Shown in pieces: positions 1 to 61,515 of a stretch of DNA of 61,515 bases; position 1 is the stretch's first letter; each line of letters starts with the position of its first letter. Both the position numbers and the translations under genes were made by a program. A model generated the notes under the pieces. The model was not told where the DNA came from. It was given only the letters and a program-made list of their open reading frames with translations, and ran no database searches. The stretch lies in the NCBI GenBank assembly GCA_002711265.1, contig PAGB01000047.1, forward strand, positions 1 to 61,515. The letters run 5' to 3'. The DNA is from Rhodospirillaceae bacterium. GTDB lineage: Bacteria; Pseudomonadota; Alphaproteobacteria; UBA7985.

Positions 1-462
1 ACCATCACCGTCCAGCACCTCATGCTCAACCGCAACCACATGCTCGTGGGGGGCCTGCGACCGCACTACTACTGCCTGCCCGTGCTCAAGCGCGCGAGCC
101 ACCAGGACGCGCTGCTGCGGGCAGCGACCAGTGGTGATCCGCGCTTCTTTCTGGGCACCGACAGCGCCCCTCACCCGACACACCTCAAGGAAAACGCCTG
201 CGGCTGCGCGGGTGTGTTCTCGGCACCGAACGCGCTCGCCTGTCTGGCACAGACCTTCGAGGATGCCGATGCGCTGGATCGGTTGGAGGGTTTTGTCAGC
301 CGCTTCGGCGCAGGCTTCTACGGCCTGCCGGTCAGCGAGGCGCGCCTGACCCTCGAGCGCTGCGAAGCGCCCCTGCCCCCGCCCGACCCGATACAGGTCG
401 GGGACCGGAGCGTCACCGTCTTCGATCCCCTGCGCCCGGTGCACTGGCGCGTCCGACCCTGA
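1..462 (+). CDS. pyrC: Dihydroorotase, C-terminal part (gene enters from left edge)
   Basis: This is the end of a class II (PyrC-type) dihydroorotase, which cyclises carbamoyl-aspartate to dihydroorotate in pyrimidine synthesis. The frame is open from base 1, so the true start lies outside the window. The visible 153 residues include the conserved HLMLNRN and [13 protein letters not shown] segments and GTDSAPH, which carries the catalytic Asp and a substrate-contacting His. The C-terminal barrel end is complete. pyrE follows after 46 nt on the same strand, so the two probably form a pyrimidine operon. Identity is clear; only the N-terminal metal-binding half is missing because of the window edge. 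Confidence 0.95.
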
Positions 463-508
463 ACCCCGCCGCGCGTGCCCGACAAGCCCGCCACTCAAGA
501 GGATCCCC

Positions 509-1216
509 ATGCAAGCTCCGGCCTTTATCGACCCCGCACTGATGGCACAGATCACCGCTCGGTCCCTGCTCGAGATCGGGGCGGTCAACTTCCGCGCTGA
601 CGAGCCCTACACCCTGACCAGCGGCATGAAATCGCCCGTGTACATCGACTGTCGCCGTCTGATTTCCTTCCCGCGGTTGCGGGCCACGCTGATGGACTTC
701 GCCGTCGCCACCCTGCAGCGCAACGTCGGGCTGGAGGCCTTTGACGCCATCGCGGGGGGCGAGACCGCGGGCATTCCCTTCACCGCCTGGATCGCCGAGC
801 GCATGGGGCTGCCGATGAACTACGTGCGCAAGAAGCCCAAGGGCTTTGGCCGCGATGCGCAGATCGAGGGTGCGCCTGTGGCGGGCAAGCGGGTGCTGCT
901 GGTCGAGGACCTGACCACCGACGGCGGTTCGAAGTTCCGCTTCATCGACGCCATCCGGGCCGCCGAAGGCGAGTGCGCCCACACCTTCGTGCTGTTCTTC
1001 TACGACATTTTCGAACAGACCCGCCCGGCGCTTGCAGCCCACGGGGTGAGCCTGCACGCGCTGGCGACCTGGCGCGATGTCCTGGCTGAGGCACGGGCGC
1101 AGCAGGCGTTTGACAAGATCACGCTGGATCAGGTCGAGGCCTTCCTCGGCGACCCGCTGGGCTGGTCCGCTGAGCGCGGGGGCGTGGGCGAGCTGGGAAT
1201 CCCGGGCGCGTCCTAG
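509..1216 (+). CDS. pyrE: Orotate phosphoribosyltransferase
   Basis: Converts orotate and PRPP to orotidine 5'-phosphate in the cytosol. The 235-residue length fits the family. The PRPP-binding signature [14 protein letters not shown] lies at about residues 128-141, and the N-terminal [14 protein letters not shown] segment is typical of PyrE. The ATG at 509 has an AAGAGG ribosome-binding sequence about 8 nt upstream. It sits 46 nt behind pyrC, consistent with co-transcription. A weak GC hairpin at 1257-1276 separates it from the convergent permease gene. Confidence 0.97.
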
Positions 1217-1280
1217 CGCCTTGCCCTGCCCTACCCTGCCGATTGCTTTCGGCGAGCCGGCCCCGTCACAGGCCGGGACC

Positions 1281-2321
1281 TCAGCCGAAGGGCTGAAAAC
1301 GCAGCACCAGCCACACGGTCAGCGGCGCCGACCCCACACTGATCAGTGTCATCACCGCCAGCGCGAGCGACACCGGCTGATCCTGTCCATAGCGCGTGGC
1401 GATGGCCGACAGCATGCCACCGGTAGGCAGGCAGGCGATGATCAGACAGGCGTGGATCACCACTGGATTGGCCGGTAGCCAGCCCAACGCCTTCCAGCCC
1501 AGCATGACCACCCAGAATGCGCCCAGCACGATCAGCGGGTGGAGCAGCATCTTGACGGTCACGGCGGCTGCGATCCGGTTCAGACTGGCGCTGAGGTCGG
1601 TGCCGTAGAGACTGGCCCCGACGAAGAACAGCGCCAAACCGCCAGCGCTCCCCGCTAGCAGAGCCACGCCCCGCTCGACCGGCCCCGGCACAGCAACCGG
1701 AAGCCCGGCGAAGGCCAACCCCAGCAGCGTTGCGACCACGATCGGGTTGCGGGCAACCCCGCCGATCACCCGGAGCATTCGCTGAGCCGGGCGGTCAGAC
1801 AAGCCCGCATCGCCCCGCGCGGTACCCGACTGATCAGCGCTGCCTTGACCCGCGTGCACCCGGCTGCGCCCGAGGTCGGCAAGCAGCAGGGCCAGCGGGA
1901 TAATGAGCAGGTTCTCGACCAGCAGCTGCTGGGCGATGGTCGCCAGCGCCAGTGTGCCGAACAGCGCGGTGACCAGCGGCATGCCGATCATAATGCCATT
2001 GGACATGGACCCCACCAGCGCCAGCAGTGCCGCCGGCGTCGGCCCTTCCCCACCCGGCCCCCGCACCAGCACGTAGGTCAGCAGAAACGACAGCAGGGAA
2101 GCCAGCGTGAAGGCTAAGACAAAGCCACCGTGAAACACGGCGCCAAAGTCCTGCACGCTAATGCCGGCGAAAATCGCCGCTGGAATGGCAAAGTTACGGA
2201 CAAACGCGCCAACCCCGGGGATGGCTGCACGCGGGAACCAACCCCGCCAGACGGCGAGGAAACCCAGCGCGATCACCGCGGCCAGCGGCAGGGTCACGCC
2301 GAGGATGGCGAGAAACGTCAC
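1281..2321 (-). CDS. AEC family permease (auxin efflux carrier-like)
   Basis: A 346-residue integral membrane protein with about ten hydrophobic segments and the AEC family layout, including the conserved SNGIMIGMPL segment and a polar central linker at about residues 150-185. Members export or import small organic acids such as malonate or malate; the substrate here cannot be read from sequence. The start is GTG at 2321 with GGAGG about 13 nt upstream, a slightly long spacing. It lies downstream of acetyl-CoA synthetase on the same strand, separated by 334 nt, so a separate promoter is likely. A role in organic acid transport linked to acetate use is only inference. Confidence 0.85.
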   Translation of the reverse strand: MTFLAILGVTLPLAAVIALGFLAVWRGWFPRAAIPGVGAFVRNFAIPAAIFAGISVQDFGAVFHGGFVLAFTLASLLSFLLTYVLVRGPGGEGPTPAALLALVGSMSNGIMIGMPLVTALFGTLALATIAQQLLVENLLIIPLALLLADLGRSRVHAGQGSADQSGTARGDAGLSDRPAQRMLRVIGGVARNPIVVATLLGLAFAGLPVAVPGPVERGVALLAGSAGGLALFFVGASLYGTDLSASLNRIAAAVTVKMLLHPLIVLGAFWVVMLGWKALGWLPANPVVIHACLIIACLPTGGMLSAIATRYGQDQPVSLALAVMTLISVGSAPLTVWLVLRFQPFG

Positions 2322-2655
2322 GGTAGAACAGCCCTCCTTCGGCGGTTTAGCGGGGTGCTGACAAGGCTCTTAGCCTCAACCCGACGCGGGGCCAACCGCG
2401 TTCGAGCCTCAAGCCCCTTAAATCCGGGGTTCAGCCTGCCTGAACCCCTGCCACGTGGCGAACGCGGGGGGAGCGGGGTCAGGGCTGGCGCGCCGCGCCA
2501 TCGCCAACGGCGGCGCACCGCGGCCTTGACCCGGCGATGGGGCAGCGCCCCAGAAACGAGGGTCGAGACGGCGCGCCGCGGCGCGAGACGCTGGCAAGGC
2601 GCCGGACCGCAGCGCGGTCGGTCCGGTTGAGCGCTTTCGGAGGCGCCAGCGCAGT
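2322..2655. other. Non-coding gap between acs and the AEC permease
   Basis: GC-rich 334-nt spacer with no convincing gene. It contains an 8-bp perfect hairpin at 2426-2448 (GGGGTTCA / TGAACCCC, 7-nt loop) and several short GC palindromes around 2555-2620. The hairpin could end acs transcription on the minus strand, but no clear U-tract follows it. The promoter of the AEC permease gene should lie here; no strong sigma-70 boxes stand out. Confidence 0.5.
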
Positions 2656-4623
<1,968 letters not shown>

Positions 4624-4769
4624 GCGACGAGGCTTTCTGGCTGCTGGTCTTACGATCTTGAGGTCTGTGGTTCTTGTTGCGGTCTGCGGAGATCGTCAGG
4701 ACGGCAGACGCGCGCGCCCATCTGACCCCAGGGCGCGGGCGCGATCAAGCCCCGTCGGACCGCCGCGCC

Positions 4770-5678
4770 TCAGCCGCCACCGCTGCGGAGGTCCTCGATC
4801 AGGCTCAGTTGCGCCATCCGGTCCTCGAACCAGAGCTGATCAGCCCCCCAGCTGACTGAAAACCCACCGTAGAGCCAGGCAAAATCCAGCGCTTCGCCGG
4901 GGCTGCGGACGGCGCTATCCGTTTCCTGTCCAGCCCCCCGGCTCGTGGAGACTGCAGCGATGGCCTCGGCCAGACGCAGTATGCGCGCCGGATCGGCGAC
5001 CCGGCCGGGCTGATCGATGGGGTTGAAGAACAGGTTGGCGAAATCATAGCCCGGGTGGCCGACATAGCCCTTGGGGTCGATCACCACCCAGCCGCCACTT
5101 CGGTCCCTTTGTCCGGGGTTGTGCATCAGATTGCCGTGGTGGATATCCCCGTGCAGGGGCAGCGGCGCCGGGCCTTCGAGGTCAAAGCCGGCGGCAAAGG
5201 CCCGCCAGCGCGCCAACCGCTCACTCCGGGCGAGCGGCAGCCCGAACACGTGCTCCCGGACATCGGTCAGCGGGATCAAACCGGCGGGCACCGGCCTGCC
5301 CTCACCAGCCCGCAGCGCGCGCCGCGCCTGCCGGTGCAGCCGGTCGGTGGTCGTCACCAGAATGTCGAAGGCACGGGCATCGTCAAAATCGTCGAGGTTG
5401 CCCAGCGCCGGGCGCTGATCCAGCCGCGGCATCATGATGGCGTCGGCGTCGCGGCGCAGCACCCGCACCGCGCCCTCGCCGGCCCACCATTCGAGCAGCG
5501 CCATGCCGGGGCGTTCGTCGCTGCCGGGTTTGGCGACCTTGAGCATGGCGGCAGCGGTGTCAAAGGCCCCGTCCTCGCAGCGGACAGGCACCAGCCACGA
5601 GGACCCGGTCTCGACCGGCTCTCCATCAAGCTTCAAATCCCATTTGGTTATCCGAGACCCTACAAATTCAGCCAGCAT
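4770..5678 (-). CDS. APH(6)/Hur-type small-molecule kinase
   Basis: About 302 residues of the aminoglycoside/hydroxyurea phosphotransferase family (protein-kinase-like fold). The Brenner loop LHGDIHHGNLM and the metal-binding VIDPKGYVGHPGYD segment are both present. Family members phosphorylate streptomycin or hydroxyurea, but chromosomal homologues often have unknown substrates, so resistance should not be assumed. I choose ATG 5678 because GAGAGG sits just upstream; an in-frame GTG at 5690 is the alternative. The start lies inside the last codons of the upstream LysR gene (11-nt overlap), suggesting translational coupling to it. Confidence 0.85.
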   Translation of the reverse strand: MLAEFVGSRITKWDLKLDGEPVETGSSWLVPVRCEDGAFDTAAAMLKVAKPGSDERPGMALLEWWAGEGAVRVLRRDADAIMMPRLDQRPALGNLDDFDDARAFDILVTTTDRLHRQARRALRAGEGRPVPAGLIPLTDVREHVFGLPLARSERLARWRAFAAGFDLEGPAPLPLHGDIHHGNLMHNPGQRDRSGGWVVIDPKGYVGHPGYDFANLFFNPIDQPGRVADPARILRLAEAIAAVSTSRGAGQETDSAVRSPGEALDFAWLYGGFSVSWGADQLWFEDRMAQLSLIEDLRSGGG

Positions 5679-6579
5679 TGGCCCTCTCACCCGTGCGTTC
5701 AGCCACTACAAATGTATGGAGAATCAAGTCTGCCAGCGCGTCGTACACCAGACGGATCTTGGCACTGGTATGCAGTTCACGATGGGTCACGAGCCAGATC
5801 GGAAAAGTCAGGGGCGATGCATTGCGCAGCACACGCACCATGTTGGGAGACTGATCGCCGATGTGGCGGCTCATGAGGCACAGACCAAGGCCTTCCTGCG
5901 CCATAGCCCATGCCACCGGACCGCTGAGGGTGTCGTGAAAGAAATTCTTGGCTGTCAGCTCAACGCCATAGCCCTTCATGACAGCCATCATGCGCGCCGG
6001 ATCCCCGAACGAGATGAACCGATGCCCCTTCAAGCCTGACGAGACGCTCGGTTCTCCGAAGGCGTCGATATACGATTGCGCGGCATAGACCCCCGCACTG
6101 CTTTCCGCCACCAACCGCGCGATCAGGTCCCCCTGCTCCGGACGGGCGTGACGAATCGCGATGTCAGCCTCGCGTCGCTGCAAGTTCTGAATATCGTCGC
6201 TGGCGACGATCTCAAGCCGCAGCCCCGGAGCCTTGCGGGCAATCTGCGCGATGATGCGCGGCAGGTCGTAGAGCGAGAGCATATCGCTGGCGGTGATCTT
6301 GACCGTGCCTGCAATGTCATCCGAATGCCGCGATGCCGCGAGGCTCAGCAGTTCCGCCGCCTTTGACATGGCGCCTGCTTGCTCGAACAGAGCCGTCCCC
6401 GTTGGGGTCAGCGTAAGGCGCCGTCCCTCGCGCTCAAACAGCACGACCCCCAGTTGCGCTTCGAGGGCCTCAACCTTCCGTCCAATCGTTGGCTGAGTCT
6501 GGCCCAGCGCCCGAGCAGCACCCGACAGCGAGCCAGATCGAACTGTAGCCACAAAAGCCCTTACGTGATTCCAGTCCAT
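5668..6579 (-). CDS. LysR family transcriptional regulator
   Basis: A 303-residue regulator starting MDWNHVRAF. It has an N-terminal winged helix-turn-helix (GSLSGAARALGQTQPTIGRK) and a C-terminal effector-binding domain of the periplasmic-binding fold. An in-frame upstream start at 6603 would add eight residues, but the family usually begins at the DW.HVRAF motif. It is divergent from an interrupted methyltransferase gene and overlaps the downstream kinase gene by 11 nt. LysR proteins usually control the divergent gene, so the methyltransferase was probably the original target. The inducer is unknown. Confidence 0.93.
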   Translation of the reverse strand: MDWNHVRAFVATVRSGSLSGAARALGQTQPTIGRKVEALEAQLGVVLFEREGRRLTLTPTGTALFEQAGAMSKAAELLSLAASRHSDDIAGTVKITASDMLSLYDLPRIIAQIARKAPGLRLEIVASDDIQNLQRREADIAIRHARPEQGDLIARLVAESSAGVYAAQSYIDAFGEPSVSSGLKGHRFISFGDPARMMAVMKGYGVELTAKNFFHDTLSGPVAWAMAQEGLGLCLMSRHIGDQSPNMVRVLRNASPLTFPIWLVTHRELHTSAKIRLVYDALADLILHTFVVAERTGERANAG

Positions 6580-6713
6580 GAGCCAGCCCCCGCATCTATA
6601 CAAATATTTATAACGCTTCAGTGAATTTCTGCAATTTTTGTATAATCCAGAACGGACTAGAACGGCAGCATTCGTCCGAACGACACACCATCAACAGACA
6701 GAGAACCCCTCCC

Positions 6714-7364
6714 GTGACCAACCTAGCGACATTCTGGAACAAGATTGCCACCAAGTACGCGCAGGATCCGGTGCTCGATGAAGCTGCCTATAACTTCACC
6801 TGCGAGCGCTCGATCAGTTACCTCCAACCCGGGTTCCGCGCCCTCGAAATCGGGTGCGGCACAGGGCCGACCGCGATCCGGCTCCGACCGCACGTCAGCG
6901 CCTTCGAAGCGACAGATATTTCCCCAGCGATGATCGACATTGCCCAAGGGCGACAAGCCGGAGCCGCTCCCGATCACCAAGTGACGTTTCGGGTTGCCAG
7001 CGCACCCGACAGCTTTGCCGACGACACTTCATAAGACGCGGTCTTCGCGCATAGCCTGCTGCATCTGATCCCCGACCCCGAAGCCCTGTTCGCGCGCGTG
7101 GCGAAGGCCGTCCCGGCCGGGGGATACTTTATCAGCAAAACCCCGTGCCTGGGCGCAAGGGGCATGGCGCTCCAGGGCGCCGCGATGCGAGTGATGATCC
7201 CGCTGATGCAGTTGACCGGGAAGGCGCCCCCAGTGATCCGCTTCTTTTCGACCGAAGGGCTCGAAGCCGCCATCACCCGGGCGGGCTTTGAGGTCGTGGA
7301 AGCGGGCAGTTTCCCGGGCGGTAAACCGCCATCGCACTACATTGTCGCCCGCCGCTCCAGCTGA
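6714..7364 (+). pseudogene. Class I SAM-dependent methyltransferase interrupted by an in-frame TAA
   Basis: The reading frame runs from GTG 6714 (MTNLATFWNKIATKYAQ) to 7364 but is broken by TAA at 7032-7034. Both halves are in the same frame and together form one class I methyltransferase of about 215 residues. The SAM-binding ALEIGCGTGPTAIRL motif I and FEATDISPAMI motif II precede the stop; the core strand DAVFAHSLLHLIPDP starts at the next codon. The stop falls where relatives have S-[FY]-D, so a single TAC/TAT to TAA change would explain it. It is divergent from lysR. A sequencing error or stop-codon readthrough cannot be excluded. Confidence 0.85.
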
Positions 7365-7394
7365 CTGACGGCAAAAGACGGCATTCGACGCATT

Positions 7395-9440
7395 TCAGGC
7401 GTTGCGCCGCTTGCCCGTCACCAGGTCGAGCACCCGCGCGCCCGCGTCGAGTACTTTGGTCCCGGGGCCGAAGATCGCCGCCACCCCCGCCGCTTCCAGC
7501 GCCGCGTGGTCCTGCTCCGGGATGACCCCGCCGCAGATAACGATGATGTCCTCGCGTCCCGCCGCGCCCAGCGCTTCGATCAGCGCTGGCAGCAGGGTCT
7601 TGTGCCCGGCGGCCAGCGACGACACGCCAACGACATGGGCGCCAGCCTCGATCGCCTGCGCCGCCGCCTCCTCCGGGGTCTGGAACAGGGCCGAAGTCTC
7701 AACCGCATAGCCAAAGTCGAGGAAGGCCGAAGCAATCACCCGCGCGCCGCGGTCGTGCCCGTCCTGACCCAGCTTGGCCATGAAGAGCCGTGGGGGCTCG
7801 TCCAGCGCCGCGACCCGCGCGATCAGGGTCTGCAGCTGCGGGTCCTGCCCCAGCGCCTCACCATAGACCCCGCGCACCAGCGCCGGGCTGCCGTCGTGCT
7901 CATTGAAGACCGCGCGCAGGCGGTCGCTGACCTCGCCCACCGTCGCCCGGGCGCGCATGGCCTCGACCGAGGCCGCCAGCAGATTGCCCCCGTCCTGCGC
8001 CGCACGCGCCAAAGCCCCCAGGCTCGCCTCGACCCGCTGCGCATCGCGGCCAGCGCGCAGGGCGTCGAGCCGCTCGATCTGCGCCTGCCGGACGGCGTGG
8101 TTGTCGATATCCAGCACGTCCACGGGGTCGCTTTCCTCGCGCTGGAAGCGGTTGACCCCGACGATAACCTGCTCCCCGGTGTCGATGGCTGCCTGCTGCC
8201 GGATTGCTTCAGTCTCGATCTGTGCCTTGGGCCAGCCCGCCTCGATGGCTCTGGTCATGCCGCCCACGGTCTCGACTTCCTCGATCAGCGCCCAGGCCTG
8301 CTCGGCCAGATCAGCTGTCAGCCGCTCGACGTAGTAGGACCCGGCCAGCGGGTCGACCACGTCGGTAACCCCGGTTTCGTGGGCGAGGATCAGCTGGGTA
8401 TTGCGGGCAATGCGGGCGCTGAATTCCGTGGGCAGCGCCAGGGCCTCATCGAAGGAATTGGTGTGCAGGCTCTGGGTACCGCCAAGCACGGCGCTCATAG
8501 CCTCAAAGGCCGTGCGCACGATGTTGTTGTAGGGGTCCTGAGCCTGCAGCGACACGCCGGAGGTCTGGCAATGGGTGCGCAGCATCAGCGATTTGGGGTT
8601 CTGCGGGCCGAATTCCGCCATGATCCGCGACCACAGCAGCCGGGCTGCCCGCAGCTTTGCGGCCTCGGCGAAGAAATCCATGCCGATGCCAAAGAAGAAC
8701 GACAGGCGCGGGGCAAAGGCGTCCACGTCCAGCCCGCGCGCCAGCGCCGCACGAACGTACTCACGCCCGTCGGCGAGGGTGAAGGCCAGCTCCTGCACCA
8801 GCGAGGCCCCGGCTTCCTGCATATGGTAGCCGGAGATCGAGATCGAGTTGAAGCGCGGCATAGCCTTGGCCGTGTAGGCGATGATGTCGCCGACGATGCG
8901 CAGGCTGGGCTGGGGGGGATAGATGAAGGTGTTGCGGACCATGAACTCCTTGAGGATGTCGTTCTGGATGGTCCCGGCCAGTTCGGCCTGATCCGCGCCC
9001 TGCTCTTCCCCGGCGACGATGAAGGCCGCCAGCACCGGCAGCACCGCACCGTTCATGGTCATGGACACCGAGACGTCGCGCAGGGCGATGCCGTCGAACA
9101 GTCGCCCCATGTCCTCAACGCTGTCGATCGCGACCCCGGCCTTGCCGACATCACCGCGCACCCGCGGGTGATCGCTGTCATAACCGCGATGGGTGGCGAG
9201 GTCGAAGGCGACCGACAGACCGCGCTGACCGCCCTCGAGCGCCTGGCGGTAGAAAGCGTTGCTCTCCTCGGCGGTCGAAAACCCGGCGTACTGGCGGATC
9301 GTCCAGGGCCGCTGGGTGTACATGGAGGCGTAGGGACCGCGCACAAAGGGCGCCTGCCCCGGCTGGCTGTCGAGATGATCGACGCCGTCGAGGTCGGCGG
9401 CGGTGTACAAGGTTTTGCGGTCGTCGCGTTTATCAGACAT
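7395..9440 (-). CDS. scpA: Methylmalonyl-CoA mutase (adenosylcobalamin-dependent)
   Basis: Interconverts (R)-methylmalonyl-CoA and succinyl-CoA using adenosylcobalamin. The 681-residue chain has the N-terminal substrate barrel ([18 protein letters not shown] near residue 45, then [16 protein letters not shown]) and the C-terminal B12-binding domain. Its DxHxxG motif, GQDGHDRGA, carries the cobalt-ligating His, and it also has GVSSLAAGH and VICGGVIP. It appears to be the single-chain bacterial type. It lies back to back with a cobalamin riboswitch at about 9605-9830 that controls a metal transporter, tying B12 demand to supply. No MeaB chaperone or epimerase is in the window. Confidence 0.96.
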
Positions 9441-9604
9441 TGGTTGTTCGCCCGGGAAAGTCTGCGGTTGGGCCTAGCACAAGACCCCAGCAAGGCACAG
9501 GGGCAGCCCGAAAGACGCCTTTCACCACCGCCGGTCGCATTTTGTTGATTTATCGCCGCCTGCTCTCTTGCCGATGCCGGAGATCTGCGGCACAACGTCG
9601 CTTA

Positions 9605-9830
9605 CCTTTGGTGTCTCACACAGTCCAAGGCTGGAGACTTAATAGGGAACATCGGTGCGGCGTACCCAACAGGGACCAAATCCGAGGCTGTCCCCGCAAC
9701 TGTAAGCGGCGAGCGCAGCTCCACCATCGCCACTGACGTCCCTGCCCGATCCGGGCAGCGCGTTGGGAAGGCCGGAGCAAGAGCGCAAAGACCCGCGAGC
9801 CAGAAGACCTGCCAGGGTGCCGATCAACCT
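9605..9830 (+). promoter_or_regulatory. Cobalamin (AdoCbl) riboswitch
   Basis: Conserved blocks of the cobalamin riboswitch occur in order on the plus strand: AATAGGGAAC at 9641-9650, the B12 box region GCTGTCCCCGCAACTGTAAG beginning at 9678, GCCACTG at 9729-9735, TTGGGAAGGCC at 9763-9773, and GCGAGCCAGAAGACCTGCC at 9795-9813. These carry the J6/3, L5 and P3-P6 core of the fold. The element ends about 35 nt before the ATG of a 49-codon gene, consistent with translational or transcriptional shut-off when adenosylcobalamin is high. The transporter downstream is therefore predicted to supply cobalt or corrinoid. Exact outer stem limits are approximate. Confidence 0.95.
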
Positions 9831-9863
9831 TTTCCAAGGGCGGGTGACCCTGCAGGAGAGACC

Positions 9864-10013
9864 ATGACAACATTCGATGAACACGCCCGAGCTGCGTCCC
9901 GCGACCACACCGGTTTTGACCTGACCGGGCCGTCGCGCGCCCTGCTGCTGAGCGGTGCCGCAGCCCTTGCCGCCCTGTGCTGGTCCGGGCTCGCCCTGCT
10001 CATTCTTACCTGA
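9864..10013 (+). CDS. Small single-span membrane protein under riboswitch control
   Basis: A 49-residue gene starting ATG 9864 behind a strong AGGAGAG at 9854-9860. The N-terminal half is polar (MTTFDEHARAASRDHTGF) with two His residues. The C-terminal half, from about residue 27 to the end, is a continuous hydrophobic helix (ALLLSGAAALAALCWSGLAL). It is the first gene after the cobalamin riboswitch and stops 2 nt before the GTG I choose for the ABC ATPase, so it is translationally linked to the transporter. I do not recognise a family: it lacks the C-terminal His motif of CbtB. It may be an accessory subunit or a leader peptide. Confidence 0.7.
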   Translation: MTTFDEHARAASRDHTGFDLTGPSRALLLSGAAALAALCWSGLALLILT

Positions 10014-10015
10014 GG

Positions 10016-10774
10016 GTGCTTTCCGGCGAAGGCCTCGTGCTGGGCTACGGCAATGACGCCGTCGCCGGCGGGGTCGACTTTTCCCTTAGCGCGGGCGAGA
10101 TCCTCGCGGTCATCGGCTACAACGGCTCCGGTAAATCGACGCTGGTGAAGTCGATCCTCGGCGTGACGCCGCTGCTCGGCGGACGGCTGCGCTGGTCGGC
10201 GGGCGCGCCGCCTGCGCCGATTGGCTATCTGGGTCAGCTCAACGAATTCGACCGGCGCTTTCCCATGCGGGTCATAGACCTCGCCGCAACCGGTGGCTGG
10301 GCGGGTCTGGGCTTTTTTCAGGGTGCGGGTCGCGCCACACGCCGGGCGGCAGAGGCCGCGCTCGAGCAGGTCGGGCTGAGCGACGCGGCGACCCTGCCAC
10401 TGCATAAGCTCTCCGCAGGCCAGCTGCAGCGGGCGCTGTTCGCCCGCACCATCGTGCAGGATGCACGCCTGATCATCCTCGATGAGCCCTTCGCCGCCGT
10501 CGACCAGAGCACCGAGGCGGACCTGATGGCGCTGATCCTCGACTGGAGCCGACAAGGCCGCGCGCTGATGGTGGTCCTGCACAACCTCTCGGCCGTGCTT
10601 GAGCACTGTTCCGCCGCGCTGCTCATGGGGCGTGGGCGCAGCGTTTATGGACCAACGCGCGAGGTGCTGACCCCAGAGCGGCTGGTTGATCGGGGCTACA
10701 TGGCCGCCGATCAGGCTGCCCTGATCGCCGAAGCCTCATCCGCTGGCAGCGGGAAAGGGGACCGGCGTGCTTGA
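10016..10774 (+). CDS. Metal ABC transporter ATP-binding protein (ZnuC/AztA type, probable cobalt)
   Basis: The ATPase of a metal importer. The Walker A motif GYNGSGKST lies near residue 40, the signature LSAGQLQRA near residue 134 and Walker B LIILDEPFAAVD near residue 155; the switch His is in VVLHNLS. The fold matches the zinc/manganese cluster. I prefer GTG 10016, just after the small-protein stop, because the ABC fold begins there (LVLGYG). GTG 9977 is an in-frame alternative overlapping the small gene. It overlaps the permease gene by 8 nt. The upstream cobalamin riboswitch points to cobalt rather than zinc. Confidence 0.92.
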   Translation: MLSGEGLVLGYGNDAVAGGVDFSLSAGEILAVIGYNGSGKSTLVKSILGVTPLLGGRLRWSAGAPPAPIGYLGQLNEFDRRFPMRVIDLAATGGWAGLGFFQGAGRATRRAAEAALEQVGLSDAATLPLHKLSAGQLQRALFARTIVQDARLIILDEPFAAVDQSTEADLMALILDWSRQGRALMVVLHNLSAVLEHCSAALLMGRGRSVYGPTREVLTPERLVDRGYMAADQAALIAEASSAGSGKGDRRA

Positions 10775-11657
10775 GTTCCTCGAATTTGCCTTCATGCGCA
10801 AGGCCATTTTGGCCGTAATCGTTCTGTCGCTGGGCATGGCGCCCGTCGGCTGTTTCCTCGTCCTGCGGCGGCTGTCGCTTGCCGGTGAAGCTATGAGCCA
10901 TGCTGCCATTCCCGGTATTGCGCTGGCTTACGCCCTCGCTGGCCTGTCGGTGCTGTCGATGACGCTGGGCGGGCTGATCGCCGGGCTGGGGGTCGCCCTG
11001 CTCTCGACCTTGCTGGCGCGGGTCACGCTTCTGCGCGAAGATGCGAGCATGGCCACGCTCTATCTGCTGGCGCTGGCGGGGGGGATCTTCCTGCTGTCGG
11101 TACGCGGGACGGCGGTCAATCTGGAAGGCTTTCTGTTCGGCAACGTGCTGGGCCTGAGCGACGGCACGCTGGTGCTGATCGGCAGCTCGACCACGCTGAC
11201 GCTGCTGGGTATGGCGCTGATCCTGCGCCCGCTGGTGTTGCAGACCGTCGATCCCGTTTTTGCCCGGTCCCAGTCCCGTCACGGTTGGTTGATCCGGTCT
11301 CTGTTCATGATCCTCGTCGTGCTCAACCTGATCGCCGGGTTTCGTGCGCTGGGCACGCTAATGGCCGTTGGTCTGATGATCGTTCCCGCCACCGCTGCCC
11401 GCTACTGGGTCAACGCGCTGACACCCATGGTCGTGCTCGCCTTTGTCTTCGGCGCCGGCAGCGGCCTGCTCGGTCTGGCGCTGTCCTTCTGGCTCGACAA
11501 CGTCCCCTCCGGCCCCGGCATCATACTGGTCGCCGGCCTCGTATTCCTCGTCTCTCTGGCCTTCGGTCAGAACGGCCTCGACCTGCTCGGCAGACTCAGC
11601 GGCCGCAGGACCCGCTCCACCCTCTCCAAAAAATCAACACTTGGGAAAGGTCCATGA
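10767..11657 (+). CDS. Metal ABC transporter permease (ZnuB/AztB family)
   Basis: A 296-residue integral membrane protein of the ABC-3 family with about eight or nine hydrophobic helices. The family segment LAGEAMSHAAIPGIALAY near residue 35 is the conserved permease-ATPase contact region. The gene starts at GTG 10767, overlaps the ATPase gene by 8 nt and ends in an ATGA overlap with the binding-protein gene, a typical tightly coupled operon. The C-terminal tail is basic (SGRRTRSTLSKKS). The metal is inferred as cobalt from the riboswitch; sequence alone would suggest Zn or Mn. Confidence 0.92.
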   Translation: MLEFLEFAFMRKAILAVIVLSLGMAPVGCFLVLRRLSLAGEAMSHAAIPGIALAYALAGLSVLSMTLGGLIAGLGVALLSTLLARVTLLREDASMATLYLLALAGGIFLLSVRGTAVNLEGFLFGNVLGLSDGTLVLIGSSTTLTLLGMALILRPLVLQTVDPVFARSQSRHGWLIRSLFMILVVLNLIAGFRALGTLMAVGLMIVPATAARYWVNALTPMVVLAFVFGAGSGLLGLALSFWLDNVPSGPGIILVAGLVFLVSLAFGQNGLDLLGRLSGRRTRSTLSKKSTLGKGP

Positions 11658-12571
11658 TCCACTCACAAGCCACCAGCATCCCACTCCGCGCTCTGGTCTT
11701 CGGCCTGACAGCCACTTTCAGCCCGCTGGCCTCCTCCGTCCGGGCGCAGGCTGAAGCCGATACCATCAACGCCGTGGCGAGCTTTTCAATCCTCGCCGAT
11801 ATGGTCGAGGTCGTCGGGGGCGACCACGTCACCGTGACCAGCATCGTCGGCTCCGACAGCGACGCCCACATCTACAGCCCCAGCGTCGGCGATGCCCGCG
11901 CCGTCGCAGCCGCCGACATCATTTTCGTCAACGGGCTGGGCTTTGAGGGCTGGATCAGTGATATCGTGGTCGCGGCTGAGGCCAGCGCGCCGGTGATCGT
12001 CGCGACGCAAGCCATCACACCGCTGATCGTCGAAGGTGAGGCCGACCCCCACGCCTGGAACGCCCTCGTCAACGCCAAGCTCTACGCCGCCAGCATCGCA
12101 TCCGGCCTGAGCGTGCTTGCACCGGATCGCGCGCAGGCCTTTGCTGACAACGCTGCGGCTTTCAGTGCCGAAGTGGACGCCCTGCTGGCCGATGCCTCGG
12201 CCCGCTTCTCGGCCCTCCCCGAAGGCCGGCGCACAATCGTCACCGGTCACGATGCCTTCGGTTACTTCGAGGCACAGTTCGGGCTGCGCTTCCTCGCGCC
12301 GCTGGGGGTCAACACCGAAGCGGAGCCATCCGCGCGCGAGCTGGCGGCGCTGATCCGCCAGATCCGCGATGAAGAGGTGGTTGGTCTGTTCGTCGAAAAC
12401 ATCACCAATCCCGATCTGGTCAATCAGATCGCTGATGAAACCGGTCTGGAGGTCGGCGGTCGGCTCTACTCAGACGCCCTGTCTGAGCGTGGCGGTCCGG
12501 CAACAACCTACCTGACCATGATGAGCCACAACATCAGTGCACTGCTGCAGGCGCTGGAGCCGTCGAACTAA
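11654..12571 (+). CDS. Metal ABC transporter substrate-binding protein (ZnuA/AztC family)
   Basis: A 305-residue periplasmic cluster A-I binding protein with an N-terminal Sec signal peptide (MIHSQATSIPLRALVFGL, cleavage near VRAQA). Likely metal ligands are the His in SDAHIYSP, the His in DPHAWN, the His in VTGHDAFGYF and the Asp in LYSDALS, the three-His plus Asp set of this family. There is no His-rich loop, unlike most high-affinity ZnuA proteins. ATG 11654 overlaps the permease stop (ATGA) and has GGGAAAGG upstream. Because the operon follows a cobalamin riboswitch, cobalt is the likely cargo; zinc or manganese remain possible. Confidence 0.92.
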   Translation: MIHSQATSIPLRALVFGLTATFSPLASSVRAQAEADTINAVASFSILADMVEVVGGDHVTVTSIVGSDSDAHIYSPSVGDARAVAAADIIFVNGLGFEGWISDIVVAAEASAPVIVATQAITPLIVEGEADPHAWNALVNAKLYAASIASGLSVLAPDRAQAFADNAAAFSAEVDALLADASARFSALPEGRRTIVTGHDAFGYFEAQFGLRFLAPLGVNTEAEPSARELAALIRQIRDEEVVGLFVENITNPDLVNQIADETGLEVGGRLYSDALSERGGPATTYLTMMSHNISALLQALEPSN

Positions 12572-13053
12572 CCTCGCCCTCCTTAATGAAAGGCAGGAAA
12601 CGGCGCTGGCAGAGGGTTTCAGTCCCCTGTCGCGACAAACTAGTGGAATTGCCCAATTGGACAGGGAGATTCCACTATATCTCTAATTTAGCGATTCGGA
12701 AAAAAGGCAATAAGTTCAGGGGCATTTATGCAACAACAGCCGTTGGATTGCTCATTATCCGACAGATTTTCTGGCAACGAAGCCATCCCCGGGCATAGTT
12801 GTGGTGTCGGGTGCAAGGCCCGGCCGGGCGGCCGCCACAGGCACCGTTCGAAGCGCGGCTACCGTCAGACAACATGGGGTCACATCGGTGGCAAAAGCGC
12901 CAATTCAGATAAAGCGCGCGGGTCCGGGAGTGTCTCTCTCCTGACTTCCTCCCCCCTGCACTTTCGGGCTCGCCGCTTTTTTCTCCTTCCGCCGAAAAGA
13001 CAGAACCGGGGTCCCTCCGCTGCGTCGTCCTCCGCGAACCCGTAAGCGCTGGA
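12572..13053. other. Convergent non-coding gap with AT-rich patch and palindromes
   Basis: 482 nt between two convergent genes. The segment 12630-12790 is clearly lower in GC than its surroundings. It holds the perfect palindrome TGTCGCGACA at 12628-12637, the inverted repeat TAGTGGAA / TTCCACTA at 12641-12648 and 12670-12677, and CCAATTGG at 12653-12660. A short plus-strand frame at 12586-12798 has no ribosome-binding site and a basic, unrecognised product, so I do not call it. The right part (12800-13050) is GC-rich without recognisable RNA motifs. The palindromes could be the remnant of a mobile-element end or a terminator region. Confidence 0.5.
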
Positions 13054-14871
13054 TCAGGTGATTTCCAGCGGTGGCACGGACTTCAGGTGCAGGTCATCCA
13101 GCTGCGCGTCGCTGACTTCCGAAGGTGCCTGCATCATCAGATCCTGTCCCTGCCCGTTGAGTGGGAAGGCGATGACCTCGCGAATGCTGGGCTCATCGGC
13201 CAGCAGCATCACCATGCGGTCGACCCCGGGGGCCGCACCACCGTGCGGCGGCGCACCGAACTTCATCGCGTTGAGCATGCCGCCGAATTCGGCTTCGACC
13301 ACGTCCTGACCGTAGCCGGCGATCGAAAACGCTTTGTACATGACTTCGGGCAGGTGGTTTCGGATCGCACCGGAGCAAAGCTCGATACCATTGCAGACGA
13401 TGTCGTACTGGAAGGCCTTGATCTCGAGCGGGTCATCGTTCTCCAGCGCCGCCATGCCGCCCTGTGGCATGGAGAAAGGGTTGTGCGAGAACTCGATTTT
13501 CCCGGTTTCCTCGTCTTCCTCGAACATGGGGAAGTCGACGATCCAGACGAACTTGAAGGCGCCTTCTTCGATCAGGCCCAGTTCGCGGCCGGCTTCATTA
13601 CGGGCCTGCCCGGCGAACTGCAGCGCCGGCAGACGTTTGTCACAGGTGAAGAAGCAGGCGTCACCCGCCTCCAGCCCCAGTTGCTGGCGGATGGCTTCGG
13701 TACGCTCTTCGCCGATGTTCTTAGCCAGCGGGCCGGAGCCTTCGAGGCCGCCGTCGTCGGTCTGGCGCCAGAAAATGTAGCCCAGCCCGGGCTTGCCCTG
13801 CTTCTTCGCCCAACTGTCCATGCGGTCACAGAGCGCGCGAGAGCCGCCGCCCTTGCCTGGGACAGCGATGACGCGAAAGTCCTTCTCGGCGATCAGCTTG
13901 GCGAAAATCTTGAAGCCCGAACCGTCGAAGTGCGGGGTGACATCGTCGAGAATGATCGGGTTGCGCAGGTCGGGCTTATCAGAGCCATAGCGGGTCATGG
14001 CGTCGTCAAAAGCGATGCGCGGGAACGGCATCGGGGTTACGGCATGCGGGCTGCCCGAGGCGTCGTGGAACTCGGTGAACAGACCGTGAAGCACCGGCTC
14101 AATCGCGTCGAAAACGTCCTGCTGGGTGACGAAGCTCATCTCGAAGTCGAGCTGGTAGAACTCGCCGGGGCTGCGGTCGGCCCGGCTGTCTTCATCGCGG
14201 AAACAGGGTGCGATCTGGAAGTAGCGGTCGAAGCCCGCCATCATCAGCAGCTGCTTGAACTGCTGCGGGGCCTGCGGCAGGGCGTAGAACTTGCCCGGGT
14301 TGAGCCGTGAGGGCACCAGAAAGTCGCGGGCACCCTCGGGCGAGGACGCGGTCAGGATCGGGGTCTGAAACTCGGTAAAGCCCTGCTCAACCATCCGGCG
14401 GCGCAGGGATTCGATCACCTTGGCGCGCAGCATTATGTTGGCGTGGACCTTTTCCCGGCGCAGGTCGAGGTAGCGGTAGGTCAGGCGCAGGTCTTCGTTG
14501 ATGTCGTCGTTGGAATTGACCTGCAGCGGCACCTGCTCGGCTGCCGACTGCACCTCGGCGTCGTCGACGTAGACTTCGATCTGGCCGGTGGCGAGCTTGT
14601 CGTTCACGGCCTCATCATCGCGCTGCATGACGCGACCGGTCAGCGTGACCACAGATTCGAGTTTAACCCGGCGCAGGGTTTCATAGTGCGGGCTGCTCTC
14701 CAGCACCACGCACTGGGTGACACCGTAGTGATCGCGCAGGTCGATGAACAACGGGCCAGCGTGCTCGCGGCGGCGGTTGATCCAGCCTGACAGCCGGGCT
14801 GTGCTGCCGACATGGTCGGCGCGCAGGTCGTTACAGGTATGGCTGCGGTAGGGATGCAGGGCGTCGCTCAT
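13054..14871 (-). CDS. aspS: Aspartyl-tRNA synthetase
   Basis: Charges tRNA-Asp (in many alphaproteobacteria also tRNA-Asn, if GatCAB is present). The 605-residue bacterial-type enzyme has the N-terminal OB anticodon-binding domain ([16 protein letters not shown]), class II motif 2 around [20 protein letters not shown], the GAD insertion in the middle, and motif 3 near the C-terminus ([17 protein letters not shown]). I choose ATG 14871; GTG 14874 directly before it is possible. It is convergent with the metal-transport operon and divergent from the EamA gene. Confidence 0.97.
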
Positions 14872-15043
14872 CACTCAGGGTCCTGTCTGTTGGCCGGTCG
14901 GGCGGGCTTCGCCCTCGGCCTTTTGCTCAAGTTTCACCCGCCTTCTAAAGCAGCCACGCAGACCGGGCAATTGCCCCACGCGCTTGCGTGCTTTGCGGCG
15001 GACTGGGATGATCGCCTTTGTCCTTCCACCCCACAGGCCCCTT

Positions 15044-15907
15044 ATGCAGCGGCTCCTGCCCTTCCTCCCGGTCTTTTTCATGATCCTCTGGCACACCGGG
15101 TTCCTCGGCGCGCGCGGCACCATGCCCCATGGCCCGGCACTGACGACGCTGAGCATCCGCTTTGCGCTGGTGCTGGTGCTGCTCGCTGCGCTGGCGTGGC
15201 TGGGCCGGGCTGTCTGGCCCTCGAGCTGGGCCCAGCGCGGCCATCTGATGGTGGCGGGCGGGTTGCTGCACGGGGTCTATCTCGGCGGGGTTTTCTGGGC
15301 CATGGAGCACGGCATGTCGGGGGCGACCGCGTCGCTGATCGTCGGGCTTCAGCCCATGCTCACCGCCGTGCTTGCGCTGTGGCTGCTCGCCGAGCGCTCG
15401 TCGCTAACGCTGTGGGCCGGGTTGATCCTCGGGCTCATGGGCACCGTGCTGGTGGTGGTCTTCGACGCCGGGCAGGTCGGCAGTACCCGCTCGGCGATCG
15501 CCATCGTGCTGGCCCTGATCGGGATTGCGGTCGGCTCGGTCTACCAGAAGAAATTCGTAAAGGCCTTTGACTGGCGCGCGGGCGCAGTCTGGCAATTTGC
15601 CGGCTCGCTGGTGGTGACCCTGCCCTTTGCCACCCTGTTCGAGCAGCGCATGCCGACGCTGAATGCGGAATACCTGTTCTGGTTGGGATGGCTGATTTTG
15701 ATCCTCAGCGTGGCGGCGGTGGCGCTGCTGAATACGCTGCTGCAGCGCCAGTCGGCGATCAACGTCGCCAGCTATTTCTACCTGATCCCGGCGCTGGTCG
15801 CGGTCACGTCGTGGTTTATCTTCGGCGATGGCCTGCGCTGGACGACGTGGGGCGGCATCCTGCTGGCCAGCTTCGGCGTCTGGCTGGCGACCCGCCCCCG
15901 AACGTGA
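15044..15907 (+). CDS. EamA/DMT superfamily transporter
   Basis: About 287 residues with ten hydrophobic helices arranged as two EamA repeats, the usual architecture of drug/metabolite exporters. ATG 15044 (MQRLLPFLPVFFMILWHTGF) places the first helix at the N-terminus as in relatives; in-frame starts at 14984 and 15008 would add a charged extension. The conserved GATASLIVGLQPMLTA segment is the end of the first repeat. The substrate is unknown; relatives export amino acids or their derivatives. It stands alone between aspS and rnd. Confidence 0.85.
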   Translation: MQRLLPFLPVFFMILWHTGFLGARGTMPHGPALTTLSIRFALVLVLLAALAWLGRAVWPSSWAQRGHLMVAGGLLHGVYLGGVFWAMEHGMSGATASLIVGLQPMLTAVLALWLLAERSSLTLWAGLILGLMGTVLVVVFDAGQVGSTRSAIAIVLALIGIAVGSVYQKKFVKAFDWRAGAVWQFAGSLVVTLPFATLFEQRMPTLNAEYLFWLGWLILILSVAAVALLNTLLQRQSAINVASYFYLIPALVAVTSWFIFGDGLRWTTWGGILLASFGVWLATRPRT

Positions 15908-16034
15908 ACGAGGCTGGTGAACCGGCCGTGAAACCGCGATTGAAACCGAGCCGATCCCCTCGTATCGATCCACGCAGCACGCCCCCGCGCCGCAGGGCAT
16001 GGTCTTTACCCCGGCTCGGCGCTAAATAGACGCC

Positions 16035-17204
16035 ATGACCCATCCTGCCATGATCGAAGACCAGGCCGCCCTCGAAGCCTTCTGCCAGCGCGCGGCCAGC
16101 GCCACTTTCCTTACGGTCGACACCGAATTTGTCCGGGAAAAGACCTATTATCCGCTGCTGTGTCTGGTGCAGGTCGCCAGCGATGACGAGGCAGTCGCGA
16201 TCGACCCGCTGGCCCCGGATATGGACCTCTCTCCGCTGTTCGCGCTCATGACTGAGACCAGCATGCCCAAGGTTTTCCACGCCGCCGGGCAGGATCTGGA
16301 GATTTTCGCCAACCTCGCCGGTACCCTGCCCAGCCCTCTGTTCGACACTCAGATTGCCGCCATGGTCTGCGGCTTCGGGGATCAGGTCGGTTACGAGCGG
16401 CTGGCTCGCAGCCTCGCCGGTGCTGAGCTGGACAAGACCGCCCGTTACACCGACTGGTCGCGCCGCCCGCTGACCGATACCCAGATCAACTATGCCCTCG
16501 GGGATGTCACTCACCTGCGTACGGTATTCATCGAACTGACGAACCGGTTGGAGCGCGACGGACGCGTGGGCTGGGTTGAAGAAGAAATGGCCGCCGTTGC
16601 CAACCTCAGCCGCTACCAGCCCGACGTGCAGGATGCCTGGCGCCGCCTCAAGCCGCGCGGAGACAAGCCACAGTTCCTGAACGTGCTGGTCTCGGTCGCT
16701 GCCTGGCGGGAGCTGGAGGCCCAGAGCCGCGACGTGCCGCGCAACCGGATTATCCGCGACGACACGGTGATGGAAATCGCCGCCAGCGCACCCAAAACCG
16801 CCGCCGATCTCGGCGGGGTCCGGGGGTATTCGGACAACGCTGCCCGCGGCAAGCAGGGACAGGCCATCCTCGCGGCTGTCGAAGAAGGCCTCGCCAAGCC
16901 CCGCGATGCCGCGCCGAAACTGAAGAAACGCAAGCCGCTGTCTGACTCAGCCGCGCAGGGGGCGGCCCTGCTGCGGGTGCTGCTAAAGGCCCGCTCGGAG
17001 AACGCCGACGTGGCCCAGCGCATCGTGGCCAATGCCGAAGAGCTGGAAATTCTCGCAGAAAAGGGCGCCGACGCCGGTGTCCCGGCCCTGACCGGCTGGC
17101 GCTACGACCTGTTCGGTGAAGCGGCGCTGGAACTGCTCTCCGGACGGCTGTTCATTGGTGTTGAGGGTGGCAAAGTGACCGAGCGCCGCCAAGCGCAAGA
17201 CTAA
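16035..17204 (+). CDS. rnd: Ribonuclease D
   Basis: A 3'-5' exoribonuclease that trims tRNA precursors and other small structured RNAs. The 389-residue enzyme has the DEDDy catalytic domain: Exo I in TVDTEFVREKTYYP (Asp and Glu near residues 28-30), Exo II in FHAAGQDLEIF, and Exo III with Tyr and Asp in INYALGDV. One or two HRDC-like helical domains follow (residues about 210-380). The start is ATG 16035 without a strong ribosome-binding site. An imperfect hairpin at 17218-17236 separates it from the convergent crotonase gene. Confidence 0.96.
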   Translation: MTHPAMIEDQAALEAFCQRAASATFLTVDTEFVREKTYYPLLCLVQVASDDEAVAIDPLAPDMDLSPLFALMTETSMPKVFHAAGQDLEIFANLAGTLPSPLFDTQIAAMVCGFGDQVGYERLARSLAGAELDKTARYTDWSRRPLTDTQINYALGDVTHLRTVFIELTNRLERDGRVGWVEEEMAAVANLSRYQPDVQDAWRRLKPRGDKPQFLNVLVSVAAWRELEAQSRDVPRNRIIRDDTVMEIAASAPKTAADLGGVRGYSDNAARGKQGQAILAAVEEGLAKPRDAAPKLKKRKPLSDSAAQGAALLRVLLKARSENADVAQRIVANAEELEILAEKGADAGVPALTGWRYDLFGEAALELLSGRLFIGVEGGKVTERRQAQD

Positions 17205-17217
17205 GCCAGATATCCCT

Positions 17218-17236
17218 GCGCCGGTGAAACCGGTGC
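17218..17236. terminator. Hairpin between convergent rnd and crotonase genes
   Basis: GCGCCGGT / ACCGGTGC form an 8-bp stem (one G-U wobble) with a GAA triloop, located in the 36-nt gap between two convergent genes. There is no strong U-tract on either side, so it is a candidate bidirectional terminator or mRNA 3'-end stabiliser only. Confidence 0.4.
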
Positions 17237-17240
17237 GCGG

Positions 17241-18023
17241 TCAGCGCCCCTTAAAGGCGGGAGACCGCTTTTCAAAGAAAGCCGACACACCCTCGGCAAA
17301 ATCTTTCGATCCGATGCACTCGTTCTGGCGCACCGATTCCTGATCGATGGTCGCCTCCAGATCCTGATCCATGGCGGCGCGCAAGACCTTCTTGACGTGA
17401 CGGACGGAAAGAGGCGCCGCCTGCGCCAGCCGGGCTGCCCAGTCGCGGGCCTCTTGCTGCAGGCTCTCGTCGGGCACCATCTTGTTCGACATTCCCCATT
17501 CGACCGCCTGCGCAGCGGGGATTTTGTGACCCTCGATGATGGCTTCGAAAGCCCGGCGATAGCCAAGCTGGCGCACCATCTGCCAAGTGTTGCCCCCATC
17601 GGGGACCAACGCAATCGCGGCAAAGGCCATGTAGATATAAGCGCCCTCACCCATGATCATCAGGTCGCAGGCCTGAGCAAAGGCCGCGCCGATCCCGCTG
17701 GCTGGGCCGCTTACGGCGGCGATCCACGGCTTGTTCGAGTTGGTGATGGCGAGGATGCAGGGCTTGTACTCTTCGACCAAGACCCGCTCGACCGTTGTGT
17801 CGCGCAGGCCCGCTGTCTCCTTGAGGTCGGCACCGGCAGAGAAGGCCCGGCCTTCGCCGGTCAGGACGATGCAGCGGACCTCGGGGTCGGCTTCGAGCTC
17901 TGCTGCGGCAGCCCTGAACTCCGCCCGCATCTTCGTGGTAAAGGCGTTGAGCGTGTCCGGGCGGTTAAGCGTCAGAATGCCGACATTGCCGTCGACTTCG
18001 GTTTTAATGGTTTCGTAGGCCAT
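17241..18023 (-). CDS. Enoyl-CoA hydratase/isomerase family protein
   Basis: A 260-residue crotonase-fold enzyme. The N-terminal strand-rich part includes the oxyanion-hole segment FSAGADLKE near residue 62 and AAVSGPASGIGAA near residue 104. The usual hydratase pair of Glu residues is not intact: the segment reads MAFAAIALVPDGGN, with Ala where hydratases have the first Glu and Asp at the second site. This pattern resembles isomerases of the PaaG/Eci type rather than hydratases. It begins with GGAG upstream of ATG 18023 and is the last gene of a series with CaiD-like and acyl-CoA synthetase genes, 111 nt after the former. The substrate is unknown. Confidence 0.85.
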   Translation of the reverse strand: MAYETIKTEVDGNVGILTLNRPDTLNAFTTKMRAEFRAAAAELEADPEVRCIVLTGEGRAFSAGADLKETAGLRDTTVERVLVEEYKPCILAITNSNKPWIAAVSGPASGIGAAFAQACDLMIMGEGAYIYMAFAAIALVPDGGNTWQMVRQLGYRRAFEAIIEGHKIPAAQAVEWGMSNKMVPDESLQQEARDWAARLAQAAPLSVRHVKKVLRAAMDQDLEATIDQESVRQNECIGSKDFAEGVSAFFEKRSPAFKGR

Positions 18024-18134
18024 GGTTGATCTCCGGCAGGTCTGTTGAAGCCTGCTCTCCTGAACGGTTTGCGACGGACCGGGGACAGGACTGGCTGGCG
18101 GTCATGAGTCTGACTTAACGGCAGTGCGGCGAGC

Positions 18135-18920
18135 TTACTTGCCTTTCCAAACCGGGTCACGCTTCTCGGCGAAGGCCTTGAAGCCCTCGAGGTTGTCCTC
18201 GGAGCCGTAGAGCACGTCAACGCTGCGCAGCTTGCGCTTGGTGACCGCGTTCATCGTGTCCTGAAAACGCTGTCCTTCGGCCTCGCGCGCGACTTCCTTG
18301 ATGGTTGCAAACACCAGCGGCGGCCCGCTTTCGAGCAGCCGGGCCAGTTCCCAGACCCGTGCCTCCAGCGCCTCGTTGTCGGGCAGGATCTCGTTCACCA
18401 AACCCCATTTGTGAGCTTCTTCAGCGTCCATCCAGCGCCCAGTCAGCAGCAGGTCCATGGCGACATGATAGGGAATGCGCTTGGGCAGCTTGATGGTGGC
18501 AGCATCGGCCAGCGTCCCGGCCTTGATCTCCGGTAGCGCGAAGGACGAATGCGCGCTGGCCAGGATCATGTCGCAGGACAGCGCCAGCTCAAACCCGCCG
18601 CCGACCACCATGCCGTTGACGCAGGCGAGCACGGGCTTGTTCAGGTCGCGCAGCTCCTGCAACCCCGCGAAACCGCCCACGCCGTAGTCGCCGTCGACCG
18701 CATCGCCGTCGGCCGCCGCCTTGAGATCCCAGCCTGCGCTGAAAAACTTGTCCCCGGCTGTGCGCACGATCGCCACCCGCAGTTCGAGGTCATCGCGGAA
18801 GCGCTCGAACACCAACCCCATCTCGCGGCTAGTCTCCAGGTTGATGGCGTTGGCCTTGGGCCGGTCGAGCGTGACCTCGAGGATACCGCCTTCGCGACGG
18901 GTGGAAATGGGTGAGCTCAT
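18135..18920 (-). CDS. caiD: CaiD-like crotonobetainyl/carnitinyl-CoA hydratase
   Basis: 261 residues, close to E. coli CaiD over the whole length as far as I can compare from memory. The shared blocks include ILEVTLDRPKANAI, the oxyanion loop KFFSAGWDLKAAA, VGGGFELAL and the C-terminal FAEKRDPVWKGK. CaiD hydrates crotonobetainyl-CoA to L-carnitinyl-CoA. The active-site segment reads FALPEIKAGTLADAA: one Glu and one Asp are kept, but the Gly-Gly of CaiD is Ala-Ala. ATGA overlap (4 nt) with the upstream NDP-forming acyl-CoA synthetase shows translational coupling, suggesting that enzyme makes its CoA thioester substrate. Confidence 0.75.
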   Translation of the reverse strand: MSSPISTRREGGILEVTLDRPKANAINLETSREMGLVFERFRDDLELRVAIVRTAGDKFFSAGWDLKAAADGDAVDGDYGVGGFAGLQELRDLNKPVLACVNGMVVGGGFELALSCDMILASAHSSFALPEIKAGTLADAATIKLPKRIPYHVAMDLLLTGRWMDAEEAHKWGLVNEILPDNEALEARVWELARLLESGPPLVFATIKEVAREAEGQRFQDTMNAVTKRKLRSVDVLYGSEDNLEGFKAFAEKRDPVWKGK

Positions 18921-21037
18921 GTTGATTTCCTCACTGGGTTTCTCGGCGTGGACGGTGCGGGAACGGGTGAGAACCGGATCAGCGCGTCGACCACGCTGAC
19001 CCCCGCAGCCTCCCCCTCCGCATGCACGAACAGCGGGTTGATGTCGAGTTCGACCAGGCGGTGCTGTTCCGCCTCGACGAAAGCCGCCAGCGCCAGGACC
19101 GCCGCGATCAGCGCCTCGATGTCGGCCGGTGGCGCACCGCGGTAGCCGGTCAGCAGCGGCCAGACCTTCAGTCCCTCCAGCGCCTGACGTACAGCCTTCT
19201 CGTCCACCGGGAACAGCAGGATCGTGCTGTCCTGCAGAATTTCAGTCAGAACCCCGCCGGCACCGATAACCAGGTGCAGGCCCACGACCGGATCCCGCGC
19301 CACCCCAAGGATCAGCTCAGCCAACGGCTTGGCGGCCATGGGTTCGACCAGTACGCGGTCGGAAAGCGCCAGCAGGTCAGAGGCGGCGGCCCGCGCGGCG
19401 TCTTCGTCGGCGATGCCCAGCCGAACACCGCCCAGCTCGGTCTTGTGGGCAAAAGTGCCCAGAATCTTCACCGCCGATGCACCGAAATCAGCCACAGCCG
19501 CGGTAACCTCGTCGACGCTAGTACACACCGCATGCGGCGGGGTCGGCAGACCATAGGCCGCGAGGGCAGCCTTGGCCTGCGCCTCGTCAAGCATGACGGC
19601 GCCCTCGGGACCCGCCCCGGGCAGCACCTGTGGGGTTGAGGGCGGCGCGGCGCGGAAAGCCCCGATATCGGCGGCGCGAGCGACGGCGGTGAGATGGTCT
19701 TCAAGGCCGTGTCCGGGGACCAGCCCCAGCGCGGAAATCTTGGCCGCAGCTTCGCGCGGCATGCTCTCGGGCAGACTGGAGACCAGCGCCGGCACCCCGG
19801 CTTTGCGGTCCGTGCTGTCGAGCGCGCTGGCCACAGCCTCAATCGCGATGTCCCAGGTGTGGGTCGGCCCCGTACCCGCGCGCGGCCAGTCGATGACCAG
19901 CATGGGGTGGGAGACGTCCACCGCCAGGATGCCGTCCCACATGGCGCCTAGGGCATCGGCATCACCCCAGTCGAAGGTGTTGTAGTCAAAGGGGTTAGAG
20001 ACCGTGACCAGCGGGTTCAGGCTGGCCCCGATCCGCGCGGTCTCGGTCTCGCTCAAGGGCGGGTAATCCAGCCCCAGCGCGCTGCCTAGATCGGCCATCA
20101 GGCCCGCTTCACCGCCCGAACAGCTGACCGACATCACCCGGCGGCTGTCCAGCGGTCCCTTGAAATGCAGGATCTTCAGGGTTTCGAGCAGGCTCGTGAG
20201 GGTCGAGACCTCGGCCACCCCGAGCCGTGAGAGCAGCGCTGTGGAGACCGCTGCGCCCCCGGCCAGCGTCGCGGTATGGGTCAGGGTCAGCGCCTGCCCG
20301 CCGTCGGACTGCCCGGCTTTGAGCGCCACCACGGCGACCCCACGCTCGTGGGCGAAGCGCACCGCCTCGATGAATGTCGCCGGATCCCCAAAACCCTCGA
20401 TATAGAGCCCGACGGCGGTCACCCTGTCGTCGGCGGCCATGGCTTCTATCATGTTACCGAGGCTGACTTGCGCGCCATTGCCGACGGTCAGGACATAGGC
20501 CAGAGGCAGCGAGCGCTGCTGCATGCTCAGGTTGATGGCGATGTTGGAAGACTGGCAAATGAGCGCGACCCCACGCTCGACCCGCTCCCCGCCGTGGACG
20601 TCGGGCCACAGCGTCGCGCCACTAAGGTAGTTGATTAGCCCGTAGCAGTTGGGGCCGAAAATCGGCATATCACCCGCGGCGGCGAGCAGTTCATCCTGCA
20701 GGGCGCCGCCGTCGTCGGTTTCGGCCCAGCCCGCCGCGAAGCAGGTGGCCCCGCCCGCCCCCCGCGCCGCGAGATCGCGGACCACGTCGATGGTCGTCTG
20801 GCGGTTGACACCAATAAAGGTTGCATCAGGGGCCGCAGGCAGGTCGCCGATGCTGGCATAGGCCCTGCGCCCCCGGACCTCGGCCCGGGTCGGATGCACC
20901 GGCCAGATGTCACCGGCAAAGCCCATGCGCTCGGACTGTTCAATGACCGTAGCCGCCCAGCTGCCGCCGACCACCGCGATCGAGGTCGGGTTGAGCAGAC
21001 GCGCATAAGGCCGTTTCGGATTGGCAACTGCAGCCAT
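18917..21037 (-). CDS. NDP-forming acyl-CoA synthetase (acetate-CoA ligase family)
   Basis: A 706-residue single-chain enzyme of the ADP-forming acyl-CoA synthetase superfamily. From the N-terminus it has a CoA-binding Rossmann domain (YARLLNPTSIAVVGGS), a succinyl-CoA-ligase-like domain (SCSGGEAGLMADLGS near residue 310) and a C-terminal ATP-grasp domain from about residue 480 (LDEAQAKAALAAYGLPTPP). It forms an acyl-CoA with ATP cleavage to ADP. It is first in the operon and overlaps caiD by 4 nt, so its substrate is plausibly carnitine, crotonobetaine or a related short acid, a job done by AMP-forming CaiC or by CaiB in enterobacteria. Substrate assignment is inference. Confidence 0.88.
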   Translation of the reverse strand: MAAVANPKRPYARLLNPTSIAVVGGSWAATVIEQSERMGFAGDIWPVHPTRAEVRGRRAYASIGDLPAAPDATFIGVNRQTTIDVVRDLAARGAGGATCFAAGWAETDDGGALQDELLAAAGDMPIFGPNCYGLINYLSGATLWPDVHGGERVERGVALICQSSNIAINLSMQQRSLPLAYVLTVGNGAQVSLGNMIEAMAADDRVTAVGLYIEGFGDPATFIEAVRFAHERGVAVVALKAGQSDGGQALTLTHTATLAGGAAVSTALLSRLGVAEVSTLTSLLETLKILHFKGPLDSRRVMSVSCSGGEAGLMADLGSALGLDYPPLSETETARIGASLNPLVTVSNPFDYNTFDWGDADALGAMWDGILAVDVSHPMLVIDWPRAGTGPTHTWDIAIEAVASALDSTDRKAGVPALVSSLPESMPREAAAKISALGLVPGHGLEDHLTAVARAADIGAFRAAPPSTPQVLPGAGPEGAVMLDEAQAKAALAAYGLPTPPHAVCTSVDEVTAAVADFGASAVKILGTFAHKTELGGVRLGIADEDAARAAASDLLALSDRVLVEPMAAKPLAELILGVARDPVVGLHLVIGAGGVLTEILQDSTILLFPVDEKAVRQALEGLKVWPLLTGYRGAPPADIEALIAAVLALAAFVEAEQHRLVELDINPLFVHAEGEAAGVSVVDALIRFSPVPAPSTPRNPVRKST

Positions 21038-21179
21038 CGTGTTCTTCTCACTCGTGCTGATCCGGCGGTACAGGCCATCCGGCTATCTTGGTTCTGCTAC
21101 ATCAACCGCCGACGGGCCGGTAGCAAAACTGCGTCACAACTTCACTGACCGCAACACGAGCCGACCCTGAACAACCGGG

Positions 21180-22223
21180 TCAGTCATCCTCATCCCACAG
21201 GCCCCATTGCCGCGCCGCGCCCGCCCAGCGCCAGGCGTCGGTAACCATGGCCTCTAGCCCGCGTTCGGCGGTCCAGCCCAGCTGCTCCGCAGCAGCCCTC
21301 GGGTCGGCGAGCAGTGTGGCAACATCGCCCGGGCGGCGCGGGCCGAGGGTCTGCGGCAGGCGGCGGCCGAGCTCGGTCTCGAACGCAGAGACCACCTCGC
21401 GCACCGAATAGGGTGTGCCTGTGCCAAGGTTAAGCGCGGTAAAGGGGGTCTCAAAGCCGCCACCGAGCAGCGCCTGCAACGCTTTCACGTGCGCCCGCGC
21501 CAGATCGACCACGTGGATGTAGTCGCGCACACCGGTGCCGTCGGGCGTGTCGTAATCCTCGCCGACGATGGTCAAGCTTTCGCGCTGACCGACCGCGACC
21601 TGAACGATGATGGGGAACAGGTTGTTGGGCTGATCCTTGGGGTCTTCACCGATCAGGGCGCTGTCGTGGGCACCTGCGGGGTTGAAGTAGCGCAACGCCA
21701 GCCCCCGGCTGCGCGCGCCTGGTGCCCGCACCATGTCGGCCAGCACCTGCTCCATCATCGCCTTGGTCTGGCCGTAGGGATTGGTGGGCTGCACCGGCAG
21801 GGCTTCGTGCAGGGGTTCGGCGTCAACCTCGCCGTAGACCGTCGCCGAGGACGAGAACACGATCGCACCGCCACCGGCAGCCTCGAAAGCGTCGAACAGG
21901 CTGACCGAGCCACCAACATTGTTGTCGTAGTACATCAGCGGCCGGGCTACGGACTCGCCCACTGCCTTGAAGGCTGCGAGGTGGATCAGCCCCGAACAGG
22001 GTTCGCGCTGGAGCAGGGTTTCCAGCCCGGCGCGGTTGCGGATATCGAGGTCGTAGCAAGTCAGCGACCGGCCGGTGAGGCGTTCCAGCCGCTCCAGCAC
22101 CGACGCCCGGGCGTTGGAATGATTGTCGACGATGACCGGCTCGAAGCCAGCCTCGCACAGCGCCACCACGCAGTGACTGCCGATATAGCCCAGCCCACCG
22201 GTAACGAGGATTTTGTCGGCCAT
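21180..22223 (-). CDS. galE: UDP-glucose 4-epimerase
   Basis: Interconverts UDP-glucose and UDP-galactose for surface polysaccharides. 347 residues from ATG 22223 (MADKILVTGGLGYIGSH), which places the NAD-binding GxxGxxG at the N-terminus; an upstream in-frame start at 22274 would add 17 unlikely residues. It shows the SSSATVYG strand and catalytic YxxxK in NPYGQTKAMMEQ, and the ARDYIH-like segment VRDYIHVVDLARAHV. The HAD phosphatase gene lies 102 nt upstream on the same strand. No other sugar-nucleotide genes are adjacent. Confidence 0.96.
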   Translation of the reverse strand: MADKILVTGGLGYIGSHCVVALCEAGFEPVIVDNHSNARASVLERLERLTGRSLTCYDLDIRNRAGLETLLQREPCSGLIHLAAFKAVGESVARPLMYYDNNVGGSVSLFDAFEAAGGGAIVFSSSATVYGEVDAEPLHEALPVQPTNPYGQTKAMMEQVLADMVRAPGARSRGLALRYFNPAGAHDSALIGEDPKDQPNNLFPIIVQVAVGQRESLTIVGEDYDTPDGTGVRDYIHVVDLARAHVKALQALLGGGFETPFTALNLGTGTPYSVREVVSAFETELGRRLPQTLGPRRPGDVATLLADPRAAAEQLGWTAERGLEAMVTDAWRWAGAARQWGLWDEDD

Positions 22224-22325
22224 GGTCCTGTCTTGCTGTCCCTCAAATCGCGTATCGTTGTTGCCTGCTCCCAAACTAGCACGGCTTGCGGGCCGGTCTT
22301 CAGGGAATCTCGGCGCTGGCTGCGG

Positions 22326-22982
22326 TTATTCGCGCGGGAATACGGCCTCGACGGCGAAGGCTTCCCGCGCCTGCCGCTCGAGATCCGGGGCGCAGTTGAC
22401 CAGCACTGCACCGCGCGCCGCCTGCCACACCGGCCAGTCCTGCCGGGCATTGCCGGCGTAAACAAAGCCATCGGGGAACAGGGCGCTGAGGGCTTCGGCC
22501 TTGGTCTCCCCGGTCAGATTTGTGGTCTCGTCGCTGGCCAGAAAGGTGTCGAACAGGTCGAATTCCGCCGCCACCCGCCGCACCATCTCCCGCGTTGCCC
22601 CACTGGCCAGCACCATCGGCCGGTCGAGGGCCTCCTGCTGATCCAGCCAGCTCTCGAAGGGCTCGTTCCAGCGCAGTTCGTAGGCATCGAAGTAACGCAG
22701 GGAGATATCGCAGAGCGCCTGCTTTGCCGCCGGCCGGGGCCGGGTGACGGCGCGGGCTGCCTTCCACGGGTTGAGCCAGAACGCCACCCGCAGCGACCAC
22801 CACGACAGATCGCCCTTGTGCAGCGTCCCATCCAGATCGACGGCGAGCGGCAGGCTCTCCAGCGCTTGCGGGCGGTCCGAGCGCACCACCTCTCCCGCCG
22901 ACGTTGCCTCAGACGGGAACGACCCGGACGAGGCGGGCGAAGCGGAGGAAGAAGACGAAGACGACGAGGGCGGAGCCATCAT
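22326..22982 (-). CDS. HAD family hydrolase with poly-serine N-terminus
   Basis: 218 residues. A HAD-fold phosphatase core begins at about residue 45 with the nucleophile motif AVDLDGTLHKGDLSW. Motif II is ASGATREMV, and the C-terminal motif is YAGNARQDWPVW, where the expected second Asp of the GD motif is replaced by Asn and Ala. The domain resembles the HAD part often fused to UbiA-like prenyltransferases, but here it stands alone. The first 40 residues are low complexity with eight consecutive Ser, probably disordered, and the start (ATG ATG at 22982) has only a weak ribosome-binding site. A start further in (for example GTG codons near residue 33) is possible. Confidence 0.75.
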   Translation of the reverse strand: MMAPPSSSSSSSSASPASSGSFPSEATSAGEVVRSDRPQALESLPLAVDLDGTLHKGDLSWWSLRVAFWLNPWKAARAVTRPRPAAKQALCDISLRYFDAYELRWNEPFESWLDQQEALDRPMVLASGATREMVRRVAAEFDLFDTFLASDETTNLTGETKAEALSALFPDGFVYAGNARQDWPVWQAARGAVLVNCAPDLERQAREAFAVEAVFPRE

Positions 22983-23208
22983 TCAGGCCTTGCGCAGAGT
23001 GGATCGGTGATAATTTGTCCCGAAGACTGGCAGAATCTCCCTTTGGAGGCCACAGCCTATCGGCCTCGCCGCGGCTGTGCAGGTTATCCGCATGCAGCGG
23101 TGCTGCACTCATGACTTGCGTGACAGTGCGATGACAAAGCCCCGTCTGCGTTGTAAGGGACTTCCCATATTGATGATTTGAACCGCTCTAGAAAGGTGGA
23201 CCCATCGC

Positions 23209-24621
23209 ATGAGTACTTCGGCTGGCCCCAAAACCCTCTACGATAAAATCTGGGACAAGCACGTCGTCCGTGAAAATGAAGACGGCACGTCACTGATCTA
23301 CATCGACCGCCACCTGGTCCACGAAGTGACCTCGCCGCAGGCGTTTGAAGGCCTCGCGCTGGCCGGACGTAAGGTGCGCCGACCCGATCTGACCCTGGCC
23401 GTGCCGGACCACAACGTGCCGACCTCCGACCGCGCGGGCGGCATTGCCAACGAGGAAAGCCGGATTCAGGTCGAAACCCTGATGGAAAACTGCGCGAACA
23501 ACGACGTACCGGTCTACGGCATGAACGATCCACGCCAGGGCATCGTCCATATCATCGGCCCCGAGCAGGGATTCACCCTGCCCGGCACCACAGTTGTCTG
23601 TGGTGACTCCCACACCTCGACCCACGGCGCCTTCGGCGCGCTGGCCTTCGGTATCGGCACCAGCCAGGTCGAGCACGTGCTCGCCACTCAGACGCTGGCG
23701 CTGGCCAAGTCCAAGAACATGCTGATCCAGATCAACGGCCCGCTGGGCACCGGCGTCACCGCCAAGGATCTGATCCTCGCCATCATCGGTCGCATCGGCA
23801 CCGCCGGAGGCACAGGCTACGTTATGGAATACGCCGGTGAAGCCATCCGCAGCCTGTCGGTCGAAGGGCGCATGACCATCTGCAACATGTCGATCGAAGG
23901 CGGTGCCCGCGCCGGCCTGATCGCGCCGGACGAGAAGACCTTCGAGTTCTTCAAAGGCCGCCCCCTAGCCCCGCAGGGTGCAGGCTGGGACGAGGCTGTC
24001 ACCTACTGGAAGACGCTGGAGACCGACGCCGGCGCACACTACGACAAGACCGTCACCCTCGACACAGCTGAAATCCCGCCCATGGTCACCTGGGGCACCT
24101 CGCCCGAGGACGTGGCGCCGATCACCGCCAACATTCCTCACCCCGACGACTTCGAGGACGACAACAAGCGTGAAGCCGCCGCCCGCAGCCTCGAATACAT
24201 GGGCCTGACTGCCGGTGAACCGCTGAGCAACGTTGCCGTCGATACCGTGTTCATCGGTTCCTGCACCAACGGCCGGATCGAAGACCTGCGCGCCGTGGCC
24301 GAGGTCGCCAAGGGCCGCCGAGTCAAGGACGGCGTGCGCGCCATGGTCGTTCCGGGCTCGGGTCTGGTGAAGGCACAGGCCGAAGAAGAAGGCCTCGCCG
24401 CGATCTTCCGCGAGGCTGGTTTCGACTGGCGCGAGCCGGGCTGTTCTATGTGTCTGGCCATGAACGACGACAAGCTCGCCGTGGGTGAGCGCGCCGCTTC
24501 GACCTCGAACCGCAACTTCGAGGGCCGACAGGGCCGGGGCGGTCGCACGCACCTGGTCTCCCCGGCCATGGCCGCCGCCGCCGCGATCACCGGTCACCTG
24601 ACCGACGTCCGCGACTTCTGA
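23209..24621 (+). CDS. leuC: 3-isopropylmalate dehydratase large subunit
   Basis: Isomerises 2- to 3-isopropylmalate in leucine synthesis, together with LeuD. 470 residues, the normal length. The aconitase-type 4Fe-4S ligands are in [12 protein letters not shown] and in CSMC near residue 415; [14 protein letters not shown] and [16 protein letters not shown] are conserved active-site segments. The start is ATG 23209 with GAAAGGTGG about 10 nt upstream. leuD follows after 68 nt. The 226-nt leader before leuC shows no obvious peptide attenuator. Confidence 0.97.
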
Positions 24622-24689
24622 TCCCGCGCGCCGCCGGATCGACTGGCCGCGCCCTTGAACACGATTTACGAGAGAAGAGACAGAGCCCC

Positions 24690-25301
24690 ATGGATAAGCT
24701 GGTTTCTCACCGCGGCGTCGCCGCCCCGCTCAATCTGGTCAACGTCGACACCGACATGATCATCCCCAAGCAGTACCTGAAGACGATCAAGCGCACCGGC
24801 CTTGCCACCGGCCTGTTCGACGAGATGCGGCGCACCCCCGAGGGCGACACGATCAAGAGCTTCCCGCTCAACCAGCCGCAGTATCAGGACAGCACGGTTC
24901 TGGTCGCCGGCGACAACTTTGGCTGCGGCAGTTCCCGCGAGCACGCGCCGTGGGCGCTGCTGGACTGGGGGTTTCGGGTGATCATCGCCCCGACCTTCGC
25001 CGACATTTTCTACAACAACTGCTTCAACAATTCGATTCTACCGATCCGCCTGCCCCAGGAGCAGGTCGACAAGCTGATGGCCGACGCTAATCAGGCTTCG
25101 ACCATCGCGGTCAGCGTCGAAGAGCAGACCATCGAACGCCCCAACGGTGAAATCATCCGCTTTGAACTGGACGCGGGCCTCAAGCGCCGCCTGCTCGAAG
25201 GGCTGGACCCCGTGGGCATGACCCTCGAGCACGAAGGCGATATCAGCGCCTTTGAGAACGACGACCGCGGCGACCGTCCGTGGGCCCACCTGGTCGCTTG
25301 A
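24690..25301 (+). CDS. leuD: 3-isopropylmalate dehydratase small subunit
   Basis: The swivelling-domain partner of LeuC, 203 residues. Conserved segments include VNVDTDMIIPKQYLK, the substrate loop GDNFGCGSSREHAPWAL and the FYNNCFNNSILPI region. GAGAAGAGACAGAGCCCC precedes the ATG, giving a purine-rich ribosome-binding site. It is co-directional with leuC; leuB is not in the window. A strong 9-bp hairpin directly after the stop (25313-25338) probably ends the transcript. Confidence 0.97.
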   Translation: MDKLVSHRGVAAPLNLVNVDTDMIIPKQYLKTIKRTGLATGLFDEMRRTPEGDTIKSFPLNQPQYQDSTVLVAGDNFGCGSSREHAPWALLDWGFRVIIAPTFADIFYNNCFNNSILPIRLPQEQVDKLMADANQASTIAVSVEEQTIERPNGEIIRFELDAGLKRRLLEGLDPVGMTLEHEGDISAFENDDRGDRPWAHLVA

Positions 25302-25312
25302 CCGGGGGTTAT

Positions 25313-25338
25313 CGGGAGGCCCGGTCTCAGGCCTCCCG
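25313..25338. terminator. Hairpin between convergent leuD and cysH
   Basis: CGGGAGGCC and GGCCTCCCG form a perfect 9-bp stem around an 8-nt loop in the gap between convergent leuD and cysH; the loop and right arm contain the cysH stop and last codons. It lacks a clear U-tract but is well placed as a bidirectional terminator. Confidence 0.55.
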
Positions 25339-26082
25339 GATCAGGGTCGCATCCGGCCCAAGGTGGATGCCACACTCGAGTTTGGACGGCATGTCCGCCC
25401 AGCGGCCTTCGCGCAGGTCCTGCCCCGCCTCGATCGGCACGGTGCAGGGCTCACGGCCAATGCTGGCGTAGCCTAAACGCTCCAGCGGATGCCGCGGCAG
25501 GTCGTGCTCGTAGAAGTAGGCCTCAACCCGCCGCTTGGACCACCGGGCCAGCGGGTTGATTTTCAGATGCTGTCCATCCCGTTCGATCACCGGCATGAAT
25601 GACCGCAGGCCTCCGTGGAAACGCTTGCGGCCGGTGAACCAGGTGTCATAGCCCTGCAACGCATCACCCAGCGGCAACGATTTGCGCAGCATGCAGCATT
25701 GGTTCGGGTTGGACTTGTGCAGCGTCTTTTCCGGGTCTTCGCTCAGGGTCAGGTCCGGGTTGGGCTTGATGATATGCAGATTGAGCCCAAGGCTGGACTT
25801 AAGGTGCTCGACGTACGCCAGCGTTTCGGGGAAGTGCTGCCCGGTGTCGAGGAACAGAACCGGGGTCTCGCGAGCAAGGCTGGTCACCAGATGGATCATC
25901 ACCACGCTCTCCGCGCCAAAGCTCGACAGCAGGGCAAAGCGGCCAAGGCGCTGATCTTTGAGGATCGCGCCGAGGTCCAAATCCTCGGAAGCCCGGGTCT
26001 CCAGATAGGTGTCGGTCAGGGCTTGCACCAGTTGATCCTGTGCGCCCTCGGGCCAGGCGGCAAAGTTGCTTTCGGTAACCAT
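25327..26082 (-). CDS. cysH: Adenylylsulfate/phosphoadenylylsulfate reductase, variant iron-sulfur motif
   Basis: Reduces APS or PAPS to sulfite in assimilatory sulfate reduction. 251 residues with the PP-loop segment LLSSFGAESVVMIHL and the C-terminal catalytic LECGIH. APS reductases bind a 4Fe-4S cluster through CC and CxxC; here the CC (NQCCMLRK) is present but the second pair reads IGREPC, so the third ligand is Arg (codon CGT, one base from Cys TGT). PAPS-type enzymes lack all four. This hybrid state makes substrate choice uncertain. It stands alone on the minus strand, with no cysDN or cysI in the window. Confidence 0.93.
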   Translation of the reverse strand: MVTESNFAAWPEGAQDQLVQALTDTYLETRASEDLDLGAILKDQRLGRFALLSSFGAESVVMIHLVTSLARETPVLFLDTGQHFPETLAYVEHLKSSLGLNLHIIKPNPDLTLSEDPEKTLHKSNPNQCCMLRKSLPLGDALQGYDTWFTGRKRFHGGLRSFMPVIERDGQHLKINPLARWSKRRVEAYFYEHDLPRHPLERLGYASIGREPCTVPIEAGQDLREGRWADMPSKLECGIHLGPDATLIREA

Positions 26083-26406
26083 GAAACTGCTTTGAAAGAT
26101 GATAGGCTCATCAATCTAGATCAGAAAATTTTCCCGGCATAAACGCCGATTACGGCCTCTTATCGAAACTGCGTTCTGGAAAAAACTGTGCAGTGGAATT
26201 TTTTCAGCCCCTAACGCCGTGACGCAGAAAACGGTGATGCAGGATAGGATTTCTTCGGGAATCCTTACGTAATTCGCCTGCCGTGCCGTTTTCACCCATT
26301 CGTAATCGGCAACTCAAGGGGCAGCGGCGAAGGCCACTCCCACCGCATGCAGTCCCCAGAATGCCGGGCAAACCGACAGCGGCGTGCGGGAACCGACGCT
26401 CGCTGG
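26083..26406. other. Non-coding gap upstream of cysH
   Basis: 324 nt between the aminotransferase stop and the cysH start. The cysH-proximal half (26090-26270) is AT-richer and should hold the cysH promoter. A small hairpin, AGGATT / AATCCT with 8-nt loop, lies at 26246-26265, and CGGC / GCCG flanks ATAAAC near 26137-26150. The distal half is GC-rich with no gene or RNA motif that I recognise. Confidence 0.5.
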
Positions 26407-27717
26407 CTACAGGCTCTGGGCGGCCTTTTTCACCGCGCCGAGGATCTGATCCATATCCGCGTCGGTCAGCGCTGCATGCGTGTAGAGCTTGGCATCGGCC
26501 TTGAGCAGCCCGCTCTGCCGCATCGACTGGTTAAAGGCCCGGGCAAGGTCAGCATCACCGCCGAGCACCCCGCGATAGTCGGTCACGGCGCGTTCCGAAA
26601 ACACACAATCGAATAGCCAGGGCTCGCCGACGATCTGGTGGGCAATACCCGCCGCGCCGAGGTGCTCAGCGTAGGAGTCCATGATCGCCTGGCCCTTGGC
26701 CGCCATGGCCTCGTACATCCCCGGACGGCGCAGGATCTCCATGGTCTTCAGCCCGGCCACCGCTGCCACCGGATTGCCCGAGAGCGTACCGATCTGCATG
26801 GTGAAGCCCTCAGCGCCCACACGGCCCTTGTCGAAGTGCGCCATGATGTCGGCCCGGCCGGCGATAGCCGCCAGCGGGAAACCGCCACCGATGATCTTGC
26901 CCAGCGTGCACAGGTCGGGGGTGACGCCGTAGTAGGATTGGGCACCGTGGTAGGTGAAGCGGTAGCCGGTCACCACCTCGTCGAAAATCAGCACGATCCC
27001 GCGCCGGGTCGCTTCCTCACGCAAGCCAGCGAGGAAGCCCTCTGCGGGCGCAAGAATGCGCTGCAGAGGTTCGACGATGATGCCCGCGACCTCGCCCTCG
27101 AACTGGTCCAGCAGCTGCCGCACAGCCTCCAGGTCGTTGTAGGGCGCAATGACCATGTTCTCCTCGACGCTGCGCGGGATACCGGCGCTGTCGGGAACGG
27201 CGTTGGGAAAGTTGACCAGCTGCTGCGGGGCCAGCGACATCAGCGCCTCGGCCGACATGCCGTGGTATCCGCCCTCGAACTTAAGGATTTTGTCACGGCC
27301 GGTGAAGGCCCGGGCGAGCCGCATAGCGTACATATCCGCCTCGCCGCCGGTGGAGACGTAGCGGACCTGCTCGGCGCAGGCCATGTCCTCGACGATCTGC
27401 TCGGCCAGCGCAATCCCGGCACTGTTGTTGGTGAAGAAGGTAAGCCCGCGCCTCATCTGCTCGGCGACGGCGTCGGCGACTTCCTCGTTGCCGTGCCCGA
27501 GGATCATCGGGCCAGAGCCGATCAGCAGGTCGATGAACTCGTTGCCGTCCTCGTCCCACACGCGGCTGCCCTGCCCGCGGGCGAGGATCACGCCGGGGTC
27601 AAAGTTGCCGAAACCAGCGGCGGGCAGCACCTCGGCAGCGCGCGCCTGCCAGTGGGCCAGCCCGGCGGCGTCTGCTGCGCTGGCGGGGTTGTGCTGATGA
27701 GCGTCGATCTGGTTCAT
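26407..27717 (-). CDS. Class III PLP-dependent aminotransferase (glutamate-1-semialdehyde aminomutase-like)
   Basis: About 436 residues from ATG 27717, chosen because GAGGGTGAC lies just upstream; 27759 is an in-frame alternative. The fold-type I features are clear: GSGPMILGHGNEEVADAV near the N-terminus, VSTGGEADMYAMRLARA, the Asp in LIFDEVVTGYRF that contacts the PLP ring, and the Schiff-base Lys in TLGKIIGGG. It resembles glutamate-1-semialdehyde aminomutases, but with betaine-type catabolic neighbours a transaminase for an amino or imino acid intermediate is more likely than haem synthesis. It is the last gene of the 33.1-26.4 kb series, 65 nt after the enolase-superfamily gene. Confidence 0.88.
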   Translation of the reverse strand: MNQIDAHQHNPASAADAAGLAHWQARAAEVLPAAGFGNFDPGVILARGQGSRVWDEDGNEFIDLLIGSGPMILGHGNEEVADAVAEQMRRGLTFFTNNSAGIALAEQIVEDMACAEQVRYVSTGGEADMYAMRLARAFTGRDKILKFEGGYHGMSAEALMSLAPQQLVNFPNAVPDSAGIPRSVEENMVIAPYNDLEAVRQLLDQFEGEVAGIIVEPLQRILAPAEGFLAGLREEATRRGIVLIFDEVVTGYRFTYHGAQSYYGVTPDLCTLGKIIGGGFPLAAIAGRADIMAHFDKGRVGAEGFTMQIGTLSGNPVAAVAGLKTMEILRRPGMYEAMAAKGQAIMDSYAEHLGAAGIAHQIVGEPWLFDCVFSERAVTDYRGVLGGDADLARAFNQSMRQSGLLKADAKLYTHAALTDADMDQILGAVKKAAQSL

Positions 27718-27782
27718 GTCACCCTCGTTATTGACTCGGTTGTTGGTCTGACCGTCCATGAGCCAGCCTCAATTAACGGTCC

Positions 27783-28898
27783 TCAGGAAAAGTGTCTCAA
27801 GGGTTCGCCCAGCCAGTCTTCCGGCGGCTCGACCCCGATCCCGGGTTTGTCCGCCGCCAGCCGCACCATACCACCCTCGTTGCGAGCGCCTTCCCCCGGG
27901 GCATAATCATCCACCAGATGCGCGTGCGCAAGCCAGCTGGCGAGCCGGTTCTCTTCCGGCGTCGACAGGGCGAGGTGCAGCGCAGCGGTGTCGGCGAGCA
28001 CGGTACCGCCGACGTCCTCGACGTGCATCTGCCAGCCCACGGCGACGCAGAAGTCGCGGACCTGCCGGGTTCGGGTCAGCCCGCCCAGACGGTTGGGCTT
28101 GATTTTACAGCCCTGCCCGGCCGACCGGGACCAGGCGTCCAGATGGTCCTGAAAGGTGTGCAGGCACTCGTCGAGCATGATCGGCTGGGTGGTGTTTGCG
28201 GCGACGACCGCGCACTGGTCGAGGGTCTGGCAAGGCTGCTCGAACCAGCCCCGGGCGCTGCCCGCCACCGACTGCATCACCTGAATGGCGACCCCGGGCA
28301 CCCACGCACGGTTGATGTCGTAGGTGACGTTCTCATCGGCTGGCAGCGTGGCTTCGATCGCCTCGATCCGAGCGATGTTTCCGGCGATGTCTGCTCCGCC
28401 GATCTTGGCCGAGTGGGTGCGGTAGCCCTTGGCCCGCGCCGCGTCGATCAGCGCCACCATCTCGTCCGGTGTGCCGGTGGAGATCGAGGAATTGACGGCC
28501 ACGCCCTCGCCCTCTGCCCCGCCGAACAGCTCGAACAGGGGCGCGCCGGCGCGCTTGCCTGCGATATCCCACAGCGCCATGTCGAGCGCAGACTTGGCGT
28601 AGGGATGGCCGGGCAAAGCCTGATCCATGGCCCGGTTGAGGCGGTCGATATCGCCGGGGTTCTCCCCGATCAGCACTGGCGCCAACAACTCCATGGCCGC
28701 GCGGATACCGCCACCAAAGGCCGGCAGATAGGTCTCGCCCCAGGGACAGCCCTCCCCCCAGCCGACCAGACCGCCGTCGGTCTCGACCCGGACAAAGGTG
28801 CTGTCCAGCGCTTCGAACTTCAGCCGTCCCCCGGACAGCCAGTAGGGCTTGGAGAGCGGCAGGCGACGGTGCCAAAGCGTGATGCCGGTGATCTTCAT
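27783..28898 (-). CDS. Mandelate racemase/enolase-superfamily enzyme (hydroxyproline-betaine epimerase or cis-3-hydroxyproline dehydratase-like)
   Basis: 371 residues starting MKITGITLWHRRLPL. The N-terminal capping domain contains YWLSGGRLKFEALDSTFVRV; the barrel has Lys165 in HSAKIGG, metal ligands Asp194 (TYDINRAW), Glu220 (WFEQPC) and Asp243 (MLDECLH), and Lys265/Lys267 in GCKIKPNR. This layout matches, from memory, the branch containing 4-hydroxyproline betaine 2-epimerase (HpbD) and cis-3-hydroxy-L-proline dehydratase from roseobacters. I cannot separate the two activities. Neighbouring demethylating and oxidising enzymes favour proline-betaine or hydroxyproline catabolism. Spacing to the upstream oxidoreductase gene is 46 nt. 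Confidence 0.85.
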   Translation of the reverse strand: MKITGITLWHRRLPLSKPYWLSGGRLKFEALDSTFVRVETDGGLVGWGEGCPWGETYLPAFGGGIRAAMELLAPVLIGENPGDIDRLNRAMDQALPGHPYAKSALDMALWDIAGKRAGAPLFELFGGAEGEGVAVNSSISTGTPDEMVALIDAARAKGYRTHSAKIGGADIAGNIARIEAIEATLPADENVTYDINRAWVPGVAIQVMQSVAGSARGWFEQPCQTLDQCAVVAANTTQPIMLDECLHTFQDHLDAWSRSAGQGCKIKPNRLGGLTRTRQVRDFCVAVGWQMHVEDVGGTVLADTAALHLALSTPEENRLASWLAHAHLVDDYAPGEGARNEGGMVRLAADKPGIGVEPPEDWLGEPLRHFS

Positions 28899-28944
28899 GG
28901 GTGATGCAATGCTCCCGTCTCTGCGAACGCTGCTGCGCGCAAGG

Positions 28945-30060
28945 TCAGCGACAGTCGACCACGATGTTGCCAACGTGCTGCTTGGCGATGAAGGCCTTCT
29001 GCGCGTCAACGAGGTTTTCCAGCGCGAAGACCTCTGCGACCAGCGGTTTGATTTCCCCGCGCTCGATGTAGCCCACCAGATCGGCAAACACCCCCGGCGG
29101 AACAATGGTCGCCCCGGTGAAGGTCAGATCGCGCAGGTAAAAGGTGCGCAGGTCCATATGCACCATCGGCCCGGCGATGGCCCCGGCACAGGTATAGCGC
29201 CCGCCGCGTTCGAGCACATCGATCAGCGCGGGCCACAGGTCACCACCAACGACATCGGCGACCACGCTGACCGTGTCGCTGCCGATGGCCTCGCGCAGGG
29301 CCGCGCTCAGGTTCTCCGGCTGACGCGGCAGGATGGCGTCCGGGCCGCAGGCGGCCACGCCCTCCCGCTTGCTCTCTGAACACAGCGCCACAACCCGCGC
29401 CCCGCGCCGCTTGGCAAGTTGGATCAGCGCCCCGCCGACCCCGCCCGAAGCCCCGGGCACCAGCACCGTATCACCGCTGCTGACGTTGGCGCGGTTGAGC
29501 ATGTTTTCTGCGGTGAAGTAGGACGTCGCAAAGCTGGCGATATCCGTATCCGACAGGTCGCTGTCGATGGGGTGGACGTAGCTCTGATCGATCTTGGTGT
29601 AGTGCGCAAAACCACCATCGCACTCCGAGCCGAAGTAGCCGATGACGTCGAGGTTCATGGGGTCATTCCAGTCGCGGATCCACGTTTCCAGCATCACCCG
29701 CTTGCCGATCAGCGCGGCATCCGCGCCCTCGCCCACGGCGACAACCTCTCCGCAGACATCTGCGCCTTGAATGCGCGGGAAGGTCAGCGGCGCGCCGCCC
29801 CAGGTGGCATCATCCTCGTCAGCGCTGTCGAAGGCGCCGCCGGTGGTATTCTCCTCGACACCCTTGGAGTACCAAGCTGTGCGGGTGTTGACGTCGGTGT
29901 TGTTGAGCCCGCAGGCGGCCACCCGGATCAGCACTTCGCCCGCACCGGGCGTGGGTGTGGGCCAGTCGTGGTGTACCTCCAGCCGGTCAAAGTCCCCGTG
30001 CCCGGTCAGAACAACGGCGGTCATGGTTGCAGGAATGCTCTGGTTTTGGTTCGCAGTCAT
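28945..30060 (-). CDS. MDR-superfamily alcohol dehydrogenase / quinone oxidoreductase-like protein
   Basis: 371 residues from ATG 30060. The GroES-like N-terminal domain (GEVLIRVAACGLNNTDVNTR) is followed by a Rossmann domain with the nucleotide motif VPGASGGVGGALIQLAK near residue 190. The structural-zinc Cys cluster of classical alcohol dehydrogenases is absent, so it is probably zinc-independent like quinone oxidoreductases. The Cys in ACGLNNTD sits where catalytic-zinc enzymes have Cys. It lies between the flavoprotein (42 nt) and enolase-superfamily (46 nt) genes on the same strand, so it likely oxidises or reduces a pathway intermediate. The substrate is unknown. Confidence 0.85.
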   Translation of the reverse strand: MTANQNQSIPATMTAVVLTGHGDFDRLEVHHDWPTPTPGAGEVLIRVAACGLNNTDVNTRTAWYSKGVEENTTGGAFDSADEDDATWGGAPLTFPRIQGADVCGEVVAVGEGADAALIGKRVMLETWIRDWNDPMNLDVIGYFGSECDGGFAHYTKIDQSYVHPIDSDLSDTDIASFATSYFTAENMLNRANVSSGDTVLVPGASGGVGGALIQLAKRRGARVVALCSESKREGVAACGPDAILPRQPENLSAALREAIGSDTVSVVADVVGGDLWPALIDVLERGGRYTCAGAIAGPMVHMDLRTFYLRDLTFTGATIVPPGVFADLVGYIERGEIKPLVAEVFALENLVDAQKAFIAKQHVGNIVVDCR

Positions 30061-30102
30061 GATCAAGGGTGCTCGCTCGAAAAAGGTCGGTGGATCAGAT
30101 GC

Positions 30103-32571
30103 CTAGACCGCATCGGTCCGCGGCAGAAGGCTGTCAGGATCGTACAAAGGCCGGTCGGCGACAACCGCCTTGCGCGGCTTGCCCTGAATGACGACCTCCA
30201 GCGCCTGTCCCGGCGTCGCCGCCGCAGGCCGGATGTAGGCAAAGGCGAGGATCTTGCCCACGGTCGGACCAAAGGCCACCGAAGACGTGGAACCGACGAC
30301 TTCACCGTTCAGCAGGACCGCTTCACCGCCGTGGCCGTCTTCATCACCCTCGGGTTCGATCACCAGATAGGCACAGGTCCAAGGCATGTCTCCGGCCTGC
30401 TGCGCCTGCGCGGAGGCCTCGGTTGCAGCCTTGCCCACGAAGTCCTTGTCCAGACGCACGAACCGCATGACATCGGCCTCGGGCAGCGTCACCTCGTTGG
30501 TCAGCTCGCCCGCGCCCTTGAACATCTTTTCCATGCGCATGGCGTTCATGGCGAAGGAGCCGTAGTCGGTGATGCCGTGGGCTTCTCCGGCTGCCCACAG
30601 CGCGTCGTAGACCACGAGCATGGCCTCGGCCGGGCCGTGGATCTCCCAGCCAAGCTCCCCGGCGTACGACAGCCGCATCGCCCAAACGCTGTGCCCGGCG
30701 ATGCTGATCTCCTGCGCGCTGAGCCAGCGGAAGCTGGCGTTATCCAGCGCCGCCGGTGTCGTCGCCGCCAGCACGTCGCGCGACTTCGGCCCCTGCAGCG
30801 CCAGTGCCGCCCAGTCGGTCGAGAGCACACGAATGCTGACGTCGGCGCCCTCGAGCCGCTGGCTGAGGTAGTCGGTCAGCCGGGTTTCGAAGAAGGCCGC
30901 GCAGACTAGATAGAAGCGATCCTCGGCGAGCTTGACCACGGTGGTCTCCAGCTCGATCCGACCACTTTCGTGCAGGAAGTGCGAAAGGCCGATCCCACCG
31001 ACCTTCTGCGGCAGCCGGTTGGGCAGCAGCCGGTCGAGCAGGCTGGCGGCATCCGGGCCGCTGACCTCGACCTTGGTGAAGGCAGAAATATCCATGATCC
31101 CCACCGCCTCGCGGACGGCGCGGCACTCCAGCGCCACCATGTCGTCGACCGGCGTGTGCCGGAAGGAATAGTGGTCGCGCTGCTCAACGCCGCTGCGGGC
31201 GAACCAGCGCGGGCGTTCATGGCCGAAGACCTCCTCATAGACCGCGCCCTTTTCTGCGAGGCGCTGGTACATGGGGCTGGGCTTGACCGGGCGACCGTCG
31301 AGCCGGTTGAAGTGCGGGAACGGGATTTCGTGGCGCAGGCAGTAGTCTTCCTTGGCTTTGACCACCTGCCAGTCCTTGGTGGCATAATCGCCAAACCGGC
31401 GCGGGTCGAAGGTCCGCATCTGGATGTCGGCGGCGCCGTGGACCATCCAGCGGGCCAGCTCGCGGGTCAGGCCCGGCCCCCAGCCGATGCCGATCTGTGT
31501 CCCGCAGCAGCACCAGTAGTTCTTCGCGCCCGCGACCGGGCCGATCAGTGGGTTGCCGTCCGGCGGGTGCGAGATCGCGCCGTGGACTTCGCGCTTGATC
31601 CCCAGTTCGGCCAGTACCGGCATCCTCTCCATGGCGTTTTCCAGCCACGGCATGATCCGGTCATAGTCGGCCTCGAACAGCTCGTTTTCAGCCTCCCACG
31701 GGCAATGGTCGATCCAGACCGCGTTCGGGTTGGCCTTCTCGTAAATACCAATCAGGCCGGATTTCTGTTCCATGCGGATATAGCCCGAGACCTTGGCATC
31801 GTCGCGCACCACCGGCAGTTCGGTGTCCAGATCCCGAAACGCCGGCACAGCTTCGGTGACAAGATAGTGGTGGGTCATGGACGTCATGGGCAGGGTGAGC
31901 CCCGACCACTCCCCCATCTGCCGGGCGTAGGTGCCTCCGGCGTTGACCACATGCTCGCAGGTGATGTCGCCCTGCTCGGTGAAGACCTTCCACTCGCCGC
32001 TGTCGAGCTGCTTGATGTCCGTTGCCCGGCAGCGGCGGATGATGCGCGCACCCAGCTGCCGCGCCCCGGTCGCCAGCGCCTGGGTAATGCCGCTGGGGTC
32101 GACGTGGCCATCGTCAGGGGTGTGCAGCGCCCCGATCACACCTTCGAGGTTGTAGAAGGGGTGGAGTGCGGCGACCCGCTCCGGGCCAACGAGCTCGATG
32201 TTGAAGCCGAGTGTACGCCCCACGGACAGCGTATGGCGCAGCCAGTCCATTTCGTCTTCGCTGTACGCCAGCCGGAACGAGCCACAGCCATGCCACGTGA
32301 CCGACTGCCCGGTCTCGGCCTCCAGCGCCCCGGAATAGAGCCCGATGTTGTAGTCCACGCACTTACCCAGCGCGAACGAACTGGTGGAGTGGGTGATCTG
32401 CCCCGCCGCGTGCCACGTCGAGCCCGATGTCAGCTCGGCCTTCTCCAGTAGCACGATGTCCGTCCAGCCCTCGTGCGCGAGGTGGTAGGCCAACCCGCAG
32501 CCCATGACACCGCCGCCGACGATGACCACACGGGCACTGGTGGGAAAGGACTTCTGGGCAGGCTCGGCCAT
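30103..32571 (-). CDS. Dimethylglycine/sarcosine dehydrogenase-like flavoprotein (FAD + GcvT domains)
   Basis: 822 residues from ATG 32571, preceded by GGAG. The FAD-binding DAO domain starts with VVIVGGGVMGCG (residues 15-26); His54 in GSTWHAAG is at the position that covalently binds FAD in dimethylglycine dehydrogenase. An FAO middle domain follows (KPSPMYQRLAEKGAVY near residue 440), then an aminomethyltransferase-like folate domain to the end (GIMDISAFTKVEVSGPDA; GELGWEIHGPAE). This architecture oxidatively removes N-methyl groups and passes the one-carbon unit to tetrahydrofolate. Here the substrate is probably an N-methyl amino or imino acid from a betaine. It is 42 nt from the oxidoreductase gene. 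Confidence 0.93.
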   Translation of the reverse strand: MAEPAQKSFPTSARVVIVGGGVMGCGLAYHLAHEGWTDIVLLEKAELTSGSTWHAAGQITHSTSSFALGKCVDYNIGLYSGALEAETGQSVTWHGCGSFRLAYSEDEMDWLRHTLSVGRTLGFNIELVGPERVAALHPFYNLEGVIGALHTPDDGHVDPSGITQALATGARQLGARIIRRCRATDIKQLDSGEWKVFTEQGDITCEHVVNAGGTYARQMGEWSGLTLPMTSMTHHYLVTEAVPAFRDLDTELPVVRDDAKVSGYIRMEQKSGLIGIYEKANPNAVWIDHCPWEAENELFEADYDRIMPWLENAMERMPVLAELGIKREVHGAISHPPDGNPLIGPVAGAKNYWCCCGTQIGIGWGPGLTRELARWMVHGAADIQMRTFDPRRFGDYATKDWQVVKAKEDYCLRHEIPFPHFNRLDGRPVKPSPMYQRLAEKGAVYEEVFGHERPRWFARSGVEQRDHYSFRHTPVDDMVALECRAVREAVGIMDISAFTKVEVSGPDAASLLDRLLPNRLPQKVGGIGLSHFLHESGRIELETTVVKLAEDRFYLVCAAFFETRLTDYLSQRLEGADVSIRVLSTDWAALALQGPKSRDVLAATTPAALDNASFRWLSAQEISIAGHSVWAMRLSYAGELGWEIHGPAEAMLVVYDALWAAGEAHGITDYGSFAMNAMRMEKMFKGAGELTNEVTLPEADVMRFVRLDKDFVGKAATEASAQAQQAGDMPWTCAYLVIEPEGDEDGHGGEAVLLNGEVVGSTSSVAFGPTVGKILAFAYIRPAAATPGQALEVVIQGKPRKAVVADRPLYDPDSLLPRTDAV

Positions 32572-32729
32572 GGCGCAGTTCTCCGGTTCTGGGGATTCTG
32601 CAGCCAGCAATAAGGTACAGTTGTACACTTCTCAGCTTGAAAAAGGACTTTTGTACCAGAATTGCGACCTAGAGCCGAAAGAAACAGGCCGGTCGGGAAG
32701 CCGCGCGCCGGCGGCTCATCCCGTCGGTC

Positions 32730-33110
32730 TCAGAGCAGCCCCTGCTCCTCCAGCACCTTGCGCGCAACACGGAAGCATTCGAGCGACTGCGGCACCCCGC
32801 AATAGATGCCGACCACGTGGATGATCGCGCGAATCTCCTCGACGCTGACGCCGTTGTTGATCGCGCCGCGACAGTGAATTTCCCATTCGTGCATCTTGCC
32901 CAGCGCGCCGATCATCGCGAGGTTCATCATCGACCGGGTCTTGGCGTCGATGGCCTCATCGCCCCAGCCGAAGCCCCAGCACCAGGCGGTCATGGCCTCC
33001 TGAAACGGGCGGGTGAAGTCATCGGCAGAGGCGAGATTGGCTTCGACATAGGCCGCGCCAAGGGTTGCTTTGCGCTGTTCAAGGCCAGTTTCAAACAAGT
33101 CCTGCTGCAT
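32730..33110 (-). CDS. Carboxymuconolactone decarboxylase (CMD) family protein
   Basis: 126 residues, all helical by composition, with the family core AKTRSMMNLAMIGALGKMHEWEIHCRG and the conserved His in the EIHCRGAINNG helix. The C-terminal part is related to 4-carboxymuconolactone decarboxylase (PcaC), but no protocatechuate genes are nearby, and family members also act as peroxidase-like AhpD proteins or lactone-processing enzymes. It is first in the minus-strand catabolic series, 158 nt before the flavoprotein gene, whose leader includes an AT-rich stretch at 32620-32670 that may be a second promoter. Confidence 0.85.
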   Translation of the reverse strand: MQQDLFETGLEQRKATLGAAYVEANLASADDFTRPFQEAMTAWCWGFGWGDEAIDAKTRSMMNLAMIGALGKMHEWEIHCRGAINNGVSVEEIRAIIHVVGIYCGVPQSLECFRVARKVLEEQGLL

Positions 33111-33332
33111 GCTGCAGTCTCCTCTTCGGGTCAGGTTTTGGGAAAGGCCGCTGTCGGCCCCGTTGGCGCTCCCTTAGACCAACTTGACCCGGCTTGCGCG
33201 GTAAAATCTCGGATGGACTGCGATTTCACAGTTGCGTCAGGGTCAGGAGCCGAGGTCGACCCCGGCTGGTAACGTCCCCCGGCGGCCCCATATCTGAGCA
33301 GTATCCAACCGCCGCAAACCACAGGAAGCCCC

Positions 33333-34505
33333 ATGCCACGCTTTGTCATTCCGCCAAGCAGCCCACGCCCTTCGACATCGGTCCAAGGCTCGCAGGGGTC
33401 AGGGTCCTTGCTCAAGCTGATGACGGGGCTGGGGCTGGCGCTGGGCTTGGCGCTGGTCTGGGTGATGGCCGGGCCCCTCGCCCCTGCGCAGGCCCAGCGG
33501 CTCGAACGGGTCAGTCCCTTCCTCGAACACCCATGGGGCATGAGCTTCATCGACGCCCGGCGCCTGCTGGTCACCGAACGCACCGGGCAGGTGCTGCTGG
33601 TCGACCTGGATCAAGGCACAGCGACACCGCTTACCGGTGCCCCTAAGGCAGTCGTTGATGGTCAGGGTGGGATGCTCGACGTGCTCTACGACCGTGGCGA
33701 GGTGTTCCTGTGCTACGCGGGTCCGGCTTCGCTTGGGCGAAAGACCACGACGCTCGGCGGGGGCCGCCTCGAAGGCACGGCACTGGTCGGGTTCACACAG
33801 ATGTTCCAAGCCGAGAACCCCGGCTATGGCTCCCATCACTTCGGCTGTCGCATCGGCCTCGATCCCGCCGGCAAGCTGTACCTGACGCTGGGCGACCGCG
33901 GTACGGCAAACAGCGCGCAGGAGACCGACAATCATCAAGGCGCCGTGATCCGGCTCAACCGGGATGGGTCCATCCCCGCCGACAACCCCTTCATCGGTGT
34001 CGAAGACGCAAGACCCGAGCTGTTCACCATCGGCCACCGCAACCCGCAGGGGCTGGCCATCCACCCCGATACCGGTGCGGTCTGGATCAACGAGCACGGC
34101 CCCAAGGGTGGGGACGAAATCAACCTCCTCGTCGCCGGTGAGAACTACGGGTGGCCGCTCTACACCTTTGGCCGCAGCTATGGCGGCGCGAAAATTGGCA
34201 AGGGCACCGGCGGCCCGGGCTACGCCGACAGCCTGTGGCACTGGACCCCGTCGATCGCGCCCAGCGACATGACCTTTGTCCCCGCAGGCTCGCAATTCCC
34301 CGAATACGAAGGTGATCTGCTGGTGACGTCCCTGAAGTTCCGCCAACTCCACCACGTCGAGATTGAAGCGGGTCAGATTGTCGCCGACACCGTGATACTG
34401 CAGGACAGCATCGGCCGGCTGCGCGATGTCGAAGTCGGCCCTGATGGCGCCATCTACCTGCTCAACGACGAGGACCAGGGCGCCGTCTACCGCCTGAGCC
34501 GATAG
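33333..34505 (+). CDS. PQQ-dependent aldose sugar dehydrogenase family protein
   Basis: 390 residues. A hydrophobic export signal at residues 28-50 (LMTGLGLALGLALVWVMAG, cleavage near AQAQR) directs it to the periplasm. A six-bladed beta-propeller of the soluble glucose/sorbosone dehydrogenase family follows: ERVSPFLEHPWGMSF, GMLDVLYD, GSHHFGCRIGLDPAGKLYLTLGDRG, FTIGHRNPQGLAIHP and WINEHGPKGGDEIN are characteristic, with the His in GHRNPQG near the PQQ site. It would oxidise aldoses or sugar-like alcohols and feed electrons to a cytochrome. ATG 33333 has CAGGAAG upstream. puuD, another respiratory-linked oxidase, follows after 78 nt. Confidence 0.9.
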   Translation: MPRFVIPPSSPRPSTSVQGSQGSGSLLKLMTGLGLALGLALVWVMAGPLAPAQAQRLERVSPFLEHPWGMSFIDARRLLVTERTGQVLLVDLDQGTATPLTGAPKAVVDGQGGMLDVLYDRGEVFLCYAGPASLGRKTTTLGGGRLEGTALVGFTQMFQAENPGYGSHHFGCRIGLDPAGKLYLTLGDRGTANSAQETDNHQGAVIRLNRDGSIPADNPFIGVEDARPELFTIGHRNPQGLAIHPDTGAVWINEHGPKGGDEINLLVAGENYGWPLYTFGRSYGGAKIGKGTGGPGYADSLWHWTPSIAPSDMTFVPAGSQFPEYEGDLLVTSLKFRQLHHVEIEAGQIVADTVILQDSIGRLRDVEVGPDGAIYLLNDEDQGAVYRLSR

Positions 34506-34583
34506 CGCGCGATCTCGCCGCTTTTCGTGCCGGTCGTTCAGCGCTAGAACAGACAGGTCGAAAAGCTGGCAGATGGGGTCGCC

Positions 34584-35834
34584 ATGGATATCGCCGTTTA
34601 TCCAATCCTGCTTGAGTGGGTCGAAACCGCCTTCCGTATTGCGCACGTCGCCACGGCAATCGCGTGGATCGGGTCGTCGTTCTACTTCATCGCGCTCGAT
34701 CTGGGCCTGCGCCGCGACGGCCCCCTGCCCGAGAAGGTGAACGGGGAAGAGTGGCAGGTCCACGGCGGCGGCTTCTACCACGTGCAAAAATACAACGTCG
34801 CCCCGCCCAACCTGCCCGAGCACCTGACCTGGTTCAAATGGGAGAGCTACGCGACGTGGCTCACCGGTTTTGCCATGCTGGTGCTGGTCTACTATCTCGG
34901 CGCTGACCTCTACCTGATCGATCCCAACGTGCTCGACATCCCGATCTGGGGTGGGATCTTGATCTCGCTGGGCTCCATCGCCCTGACCTGGGTGGTCTAT
35001 GACGTGCTGTGTAAGAGCCCGCTGGGCCGTGACAGCACGCGGCTGATGATCATCCTGTTCATCATCCTCGTGGTGCTCGCCTGGGCCTATACGCAGGTCT
35101 TCAGCGGGCGCGCGGCCATGCTGCACCTAGGCGCCGCGACGGCGACGATCATGTCCGCCAACGTGTTCATGATCATCATTCCCAACCAGAAGATCGTCAC
35201 AAAGGACCTGCGCGAGGGCCGCGAGCCGGACGCCAAATACGGGGTGATCGCCAAGCAGCGCTCGACCCACAACAACTACCTGACCCTGCCGGTGCTGTTC
35301 CTCATGCTCAGCAACCACTACCCGCTGGTGTTCGCCAGCGATTTCAACTGGCTGATCGCGGGGCTGGTGTTCCTGATCGGGGTCTGCATCCGCCACTTCT
35401 TCAACACCCGCGACGCGCGCAAGGGCAACCCGGCCTGGACCTGGTCAGCGGCGATTTTCCTGTTTGCCGTGGTGATCGCGCTGTCGGTCTGGCCGTTCCT
35501 GTACAAGGCCCCGCGGGGCGAGGCCGAAGCGGCGACGCTGGCAGCGAGCCTCACCCCCTCCCAGACGCGGCTGATGCAAGCGCCTGAGTTCGCTGACGTG
35601 CACACCATCGTGCAGAACCGCTGCACGGTCTGCCACGCCGAAGCGCCCGCCTGGCAAGGCCTTTACGGTGCGCCCAAGGCGGTCGCACTGGAAACCCCGG
35701 AAGAAACCGCGATCCACGCCAAGCGCATCTACCTGCAGTCCGCGCTGACCGACGCTATGCCGCCGGCGAACAAGTCCGGCATGCGCGAGGAAGAGCGCCT
35801 CGCCATCAAGGAATGGTTCGAAAACTACCGCTGA
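34584..35834 (+). CDS. puuD: Membrane-bound urate oxidase with C-terminal cytochrome c
   Basis: 416 residues. PuuD oxidises urate to 5-hydroxyisourate and passes electrons to the respiratory chain through its own haem. The N-terminal about 310 residues contain eight or nine transmembrane helices with the family segments ETAFRIAHVATAIAWIGSSFYFI, HGGGFYHVQKY and IPNQKIV. The C-terminal domain has the haem c motif CTVCH (near residue 350) and an axial Met in DAMPP. No hydroxyisourate hydrolase or xanthine dehydrogenase is in the window. Its stop overlaps the convergent PhyH gene by 10 nt. Confidence 0.95.
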   Translation: MDIAVYPILLEWVETAFRIAHVATAIAWIGSSFYFIALDLGLRRDGPLPEKVNGEEWQVHGGGFYHVQKYNVAPPNLPEHLTWFKWESYATWLTGFAMLVLVYYLGADLYLIDPNVLDIPIWGGILISLGSIALTWVVYDVLCKSPLGRDSTRLMIILFIILVVLAWAYTQVFSGRAAMLHLGAATATIMSANVFMIIIPNQKIVTKDLREGREPDAKYGVIAKQRSTHNNYLTLPVLFLMLSNHYPLVFASDFNWLIAGLVFLIGVCIRHFFNTRDARKGNPAWTWSAAIFLFAVVIALSVWPFLYKAPRGEAEAATLAASLTPSQTRLMQAPEFADVHTIVQNRCTVCHAEAPAWQGLYGAPKAVALETPEETAIHAKRIYLQSALTDAMPPANKSGMREEERLAIKEWFENYR

Positions 35835-36616
35835 CCGACAACGACCGGGAACCAGTCCTCGCGCAGGCGCTGTCCCGGCTGCATGTCGTGCCCGGGAAAG
35901 GGCGGTGACGTCCGCCCCGGCCGCTCGACATAACGGGCATCATCCCCGACAAACCGCAGCGAGAACGCCCGCCGCCGCCGGGTGGACATATTCCCGCGTG
36001 CGCCGTGCAGCACCTTGAAGTCAAAGGCAACGGCATCGCCCGGCGCCAGTGGCCATTCGAGCACGCGCATGCCCTCGGCATCGGGGTCGGGCACGGGGAT
36101 ATAGGCGGATTCGTCGGGATAGAACTTGTCTTCCTTGAGCCAGCGGGTCGGCAAGACCGGCTTGGGCCAGCGGTGGGACCCGGCGACACAGCGCAAGGTC
36201 GCATCTTCGACCGGCTCGACAGTAGTCCAGAAACTCACCGTCTGCTGCCCTTCGACGAAGTAGTAGGGGCTGTCTTGGTGCCATGGCGTGGGCTTGCTCG
36301 TCCCCGGTTCTTTGACCAGCACGTGGTCGTGAAAGAACTGGGCGCTGCCCGACTGCATCAGCTGCGCAGCAACGCTGGCGGCCGGCGAGCGCTGCACTAT
36401 CTCTGCGAAGGCGGGAATCCGGGTCCAGTTGCAGTAGTCATCGAAGAACCGGCCGCTTTCGCCGCTTTGCAGGTTCTCTGCCGCGTAGGGACCGGGGGAG
36501 GCCATGTTTTCTTCGATGCCCTCGGCGATCTGGTCGATCCAGCCGCTGAACAGCCCCTTGATCAGCACCGCACCGTCGCGCTGGAAGGCTTCGATGGTTG
36601 CCGCGTCGATCTGCAT
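35825..36616 (-). CDS. Phytanoyl-CoA dioxygenase (PhyH) family protein
   Basis: A 263-residue non-haem Fe(II)/2-oxoglutarate dioxygenase. The HxD iron ligands are in TPWHQDSPYY (near residue 118), the distal His in FKVLHGARGN near residue 205, and the 2-oxoglutarate Arg in STRRRRAFSLRF. The family includes phytanoyl-CoA hydroxylase and ectoine/proline hydroxylases; the substrate here is unknown. ATG 36616 has GGGGGACGC upstream; GTG 36637 is an alternative. The 3' end overlaps puuD by 10 nt. In this betaine/osmolyte-rich neighbourhood a hydroxylase for a compatible solute is a reasonable guess. Confidence 0.87.
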   Translation of the reverse strand: MQIDAATIEAFQRDGAVLIKGLFSGWIDQIAEGIEENMASPGPYAAENLQSGESGRFFDDYCNWTRIPAFAEIVQRSPAASVAAQLMQSGSAQFFHDHVLVKEPGTSKPTPWHQDSPYYFVEGQQTVSFWTTVEPVEDATLRCVAGSHRWPKPVLPTRWLKEDKFYPDESAYIPVPDPDAEGMRVLEWPLAPGDAVAFDFKVLHGARGNMSTRRRRAFSLRFVGDDARYVERPGRTSPPFPGHDMQPGQRLREDWFPVVVGQR

Positions 36617-36813
36617 ACTGCGTCCCCCGTTTGTCACTGATGTCCGGTCTGGCCCTTAAGCAGGGGCGATTAGAGGCGCGGGCACAGGCAAAGGTCAATC
36701 ACAAACACGCGCGTTGCGAGCGCTCAGGCACCAGTGCCTTGCCCGGGCCATTGCCGGTCGCTGCAAGTCGCCTAAATCCTTGGCTGAACAACAGCTTTTG
36801 CAGGATCGATGCC

Positions 36814-37461
36814 ATGACACTGAACCGCCGCAAAACACTCAGCCTGCTGGGCGCTGGTGCCAGCGCCGGTGTCGCCGCCGCTGCCGTGGGCGGCCTCGCG
36901 TGGCCCACGATGGCCGCCGCTGCAGACGAGCTGGGCACAGGAGACAGCAGCATGAGCGACGCGCTGATCATCGACGATTTTACCCAGCTGCCCGACTCCA
37001 CCATCGGCGGGCGCTGGTCCTACACCTCCGACCGCGTCATGGGCGGGGTGTCCAACGGCGGCGGCGGGTACGACGAGGTCGACGGCCGCATGGCCATCCG
37101 CCTGTTCGGGCAGGTCAGCACCGCCAACAACGGCGGCTTCATTCAGGTCAGCCTACGGCTCGACCCGCGCACGCTCAACGCCGACCGCTATCAAGGCATT
37201 GAAATCGACGTGCTGGGCAACGGCGAGGACTACAATGTCCACCTGACCACCACGCGCAGCTTCCCGCCCTGGCGGTTTTATAAGCACAGCTTCGAGACCA
37301 GCGGCGAATGGGTACGCCACCGGCTGGCGTGGAATGATTTCACCTCCGATAGCTTCCGGCGGGCGCTGGACCCCCGCACCATCAACCGACTGAACCTGAC
37401 CGCCTACGCCCGTGACTTCGAGGCGGATCTGTCGGTGAGCCGGATTGCGCTGTTCGCCTGA
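36814..37461 (+). CDS. CIA30 family protein with twin-arginine signal peptide
   Basis: 215 residues. The N-terminus MTLNRRKTLSLLGAG is a Tat signal (RR followed by a hydrophobic stretch and AxA near residue 35), so the folded protein is exported. The mature part is a galactose-binding-like CIA30 domain: IIDDFTQLPDS, WSYTSDRVMGGVSNGG, GGFIQVSLRLDP, YQGIEIDVLGNGEDYNVHL and SVSRIALFA. Mitochondrial CIA30/NDUFAF1 helps assemble complex I, but the function of bacterial secreted members is not known; sugar or pigment binding is possible. It stands alone between divergent PhyH and psuK. Confidence 0.88.
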   Translation: MTLNRRKTLSLLGAGASAGVAAAAVGGLAWPTMAAAADELGTGDSSMSDALIIDDFTQLPDSTIGGRWSYTSDRVMGGVSNGGGGYDEVDGRMAIRLFGQVSTANNGGFIQVSLRLDPRTLNADRYQGIEIDVLGNGEDYNVHLTTTRSFPPWRFYKHSFETSGEWVRHRLAWNDFTSDSFRRALDPRTINRLNLTAYARDFEADLSVSRIALFA

Positions 37462-37612
37462 TTGCCCCGGCGCCCGGGCTCCCCAGCGCCGATGGTGCTG
37501 GCCGTGGTCATTTGTGGCTGTATTTCCCGGCGTGGCCCGGTAAGCTCGGCCTCATGAATCCTGTTTTGTTTTCGACCTCAGGGCTCGGCCCGATCACCGC
37601 GGAAGCGCGTCC

Positions 37613-38551
37613 ATGACCCCTGCCACCAAGCAACAGCCGGTGGTGGTGATCGGCGGGGCCAACATGGACCTGACCGGGCAGGCGCACAGCCCGCTGACCG
37701 CTGGTGATTCTACGCCCGGCGCCGTGCACGCCACCGCCGGCGGTGTCGGCCGTAACATTGCCGAAGCGCTGGCGCGGCTGGCCTGCCCTACTCAACTGAT
37801 CACAGCGCTGGGTGATGACGGCTTCGCCGAAGATATTGCCCGCCAAACCTCGGCCGCTGGGGTCGACCTGAGGGCGACTCTACGGGTACCCGAGCAGCGC
37901 TCCTCGACCTACCTGTCCGTTCTTGAGCCCACCGGTGAAATGCGCGCAGCGATCAGCGATATGGCGCTGGTCGGGGCGCTGACACCTGCCGCGCTGGAAG
38001 AGCGCCGCCGTGATCTCGACAAGGCACGAGCCTGGGTCATCGACGCCAACCTCAGCGAAGAGGCGCTGGCCTTCCTGTTCGCCATCGCAGACCCGGCCCG
38101 CCCGATCCACGCCGAGCCAGTCAGCGCGACCAAAGCACTGCGCCTGCAACCCTATCTGGCGCAGATCGCCATGCTCAAGCCCAACCGGCTCGAGGCCGCG
38201 ACCCTGAGTGGACTGAGCACCGACGCGCCCCTTGAAACGCTGGCCATGGCCCTGCTCGAACGCGGCATGGGTCGGGTGGTGATCAGCGACGGCGCGAAGG
38301 GCATCTGGGGACAGGACGCGGGCGGCACCTTGCACCATCAACCCGCCTTCGCGGGGCCGATCCTGTCGGTGACCGGCGCGGGCGATACCCTGATGGCGGC
38401 GCTGGTCGATGCCACGCTGGCGGGCGTGCCACTGCGCGAAGCGCTGGCGCGGTCACAGGCAGCAGCCAGCCTGTCGCTGCAATCTGCGCGTGCGATCCAC
38501 CCCGGCCTGTGTCAGGCTGCGGTGCAGTCTGAACTGGAGCGAAAGCCATGA
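37613..38551 (+). CDS. psuK: PfkB-family pseudouridine kinase
   Basis: 312 residues of the ribokinase fold. The start region VVVIGGANMDL, the glycine-rich GGVGRNIAEAL, and the C-terminal PfkB signature VTGAGDTLMAAL with catalytic Asp are clear. Kinase identity as pseudouridine kinase rests on its neighbour: it overlaps psuG by 4 nt (ATGA), the standard arrangement in which PsuK phosphorylates pseudouridine and PsuG splits the product to uracil and ribose 5-phosphate. GGAAG lies upstream of ATG 37613. No pseudouridine transporter is adjacent. Confidence 0.92.
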   Translation: MTPATKQQPVVVIGGANMDLTGQAHSPLTAGDSTPGAVHATAGGVGRNIAEALARLACPTQLITALGDDGFAEDIARQTSAAGVDLRATLRVPEQRSSTYLSVLEPTGEMRAAISDMALVGALTPAALEERRRDLDKARAWVIDANLSEEALAFLFAIADPARPIHAEPVSATKALRLQPYLAQIAMLKPNRLEAATLSGLSTDAPLETLAMALLERGMGRVVISDGAKGIWGQDAGGTLHHQPAFAGPILSVTGAGDTLMAALVDATLAGVPLREALARSQAAASLSLQSARAIHPGLCQAAVQSELERKP

Positions 38552-39483
38552 CCCACCCCATGCTGACCCTGTCCGAGGATGTTGCTGCCGCCCTCGCCGA
38601 CGGCCAGCCGGTGGTGGCGCTCGAGTCCACCATCATTTCCCACGGCATGCCCTTTCCCCGCAACGTCGAGACCGCGCTGGCGGTCGAGGCAGCGGTGCGA
38701 GACGAAGGCGCCGTGCCCGCCACCATCGCCGTGCTCGGCGGCCGGGCCTGCGTCGGGCTGACGGCTGAGCAGATTGGCTATCTGGGCGAACGCGGGCTGG
38801 ACGTGCCCAAGCTCTCCCGCCGGGATCTGCCGCTTGCGCTGGCCAGCGGCGGGGATGGGGCAACGACCGTGGCCGCGACTATGATCCTCGCCGCCCGCGC
38901 CGGAGTGGAGGTGTTCGCGACCGGCGGCATCGGCGGGGTCCACCGCGGCGCCGAGCAGACTTTCGATGTCTCTGCAGACCTGCAGGAGTTGGCCCAAACC
39001 AACGTCGCGGTCGTATGCGCGGGCGCCAAGGCCATCCTCGACCTACCCAAGACGCTGGAATATCTGGAAACCCACGGCGTGCCCGTGGTCGGCTTCGGCA
39101 CCGACGATCTGCCGGGTTTCTACACCACCCGAACCGGGCTGGGGGTCGACTTCCGTGCCGATACCCCGGCGCAGGTCGCTGATCTGCTGCAGGCCAAGTG
39201 GGATTTTGGCCTCAATGGCGGTGTTCTGGTGACCAACCCGGTGCCGTCCGATCAGGCGCTCGATCCCCCCCGGGTCGACGCTGCAATTAACCAGGCCGTG
39301 GCAGAGGCCGATCAGCAGGGCATCGGTGGCAAGGACGCCACCCCCTTCCTGCTCGCCCGGGTCAAGGATCTGACCGGCGGTGACAGTCTGGAAACCAATA
39401 TTGCACTCATAGAAAATAACGCCCGGATCGCCGCACGGATCGCCGCTGAGCGCCAGGCTCGCCGGGCGCATCAGACGGCCTGA
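38548..39483 (+). CDS. psuG: Pseudouridine-5'-phosphate glycosidase
   Basis: Breaks the C-C bond of pseudouridine 5'-phosphate to release uracil and ribose 5-phosphate. The 311-residue length fits. Characteristic segments: VVALESTIISHGMPFPRNVETA near the N-terminus (catalytic Glu), ATIAVLGGRACVGL, KLSRRDLPLALASG with the catalytic Lys loop, and FATGGIGGVHRG. Translation is coupled to psuK by ATGA. Released uracil could enter pyrimidine salvage. The convergent cupin gene ends 32 nt further on. Confidence 0.96.
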   Translation: MTHPMLTLSEDVAAALADGQPVVALESTIISHGMPFPRNVETALAVEAAVRDEGAVPATIAVLGGRACVGLTAEQIGYLGERGLDVPKLSRRDLPLALASGGDGATTVAATMILAARAGVEVFATGGIGGVHRGAEQTFDVSADLQELAQTNVAVVCAGAKAILDLPKTLEYLETHGVPVVGFGTDDLPGFYTTRTGLGVDFRADTPAQVADLLQAKWDFGLNGGVLVTNPVPSDQALDPPRVDAAINQAVAEADQQGIGGKDATPFLLARVKDLTGGDSLETNIALIENNARIAARIAAERQARRAHQTA

Positions 39484-39515
39484 GCGCCTACCCGGACAGG
39501 CCCCGAAACCGAACC

Positions 39516-40166
39516 CTAAGCGAGTGGCATTGATGCCGTCGGCGGCATCGCCGATGGCGCCACCGCAGCTTCATCCATGGAATAGCTCTCAAAGCTGATA
39601 TCACCAGTCCACGACCAGAGGGCGAGGATCGGCTCTGCCTCGGATCGCGTTGCATGGTCTTCGCGGCTGCCATGGAGGATGAAGCTCCCCGCTGGGCGCG
39701 GCACCCAAGTCTGGCTCCTATGCTGCCATAACCCCGTGCCGGAGAGGACGTGATAGAGCTCGACGGCGTTGTGACGGTGAGACGGGTAGAAGGTGTCCCG
39801 GTCATGCCAGTAGATGCCCAGCCGGATGTCGTCGCTGCGCACCATGCCATCGGGGCCGATGAACTCGACATAGGCCCGGTTGGTGTAGGCCGCATCGGTG
39901 AACACGCCCCGGGTCCGCCACTGGAGCACGGGTTGCAGGCGCTCGAGCGCACCGACGATCGGGTCACGCTTGCGGTTGAGCGGCGCGAGGCTCTCGGCCA
40001 GCACCACGTCATGGTCGATAAAATCCCAGTGCGGAAGCAGCCCCTGCAGCCGCCGGATCTGCGCTGCCGTCTCTGCCCCTTGCGGCACAGGGGCTTCGGC
40101 GTAGCGGTGGGCGAACTGGTCCAGCAGCACCGACCAGGCCTGCTCAAGAAGGGGTGAGGTCAACAT
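39516..40166 (-). CDS. Cupin DMSP lyase family protein (DddQ/DddL-like)
   Basis: 216 residues from ATG 40166; a TTG start at 40325 would add 53 residues that look non-coding. The C-terminal cupin has the metal motif YPSHRHNAVELYHVLSG (His130, His132, Glu136, Tyr138) and the second motif HATRSEAEPILALWSWTGD with His171, the ligand pattern of DddQ/DddL/DddK-type dimethylsulfoniopropionate lyases. These cleave DMSP to acrylate and dimethyl sulfide. The N-terminal about 115 residues are helical, as in DddQ/DddL. No acrylate-processing genes (acuI, prpE) adjoin it; its partners are a divergent RpiR regulator and a Rieske oxygenase. Related cupins can act on other substrates. Confidence 0.8.
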   Translation of the reverse strand: MLTSPLLEQAWSVLLDQFAHRYAEAPVPQGAETAAQIRRLQGLLPHWDFIDHDVVLAESLAPLNRKRDPIVGALERLQPVLQWRTRGVFTDAAYTNRAYVEFIGPDGMVRSDDIRLGIYWHDRDTFYPSHRHNAVELYHVLSGTGLWQHRSQTWVPRPAGSFILHGSREDHATRSEAEPILALWSWTGDISFESYSMDEAAVAPSAMPPTASMPLA

Positions 40167-40342
40167 GGGAGGCGAACCGTGCTCTGTGTCTCCGATATGG
40201 GCGTGCAAATGCAGCAAGGTGAGGGCGCCGTCTGAAACCAGACCGACGTTTCTGGCCCTTCCACGCCTTGTCTCAACCCAATATTTCGCTGGTACTTCAA
40301 TGCGCTGGACAAGAGGACCACACAACTGTACCTCGTTAGGTC

Positions 40343-41308
40343 ATGAATGGCATGAATGTATCATCCGGCACGGTCGACGACACCGAAGCGCCGCACGCAA
40401 CCACCCAGGGCCCCGCTACGGCCGATCCGGGCTCACCCGAGGCCGTGCTCGAGCGGCTCACCGCCGCCCAGGGCGACATGCCCCCACAGCTGCGCCGGGC
40501 TGCGACCTTCCTGCTGGAAAATGCCGCTGCAATCTCCGTCTCCTCCATGCGCCAGCTGGCCGATGCCGCCGGGGTCAAACCGAACACGCTGGTGCGGATG
40601 GCGCGCGCGCTGGGGTTCGAGGGCTTCGAGGACTTCCGCCGCCCGTTTCAGGAGCAGGTGCGCCGCGGCGGCGGTCAGAGCTATACCGACCGTGCCCGCT
40701 GGCTGCAGGATCTTTCCCACGGGGGTGAGCTGGACCGCCTGTTCGGCGATATGGCCGCAGCCTCGATGAACGGCATCGAAGCCATGTTTTCAGGCACCGA
40801 CCGCGCGTCGGTGCAGGCCGCGGCCCGGCAGATTCTCGGCACGCGCGCGACCTTCGTGCTCGGCATGGGCATCGCCAATCCGCTGGCGCGCAACTTTGCC
40901 TATCTGGCATCCATGGCCGTCGACACCATCCAGGCGATCCCGCAGGACGGCGCGCTACCGATCGACGCGCTGGCCCTGGCGCGCAAGGGCGACGTGCTGC
41001 TCGCCATGACCTTCAAGCCCTACCGCCGCGACGTGGTCGAGACGGTGGAGGCCGCTCAGGCGCAGGGGCTGGAGGTCATCGCCCTGACCGACAGCCCGGC
41101 CAGCCCGATCCTCGTCGGCGCCCGCCACGGCTTTCTTGTTCCCGTCGATACCCCACAGTTCTTCACCTCGACCGTCGCGCTGGCCGCCTTTCTCGAAACG
41201 CTGATGGCCTTCGTGATCGCAGAAGCGGGACAAAATGTCGTGGCTTCGATTGATCGCTTTCACCAGCGGCGGCACGCTCTGGGTATCTATCTGGACGCAT
41301 CCGATTAG
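40343..41308 (+). CDS. MurR/RpiR family transcriptional regulator
   Basis: 321 residues. The N-terminal helix-turn-helix (residues about 45-100: MRQLADAAGVKPNTLVRMARALGF) is followed by a SIS domain (residues about 155-290: TFVLGMGIANPLARNFAY, LLAMTFKPYRRDVVETV, VIALTDSPASP) that usually senses a phosphorylated sugar; in betaine or taurine regulons related proteins sense non-sugars. It is divergent from the cupin gene across 176 nt and lies 19 nt before the Rieske gene, so it probably controls both. ATG 40343 and ATG 40352 are both possible starts. Confidence 0.92.
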   Translation: MNGMNVSSGTVDDTEAPHATTQGPATADPGSPEAVLERLTAAQGDMPPQLRRAATFLLENAAAISVSSMRQLADAAGVKPNTLVRMARALGFEGFEDFRRPFQEQVRRGGGQSYTDRARWLQDLSHGGELDRLFGDMAAASMNGIEAMFSGTDRASVQAAARQILGTRATFVLGMGIANPLARNFAYLASMAVDTIQAIPQDGALPIDALALARKGDVLLAMTFKPYRRDVVETVEAAQAQGLEVIALTDSPASPILVGARHGFLVPVDTPQFFTSTVALAAFLETLMAFVIAEAGQNVVASIDRFHQRRHALGIYLDASD

Positions 41309-41327
41309 CGGCGGAGTTTTTTTGGCA

Positions 41328-42431
41328 ATGAACGAGACCTCTCCCATCATCCGCTCGCTCGAAGGGCGCTACTACACCGACCCGGAGATTTTTGCGACCG
41401 AGCGCAACGGGCTACTGATGCGGACCTGGCAGTTTGCCGGTCACGTCAGTCAGGTTGCCCGGCCCGGCGACTACTTTGCCTTTGAAATGTCGGGAGAAAA
41501 CCTGTTCTGCCTGCGCGATCGCGCCGGTGAGGTGCGGACCTTCTTCAACGTCTGCCAGCACCGGGCGCACCAGCTGGTCAGCGGCAGCGGCCACGCCTCG
41601 CTGGTTGTCTGCCCTTATCACTCCTGGACTTACGAGCTGACCGGCCAGCTCCGCGCCGGGCCGAACATCCGCTCCGTGCCGGACTTTCCCAAGTCCGAAA
41701 TCTGCCTGACCTCGGTGCGCACGGAGGTCTTTCACGGCTTCATTTTCGTCAATTTCGACGACGACGCCGCGCCCATGGATGACTGGTTTCCGGGGGTGCG
41801 TGAAGAGCTGGGTGCCTTCGTCCCGGAAATCGACCGGCTGGCGCCGCTGGAGTGGGTGGAAATCCCGGAAAAGTGCAACTGGAAGGTTTCGATCGAGAAC
41901 TACTCCGAGTGCTACCACTGCTCGATCAATCACAAGACCTTCGCCACCGGCGTGATCAAACCCGAAACCTACGACATCCAGCCCCAGGGCTATTGCCTGC
42001 GCCACACAACCGAGTGCCAGAACCTCGATCAGATGACCTACCCCATCGATCTGGAAAGCAACGATTTTGCCGGCTCTTACAGCAGCTGGTTCCTATGGCC
42101 GACCTTTTCGTTCCAAGTCTACCCGGGCAACCGGCTCAACACCTATCACTGGCGCCCGCACGGGCCCGATGACTGCACGGTCTGGCGCGGCTGGTACTCG
42201 ATCGATGGCGAAGAAGACCCGGTTGTCCGTCAGCTGGCGGTCCAGGACCGGGAAACCACGGTGGAAGAAGACATTCACCTGGTGGAGAGCGTGCAACGGG
42301 GACTGAAGTCCAAGGGCTACGTGCCCGGTCCGCTGGTGCTCGACCCCGGCTGCGGGGTCAATTCCGAGCACTCGATCCGTGCCCTACAACAGTGGATGCG
42401 GGAAGGTGTCGCCGGAACCCGCCAACCCTGA
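41328..42431 (+). CDS. Rieske non-haem iron oxygenase, alpha subunit (CntA/GbcA/stachydrine demethylase-like)
   Basis: 367 residues from ATG 41328. The Rieske 2Fe-2S ligands are Cys76-x-His78 (VCQHRAH) and Cys95-x2-His98 (CPYHSW). The catalytic domain has NYSECYHCSINH with mononuclear-iron His197 and His202. Residue 194, the inter-domain bridge, is Glu instead of the Asp of aromatic-ring dioxygenases; Glu here is typical, as I recall, of quaternary-amine oxygenases such as CntA. An N-demethylase or betaine monooxygenase is therefore more likely than a ring dioxygenase. It lies 19 nt after the RpiR gene. No reductase gene is next to it, so electrons must come from elsewhere. Confidence 0.88.
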   Translation: MNETSPIIRSLEGRYYTDPEIFATERNGLLMRTWQFAGHVSQVARPGDYFAFEMSGENLFCLRDRAGEVRTFFNVCQHRAHQLVSGSGHASLVVCPYHSWTYELTGQLRAGPNIRSVPDFPKSEICLTSVRTEVFHGFIFVNFDDDAAPMDDWFPGVREELGAFVPEIDRLAPLEWVEIPEKCNWKVSIENYSECYHCSINHKTFATGVIKPETYDIQPQGYCLRHTTECQNLDQMTYPIDLESNDFAGSYSSWFLWPTFSFQVYPGNRLNTYHWRPHGPDDCTVWRGWYSIDGEEDPVVRQLAVQDRETTVEEDIHLVESVQRGLKSKGYVPGPLVLDPGCGVNSEHSIRALQQWMREGVAGTRQP

Positions 42432-42637
42432 GAGCCGGGCGGGGTCACGCAGGCACTCCAATGCGGGCTGCGCAAACGCGACGAAGAGGTGACCTGCTGA
42501 CCCAACGGGGCGAGCAGGGCCTGATACACGGCTGATCTTGCGTCGAGCGCAATCCCGGAAGCCCGGTTGCAGCCGTGTCAGATTTTCAGGCGGGGTCGGG
42601 CGACAGCAGCCGCCCGAAAAACCGCTTCAGGCGTGGT

Positions 42638-42850
42638 CTATTCTTCGACTTGCAGGTTCACAGCCGAGGTCTTGCCCCGCTGGTCGTCAACCTTCAGTTC
42701 GTAAGAGATCGCCTGGCCGTCGTTCAGCCCCTTGAGGCCGGAGCGCTGGACTTCAGAGATGTGGACGAAGACGTCCTTGCCGCCTGCGCTGGGTTCGATA
42801 AAGCCGTAACCTTTGGTCTCATTGAACCACTTAACGGTACCGGTTTCCAT
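42638..42850 (-). CDS. cspA: Cold-shock protein (CspA family)
   Basis: A 70-residue single OB-fold nucleic-acid-binding protein. RNP1 is KGYGFIEP and RNP2 is DVFVHISE, with the start TGTVKWFNETKGYG. AAGGAAT lies about 9 nt before the ATG. It follows the RNA helicase gene by 40 nt on the same strand, so the two may be co-transcribed; both act on structured RNA, especially at low temperature. CspA-family proteins act as RNA chaperones. Confidence 0.96.
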   Translation of the reverse strand: METGTVKWFNETKGYGFIEPSAGGKDVFVHISEVQRSGLKGLNDGQAISYELKVDDQRGKTSAVNLQVEE

Positions 42851-42890
42851 TTGGGTATTCCTTCATAAACAAAAATACAGCAGCACCCTG

Positions 42891-44486
42891 TCAGGCTGCC
42901 GCCTCGCCTGGCCCTTTGGCCCTGCCTTTTGAGTCGCGTTTCGCCCGCGCCTCTTGTCTCATTTTTCCGCCCGAGGCGTTCCCTGAAGAACCGCTTCGCG
43001 CGGGCTTTCGTCCTTGCGTGCGGCCTGCTTTGGCCTCGCTTGATCCCGTCGATCGGGGCTGCCCCTTGCGGTGGTTGCCGACCTTAGCCTTACGAGTGCC
43101 ACTTTTCTTTTTCTTTTTCAACGGCTTACTCGAATCGGGAGCCGTTGAATCAGCAGAGCCGGGGTCTTCGGCCCGTGCACGAATGGGATTCCAGGCCGAC
43201 TTTTTCGGGGGTCGGACGCCATCCAGCGGGCGATCGGCAGCCCCTTGGGCCGGTGCTCCGGCCTTGCCCCGCTTCCGGTTGGGCCGCTTTTCTGGCCGGG
43301 CTGCGCCGTCGGCTTCAACGGCCACGGGCGGGGCGTCCTTGTCGGGCAGCTCTGCGCCATCAAGTCGCAACTGCTCCATGGGGAGTTTCAGGCCTGTGAG
43401 ACGCTGAATGTCCTTCAGCAGGGGTTGCTCGGCCGGGGCGCAGAGCGACAGCGCCACACCCTCCTTACCGGCCCGCGCCGTGCGGCCGACGCGGTGGACA
43501 TAGCTTTCGGCAACGTGCGGCATCTCATAATTAATGACATGGCCGACAGAATCGACGTCGATCCCACGGGCGGCAATGTCGGTGGCGACCATCAGCGGTA
43601 CTTCCGCCTTTTTGAAGGCCGTCAGCGCCCGGTTGCGCTCGCCTTTGGACTTATCGCCGTGCAGGGCAAAGGCCTTGATCCCGGCCTGCCGCAGCAGCTT
43701 TTCCAACGAATCCGCTGTGCGCTTGGTGCGGGTGAAGACGATGCCTCGATTGATACCATATTGTTCGACCAGCGCCAGCAGCGCGCGGCGGCGGTCGCGG
43801 GACTTGATGGCGAACACATGCTGCTCGATGCGTTCGACCGGCTTGGACTGCGGCGAGGTCTCGATCTCAACGGGTTTGAGCAAAAAATCGCTGGCCAGCT
43901 TACGGATCGGCTTGGGCATGGTCGCGGTGAGCAGAAGCGTCTGACGCTTTTCGGGCATGGCCTGCATGACCTTCCGCATGCTCGGCAGGAAGCCCATGTC
44001 CATCATCTGGTCGGCTTCGTCGAGCACGATCACGTGGGTGCGGTGCAGGCTCAGATAGCCGCTGTCGAGGTGGTCGATCAGGCGCCCGGGCGTGGCGATC
44101 ACGAGGTCAGCGCCGCGCTTCATAGCGTTGATCTGCGGGCCGTAGCCGGTGCCGCCGATCAGCAGCGCGATCTTGGCCTTGGAAAACTTCGACAGGGCGC
44201 GGGCGTTGTCCACGATCTGCATCGCTAGTTCGCGCGTTGGCGCGACCACCAGACCACGGCAGTGGCCGGGGCCGGCGCTTTGTTCTTCTTCCGCGATCAT
44301 GTGCAGGATCGGCAGGATGAAGGCGCCAGTTTTGCCCGAGCCGGTTTGGGACAGGCCAATGCAGTCGCGACCGGCCAGGGCTTGCGGGATCAGTTTCGCC
44401 TGAATCGGGGTTGGTTCACTGTAACCCGCGTGCTCAACGCCGCGCAGGACAGCGCCATTCAATTCAAGGCTCTCGAAGGTCGTCAA
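42891..44486 (-). CDS. DEAD-box RNA helicase (RhlE-like)
   Basis: About 531 residues. Motifs in order: Q motif (YSEPTPIQ), motif I SQTGSGKT, Ia PTRELA, II DEAD in VLDEADQMMD, III TAT (LTATMP, where most have SAT), V ATDIAARGIDVD and VI HRVGRTARAG. The last about 150 residues form a Lys/Arg/Gly-rich tail that probably binds RNA. No ATG begins the gene: TTG 44486 gives the family-typical LTTFESLEL start, while TTG 44603 would add 39 poorly conserved residues; neither has a good ribosome-binding site. cspA lies 40 nt downstream. Probable roles are ribosome assembly and cold adaptation. Confidence 0.9.
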   Translation of the reverse strand: MTTFESLELNGAVLRGVEHAGYSEPTPIQAKLIPQALAGRDCIGLSQTGSGKTGAFILPILHMIAEEEQSAGPGHCRGLVVAPTRELAMQIVDNARALSKFSKAKIALLIGGTGYGPQINAMKRGADLVIATPGRLIDHLDSGYLSLHRTHVIVLDEADQMMDMGFLPSMRKVMQAMPEKRQTLLLTATMPKPIRKLASDFLLKPVEIETSPQSKPVERIEQHVFAIKSRDRRRALLALVEQYGINRGIVFTRTKRTADSLEKLLRQAGIKAFALHGDKSKGERNRALTAFKKAEVPLMVATDIAARGIDVDSVGHVINYEMPHVAESYVHRVGRTARAGKEGVALSLCAPAEQPLLKDIQRLTGLKLPMEQLRLDGAELPDKDAPPVAVEADGAARPEKRPNRKRGKAGAPAQGAADRPLDGVRPPKKSAWNPIRARAEDPGSADSTAPDSSKPLKKKKKSGTRKAKVGNHRKGQPRSTGSSEAKAGRTQGRKPARSGSSGNASGGKMRQEARAKRDSKGRAKGPGEAAA

Positions 44487-44726
44487 TGGCAGAAAAGCTT
44501 TCAGTTCGCCGGGTTGGTCTGACCGGCTTGGCGTGGCAGAGAGGTCCGAGGTTCTTAAACTGGCGGGGCAACCCGCCGAGGCGATAGGGCAAGAATCACT
44601 CAAGAAAACTGCCGAGACGTCGGCGCGATGCGCGACGTGTGTTGCGCATTAACCACGAAAGTGCTGGTTTCCCAAGAGAATTCTTTTCCGTGGCCGTCAC
44701 GGTGACCCAGCGAAGGCATTTCGAGC

Positions 44727-45254
44727 ATTACCAACCCCCCTACCCTTCTGATCGTTGGCGGCGTTGCCGGTGCTGGCAAGTCGACCCTCGCCGCGCGGAT
44801 AGCCGCGTCAGCGGGCTGGCCGATGATCGAGGGCGACGACCTGCACCCCGCTGGCAACGTTGAAAAGATGCGGCGCGGCGAGCCTCTGACGGACGCGGAC
44901 CGCTGGCCGTGGCTGGAGGCGCTGGCGCAGGCTGCCAGGCGGGGCCTGGCGGGTCCGGAGGGTTCGGAGGGTCTGATCCTGACCTGCTCGGCACTGCGAC
45001 GGGTCTATCGCGACTTCCTGCGCGAAGTTATGCCCGGCGGGCTGCGGTTCGTCTTTCCCATAGTCAGTCGCGACCGGCTGATGGAAAGGGTCACCACGAG
45101 ATCACACGCCTACTTCCCGCCAGAGTTGCTGGCTTCGCAATTGGCTGCCTTCGAGCAACCCGGCGCTGGTGAACCGGACTGCCTGCTGGTTGATGGCGAG
45201 CGCTACCTTGACGCAGTGGTTGAAGAGGTCATGGCGAAATTGGGGCGTTCATAG
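44727..45254 (+). CDS. gntK: Gluconokinase with no canonical start codon
   Basis: The frame encodes a GntK-type gluconate kinase that makes 6-phosphogluconate: P-loop GVAGAGKST at 44760-44786, EGDDLHPAGNVEKM, PLTDADRWPWL, LTCSALRRVYRDFLR and a conserved C-terminus. The first ATG (44823) comes after the P-loop and would remove it. Upstream, the frame is open only to 44706 (TGA at 44703) and contains no ATG, GTG or TTG. ATT 44727, with GAAGG about 10 nt upstream, gives 175 residues, the normal length; CTG 44748 is another option. A frameshift in the C6 run at 44735-44740 is also possible. It may therefore be poorly expressed or damaged. Confidence 0.75.
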   Translation: MTNPPTLLIVGGVAGAGKSTLAARIAASAGWPMIEGDDLHPAGNVEKMRRGEPLTDADRWPWLEALAQAARRGLAGPEGSEGLILTCSALRRVYRDFLREVMPGGLRFVFPIVSRDRLMERVTTRSHAYFPPELLASQLAAFEQPGAGEPDCLLVDGERYLDAVVEEVMAKLGRS

Positions 45255-45689
45255 GCTCCGGCGCGGGGTCAGAGCCGGTCTTGAAAGACTCAAAACCAGG
45301 CCTCGCGTTGGGCCTGGTGTGACGCTGGGAAATCGTGGCAGTCCGGAACCAGAGATAATTGCGCCGACTTGGCCCCGACCGCGCTTCGCGCGGCAGGGCC
45401 AAGCGTCGCGCAATTTCAGAGTAAAGGCGTCACGGCGGGCGCAGCCCGGCGTGTCCGTTTGACTGCGCGGGGGAGATTTGAAAGCCGCGAAGCGGCGTCA
45501 AATCGAGCCCGCAATTTAGTTCCCGCTAAGCTCAGAACGGCTGCACCTTTGAGCGTGTTGGACACTTTTGGTGGCATGACACCCACAGCGCAGCGTGTTG
45601 GGTGTCCACTGACAGGTGGCGCGCTCGGCCCTCGGCCGCTTCGCGGCCTTCGGCCCTCCCACGCGCAACAGTCAGGCCGTACTCAGCGG
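45255..45689. other. Hairpin-rich non-coding gap after gntK
   Basis: 435 nt with no gene I can support. It holds several perfect hairpins: ACCAGGCC / GGCCTGGT at 45295-45318 (read on the minus strand, followed by TTTT), GACACCCA / TGGGTGTC at 45578-45606, and GGCCGC-TTC-GCGGCC at 45634-45648. Short CGCTTCGCG and GCGAAGCGGC motifs recur near 45380, 45490 and 45640. It separates convergent gntK and the diflavin reductase gene, so terminators are expected; the number of hairpins is unusual. Confidence 0.5.
45295..45318 (-). terminator. Candidate minus-strand intrinsic terminator
   Basis: An 8-bp perfect stem (ACCAGGCC / GGCCTGGT, 8-nt loop) that is followed on the minus strand by TTTTGAGTCTTTC. 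It would end transcription from the diflavin reductase gene about 370 nt upstream, leaving a long 3' untranslated region. Confidence 0.45.
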
Positions 45690-47459
45690 TCAGTAAACAT
45701 CACGGGCGTAGCGCTTGGCCTTCTTCATCGCATTCACGTAGTCGCGCGCGGCGTCCTCATCCATACCGCCCTGCTCGGCGATCACCTGGTGCAGCGCCTC
45801 ATCGACGTCCCGCGCCATCCTCGTCGCGTCCCCACAGACGTAGAAGTGCGCGCCACGCTCGAGCCAGTCGAACAGCGCCTTGCCGTGCTCGACCATGCGA
45901 TGCTGGACGTAGACCTTGTCAGCCTGATCCCGGCTGAAGGCGAGGTCGAGCCGGTTCAGCAGCCCATCCCCGTGCATGGCCTCGAGTTCATCTGAATAGA
46001 TGTAATCGTCGGCCCGGGTCTGGTCACCGAAGAACAGCCAGTTCTCACCGCTTGCCCCCGTCGCCTGCCGCTCCTGCAGGAAGGCACGGAAGGGCGCCAC
46101 GCCGGTCCCCGGGCCAACCATGATGATCGGGGCATCACCCTGCTCTGGCACGCGGAAGTTCTTGTTTGGCGACATGAACACCGACAGCGCATCCCTATCC
46201 GACACCCGCTCGGCCAGATAGCCTGAAGCGACGCCCTGGTGCAGGCGCCGGTTACCACGGAAGCGCACCGTGGAGATGGTCATATGCACGCTATCCCGGT
46301 GCACCTTGGAGGACGACGAAATCGAGTACGCCCGGTGCTGCAGCGGCCGGAACAGGGTCCCGACCTCGTTCAGATCCAGCGAAATCTGCGGAAAGTCGAT
46401 CAGCAGATCGAGCGTATCCTTGTTCCACAGAAAGTCTTCGAGCGTTTCCTTGTCGTTGTGCTCAAGCACATGAGCCAGCTCGCTGTCGCCGGATTTCATG
46501 GCAACCATGGCGACGAAGTCCTTGGTCGGGGTCACGATCTCCCAGTCGCGCAGCAGCAGGTCAGCCAGCGGCTGGTCATGGCCTGGGACGGCGCTGTCCG
46601 CCTTCATCCCCAACCGCTCGAGCCACAGGTCGACCAGCGCAGGATCATTTACTGGCAAGACATTGACGGCGTCTCCGGCCTCATAGGTCGGGGCATCGTC
46701 ACCAACGAGCGCGACCTCGTAGTGGCGGATATCCTTCTTCGAGTTCGGCCCGGACAGCCGGCGGTTGACGCTCAGCTGTGTCGGGAACGGGTTCTTGCGC
46801 GTCCACTTGGACTTGGTGCTGACAGCCGCAGCCGGCGCAGGAACAGCCCCGCCCTCCGCTGGGGCAGCCTCAGCGATCAGCGGCGCAAACTGCGCCATCA
46901 CCGTCTCTGACCAGCCCGCCGCGAGGTCTTCGTAGTCGACATCACAGTCGACACGCTCGGCCAGTCGGGTCGCACCCAGCTGCTCGAAGCGTTTGTCAAT
47001 CATCTTACCAGCCGCACAGAATTCGTCGTAGGCCGTATCCCCCAGCGCCAGCACGGAGAACTTCATCGTCTCCAGCCGCGGTGCGGTCTCGCTCTCCAAC
47101 GCTTCCCAGAACAGGTGCGCGTTGTCCGGCATCTCGCCTTCGCCGTAGGTCGAGGTGATGACCAGCACATTTTCCATGCCGGCCAGATCGTCCATCTCGA
47201 CATCATCGAGCTGATGCATGCGCGACTGCGCCCCGGCCCCGCCCAGCGTCATCACCATGTCTTCAGCCAGACCTTCAGCGTTGCCGGTCTGGGTGCCGAT
47301 GAGAATATCGACAGCGAAGGACGACAGGCCCGAGCCCGGGGTAACGGACATTTCGGCCTGCATGGCCATGCCGGCGTAGTACCCCTGCAGCCAAGCCCGC
47401 TGCTCGGCCGACAGCGGCATGAAATCAGGAATGGTCAGGATCGGTTTAATCGGCATCAT
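45690..47459 (-). CDS. CysJ-type diflavin reductase (sulfite reductase flavoprotein-like)
   Basis: 589 residues from ATG 47459, with GGGGGTGA upstream; TTG 47477 would overlap the preceding stop. The N-terminal flavodoxin domain (GTQTGNAEGLA; STYGEGEMPDNA) binds FMN, the middle domain binds FAD (RAYSISSSS), and the C-terminal domain binds NADPH (GPGTGVAPFRAFLQER; YVCGDATRMA), ending in the CysJ-like RYARDVY. It transfers electrons from NADPH to a partner. Its gene follows a glutamate-synthase-like gene by 14 nt, and neither cysI nor gltD is in the window. It may thus be the electron donor of that synthase, or an ordinary CysJ. Confidence 0.92.
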   Translation of the reverse strand: MMPIKPILTIPDFMPLSAEQRAWLQGYYAGMAMQAEMSVTPGSGLSSFAVDILIGTQTGNAEGLAEDMVMTLGGAGAQSRMHQLDDVEMDDLAGMENVLVITSTYGEGEMPDNAHLFWEALESETAPRLETMKFSVLALGDTAYDEFCAAGKMIDKRFEQLGATRLAERVDCDVDYEDLAAGWSETVMAQFAPLIAEAAPAEGGAVPAPAAAVSTKSKWTRKNPFPTQLSVNRRLSGPNSKKDIRHYEVALVGDDAPTYEAGDAVNVLPVNDPALVDLWLERLGMKADSAVPGHDQPLADLLLRDWEIVTPTKDFVAMVAMKSGDSELAHVLEHNDKETLEDFLWNKDTLDLLIDFPQISLDLNEVGTLFRPLQHRAYSISSSSKVHRDSVHMTISTVRFRGNRRLHQGVASGYLAERVSDRDALSVFMSPNKNFRVPEQGDAPIIMVGPGTGVAPFRAFLQERQATGASGENWLFFGDQTRADDYIYSDELEAMHGDGLLNRLDLAFSRDQADKVYVQHRMVEHGKALFDWLERGAHFYVCGDATRMARDVDEALHQVIAEQGGMDEDAARDYVNAMKKAKRYARDVY

Positions 47460-47473
47460 TGCTTCACCCCCAC

Positions 47474-50400
47474 TCAAGACGCCAGCTTGACGACTTCGGC
47501 GCTCGACGCCTTGGCGAAAAGTTCATCGAGGCTTGGCAGCGTGCCCATACGCTCGGCGTTGAGCCGGTCCTGGTGCGCAATCCACGCAAAGGTCCCGAAA
47601 CCATCGCGCAGGCGAACGTTGCGCAGGTCCAGCGCAGTCTTGTAGTCGCGCATCCGCTTGTCGGAAATCAGCACCGCCAGTTCTTCATCGCTGTACGAGG
47701 CCAGGGCGGTCTTGGCGAAGGCCGACAGCTTGGAGAGCACGGTGAAGTCCTCAGTGAGGATCAGCTTCTGCACTGCAACATCCATGGACAGCGCAGCAAC
47801 CACCGCGTCCTTGCCCATGGTCTTGGCCAGCCGGTCGCGGGCAACGTTCTGCGCGATGGCGAGCACGGCCGAGGTGTTGACCAGCTCGTACATCTGCTGG
47901 GGGTTGAAATCCGCAGCCTGTGGGTTCGGCACCGCACCACCAAGCATGGGCTCGTGGTCCTTGATGGCCCGCTTGAGCTTGGTCAGCTGGTGGCTGACCA
48001 TGGCAAAGGCCAGCTCGTCCACCAGATCCTTGCGCGAGCGCACGGCCACGATGTGCTGGTAGTTCTGGTAGTCCTCCAGCGCCAGCGGCGTGGCATAGCG
48101 GAAGTGTGCAACCTCGGCCTCCCAGTTCTCCAGAATGCGACGACCCAGCTCGGAATTGGTGTGCGCAACGTGGCGCTCGAGCATAGTGCGCGCTGCCAGA
48201 CGGTGCTCACCGCTGAGCGCGTCCTCAGCCGACAGCGGCGTCAGGCTGACTGAATCCCGGGAGTAGAAGTCATCCAGCTTGCCCTCAGGGTCATACTGGT
48301 AGGCCACCCCGCCCGACATGCCGTTACAAAAGCCATAGCCAAAGCTGCCGAGGTTGAGCACGGCGCCGTTGGTCATGTACTCACAACCAAAGTCCCCCAC
48401 ACCCTCGATCACGGCGGTCGCACCGGAATTGCGCACGCAGAAGCGGTCCCCGGCCTTGCCCTCGACGAACAGCTGACCGCCGGTCGCACCGAACAGGCCG
48501 AAGTTACCGATGAGCGCGTTTTCACGCGTGCCGCCACCGGGCGAGACCACGGCGATGATGCCGCCAGACTGCCCCTTACCGACGCCGTCGTTGGCCGTGC
48601 CGCGCAGGTGCAGGATCATACCGGCGTTGCAGAAGGCGCCGAAGGACTGCCCCGCCGGGCCACTGAGGCGGACGGTGAGGGCTTCGGGCTTGAGCATCCG
48701 GCGGCCGCGGTCGTCGATGTTGATGATCGGCGAGGCCTCGGCGGTCGCAGCCGTCATCTCGTACTGCAGGATGCGCTCGACATCGATGGCGAGCTGGCCA
48801 CCGGTGGTCTTGTTGCGGTTCGAGAGCCGGGGTGCATAGTCGACCTCGATGCCGGTCGAAGCCGGGTCCAGCAGCGCCGGCCGGATCTCTTCGAGCAGCG
48901 CATCATCGACGGTGAAGTTTGCTTCCAGATAGACCGGCTCGGCGATCGGCCGCTCCGGCAGCACCGCCAGCATGCGGTGCATATCCATCTGTCCGACCTG
49001 GTTCTGGTGGGCGAGCAGCTGCAGCAGATCGGTGCGACCACGAGCCTCGCGCAGTGATCTCAGCCCCAGCGCCGCCAGAATGTCCCGCACCTCGTGCGCG
49101 ACGTTGATCAAATACTGGGCCAGCGCGCGCGGATCGCCTTCGAAGGCCTCGGCGTTGGTGGTCAGACCCGCCGGGCACTTGACGTTACAGTTCTTGGCCA
49201 TCACGCACTTGAGCATCATCAGCGCGGTTGTGCCGAACTCGAAGCTGTCCCCCCCCAGCAACGCCGACTTGACGACGTCAGAGCCGGTCTGGTGGGCGCC
49301 CGAGCAGCGCAGGGTCACCTTCTGGCGCAGGCCGGTGCGGCACAGCGCTTGATGCACCTCGGCGAGGCCGATTTCAGCCGCGCGCCCGGTGTTCTTCAGC
49401 GACGTCACCTGTGCAGCGCCGGTCCCGCCGGTGTTCCCGGCGATGTTGATGATGTCAGCCCCGGCCTTGGCCACGCCGACGGCGATGGTGCCGATACCCT
49501 CGGAGGAGACCAGCTTGACGATCACCCGCACCCGCGCAGCCTTACAATCGTGGATAAGCTGCGCGAGGTCTTCGATCGAATAGGTATCGTGATGGGGCGG
49601 CGGTGAAACCAGCTCGACCCCCGGGGTCCCACCCCGGGCAGCGGCAATCTCAACCGTCACCTTTTGGCCGGGCAGCTGACCGCCCTCGCCCGGCTTGGCA
49701 CCCTGGGCGATCTTGATTTCCAGTTCTTCGAGGTTCGGGTCCGCAAGATAGCCGGTCCAGACCCCAAAGCGCCCGGAGGCGATCTGCTTAATCCGGCTGG
49801 CCCGGATGGTGCCGTAGCGGGTGAAGTGCTCCCCACCCTCGCCGGAGTTGGAAAACCCGCCGACCATATTGATGCCGTGGGCGACCGCCTCGTGCGCCGC
49901 TGCGACGAGGGCGCCGTGGGACATGGCCCCACCGGCAAAGGAACGGCAGATTTCGTCGGCTGGCTGGACCTGCGCCCGCGCCAGTGGATCTGCCACTGCT
50001 ACCGCCTTGCCTTCGAAGGCAGTGCCGGCAACCGCCGTCGCCAGACGCTCGGCGTCCAGGCCCTGCACAGCGATATTGATGTTACCGACCGCGTCGAAGG
50101 CCTCCAGCCGCGCCAGAATATCGGCGTCGGTGGCGCAATTGCTCAGGTCAGCAGGCAGCGCCAGAACGTCGCGTAGTGCGGCCGGACGGCGCGCACGTTC
50201 CTTGCCCATCATGTCGATAAAGGCGCGATAGCCAGGTGTCATTTCAAAGCCGTTGATCTCTTCGGCGCTGCGCACGTCGAAGCTGGTGTCGACGTAGGCA
50301 CGGTCATCGATGCCAAAGGCATCGAACAGCCGACTGACGGTGTTCAGCGACATGTCTTCATCGCTTATATCCAGCTCGTTGGCTCGGCTCTCGGCCTTGC

Positions 50401-52855
50401 CCTTCGCGGCCAGCCGGATCGGCTCAGCGGTCAAGTCTTCGAAGCCTCGTACCGCCGCCAGACCGTAGGAATGGCCCGCCCCGTCGTTGCGCTCTTTAAA
50501 CAGCCCCAGCAGCGGAATATCGCCCTCTTCACTGACGCCCAGCGCGTGGCTATGCCAGTCAAAGGCGCTCTTGATCACCGTCTCAAAGCCAACCCCGCCG
50601 ACTGGCGAGTGCATGTTGGGGAAGAATTCGGCCAGTTTGCCCGAATTAGTGTCGAAGAAGTTGGGCTCGAAGAACTCACCACCGATGTAGGACTCGGCCG
50701 TACACAGCCCGACCTTGCCCATGGTCTTCATCAGCGCCTTCTCGCAAGCTTTAACGAACTTGCGGATCGCCGCGTCCTGCTCCTCGGGTGAGCCGTGCTT
50801 GTCCTGCGCCCGGGCGATGACCGACAGCGGCATGACTGCCGACGCGCCGAAGCCCAGCGCCGTGGAGACGTGGTGCGAAGACGCCATCTGGCCGCTTTCC
50901 ACGATGATCGAACCGCGGAACCGAAGACCCTCGGTGATCAGGCGCTGGTTCAGCGCCGCAACCGTGAGGATCAGCGGTAGTGCCGCGCGGGTCTTACTGA
51001 TCCCACGGTCAGAAATAACGATCAGGCCGCCGTGCTCGCGCACGCGCTCGGCCACCGCATCGCAGAGGCGGGACAGCGCGCCCTCCAGCGCCTCGCTGTC
51101 GACCTTAGGGCCGTGGTCGTAGAGCATCTCGAAACGAGCAACCGGTGCCTGTGCCTGCGCCTCCAGCTGGGCCAGTTCGCGCGGGGTCAGCACCGGGGAT
51201 GGGATCACGATCTGCGTTGTCGCAGCGGCAGAGAACATCGGCCGGGCGCCCAGAGCCACACGCAGGGTCATGCCATCGGCCTCACGGATCGAATCAAGCG
51301 GCGGGTTGGTCACTTGCGCAAACCGCTGGCTGAAATACTTCGCCATCCCGCCTTCTTCGTCCGAAAGCGCGTTGATGGCGTACCCATAGCCCATGGCCGA
51401 GACCTTCTCGGCGCCGCTCTGCAACATGGGGTCCATGAGCAGCTTCAGGCTCTCCTGATTGAGGCTGTAGGCGACAAAGCGCTGGTAAGCGTTCAGGCTG
51501 TCATCCAGCGCCGCTTCAGTCGCCGTCGGCACCGGCAGATCGCCGAGGTTGATCCGCGCAGCCTCCAGCAGCGCGCGGTAGTCCTTGCGGCTGGCGAGGT
51601 CTTCGAGCGTCTCCATGGTGTTGAAGGAGCGACCACGGTTGTGGTCGTAGTAGAGCGTACCGCCAGATTCGACCCGGCCGCGCGCGACCACCTTGGCCGA
51701 TGGAAAGTCGATCTGCCCGGCTTCGGACATGGCACAGAGATACTCGTCGGTCTCGATCGAGCGCAGCGGCCGCAGACCCAAACGGTCGAGCCGCGCGCCA
51801 ACGACTTCACCATCGCCGAAAATCACCGCCGCCGGGCCATCGTTTTTCTCTTCATAGAGCGAGAAGTATTCGAGCATATCGCGCACGTGCTGCGGGATCG
51901 ACGGATCATTCTCCCACGCCGGCGGCATCATCGCGATCACGGCCTCGATCATGTCCAGCTCGTCTTCGTGGATGCGGCGGGACAGGGTCTGGTCAAGACG
52001 CGCCGAGTCCGACTGGCCGACCGGCGAGTGGATACGGCGGTTCTTGGTACGGGCGATAGCATCTTCAGACAGACGGTTCTTCTTGTCCGTGTTCAGCTCG
52101 CCGTTGTGGGCCATCTGCCGGAACGGCTGGGCCATGGCGGGCTGGCTGTCGGTGTTGGTGGAAAACCGGGTGTGGAAGAACAACGAGCGGGCCTCGTAGT
52201 CGCTGTCTTGCAGGTCGAGGAAGTAAGGGATGACTTCCCACGAATTCAACTGGCCTTTGAGCACCTGGGTCTTAGACGACAGCGAAATCGGATAGAACCC
52301 GGCGAGGTCTTCGCGGGTGTAGGCCTGCTCTTCGATCTCCAGCAGGATGTCGTAGGCGGCCTGGTCGATCTGCCGCGCGCTCAGGCTGTTGTCATCGGGG
52401 ACAAAGATCCACTGGTGCATGTCGAGCTGTGCCCGTACCGAAGCCTCACGCAGCGCCTCCTTATTCACCGGCACACGGCGCTGACCGATTACGTGAAAGT
52501 CGTAGTGCTTCAGCGCACGGTTGATAATGCCGATGGCTTCATCGTGCATATCGGTCCGCGCGGGCAGGAAGAAATTACCAACGGCGAACTTGCCAAAGGC
52601 GAGTGCGGCTTCGCCGGTCACCTTTTCGAAGAATTTCGGCGACAGATCCACGCAGATTCCGGCACCATCGCCTGTGCCGTCTGCACCCATGCCGCCTCGG
52701 TGAGGGACCGCGCACAGGGCTTCGTGCACCTTCTCGATAATGTCATGCGAGAAGTCGCCGCCTTTGCGGGTCAGGAAACCGACACCGCAGCTGGAGTGAT
52801 CCTCGGCAAAATCGAGCAGGCTAATGGACTCAGAAGCTGGCACACCTGTCTTCAA
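47474..52855 (-). CDS. gltB: Glutamate synthase large-subunit-like protein with C-terminal extension
   Basis: About 1,793 residues, longer than the about 1,500 of standard GltB. An Ntn glutaminase domain begins with the nucleophile Cys23 in HSSCGVGFLTR, after a short propeptide; then come the central domain, the FMN/synthase domain (GRFGVWTGYL; GNTGGTGAAQ) and a 3Fe-4S motif of C-x5-C-x3-C form (CVMAKNCNVKC, residues about 1216-1226), one residue shorter than usual. The GXGXG domain (GNFGLFGATGGQLF) is followed by about 270 extra residues. TTG 52855 has AGGGAG upstream; ATG 52894 is an alternative. The next gene is a diflavin reductase, not gltD. Confidence 0.93.
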   Translation of the reverse strand: MKTGVPASESISLLDFAEDHSSCGVGFLTRKGGDFSHDIIEKVHEALCAVPHRGGMGADGTGDGAGICVDLSPKFFEKVTGEAALAFGKFAVGNFFLPARTDMHDEAIGIINRALKHYDFHVIGQRRVPVNKEALREASVRAQLDMHQWIFVPDDNSLSARQIDQAAYDILLEIEEQAYTREDLAGFYPISLSSKTQVLKGQLNSWEVIPYFLDLQDSDYEARSLFFHTRFSTNTDSQPAMAQPFRQMAHNGELNTDKKNRLSEDAIARTKNRRIHSPVGQSDSARLDQTLSRRIHEDELDMIEAVIAMMPPAWENDPSIPQHVRDMLEYFSLYEEKNDGPAAVIFGDGEVVGARLDRLGLRPLRSIETDEYLCAMSEAGQIDFPSAKVVARGRVESGGTLYYDHNRGRSFNTMETLEDLASRKDYRALLEAARINLGDLPVPTATEAALDDSLNAYQRFVAYSLNQESLKLLMDPMLQSGAEKVSAMGYGYAINALSDEEGGMAKYFSQRFAQVTNPPLDSIREADGMTLRVALGARPMFSAAATTQIVIPSPVLTPRELAQLEAQAQAPVARFEMLYDHGPKVDSEALEGALSRLCDAVAERVREHGGLIVISDRGISKTRAALPLILTVAALNQRLITEGLRFRGSIIVESGQMASSHHVSTALGFGASAVMPLSVIARAQDKHGSPEEQDAAIRKFVKACEKALMKTMGKVGLCTAESYIGGEFFEPNFFDTNSGKLAEFFPNMHSPVGGVGFETVIKSAFDWHSHALGVSEEGDIPLLGLFKERNDGAGHSYGLAAVRGFEDLTAEPIRLAAKGKAESRANELDISDEDMSLNTVSRLFDAFGIDDRAYVDTSFDVRSAEEINGFEMTPGYRAFIDMMGKERARRPAALRDVLALPADLSNCATDADILARLEAFDAVGNINIAVQGLDAERLATAVAGTAFEGKAVAVADPLARAQVQPADEICRSFAGGAMSHGALVAAAHEAVAHGINMVGGFSNSGEGGEHFTRYGTIRASRIKQIASGRFGVWTGYLADPNLEELEIKIAQGAKPGEGGQLPGQKVTVEIAAARGGTPGVELVSPPPHHDTYSIEDLAQLIHDCKAARVRVIVKLVSSEGIGTIAVGVAKAGADIINIAGNTGGTGAAQVTSLKNTGRAAEIGLAEVHQALCRTGLRQKVTLRCSGAHQTGSDVVKSALLGGDSFEFGTTALMMLKCVMAKNCNVKCPAGLTTNAEAFEGDPRALAQYLINVAHEVRDILAALGLRSLREARGRTDLLQLLAHQNQVGQMDMHRMLAVLPERPIAEPVYLEANFTVDDALLEEIRPALLDPASTGIEVDYAPRLSNRNKTTGGQLAIDVERILQYEMTAATAEASPIINIDDRGRRMLKPEALTVRLSGPAGQSFGAFCNAGMILHLRGTANDGVGKGQSGGIIAVVSPGGGTRENALIGNFGLFGATGGQLFVEGKAGDRFCVRNSGATAVIEGVGDFGCEYMTNGAVLNLGSFGYGFCNGMSGGVAYQYDPEGKLDDFYSRDSVSLTPLSAEDALSGEHRLAARTMLERHVAHTNSELGRRILENWEAEVAHFRYATPLALEDYQNYQHIVAVRSRKDLVDELAFAMVSHQLTKLKRAIKDHEPMLGGAVPNPQAADFNPQQMYELVNTSAVLAIAQNVARDRLAKTMGKDAVVAALSMDVAVQKLILTEDFTVLSKLSAFAKTALASYSDEELAVLISDKRMRDYKTALDLRNVRLRDGFGTFAWIAHQDRLNAERMGTLPSLDELFAKASSAEVVKLAS

Positions 52856-53180
52856 ATTGCTTCTCCCTGTGAAGACGCGAATGGGCCCCCCCATCCGCGG
52901 CAGGGGGACCCAAAAAATACGTCTGCATTGCTGACCTATTCCGGCTTCTCTAGCACACTTTCGCCGGATTTGGCTCGTTTAACAGCCATGCAGAAAACTA
53001 TGTTCGCGAAATGCGTGCGAGCAAGCCACGTCGGCGCGGTCTTGTTGCCGCACCGCGCAATATTATTGCTGAAATTCGGGATTTTTGCCCCCGTAGGCGG
53101 CTTGCTTCAGATTATGCGGGAACCTGCCCCTGCTTGAGTGCGCTAGCGTGACGCAGGCCACACGAGACGACGCTCAAACG

Positions 53181-54494
53181 CTACTGCACGGTTCCCATAT
53201 TTAGCAGATTGAGCATCCGCGCCTCGTTGAGGCGGCTAGTCTCTTGGACCACCAGCTCCTGACTGCGGAACCAGGCCTTCTTGGCGTCAATAACGTCGCT
53301 GGTCGTGGCGAGACCCGCACGGCGCTCCTCTTCCACGTCGGCAACACGAGACTGGTTCTGGCGCACCTGCTGCTGCAACTGCCCCACCGAGCGCTCCAGC
53401 GAAACGATATTGTTCCAGCCGAAGGTCACGTTCTCGACCAGGCGTTCGAGCTCAAAGATGTACTCCTGCTGCAGCGCCTTGAGCTCCTCTTCCACCCGGC
53501 GCTGTCCGGCGAACAACCGGTTTCCCTGATAGAGCGGCGCCGACAGGGTCAGCGACACCCCGGATTCATCACCAAAGGAGCCGTTACGCCACCCGCCCGC
53601 GAGCTGACCACGCAAATTAACGCCCGGAAAGCGGCCCCGTTGCGCGGCCTTGACCTCTGCCTGCTTGCCGGCAAGGCGCTGGGCGAAGGCAATGATGTCG
53701 GGGTGGTTGATCTGCGCGCGGGTGGTTGCTTCTTCCAGCGAAGTCGCGCGGTAGGTCAGGTAAAAGGATTCAATCTGAATCTGAGTTACACCCCTCGTGC
53801 GTTGAGCCCCGGTCAGCCGCTGAAGCTGCTGCTGTCCGCGAACGACCTGATACTCGGCGCGGGCGATCTCTGAGCGCGTCAGGGAGATTTCAGTCTCGAC
53901 CTTGCGCAGATCCAAGCGGGTTGCGACCCCTGCATTGACCTGCGCCTGCAGGCCGCCGACCTGCTCCTGCAGGTCCGCGAGCTGGCGGCGGAGAATATCG
54001 AGCAGGTCCTGTTCACGAACCAGCGTCAGGTAGGCTTCGGCGACCTCTTCGGCGATGTCCAGGCGCTTGGAGTCGACCAGCGTCATCTGCGCCTCAGCGA
54101 GGCGTCGGGCCGCCTGCACTTCAGCTCGTGTCTTCCCCCAGTCGAGCAGAGGCTGTTCGACGGCTACGCCCAGAACTTGTGTGCTATCGCCAGAGATCGG
54201 GTTACCAGAAAGATCGGTGACCGAGCGAATGACGGGATAGCGTCCGGCCTTGGCCTGGTCGATCGTGTAGCGTGCGCCCTCGGCCTCGGCGAGCGCAGCC
54301 CCGACGCGGGCATCGCGGCCCAGCGCGTCAGCAATCGCGGTGGCCACCGGGTACTCACCCTGGCCCCCCGCCGGAACGGCGCTTTGTGCCTGCGCTACCA
54401 TGGGCAGAACGAGCACCGCCGCACTCAGGATGGCAGCCGCGGCAAAGCGGGCCAGTCGCCCCCGAATGTCAGCTCCCACGATCTTCAAGGCCAT
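53181..54494 (-). CDS. TolC-family outer-membrane channel of type I secretion
   Basis: 437 residues with a Sec signal peptide (hydrophobic residues 16-35, cleavage after AQA). The two-repeat coiled-coil architecture of TolC is evident from long heptad-rich helices (residues about 130-230 and 335-430), for example QRRVEEELKALQQEYIFELERL. It forms the outer-membrane exit duct. It is the last gene of a three-gene series: ABC transporter, adaptor, then this protein, 4 nt after the adaptor stop. No secreted RTX substrate is encoded nearby. Confidence 0.92.
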   Translation of the reverse strand: MALKIVGADIRGRLARFAAAAILSAAVLVLPMVAQAQSAVPAGGQGEYPVATAIADALGRDARVGAALAEAEGARYTIDQAKAGRYPVIRSVTDLSGNPISGDSTQVLGVAVEQPLLDWGKTRAEVQAARRLAEAQMTLVDSKRLDIAEEVAEAYLTLVREQDLLDILRRQLADLQEQVGGLQAQVNAGVATRLDLRKVETEISLTRSEIARAEYQVVRGQQQLQRLTGAQRTRGVTQIQIESFYLTYRATSLEEATTRAQINHPDIIAFAQRLAGKQAEVKAAQRGRFPGVNLRGQLAGGWRNGSFGDESGVSLTLSAPLYQGNRLFAGQRRVEEELKALQQEYIFELERLVENVTFGWNNIVSLERSVGQLQQQVRQNQSRVADVEEERRAGLATTSDVIDAKKAWFRSQELVVQETSRLNEARMLNLLNMGTVQ

Positions 54495-54498
54495 GCAA

Positions 54499-56097
54499 TC
54501 AGCTCCCCCTCAGAGCTCGGTCGAGGACTTCCTCGAGCGGTTCGAAGAAGATTTCGATGGGGCGTTTGGGCTCGCCGTTGTCGACGAAGATGTCGACCGG
54601 CATCCCCGGCGTCAGCGACAGCGTCCGACGCGAGTCATCGGTCCGCGCCTGCTCGGCCAGTGCCGCGTTCAGCCGCGCGTACTCCTCGGGCGTGAAGATC
54701 ACGCGCAGATTGTAGTACGGGGTACCCGAATTCGGGTCGGTGACCACGTCGGCGGAAATACTGTCAACCAGACCGATCAGCTCTGGTGTCGACCGGGTCG
54801 GGAAAGCCGTAAACCGGGCATTGACCTCGGCACCCTTGCTGATCGAATCCCGGTCGATGGTGCGCAGCTGGGCTTCGACCACCAGCTCGTCACCATCGGG
54901 GACGATCTGCATGATCGGCTCAGAAGGCGGGATCACCCCGCCCACGGTCGCAAATGACAGGTTCAGCACCCGCCCCTTCTGCGGCGCGGTGATCTGTGTC
55001 CGGGAGACGACATCGCGCAGCCCGAGCAGCTCTTCTTCGATCTCCAGAATGGCGTTCTGGGTCTTGGCGATTTCCTCGGAGATTTCGCGGCGACGGTCGC
55101 GGTCGAGTTGCAGCGACTCAGCCTTGGCTTCTTCGATCTGGACATTGAGCTGACCGATGGCCGAGCGCTGCTGGGCGATTTGGAAGTCGGTTTCGCTCAG
55201 CGAAAGCTCCTTGGCCACGACTTTGTCGCGCTGGGTCAGATTGTCTGCTAGCAAGCCCCTGAGATTGCGCAATTCTTCCTGGTTGATCGAGCGCTGGGCT
55301 TCCAGTGCGCGGATCTGCGCCAGTCGCCCTGAAATATCTTCCTCGAAGCGCGCAATGCGGGTGATCAGCATCTGCTTGGCGCCTGAAAGCTGGTCCAGCC
55401 GGTCGAGATAGAGTGTTTGCTGTTGCTGCAGAACCTCCTTCTCATCGGCCGCCGACAGACCGAGGTCAGTCAGGCTGTTGAACACTAGGTTGCCATCCTC
55501 GACCTGCTCGGCCTTGAGCCGGTCGAGGGTTGCCGAGAGCACACCCAATCGCTTGATCATCTGGTCCTGGCGCGAGCGTGACTGCACGTCCTGCAGCACA
55601 ATCAATTGCTGACCGAATTCGACCATGTCGCCCTCACGGACGAAAATGCTCTCGATGATACCGCCCTCGAGGTGCTGTACGGTCTTGCGCTGACTGTCGA
55701 CGGCGACCTGTCCCTGCGCGAACACGCCCTGGGACAGCTTCACCGTCGAGGCCCATGTCATGAACCCACCAAAGCCGATAAACAGCGCGAGGAAGGCGAA
55801 GATCACCGTCCGGTCGCGGACGATGGTGATCGGCTCTTCAGACTTTTCGATCAGCTCGAGCTCGGACTTGTCCTGTGTTCTGGCGGGCAGGTAAATCGCC
55901 TCCAGCGCGCGCTGCTCGGCGCTGGCGCGGCCAGTCATCGGCGGCTCCTGACTGGCCGTCGACCCGTCGGTGGCACTGGTCGCGTTGGTTGCGGTTGCAG
56001 CGGTTGCAGCGGTTGCAGCAGCTTCGGCGGTTTCTGCCGCTGGCTTGTCTTCAGCCGTGGCGCCGGTTTCCGGCCGGTTTTTCCCGGTGTTGCTCAT
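54499..56097 (-). CDS. HlyD-family type I secretion membrane-fusion protein
   Basis: 532 residues. A cytoplasmic N-terminal tail of about 85 residues is Ala/Thr-rich and includes a 9-bp tandem DNA repeat. One transmembrane helix follows (FAFLALFIGFGGFMTWAS near residue 100), then a lipoyl-like half-motif, a long coiled coil (residues about 190-350) and the second lipoyl half and beta-barrel (QITAPQKGRVLNLSFATVGGV), with a C-terminal HlyD domain ending PGMPVDIFVDNGEPKRPIEIF. It bridges the ABC exporter and the outer-membrane channel. Its ATG overlaps the ABC gene's stop (ATGA). Confidence 0.94.
   Translation of the reverse strand: MSNTGKNRPETGATAEDKPAAETAEAAATAATAATATNATSATDGSTASQEPPMTGRASAEQRALEAIYLPARTQDKSELELIEKSEEPITIVRDRTVIFAFLALFIGFGGFMTWASTVKLSQGVFAQGQVAVDSQRKTVQHLEGGIIESIFVREGDMVEFGQQLIVLQDVQSRSRQDQMIKRLGVLSATLDRLKAEQVEDGNLVFNSLTDLGLSAADEKEVLQQQQTLYLDRLDQLSGAKQMLITRIARFEEDISGRLAQIRALEAQRSINQEELRNLRGLLADNLTQRDKVVAKELSLSETDFQIAQQRSAIGQLNVQIEEAKAESLQLDRDRRREISEEIAKTQNAILEIEEELLGLRDVVSRTQITAPQKGRVLNLSFATVGGVIPPSEPIMQIVPDGDELVVEAQLRTIDRDSISKGAEVNARFTAFPTRSTPELIGLVDSISADVVTDPNSGTPYYNLRVIFTPEEYARLNAALAEQARTDDSRRTLSLTPGMPVDIFVDNGEPKRPIEIFFEPLEEVLDRALRGS
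55991..56017. repeat. Three perfect 9-bp tandem repeats inside the HlyD gene
   Basis: GCGGTTGCA occurs three times head to tail (plus-strand sense) inside the part encoding the cytoplasmic tail of the HlyD protein, giving an alternating Ala-Ala-Thr pattern. Copy number changes keep the frame, so length variation between strains is expected to be tolerated. Confidence 0.9.
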
Positions 56098-57956
56098 TGG
56101 GCGTCACCCTCTGCTTCTTCAGGGCTGTCTGCGGCGGGTTGCCCCATCTGCTCGGTCTTCGGCGTCGGCGCCTGTGCCGCAGCGGCACGGCCGACAGCGT
56201 CGGCCTCGGCCTGCCTCTGTTTGGCGGCGTTGGCCTCGTCCTGCTCTTTTTTGATCGCTTCGAGCACCACGGCCTTTGGGCCGACGATGGCCCGATCCGG
56301 GCGCATGATGCACAGCTTATCGGCGATGCCGACCAGATTGCGGTTGTGGGTGACGGCGATGACCGCCGCGTTGCGCTGCTTGAGGCCGAGGATCGAGCGC
56401 GCAAGCGCTTCCTCGCCCTCCTGATCAAGGTTCGAGTTTGGCTCGTCGAGCACCACCAGAACGGGGTCGTTGTACATCGCACGGGCCAGCCCGAGGCGCT
56501 GACGCTGGCCACCGGACAGCCCCGCCCCGCTTTCGCCCAGCGGGGTTTCGTAGCCCCGCGGCAGGTTGAGGATCAGCGAGTGGCAGTGTGCCTGTTGCGC
56601 GGCGGCGACCACCTTCTGGCTGTCGATCTCCTCGAAGCGCGAGATGTTCTCGGCGACGTTGCCGTCGAACAGGTCGATGGACTGCGGCAGGTAGCCCAAA
56701 TACTTGCCCCGGTCGGCCGAGTTCCAGGTGTAGACGTCAATGTTGTCGAGCCGGACCGTGCCGCCCCGGGCAGGCCAGACCCCAGTGATGCACTGCACCA
56801 GCGTCGATTTTCCGACCCCGGAGGGGCCGAGGATACACATGAACTCGCCGGGCTGGACATCGAGCGATAGCCCCCGGATCACGGGCTTCTGGGTGCCCGG
56901 CGGCTGAGCAACCAGATCGCGGACGATCAGCGAGGCCTTGGGCTGGGGCAGCTGCATGGCTTCGGCGCGCTTGGGAACGTCCTCGAGCAAGCCGACGAGC
57001 CGCTTGTAGGACTGACGCGCCTGAATAGCGCCGCGCCAGGCACCAATGGCCTGCTCTACCGGCGCGAGACCGCGCCCCATGATAATGGAGCCGGCAATCA
57101 TCATCCCTGCGGTAAAGGTCGAACCGGGCTGGATGGCCAGATAGGCACCGATGCCCAGCACCCCGATCTGCAGCCCAAGTCGGATCGACTTGGTCATACC
57201 CTGAATCGCGCCCAACCGGCTGACCGCGCGCGAGGAGAAATAGACCGACGGGTCGTGCTTGTTCATCCAGCGGGTCAGCAGCCGGGTCAGCATTCCCATG
57301 GCTTCGAGGGATCCGGCGTTTTTCAGCGAGCTTTCGGAGAACGAATTCGCCTGCACCCCGAACCGCCCCGCCTCGCGGAACAGCCCGCGGGTCGAGAGCT
57401 CAGCGATCAGCGCCAGGGTAAAGATAACGATGGCCCCAACGAACGACATCCAGAACAACCATGGGTGCAGGAACCAGAGAATACCGATGAAGAAGGGCGC
57501 GAACGGCGCGTCAAAGAAGGCCAGCACCGAGTTGCTGCTCAGAAAGTTGCGCAGCTGGTCAAGGTCGCGCAGCGGCTGGGTTCCTGCATCGCCCGGGCGG
57601 GCACCAAAGGCAGCCCGCACGCGGAACAGCGAGCCGAACACCTGCCCCGAAAGCTCGCGGTCTACATAGCGGCCTACATTGGCAAGGATGCGCGAGCGCG
57701 CAGCCTCCAGCATGGCCAGCAACGCGATCAGCGCGATGGCAATGCCCATAAGCGCGTAGAGCGTGTCTTCAGACTGCGAGGGGATCACGCGGTCGTAGAC
57801 CTGCAGCATGAAAATCGGGCTGACGAGCAAAAGGAGGTTGGTGAACACGGAGGTCACCAGAATGGCCCAGAAACCGACTTGTGCGCTGCCCAGAGCCTGC
57901 CTTGCGGCATTGGGCGCTGCTGTGCCCCGGTTCCTGTTCTGCGATGCTGCGGTCAT
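56094..57956 (-). CDS. Type I secretion ABC transporter (permease-ATPase)
   Basis: 620 residues. The N-terminal transmembrane domain has six helices (residues about 25-320; ILVTSVFTNLLLLVSPIFMLQVYDR) as in PrtD/AprD-type exporters without an N-terminal C39 peptidase domain. The ATPase has Walker A GPSGVGKST, signature LSGGQRQRLGLARA, Walker B VLVVLDEPNSNLD and the switch His in AVTHNRNL. About 60 Ala/Glu/Lys-rich residues follow the ATPase. It is the first gene of the secretion operon; the 704-nt gap upstream presumably holds the promoter. Confidence 0.94.
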   Translation of the reverse strand: MTAASQNRNRGTAAPNAARQALGSAQVGFWAILVTSVFTNLLLLVSPIFMLQVYDRVIPSQSEDTLYALMGIAIALIALLAMLEAARSRILANVGRYVDRELSGQVFGSLFRVRAAFGARPGDAGTQPLRDLDQLRNFLSSNSVLAFFDAPFAPFFIGILWFLHPWLFWMSFVGAIVIFTLALIAELSTRGLFREAGRFGVQANSFSESSLKNAGSLEAMGMLTRLLTRWMNKHDPSVYFSSRAVSRLGAIQGMTKSIRLGLQIGVLGIGAYLAIQPGSTFTAGMMIAGSIIMGRGLAPVEQAIGAWRGAIQARQSYKRLVGLLEDVPKRAEAMQLPQPKASLIVRDLVAQPPGTQKPVIRGLSLDVQPGEFMCILGPSGVGKSTLVQCITGVWPARGGTVRLDNIDVYTWNSADRGKYLGYLPQSIDLFDGNVAENISRFEEIDSQKVVAAAQQAHCHSLILNLPRGYETPLGESGAGLSGGQRQRLGLARAMYNDPVLVVLDEPNSNLDQEGEEALARSILGLKQRNAAVIAVTHNRNLVGIADKLCIMRPDRAIVGPKAVVLEAIKKEQDEANAAKQRQAEADAVGRAAAAQAPTPKTEQMGQPAADSPEEAEGDAQ

Positions 57957-58660
57957 GCAGACACGCCTTTCATAATTCTTAGAACGATTTTGTCCCTTCT
58001 TAGGCCACTTTGGCGCGTAATCAAAACGGCATTTTCGGGACAGATGAGGGGAAAATCTCAGTTCGTGGAAGCTGCCGACCAGCCAGAAAGACCCGGCCCG
58101 ACGACAGCCTCACGAAATCAATGAGAGCACGATCAGACTTGACCGCCCTTCCCTTGCCGCGTTCGGGCCTTTAAACGCCCGATTTGAATGTGCCGGCTTC
58201 CAACCTTGAAAAACATTGGCCTTCTGCGTTCCATCCATTGTTTAGGGCAAAATGCTGCCCGGTTTGTGCAGGATGAAGCCGCCGAAGACGGCCAAATCCA
58301 CAAAACAGCCCGGGCCACATTGAAGTTTCCTGCTCGCACCCCAAATACAGCAGACAGGAAAGCGGTAACGCATTGAAATTAAACCAATTATTAAATTTTT
58401 CTTTGGTCTTTTGTCTCAACACCCCAGAACTGTAGTTCAGTGATACGTCAACAAACGACTCGGGCGCAAGCGAGATTATGCGTCATTTTTGCACCATATC
58501 AGCGCCCTGTGACTCAGAAGACTCACTTATGAGAACAGACCGGAACAGCCGCGCCCTAATCTCGGGTCAGCAGCACATTTCGCTGCACAATGTGGCGACA
58601 GCATCGACAAACGCCCAGGGCTCCCGGCAATGTGGCGGGGTCAGGCATTGAGAGAGAACC
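57957..58660. other. Large non-coding gap between the secretion operon and recO
   Basis: 704 nt between divergent units. It is AT-richer than the rest of the window, especially 58360-58430, where A/T runs (AATTATTAAATTTTTC) look promoter-like. A small hairpin, CGGGC / GCCCG around CTTTAAAC, lies near 58164-58181. The decamer CAATGTGGCG occurs twice 40 nt apart (58588-58597 and 58628-58637) just before recO. Short frames here have no ribosome-binding site or recognisable product. Regulatory sites for type I secretion and for recO should be here; a small RNA is possible but not shown. Confidence 0.5.
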
Positions 58661-59398
58661 ATGGTTGAATGGCGCATGCCGGGTGTTGTTCTGTCGGCCC
58701 GTCGCTTCGGCGAAGGCGATCTGGTGGTCCACGCCCTGACCGAAGAGCTGGGCCTGCACGCTGGATTGGTTCATGGCGGCGGCTCCAAGCGCAACCGGGT
58801 CGACTATGAAATCGGCAACCGGCTCGACTTCTCATGGGCCGCGCGCTTGAACGAGCATCTGGGCAGCTACCGCACCGACCTTATCAACGCCCCGGCCGCC
58901 GGGATCATGCAGGACGCCCACCGCCTCGCCGGGCTGGCCAGCCTGTGCGCGCTGATCGACACCGCCCTGCCTGAGCGCGAGCCGGCGCCGGGCCTGTTCG
59001 CTGCGCTGAACCTGTGGCTGGACCAGATCAACGAGCCGCACTGGGCGCCACTGCTGGTGCGGATCGAGCTGGGCCTGCTTGAAGTGCTGGGTTTCGGTCT
59101 GGACCTTTCATCCTGCGCGGTCACCGGCGAGAGCGACAACCTCACCCACGTCTCACCCCGCACCGGGCGCGCGGTCTCTGCTACCGCCGCCGAGCCCTAT
59201 CTCGACAGGCTGCTGCCCCTGCCCGGCTTCCTGCTCGGCGGGAAAAGCGCTGGCGACGCCAATGTCCTCGCCGGACTGCGGTTGTCCGGTTACTTCCTCG
59301 AGCGCCGGGTATTCAACGTCCACAACTGGACCCTGCCCCCCCAGCGCGCCTTGCTGTTGCAGCGCATGCAGCGGCGTATCGACGAAGCCAGCGCCTGA
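58661..59398 (+). CDS. recO: DNA repair protein RecO
   Basis: 245 residues. RecO helps load RecA onto SSB-coated DNA with RecR. An N-terminal OB fold (PGVVLSARRFGEGDLVVHALTEELGLHAGLVHGG) is followed by the helical C-terminal domain (RLAGLASLCALIDTALPEREP; LLVRIELGLLEVLGFGLDLSSCAVTG). A complete CxxC zinc site is not evident, as in many proteobacterial RecO proteins. It starts at ATG 58661 with GAGAGAGAACC upstream, and GT39 follows after 3 nt, so the two are probably co-transcribed. Confidence 0.94.
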   Translation: MVEWRMPGVVLSARRFGEGDLVVHALTEELGLHAGLVHGGGSKRNRVDYEIGNRLDFSWAARLNEHLGSYRTDLINAPAAGIMQDAHRLAGLASLCALIDTALPEREPAPGLFAALNLWLDQINEPHWAPLLVRIELGLLEVLGFGLDLSSCAVTGESDNLTHVSPRTGRAVSATAAEPYLDRLLPLPGFLLGGKSAGDANVLAGLRLSGYFLERRVFNVHNWTLPPQRALLLQRMQRRIDEASA

Positions 59399-59401
59399 GC
59401 C

Positions 59402-61015
59402 ATGCCAGCGCCGGGAGCCGATATTCAGAACAGGGCCATCTGGGGCTTGCCGACCATGCTTTGGATGGCTTTGGTCATCATGGCGCTGGTCCGCTTCGGA
59501 CTCATGCTCGGTACCGGGCCGATCCACGACGAAGCCTACTACTGGGCGTGGAGCCAGCGTCTGGACTACGGCTACTACGATCAACCCTTCCTGGTCGGCT
59601 GGCTGCTCTGGCCCTTTGTCAGCGTGCTCGGCGATCAGGCTTGGGTGCTGCGGCTGGTCTCGGGCGGGCTGACGCTGCTGACCAGCGTGTTTCTGGCCCG
59701 CCTCGCGCTCGATCTCGCGGCACAGACCGACGAGCGCGGGCAGGTCGACGCGGCTCAGGTAAGGGCGACCAGCACCGGCCTTGGGGTGCTGCTGCTCACC
59801 AGTCCTGCGCTTTGGGGTCTGGGCCTGTTCTACGTCCACGACGCAGTGATGATGACCTTCTTGAGCCTCGGACTGCTGCTTGGCACAGGGGCGCTGCAGC
59901 GCGGGTCGATGCTGCTGTGGCTGGCGACCGGGGCGGCGCTCGCGCTCGCGTTTTCGGCGAAGGTATCGGCAGCGCTCTGGATCGCGGCCTTTGGGCTGGC
60001 CTTCCTGCTCGTGCCTTCGGGCCGGGCGCAGTTGCGTCGGGCGGGACCATGGCTCGCCGCCCTGATCATTCTGGCCGCAGCGGCGCTGTTTGTGCTGTGG
60101 AACGCCAACCACGGCTGGGTCACCTTCCGGCACGTTGGCGCCGAGCACCTCGCCCCTGAAACCGATGCCCCGGGGGAGCGGCTTGGCCGGGCTGTGCTGG
60201 TCCTGCTGGCGCTGATTATCCTCACCGGTCCAGCGGCAGCCCAGCTGTGGCTATGGCCAGCGCGTCGGGACGCAGGCCGGCCCGCCGGACTCGCCAAGCT
60301 GACCAAGCTCACTAGTTTGGGGCTCTTGCTGTTCATCGCCCTGCCCGCGCTGTTCATCCTCGGCCTGAGCCTGACGCGGGAGGTGCTGCTGAACTGGCTG
60401 CTGCCCAGCGCACTGGTCTTGAGCGCGCTGGCGGCGCTGCGCTGGCCCTCAAGCCGCCCCCGCCCTGCGGCCTTGGCCAGTCTCGGCCTGTCGCTGACCG
60501 CCTCGGTCGTGCTGTGCCTCGTCGTCCTGATCCCGCTGATGCTGCGCGAGCCGCGTTGGATGCTGTCCAACGCCCGCGATATCTATGGCTGGGAGGCCGC
60601 CATCAACGACCTTGTCGCCTACCGTGACGCCGAGTTTCCTGACCACCGCATCGTCGGCAACTACTACCTGCTCGCCAGCCAGCTGGCCTTTCACCAGAAT
60701 GAGGTCCGCGCTTCGGTGGGCGACGATCCCAGACCGCATCAGTTCCAGCTGTTCGCGCACGCGCCTGCGGGCGGGAACAGCCGGGCACCAGGCCCCGTGC
60801 TGGTCCTGACCACTGATCAGGCCAGCGGACAAGCGGCGCTGGAAGGCTGGTACTGCGACCTGCAACCGCTGCGACCGTGGCGCATCATGCACAGGGACTT
60901 TGTCATCGATACGCTATTCCTGTTCCGGGTTGATGACCGGCTCAGCGACGCCAAAACAAGCTGCGAGATACCAGGCGAGACAGACGAGTCAGACAAGACT
61001 GACGGACCCGACTGA
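59402..61015 (+). CDS. Glycosyltransferase family 39 membrane protein (ArnT/PMT-like)
   Basis: 537 residues with about ten to twelve transmembrane helices and a periplasmic C-terminal portion. The first periplasmic loop has the catalytic DE of GT39/ArnT in GPIHDEAYYWAWSQRLDYGYYDQPFL. Members transfer sugars from polyprenyl-phosphate carriers to lipid A or other acceptors; the acceptor here is unknown. The C-terminal tail is rich in Asp, Thr and Lys. It begins 3 nt after recO. galE, about 37 kb away, is the only other sugar-envelope gene seen. Confidence 0.88.
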   Translation: MPAPGADIQNRAIWGLPTMLWMALVIMALVRFGLMLGTGPIHDEAYYWAWSQRLDYGYYDQPFLVGWLLWPFVSVLGDQAWVLRLVSGGLTLLTSVFLARLALDLAAQTDERGQVDAAQVRATSTGLGVLLLTSPALWGLGLFYVHDAVMMTFLSLGLLLGTGALQRGSMLLWLATGAALALAFSAKVSAALWIAAFGLAFLLVPSGRAQLRRAGPWLAALIILAAAALFVLWNANHGWVTFRHVGAEHLAPETDAPGERLGRAVLVLLALIILTGPAAAQLWLWPARRDAGRPAGLAKLTKLTSLGLLLFIALPALFILGLSLTREVLLNWLLPSALVLSALAALRWPSSRPRPAALASLGLSLTASVVLCLVVLIPLMLREPRWMLSNARDIYGWEAAINDLVAYRDAEFPDHRIVGNYYLLASQLAFHQNEVRASVGDDPRPHQFQLFAHAPAGGNSRAPGPVLVLTTDQASGQAALEGWYCDLQPLRPWRIMHRDFVIDTLFLFRVDDRLSDAKTSCEIPGETDESDKTDGPD

Positions 61016-61297
61016 GGATAGCAGGGATCTGCTCCCCCCCCATTCGCCCAAGGATTACTGGAAGACCCGGACCCATGGCCTGACAATGGTGACCACACCG
61101 CAGCAACCCTTCGATATAGCGCCGGCCCCGAGGCTACCCAACCACTTTCGATTGCTGCCTGTACACCGGTCCTAAAACGGTCGAGGGTTTCTGCAAGAGA
61201 AGAACAGCCATAGGCCAGATGCGACGATGTAATTCTGTCGCAAGGCAAAAAAAGCCGGTATGAACCCTGCAAGAACACAGCGTGCTGGAGAAAATAC
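61016..61297. promoter_or_regulatory. ahcY upstream region
   Basis: 282 nt without a gene; it should contain the ahcY promoter and leader. I looked for an S-adenosylhomocysteine riboswitch, common before ahcY in some proteobacteria, and did not find its conserved core. A small GGC-A7-GCC stem-loop occurs at about 61244-61256. Confidence 0.5.
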
Positions 61298-61515
61298 ATG
61301 AGCGCCGTTGATTATAAAGTTGCCGATATCGGCCTTGCCGACTGGGGCATGAAAGAAATTGCCATCGCCGAAACCGAAATGCCGGGCCTGATGGCGCTGC
61401 GTGACGAATTCGGTGAAAGCAAGCCACTGGCGGGCGCGCGCATCGCCGGTTGCCTACACATGACCATCCAGACGGCAGTTCTGATCCAGACGCTGGAAGC
61501 GCTGGGCGCGACCGT
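61298..61515 (+). CDS. ahcY: Adenosylhomocysteinase, N-terminal part (runs off right edge)
   Basis: Hydrolyses S-adenosylhomocysteine to homocysteine and adenosine, recycling the methyl cycle. The visible 72 residues ([55 protein letters not shown]) are the highly conserved start of AhcY, including the substrate-binding His and Thr. GGAG lies 7 nt before ATG 61298. The rest lies beyond the window. AhcY fits the methyl-group theme of the methyltransferase and demethylating enzymes in the window, but it is a housekeeping gene. Confidence 0.97.

Follow-up and report, generated by a model that had tools for sequence, protein, structure and literature searches.

The 61,515-nt stretch of Rhodospirillaceae DNA analysed here (the window) probably carries a split regulon for the catabolism of betaine-type quaternary amines. 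One arm consists of an RpiR-family regulator and a Rieske oxygenase, the other lies at 26.4-33.1 kb, and a DMSP-lyase-like cupin outside the DddQ clade is encoded next to the first arm. Catabolism of quaternary amines is proposed because of the gene content, the CntA-type Rieske oxygenase, and the shared operator; the sequence itself shows which genes are present, that they are conserved, and that each of the two promoters has the operator pair with its 30-bp spacing. Membership of the cupin in this regulon is plausible.

RpiR regulator and Rieske oxygenase

The three genes of the divergent cluster are as follows.

39516..40166, - strand: DMSP_lyase-family cupin, 216 aa (PF16867, aligned residues, tree, conservation-based start, fold model)
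40343..41308, + strand: RpiR-family regulator, HTH_6 and SIS domains (profile search; orthologue beside the Rieske gene in 75 of 80 loci)
41328..42431, + strand: CntA-like Rieske oxygenase, 367 aa (PF00355 and PF00848; bridging Glu194, Tyr192)

The first-pass annotation had described the cupin gene as divergent from an RpiR gene, and this arrangement was confirmed. The regulator matched HTH_6 at its N terminus (41.1 bits) and SIS at its C terminus (51.2 bits), both above the cut-off. The Rieske oxygenase with a bridging Glu, placed in that annotation 19 nt after the RpiR gene, was also found as described. Its best solved relative is carnitine monooxygenase CntA (193.7 bits), its bridging-position Glu194 lies within ENYSECYHC, and its Tyr192 occupies the position of CntA Y203. 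The Cys2His2 ligands (C76/H78/C95/H98), the 2-His-1-Asp triad (H197/H202/D315), and E194 were all invariant in A1. The motif reads NYSECYHC in 91 of 92 orthologues and NYNECYHC in one, and the Tyr is present in all 92.

Among quaternary-amine Rieske oxygenases, group Va enzymes (CntA, choline monooxygenases, and OxyBAC) use an aromatic residue to grip the trimethylammonium group, and group Vb enzymes (GbcA and Stc2) have Asn instead (PMC7948474). The window's enzyme has the group V hallmarks (Cys2His2, triad, and bridging Glu) together with the group Va aromatic residue. Because the Tyr is kept in every orthologue, a trimethylammonium compound is favoured as the substrate. CntA-type Rieske enzymes are already known, as is the DMS-releasing enzyme DddQ of marine roseobacters. 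The window's enzyme shares with CntA the Rieske and catalytic domains, the bridging Glu, and the cation-pi Tyr, but differs in having no adjacent CntB-type reductase gene. The clusters described below yielded no reductase of the CntB/GbcB type, and a reductase search of the 79%-complete genome gave one weak FAD_binding_6 match only. We know of no cnt locus with DMGDH-like, enolase, and aminotransferase partners.

Conservation of the gene cluster and its second arm in the window

Orthologues of the Rieske oxygenase were found across the order and the class at 67-84% identity. Among 84,980 species genomes scanned, 80 Rieske loci with at least 69% identity were found. Most came from roseobacters, Rhizobiales, or other alphaproteobacteria, and a few were on contigs whose titles name gammaproteobacterial MAGs. 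The typical layout is RpiR-Rieske-(ALDH)-(CMD), divergent from FAD/GcvT-ADH-[0-3 cupins]-1-3 enolases-class III aminotransferase (AT3). Across the 80 loci, the partners were RpiR (75), FAD/GcvT (75), enolase (67), CMD (63), AT3 (60), ADH (57), and ALDH (43). In Sulfitobacter sp. SK012, the cluster is located on a conjugative plasmid, and in Roseovarius sp. THAF8 it is on a non-mobilizable plasmid, beside an ABC transporter. The RpiR-Rieske pair forms one half of this gene set, which is conserved widely among bacteria and looks built for the breakdown of betaine-type osmolytes.

The other half was located within the window at 26407-33110, in genes that the first-pass annotation had left unconnected to the trio.

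26407..27759, - strand: class III aminotransferase, GSA-aminomutase-like (domain match; conserved partner)
27783..28898, - strand: MLE-type enzyme of the enolase superfamily (closest to structure 2qdd, followed by proteins like cis-3-hydroxyproline dehydratase; conserved partner)
28945..30060, - strand: Zn-ADH/quinone-reductase-like MDR enzyme (domain match; conserved cluster partner)
30103..32628, - strand: DMGDH-like FAD oxidoreductase with GcvT domains (PF01266, PF01571, and PF08669; 520 bits to DMGDH 5l46; Rieske cluster partner)
32730..33110, - strand: carboxymuconolactone decarboxylase-family protein, CMD (domain match; conserved partner)

The true start of the FAD/GcvT gene is probably ~25 codons downstream of the annotated one. 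The ALDH of the cluster is BADH-like, and in the window's genome the pathway copy is on another contig (C55). DMGDH-like demethylation, a BADH-like ALDH, an enolase near enzymes of the cis-3-hydroxyproline-dehydratase type, and an aminotransferase would fit the further breakdown of such a compound.

Proline and hydroxyproline betaine are degraded by a pathway comprising HpbD, a Rieske enzyme, and a DMGDH-like enzyme. The window's cluster resembles it in combining a Rieske oxygenase, an FAD/GcvT enzyme, and an MLE-type enolase related to 2pmq/4h2h, which we take to be HpbD-type enolases, and this likeness in gene content raises the alternative that the Rieske oxygenase removes N-methyl groups from an amino-acid betaine, for example that of proline or hydroxyproline, in an HpbD/Stc2-like pathway with the enolase as the epimerase. 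We regard this as rather unlikely. The structures 2qdd, 3eez, and 4mgg match the enolase better than 2pmq/4h2h do, and the window's cluster adds an RpiR regulator, a CMD protein, and a class III aminotransferase. Furthermore, Stc2/GbcA-type demethylases have Asn where the Rieske orthologues have Tyr (PMC7948474).

A predicted operator pair at two promoters

The first-pass annotation had proposed a search of the region between the divergent genes (40167-40342) for a conserved RpiR operator, and such a site was predicted there, at 40321, with a partner site at 40351. An alignment of 44 rpiR start regions (the window and 43 other loci) revealed a promoter-like element that is conserved and holds a site of the TACAWWTGTA type; a second copy of the site follows 30 bp downstream and extends into the first codons. 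Even where the genome is GC-rich, these first rpiR codons remain AAT GTA TCA/CCA, suggesting a constraint on the DNA. A position weight matrix (PWM) for the operator was trained without the window's genus. The alignment gave the first of the following predictions, and the PWM gave the others.

40306..40334, + strand: putative promoter-like element of rpiR, TGGACA-N17-TACCTC (alignment with 43 loci; operator site 1 lies across the spacer and -10)
40321..40333, + strand: predicted RpiR operator site 1, CACAACTGTACCT (PWM score 14.2)
40351..40363, + strand: predicted RpiR operator site 2, CATGAATGTATCA (PWM score 18.6, the best single site in the window; overlaps the first rpiR codons; 30 bp from site 1)
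32613..32658, - strand: predicted second operator pair (PWM scores 13.6 and 8.2; start of the FAD/GcvT gene)

Operator pairs spaced by 30 bp occurred at exactly two promoters in the 61.5 kb, those of rpiR and FAD/GcvT, and shuffled windows averaged 0.01 pairs. The same two genes carry the pair in two relatives of the genus (L039 and L043). With the operator pair at rpiR and FAD/GcvT only, the RpiR regulon therefore appears to be split in two here. Scanning the sequence between the divergent genes for generic consensus promoters gave no match. The palindrome GTCTGAAACCAGAC at 40230-40243 was also considered as an RpiR operator and was rejected, being confined to the three species that have the trio arrangement and absent from other clusters.

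In the proposed split regulon, RpiR would repress the two promoters, and binding of a pathway metabolite to its SIS domain would lift the repression. The Rieske oxygenase would hold the trimethylammonium group via Tyr192 and oxygenate next to that group, and the ALDH encoded on the other contig would oxidize the resulting aldehyde. The FAD/GcvT enzyme may strip off N-methyl groups and pass them to folate, with the enolase, ADH, and aminotransferase processing the carbon skeleton. If the cupin belongs to the pathway, its substrate would be either an onium or betaine compound related to the pathway or DMSP imported together with betaines.

The cupin gene and its predicted chemistry

The functional start of the cupin gene was assigned to the ATG at 40166. 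A longer frame reaching 40325 was rejected as an over-extended TTG start; homology within the genus mostly begins near residue 53 of this frame (M53), and similarity is lost upstream of it in most relatives. The upstream limit given in the first-pass annotation was revised accordingly. Its reading of the product as a cupin with HxHxxxExY and a distal His held up. The protein matched PF16867 (DMSP_lyase) with 81.4 bits against a cut-off of 27 in the profile search, and the motif, the distal His, and an upstream Tyr are all present.

The residues essential in DddQ are Tyr120, His123, His125, Glu129, Tyr131, and His163 in DddQ numbering (PMC4437653). By alignment to DddQs encoded in the cluster, all six are conserved in the window's cupin as Y127, H130, H132, E136, Y138, and H171, numbered from the ATG at 40166, at an overall identity to DddQs of 19-25%. 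An AlphaFold model of the cupin (pLDDT 83.7) was used for a fold search, in which the nearest structures were those of DddQ (E 2e-14 to 1e-12), with KdgF and DddK below them and DddY also lower. The cupin is probably a DMSP-lyase-like metalloenzyme using a Tyr base for alpha-proton abstraction and beta-elimination like DddQ, from another clade; its chemistry, in which a metal-bound Tyr would take the alpha-proton before beta-elimination, is extrapolated from DddQ.

Phylogeny of the cupin and location of DddQ in the cluster

A phylogeny against ratified DddQ, DddL, DddW, and DddK had been proposed in the first-pass annotation. The tree built here addressed DddQ and did not place the cupin among its members. 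In a tree of 131 DMSP_lyase-family domains, including 41 PF16867 matches added after a first tree, the DddQ clade comprised 39 rows (SH-aLRT 99) and excluded the window's cupin. The latter fell in a separate clade of its genus (support 99), inside a 54-row group of other DMSP-lyase-like cupins (support 93).

Of the DddQ-clade rows, 32 of 39 lie inside an RpiR-Rieske cluster, a rate that is biased because the in-cluster set was found via the Rieske gene; a 33rd lies in a cluster remnant (L229) and six lie outside. The first tree had led us to the claim that every DddQ-clade cupin lies in the cluster, which was reduced when the added matches revealed the six outside members. In a sample of 385 genomes from across the class, selected without regard to the Rieske gene, only two of six DddQ-clade members were in the cluster. 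In the same sample, 3 of 21 relatives of the Rieske gene, including that of the window, had a PF16867 gene within 15 kb, compared with ~0.1-0.2 expected, as roughly calculated from the numbers of genes and the lengths of the genomes.

The in-cluster cupin of R. lacuscaerulensis scored 321 bits against its own crystal structure, and two in-cluster cupins of Roseovarius albus scored 265 bits to 4b29 and 226 bits to 5cu1 (R. pomeroyi DddQ). Relatives close to all three solved DddQ lineages are therefore located in the RpiR-Rieske cluster, and by this comparison with solved structures, the roseobacter in-cluster cupins tested are known DddQs. One or more cupin genes were present in the operon in 31 of the 58 clusters in which FAD/GcvT, enolase, and AT3 genes were all visible, always on the FAD/GcvT strand. 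The solved DddQs (Ruegeria lacuscaerulensis 4la2/5jso, R. pomeroyi 5cu1, and Roseovarius nubinhibens 4b29) are like the window's cupin in the DMSP_lyase domain, the six catalytic residues, and the fold, and a roseobacter homologue lies inside the same RpiR-Rieske-FAD/GcvT cluster. They differ in sequence and clade, and in that the window's cupin gene is divergent from rpiR, whereas DddQ genes lie inside the FAD/GcvT operon. The first-pass statement that no described system has this trio needs qualifying to that extent, since known DddQ genes lie inside the same cluster; it agrees with the open-access literature insofar as we found no paper there linking DddQ with an RpiR, Rieske, DMGDH, or enolase cluster, and the original DddQ description may show the neighbourhood.

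These findings bear on the alternative that the window's cupin is a true DMSP lyase, releasing DMS and acrylate from DMSP and co-located with the cluster because cells take up and use DMSP along with betaines. The retained catalytic residues, the nearest folds, and the ratified DddQs inside the same cluster elsewhere argue for it, and its position outside the DddQ clade and its low identity to DddQs argue against it. In addition, the genome already has DddP on contig C13 (744.9 bits against a curated cut-off of 600; 616-633 bits to DddP structures), with a second DMSP_lyase-family cupin gene 47 bp downstream, so DMSP cleavage in this organism would not need the window's cupin. No acrylate genes were seen beside the latter. 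The same contig encodes a DmdA-like protein (342.7 bits, below the cut-off of 410). We consider a true DMSP lyase the least probable of the explanations weighed here, and distinctly unlikely.

Neighbourhood of the cupin gene in the genus

The exact trio arrangement, with the cupin gene divergent from RpiR-Rieske, was found in only three of six genomes of the genus (G000, G003, and G005) and was seen nowhere else; the first-pass annotation had proposed looking for the trio in other genomes. The RpiR-Rieske genes lie away from the cupin gene in G001 and G004, and no close RpiR-Rieske orthologue was found in G002. The trio is thus a local adjacency and not a conserved unit. By contrast, psuK-psuG-cupin adjacency was observed in all six genomes; psuG lies behind psuK and is convergent with the cupin gene across a 32-bp gap.

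It is accordingly quite possible, at somewhat less than an even chance, that the cupin has no connection with the regulon, its gene being a neighbour of psuK-psuG that in some genomes of the genus merely happens to adjoin rpiR. The constancy of psuK-psuG, set against the partial RpiR-Rieske adjacency, and the convergent gene order favour this, as does a PWM scan of the loci with a cupin gene and no adjacent RpiR-Rieske (L037, L038, and L040), which revealed no operator pair near the cupin gene. Against it, in two of these three genomes (G002 and G004) the window-type cupin gene is two genes from an ALDH gene whose product is 63-68% identical to the Rieske-cluster ALDHs, and elsewhere the operon of this pathway contains genes for relatives from the DddQ clade. 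The exact arrangement in three of six genomes, together with the conservation of the Rieske oxygenase at 67-75% identity across orders, is more than chance. The operator data alone do not place the cupin in the RpiR regulon. The first-pass suggestion of a methylated-osmolyte pathway under one RpiR regulator therefore stands in its theme, given the gene content, the CntA-type Rieske oxygenase, the operator, and DddQ in the cluster, while RpiR control of the cupin is plausible at most.

Implications for DddQ and related cupins

Beyond the split betaine regulon, a more tentative proposal, for which we claim limited confidence, is that DddQ and its relatives, the window-type cupin among them, work mainly in the RpiR-controlled betaine pathway, with a nitrogen analogue or a pathway intermediate as the native substrate and cleavage of DMSP or DMSOP as a secondary activity. 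Such a secondary activity would explain the poor affinity of DddQ for DMSP, which has been recorded without explanation (PMC5395565). DddQ is also more efficient with DMSOP than with DMSP (PMC10686828). Counting against the main reading, a split betaine regulon with the cupin beside it, are the position of the window's cupin outside the DddQ clade, its constant neighbours psuK-psuG with RpiR-Rieske adjoining it in only three of six genomes, the negative operator scan near the cupin gene in L037, L038, and L040, and the negative search for a CntB/GbcB-type reductase in the cluster. Also on the negative side, the CntA-type residues suit breakage of the C-N bond in trimethylammonium compounds, whereas DMGDH-like enzymes act on N-methyl amines.

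The location of DddQ in a conserved, operator-defined, betaine-type operon yields a definite set of co-regulated enzymes and of possible substrates. The cluster, the operator, and the division of the regulon in the window make the question of the native substrate of DddQ testable. The location also cautions against counting every DMSP_lyase-family cupin as a source of DMS in metagenome surveys.

Two further loci were observed with cupins of this family. A Rhizobium locus of the stachydrine type (pRheCIAT894e, L179) contains DMSP_lyase-family cupins with a proline-betaine ABC transporter, a flavin demethylase-like enzyme, ETF, and formaldehyde detoxification genes, and a Gemmobacter locus contains a DMSP-lyase-like cupin with choline-dehydrogenase and CaiB-like genes. 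These loci suggest that the DMSP-lyase-like cupin family may serve the catabolism of onium compounds more widely. The Rhizobium locus is like the window in having such cupins beside genes of the betaine transport and demethylation type, but it has a flavin/ETF demethylase-like enzyme, compared with the Rieske oxygenase and DMGDH-like enzyme of the window, and its cupins belong to a distant clade.

Sequence elements within the window

Two elements in the window were considered in relation to the RpiR operator.

40230-40243, perfect inverted repeat GTCTG-AAAC-CAGAC between the cupin gene and rpiR
5707-5719, strong RpiR-operator-like site occurring singly, TACAAATGTATGG (score 14.0)

The inverted repeat was rejected as an RpiR-type operator because it was kept only in the three species having the cupin/rpiR arrangement. 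The operator-like site lies ~30 bp upstream of a gene on the reverse strand (4770-5678).

Elsewhere in the window, the enolase (27783-28898) has S-A-K at the position where MLE enzymes usually carry K-x-K, a substitution in the sequence hinting at altered acid/base chemistry. A PhyH dioxygenase and a membrane protein with a Urate-oxidase-N domain are encoded as a convergent pair (34584-36616), which is retained in the genus.

DMSP-related genes and cluster variants in other loci

DMSP-related genes were also observed at the following loci.

L056 2571-9859, DMSP locus on another contig of the same genome (G000:C13)
L179 5974-9137, two DMSP_lyase-family cupins, Rhizobium pRheCIAT894e
L105 3687-5495, operon with a tandem array of three dddQ-type genes, Rhodobacteraceae EL129

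The first encodes a DmdA-like GcvT protein, a malonyl-CoA-synthase-like ligase, a true DddP and, 47 bp past DddP, the genome's second DMSP_lyase-family cupin, belonging to a clade common to genus relatives. The Rhizobium locus also contains genes for a proline/glycine betaine transporter, an NADH:flavin oxidoreductase, ETF and the detoxification of formaldehyde; many Rhizobium plasmids carry cupins of this type under the annotation DMSP lyase. The tandem dddQ-type genes fall into differing DddQ subclades.

The RpiR-Rieske cluster of two genus relatives (L042 and L043) continues beyond CMD with genes for an MttB-like methyltransferase and a PanE-like reductase; in L043 they are placed between CMD and FAD/GcvT, and the L042 contig stops after PanE. 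The cluster is also borne by a 93-kb conjugative plasmid of Sulfitobacter sp. SK012 (L182, NZ_CP025807.1), on which a DMSP_lyase-family cupin is located ~28 kb from it.
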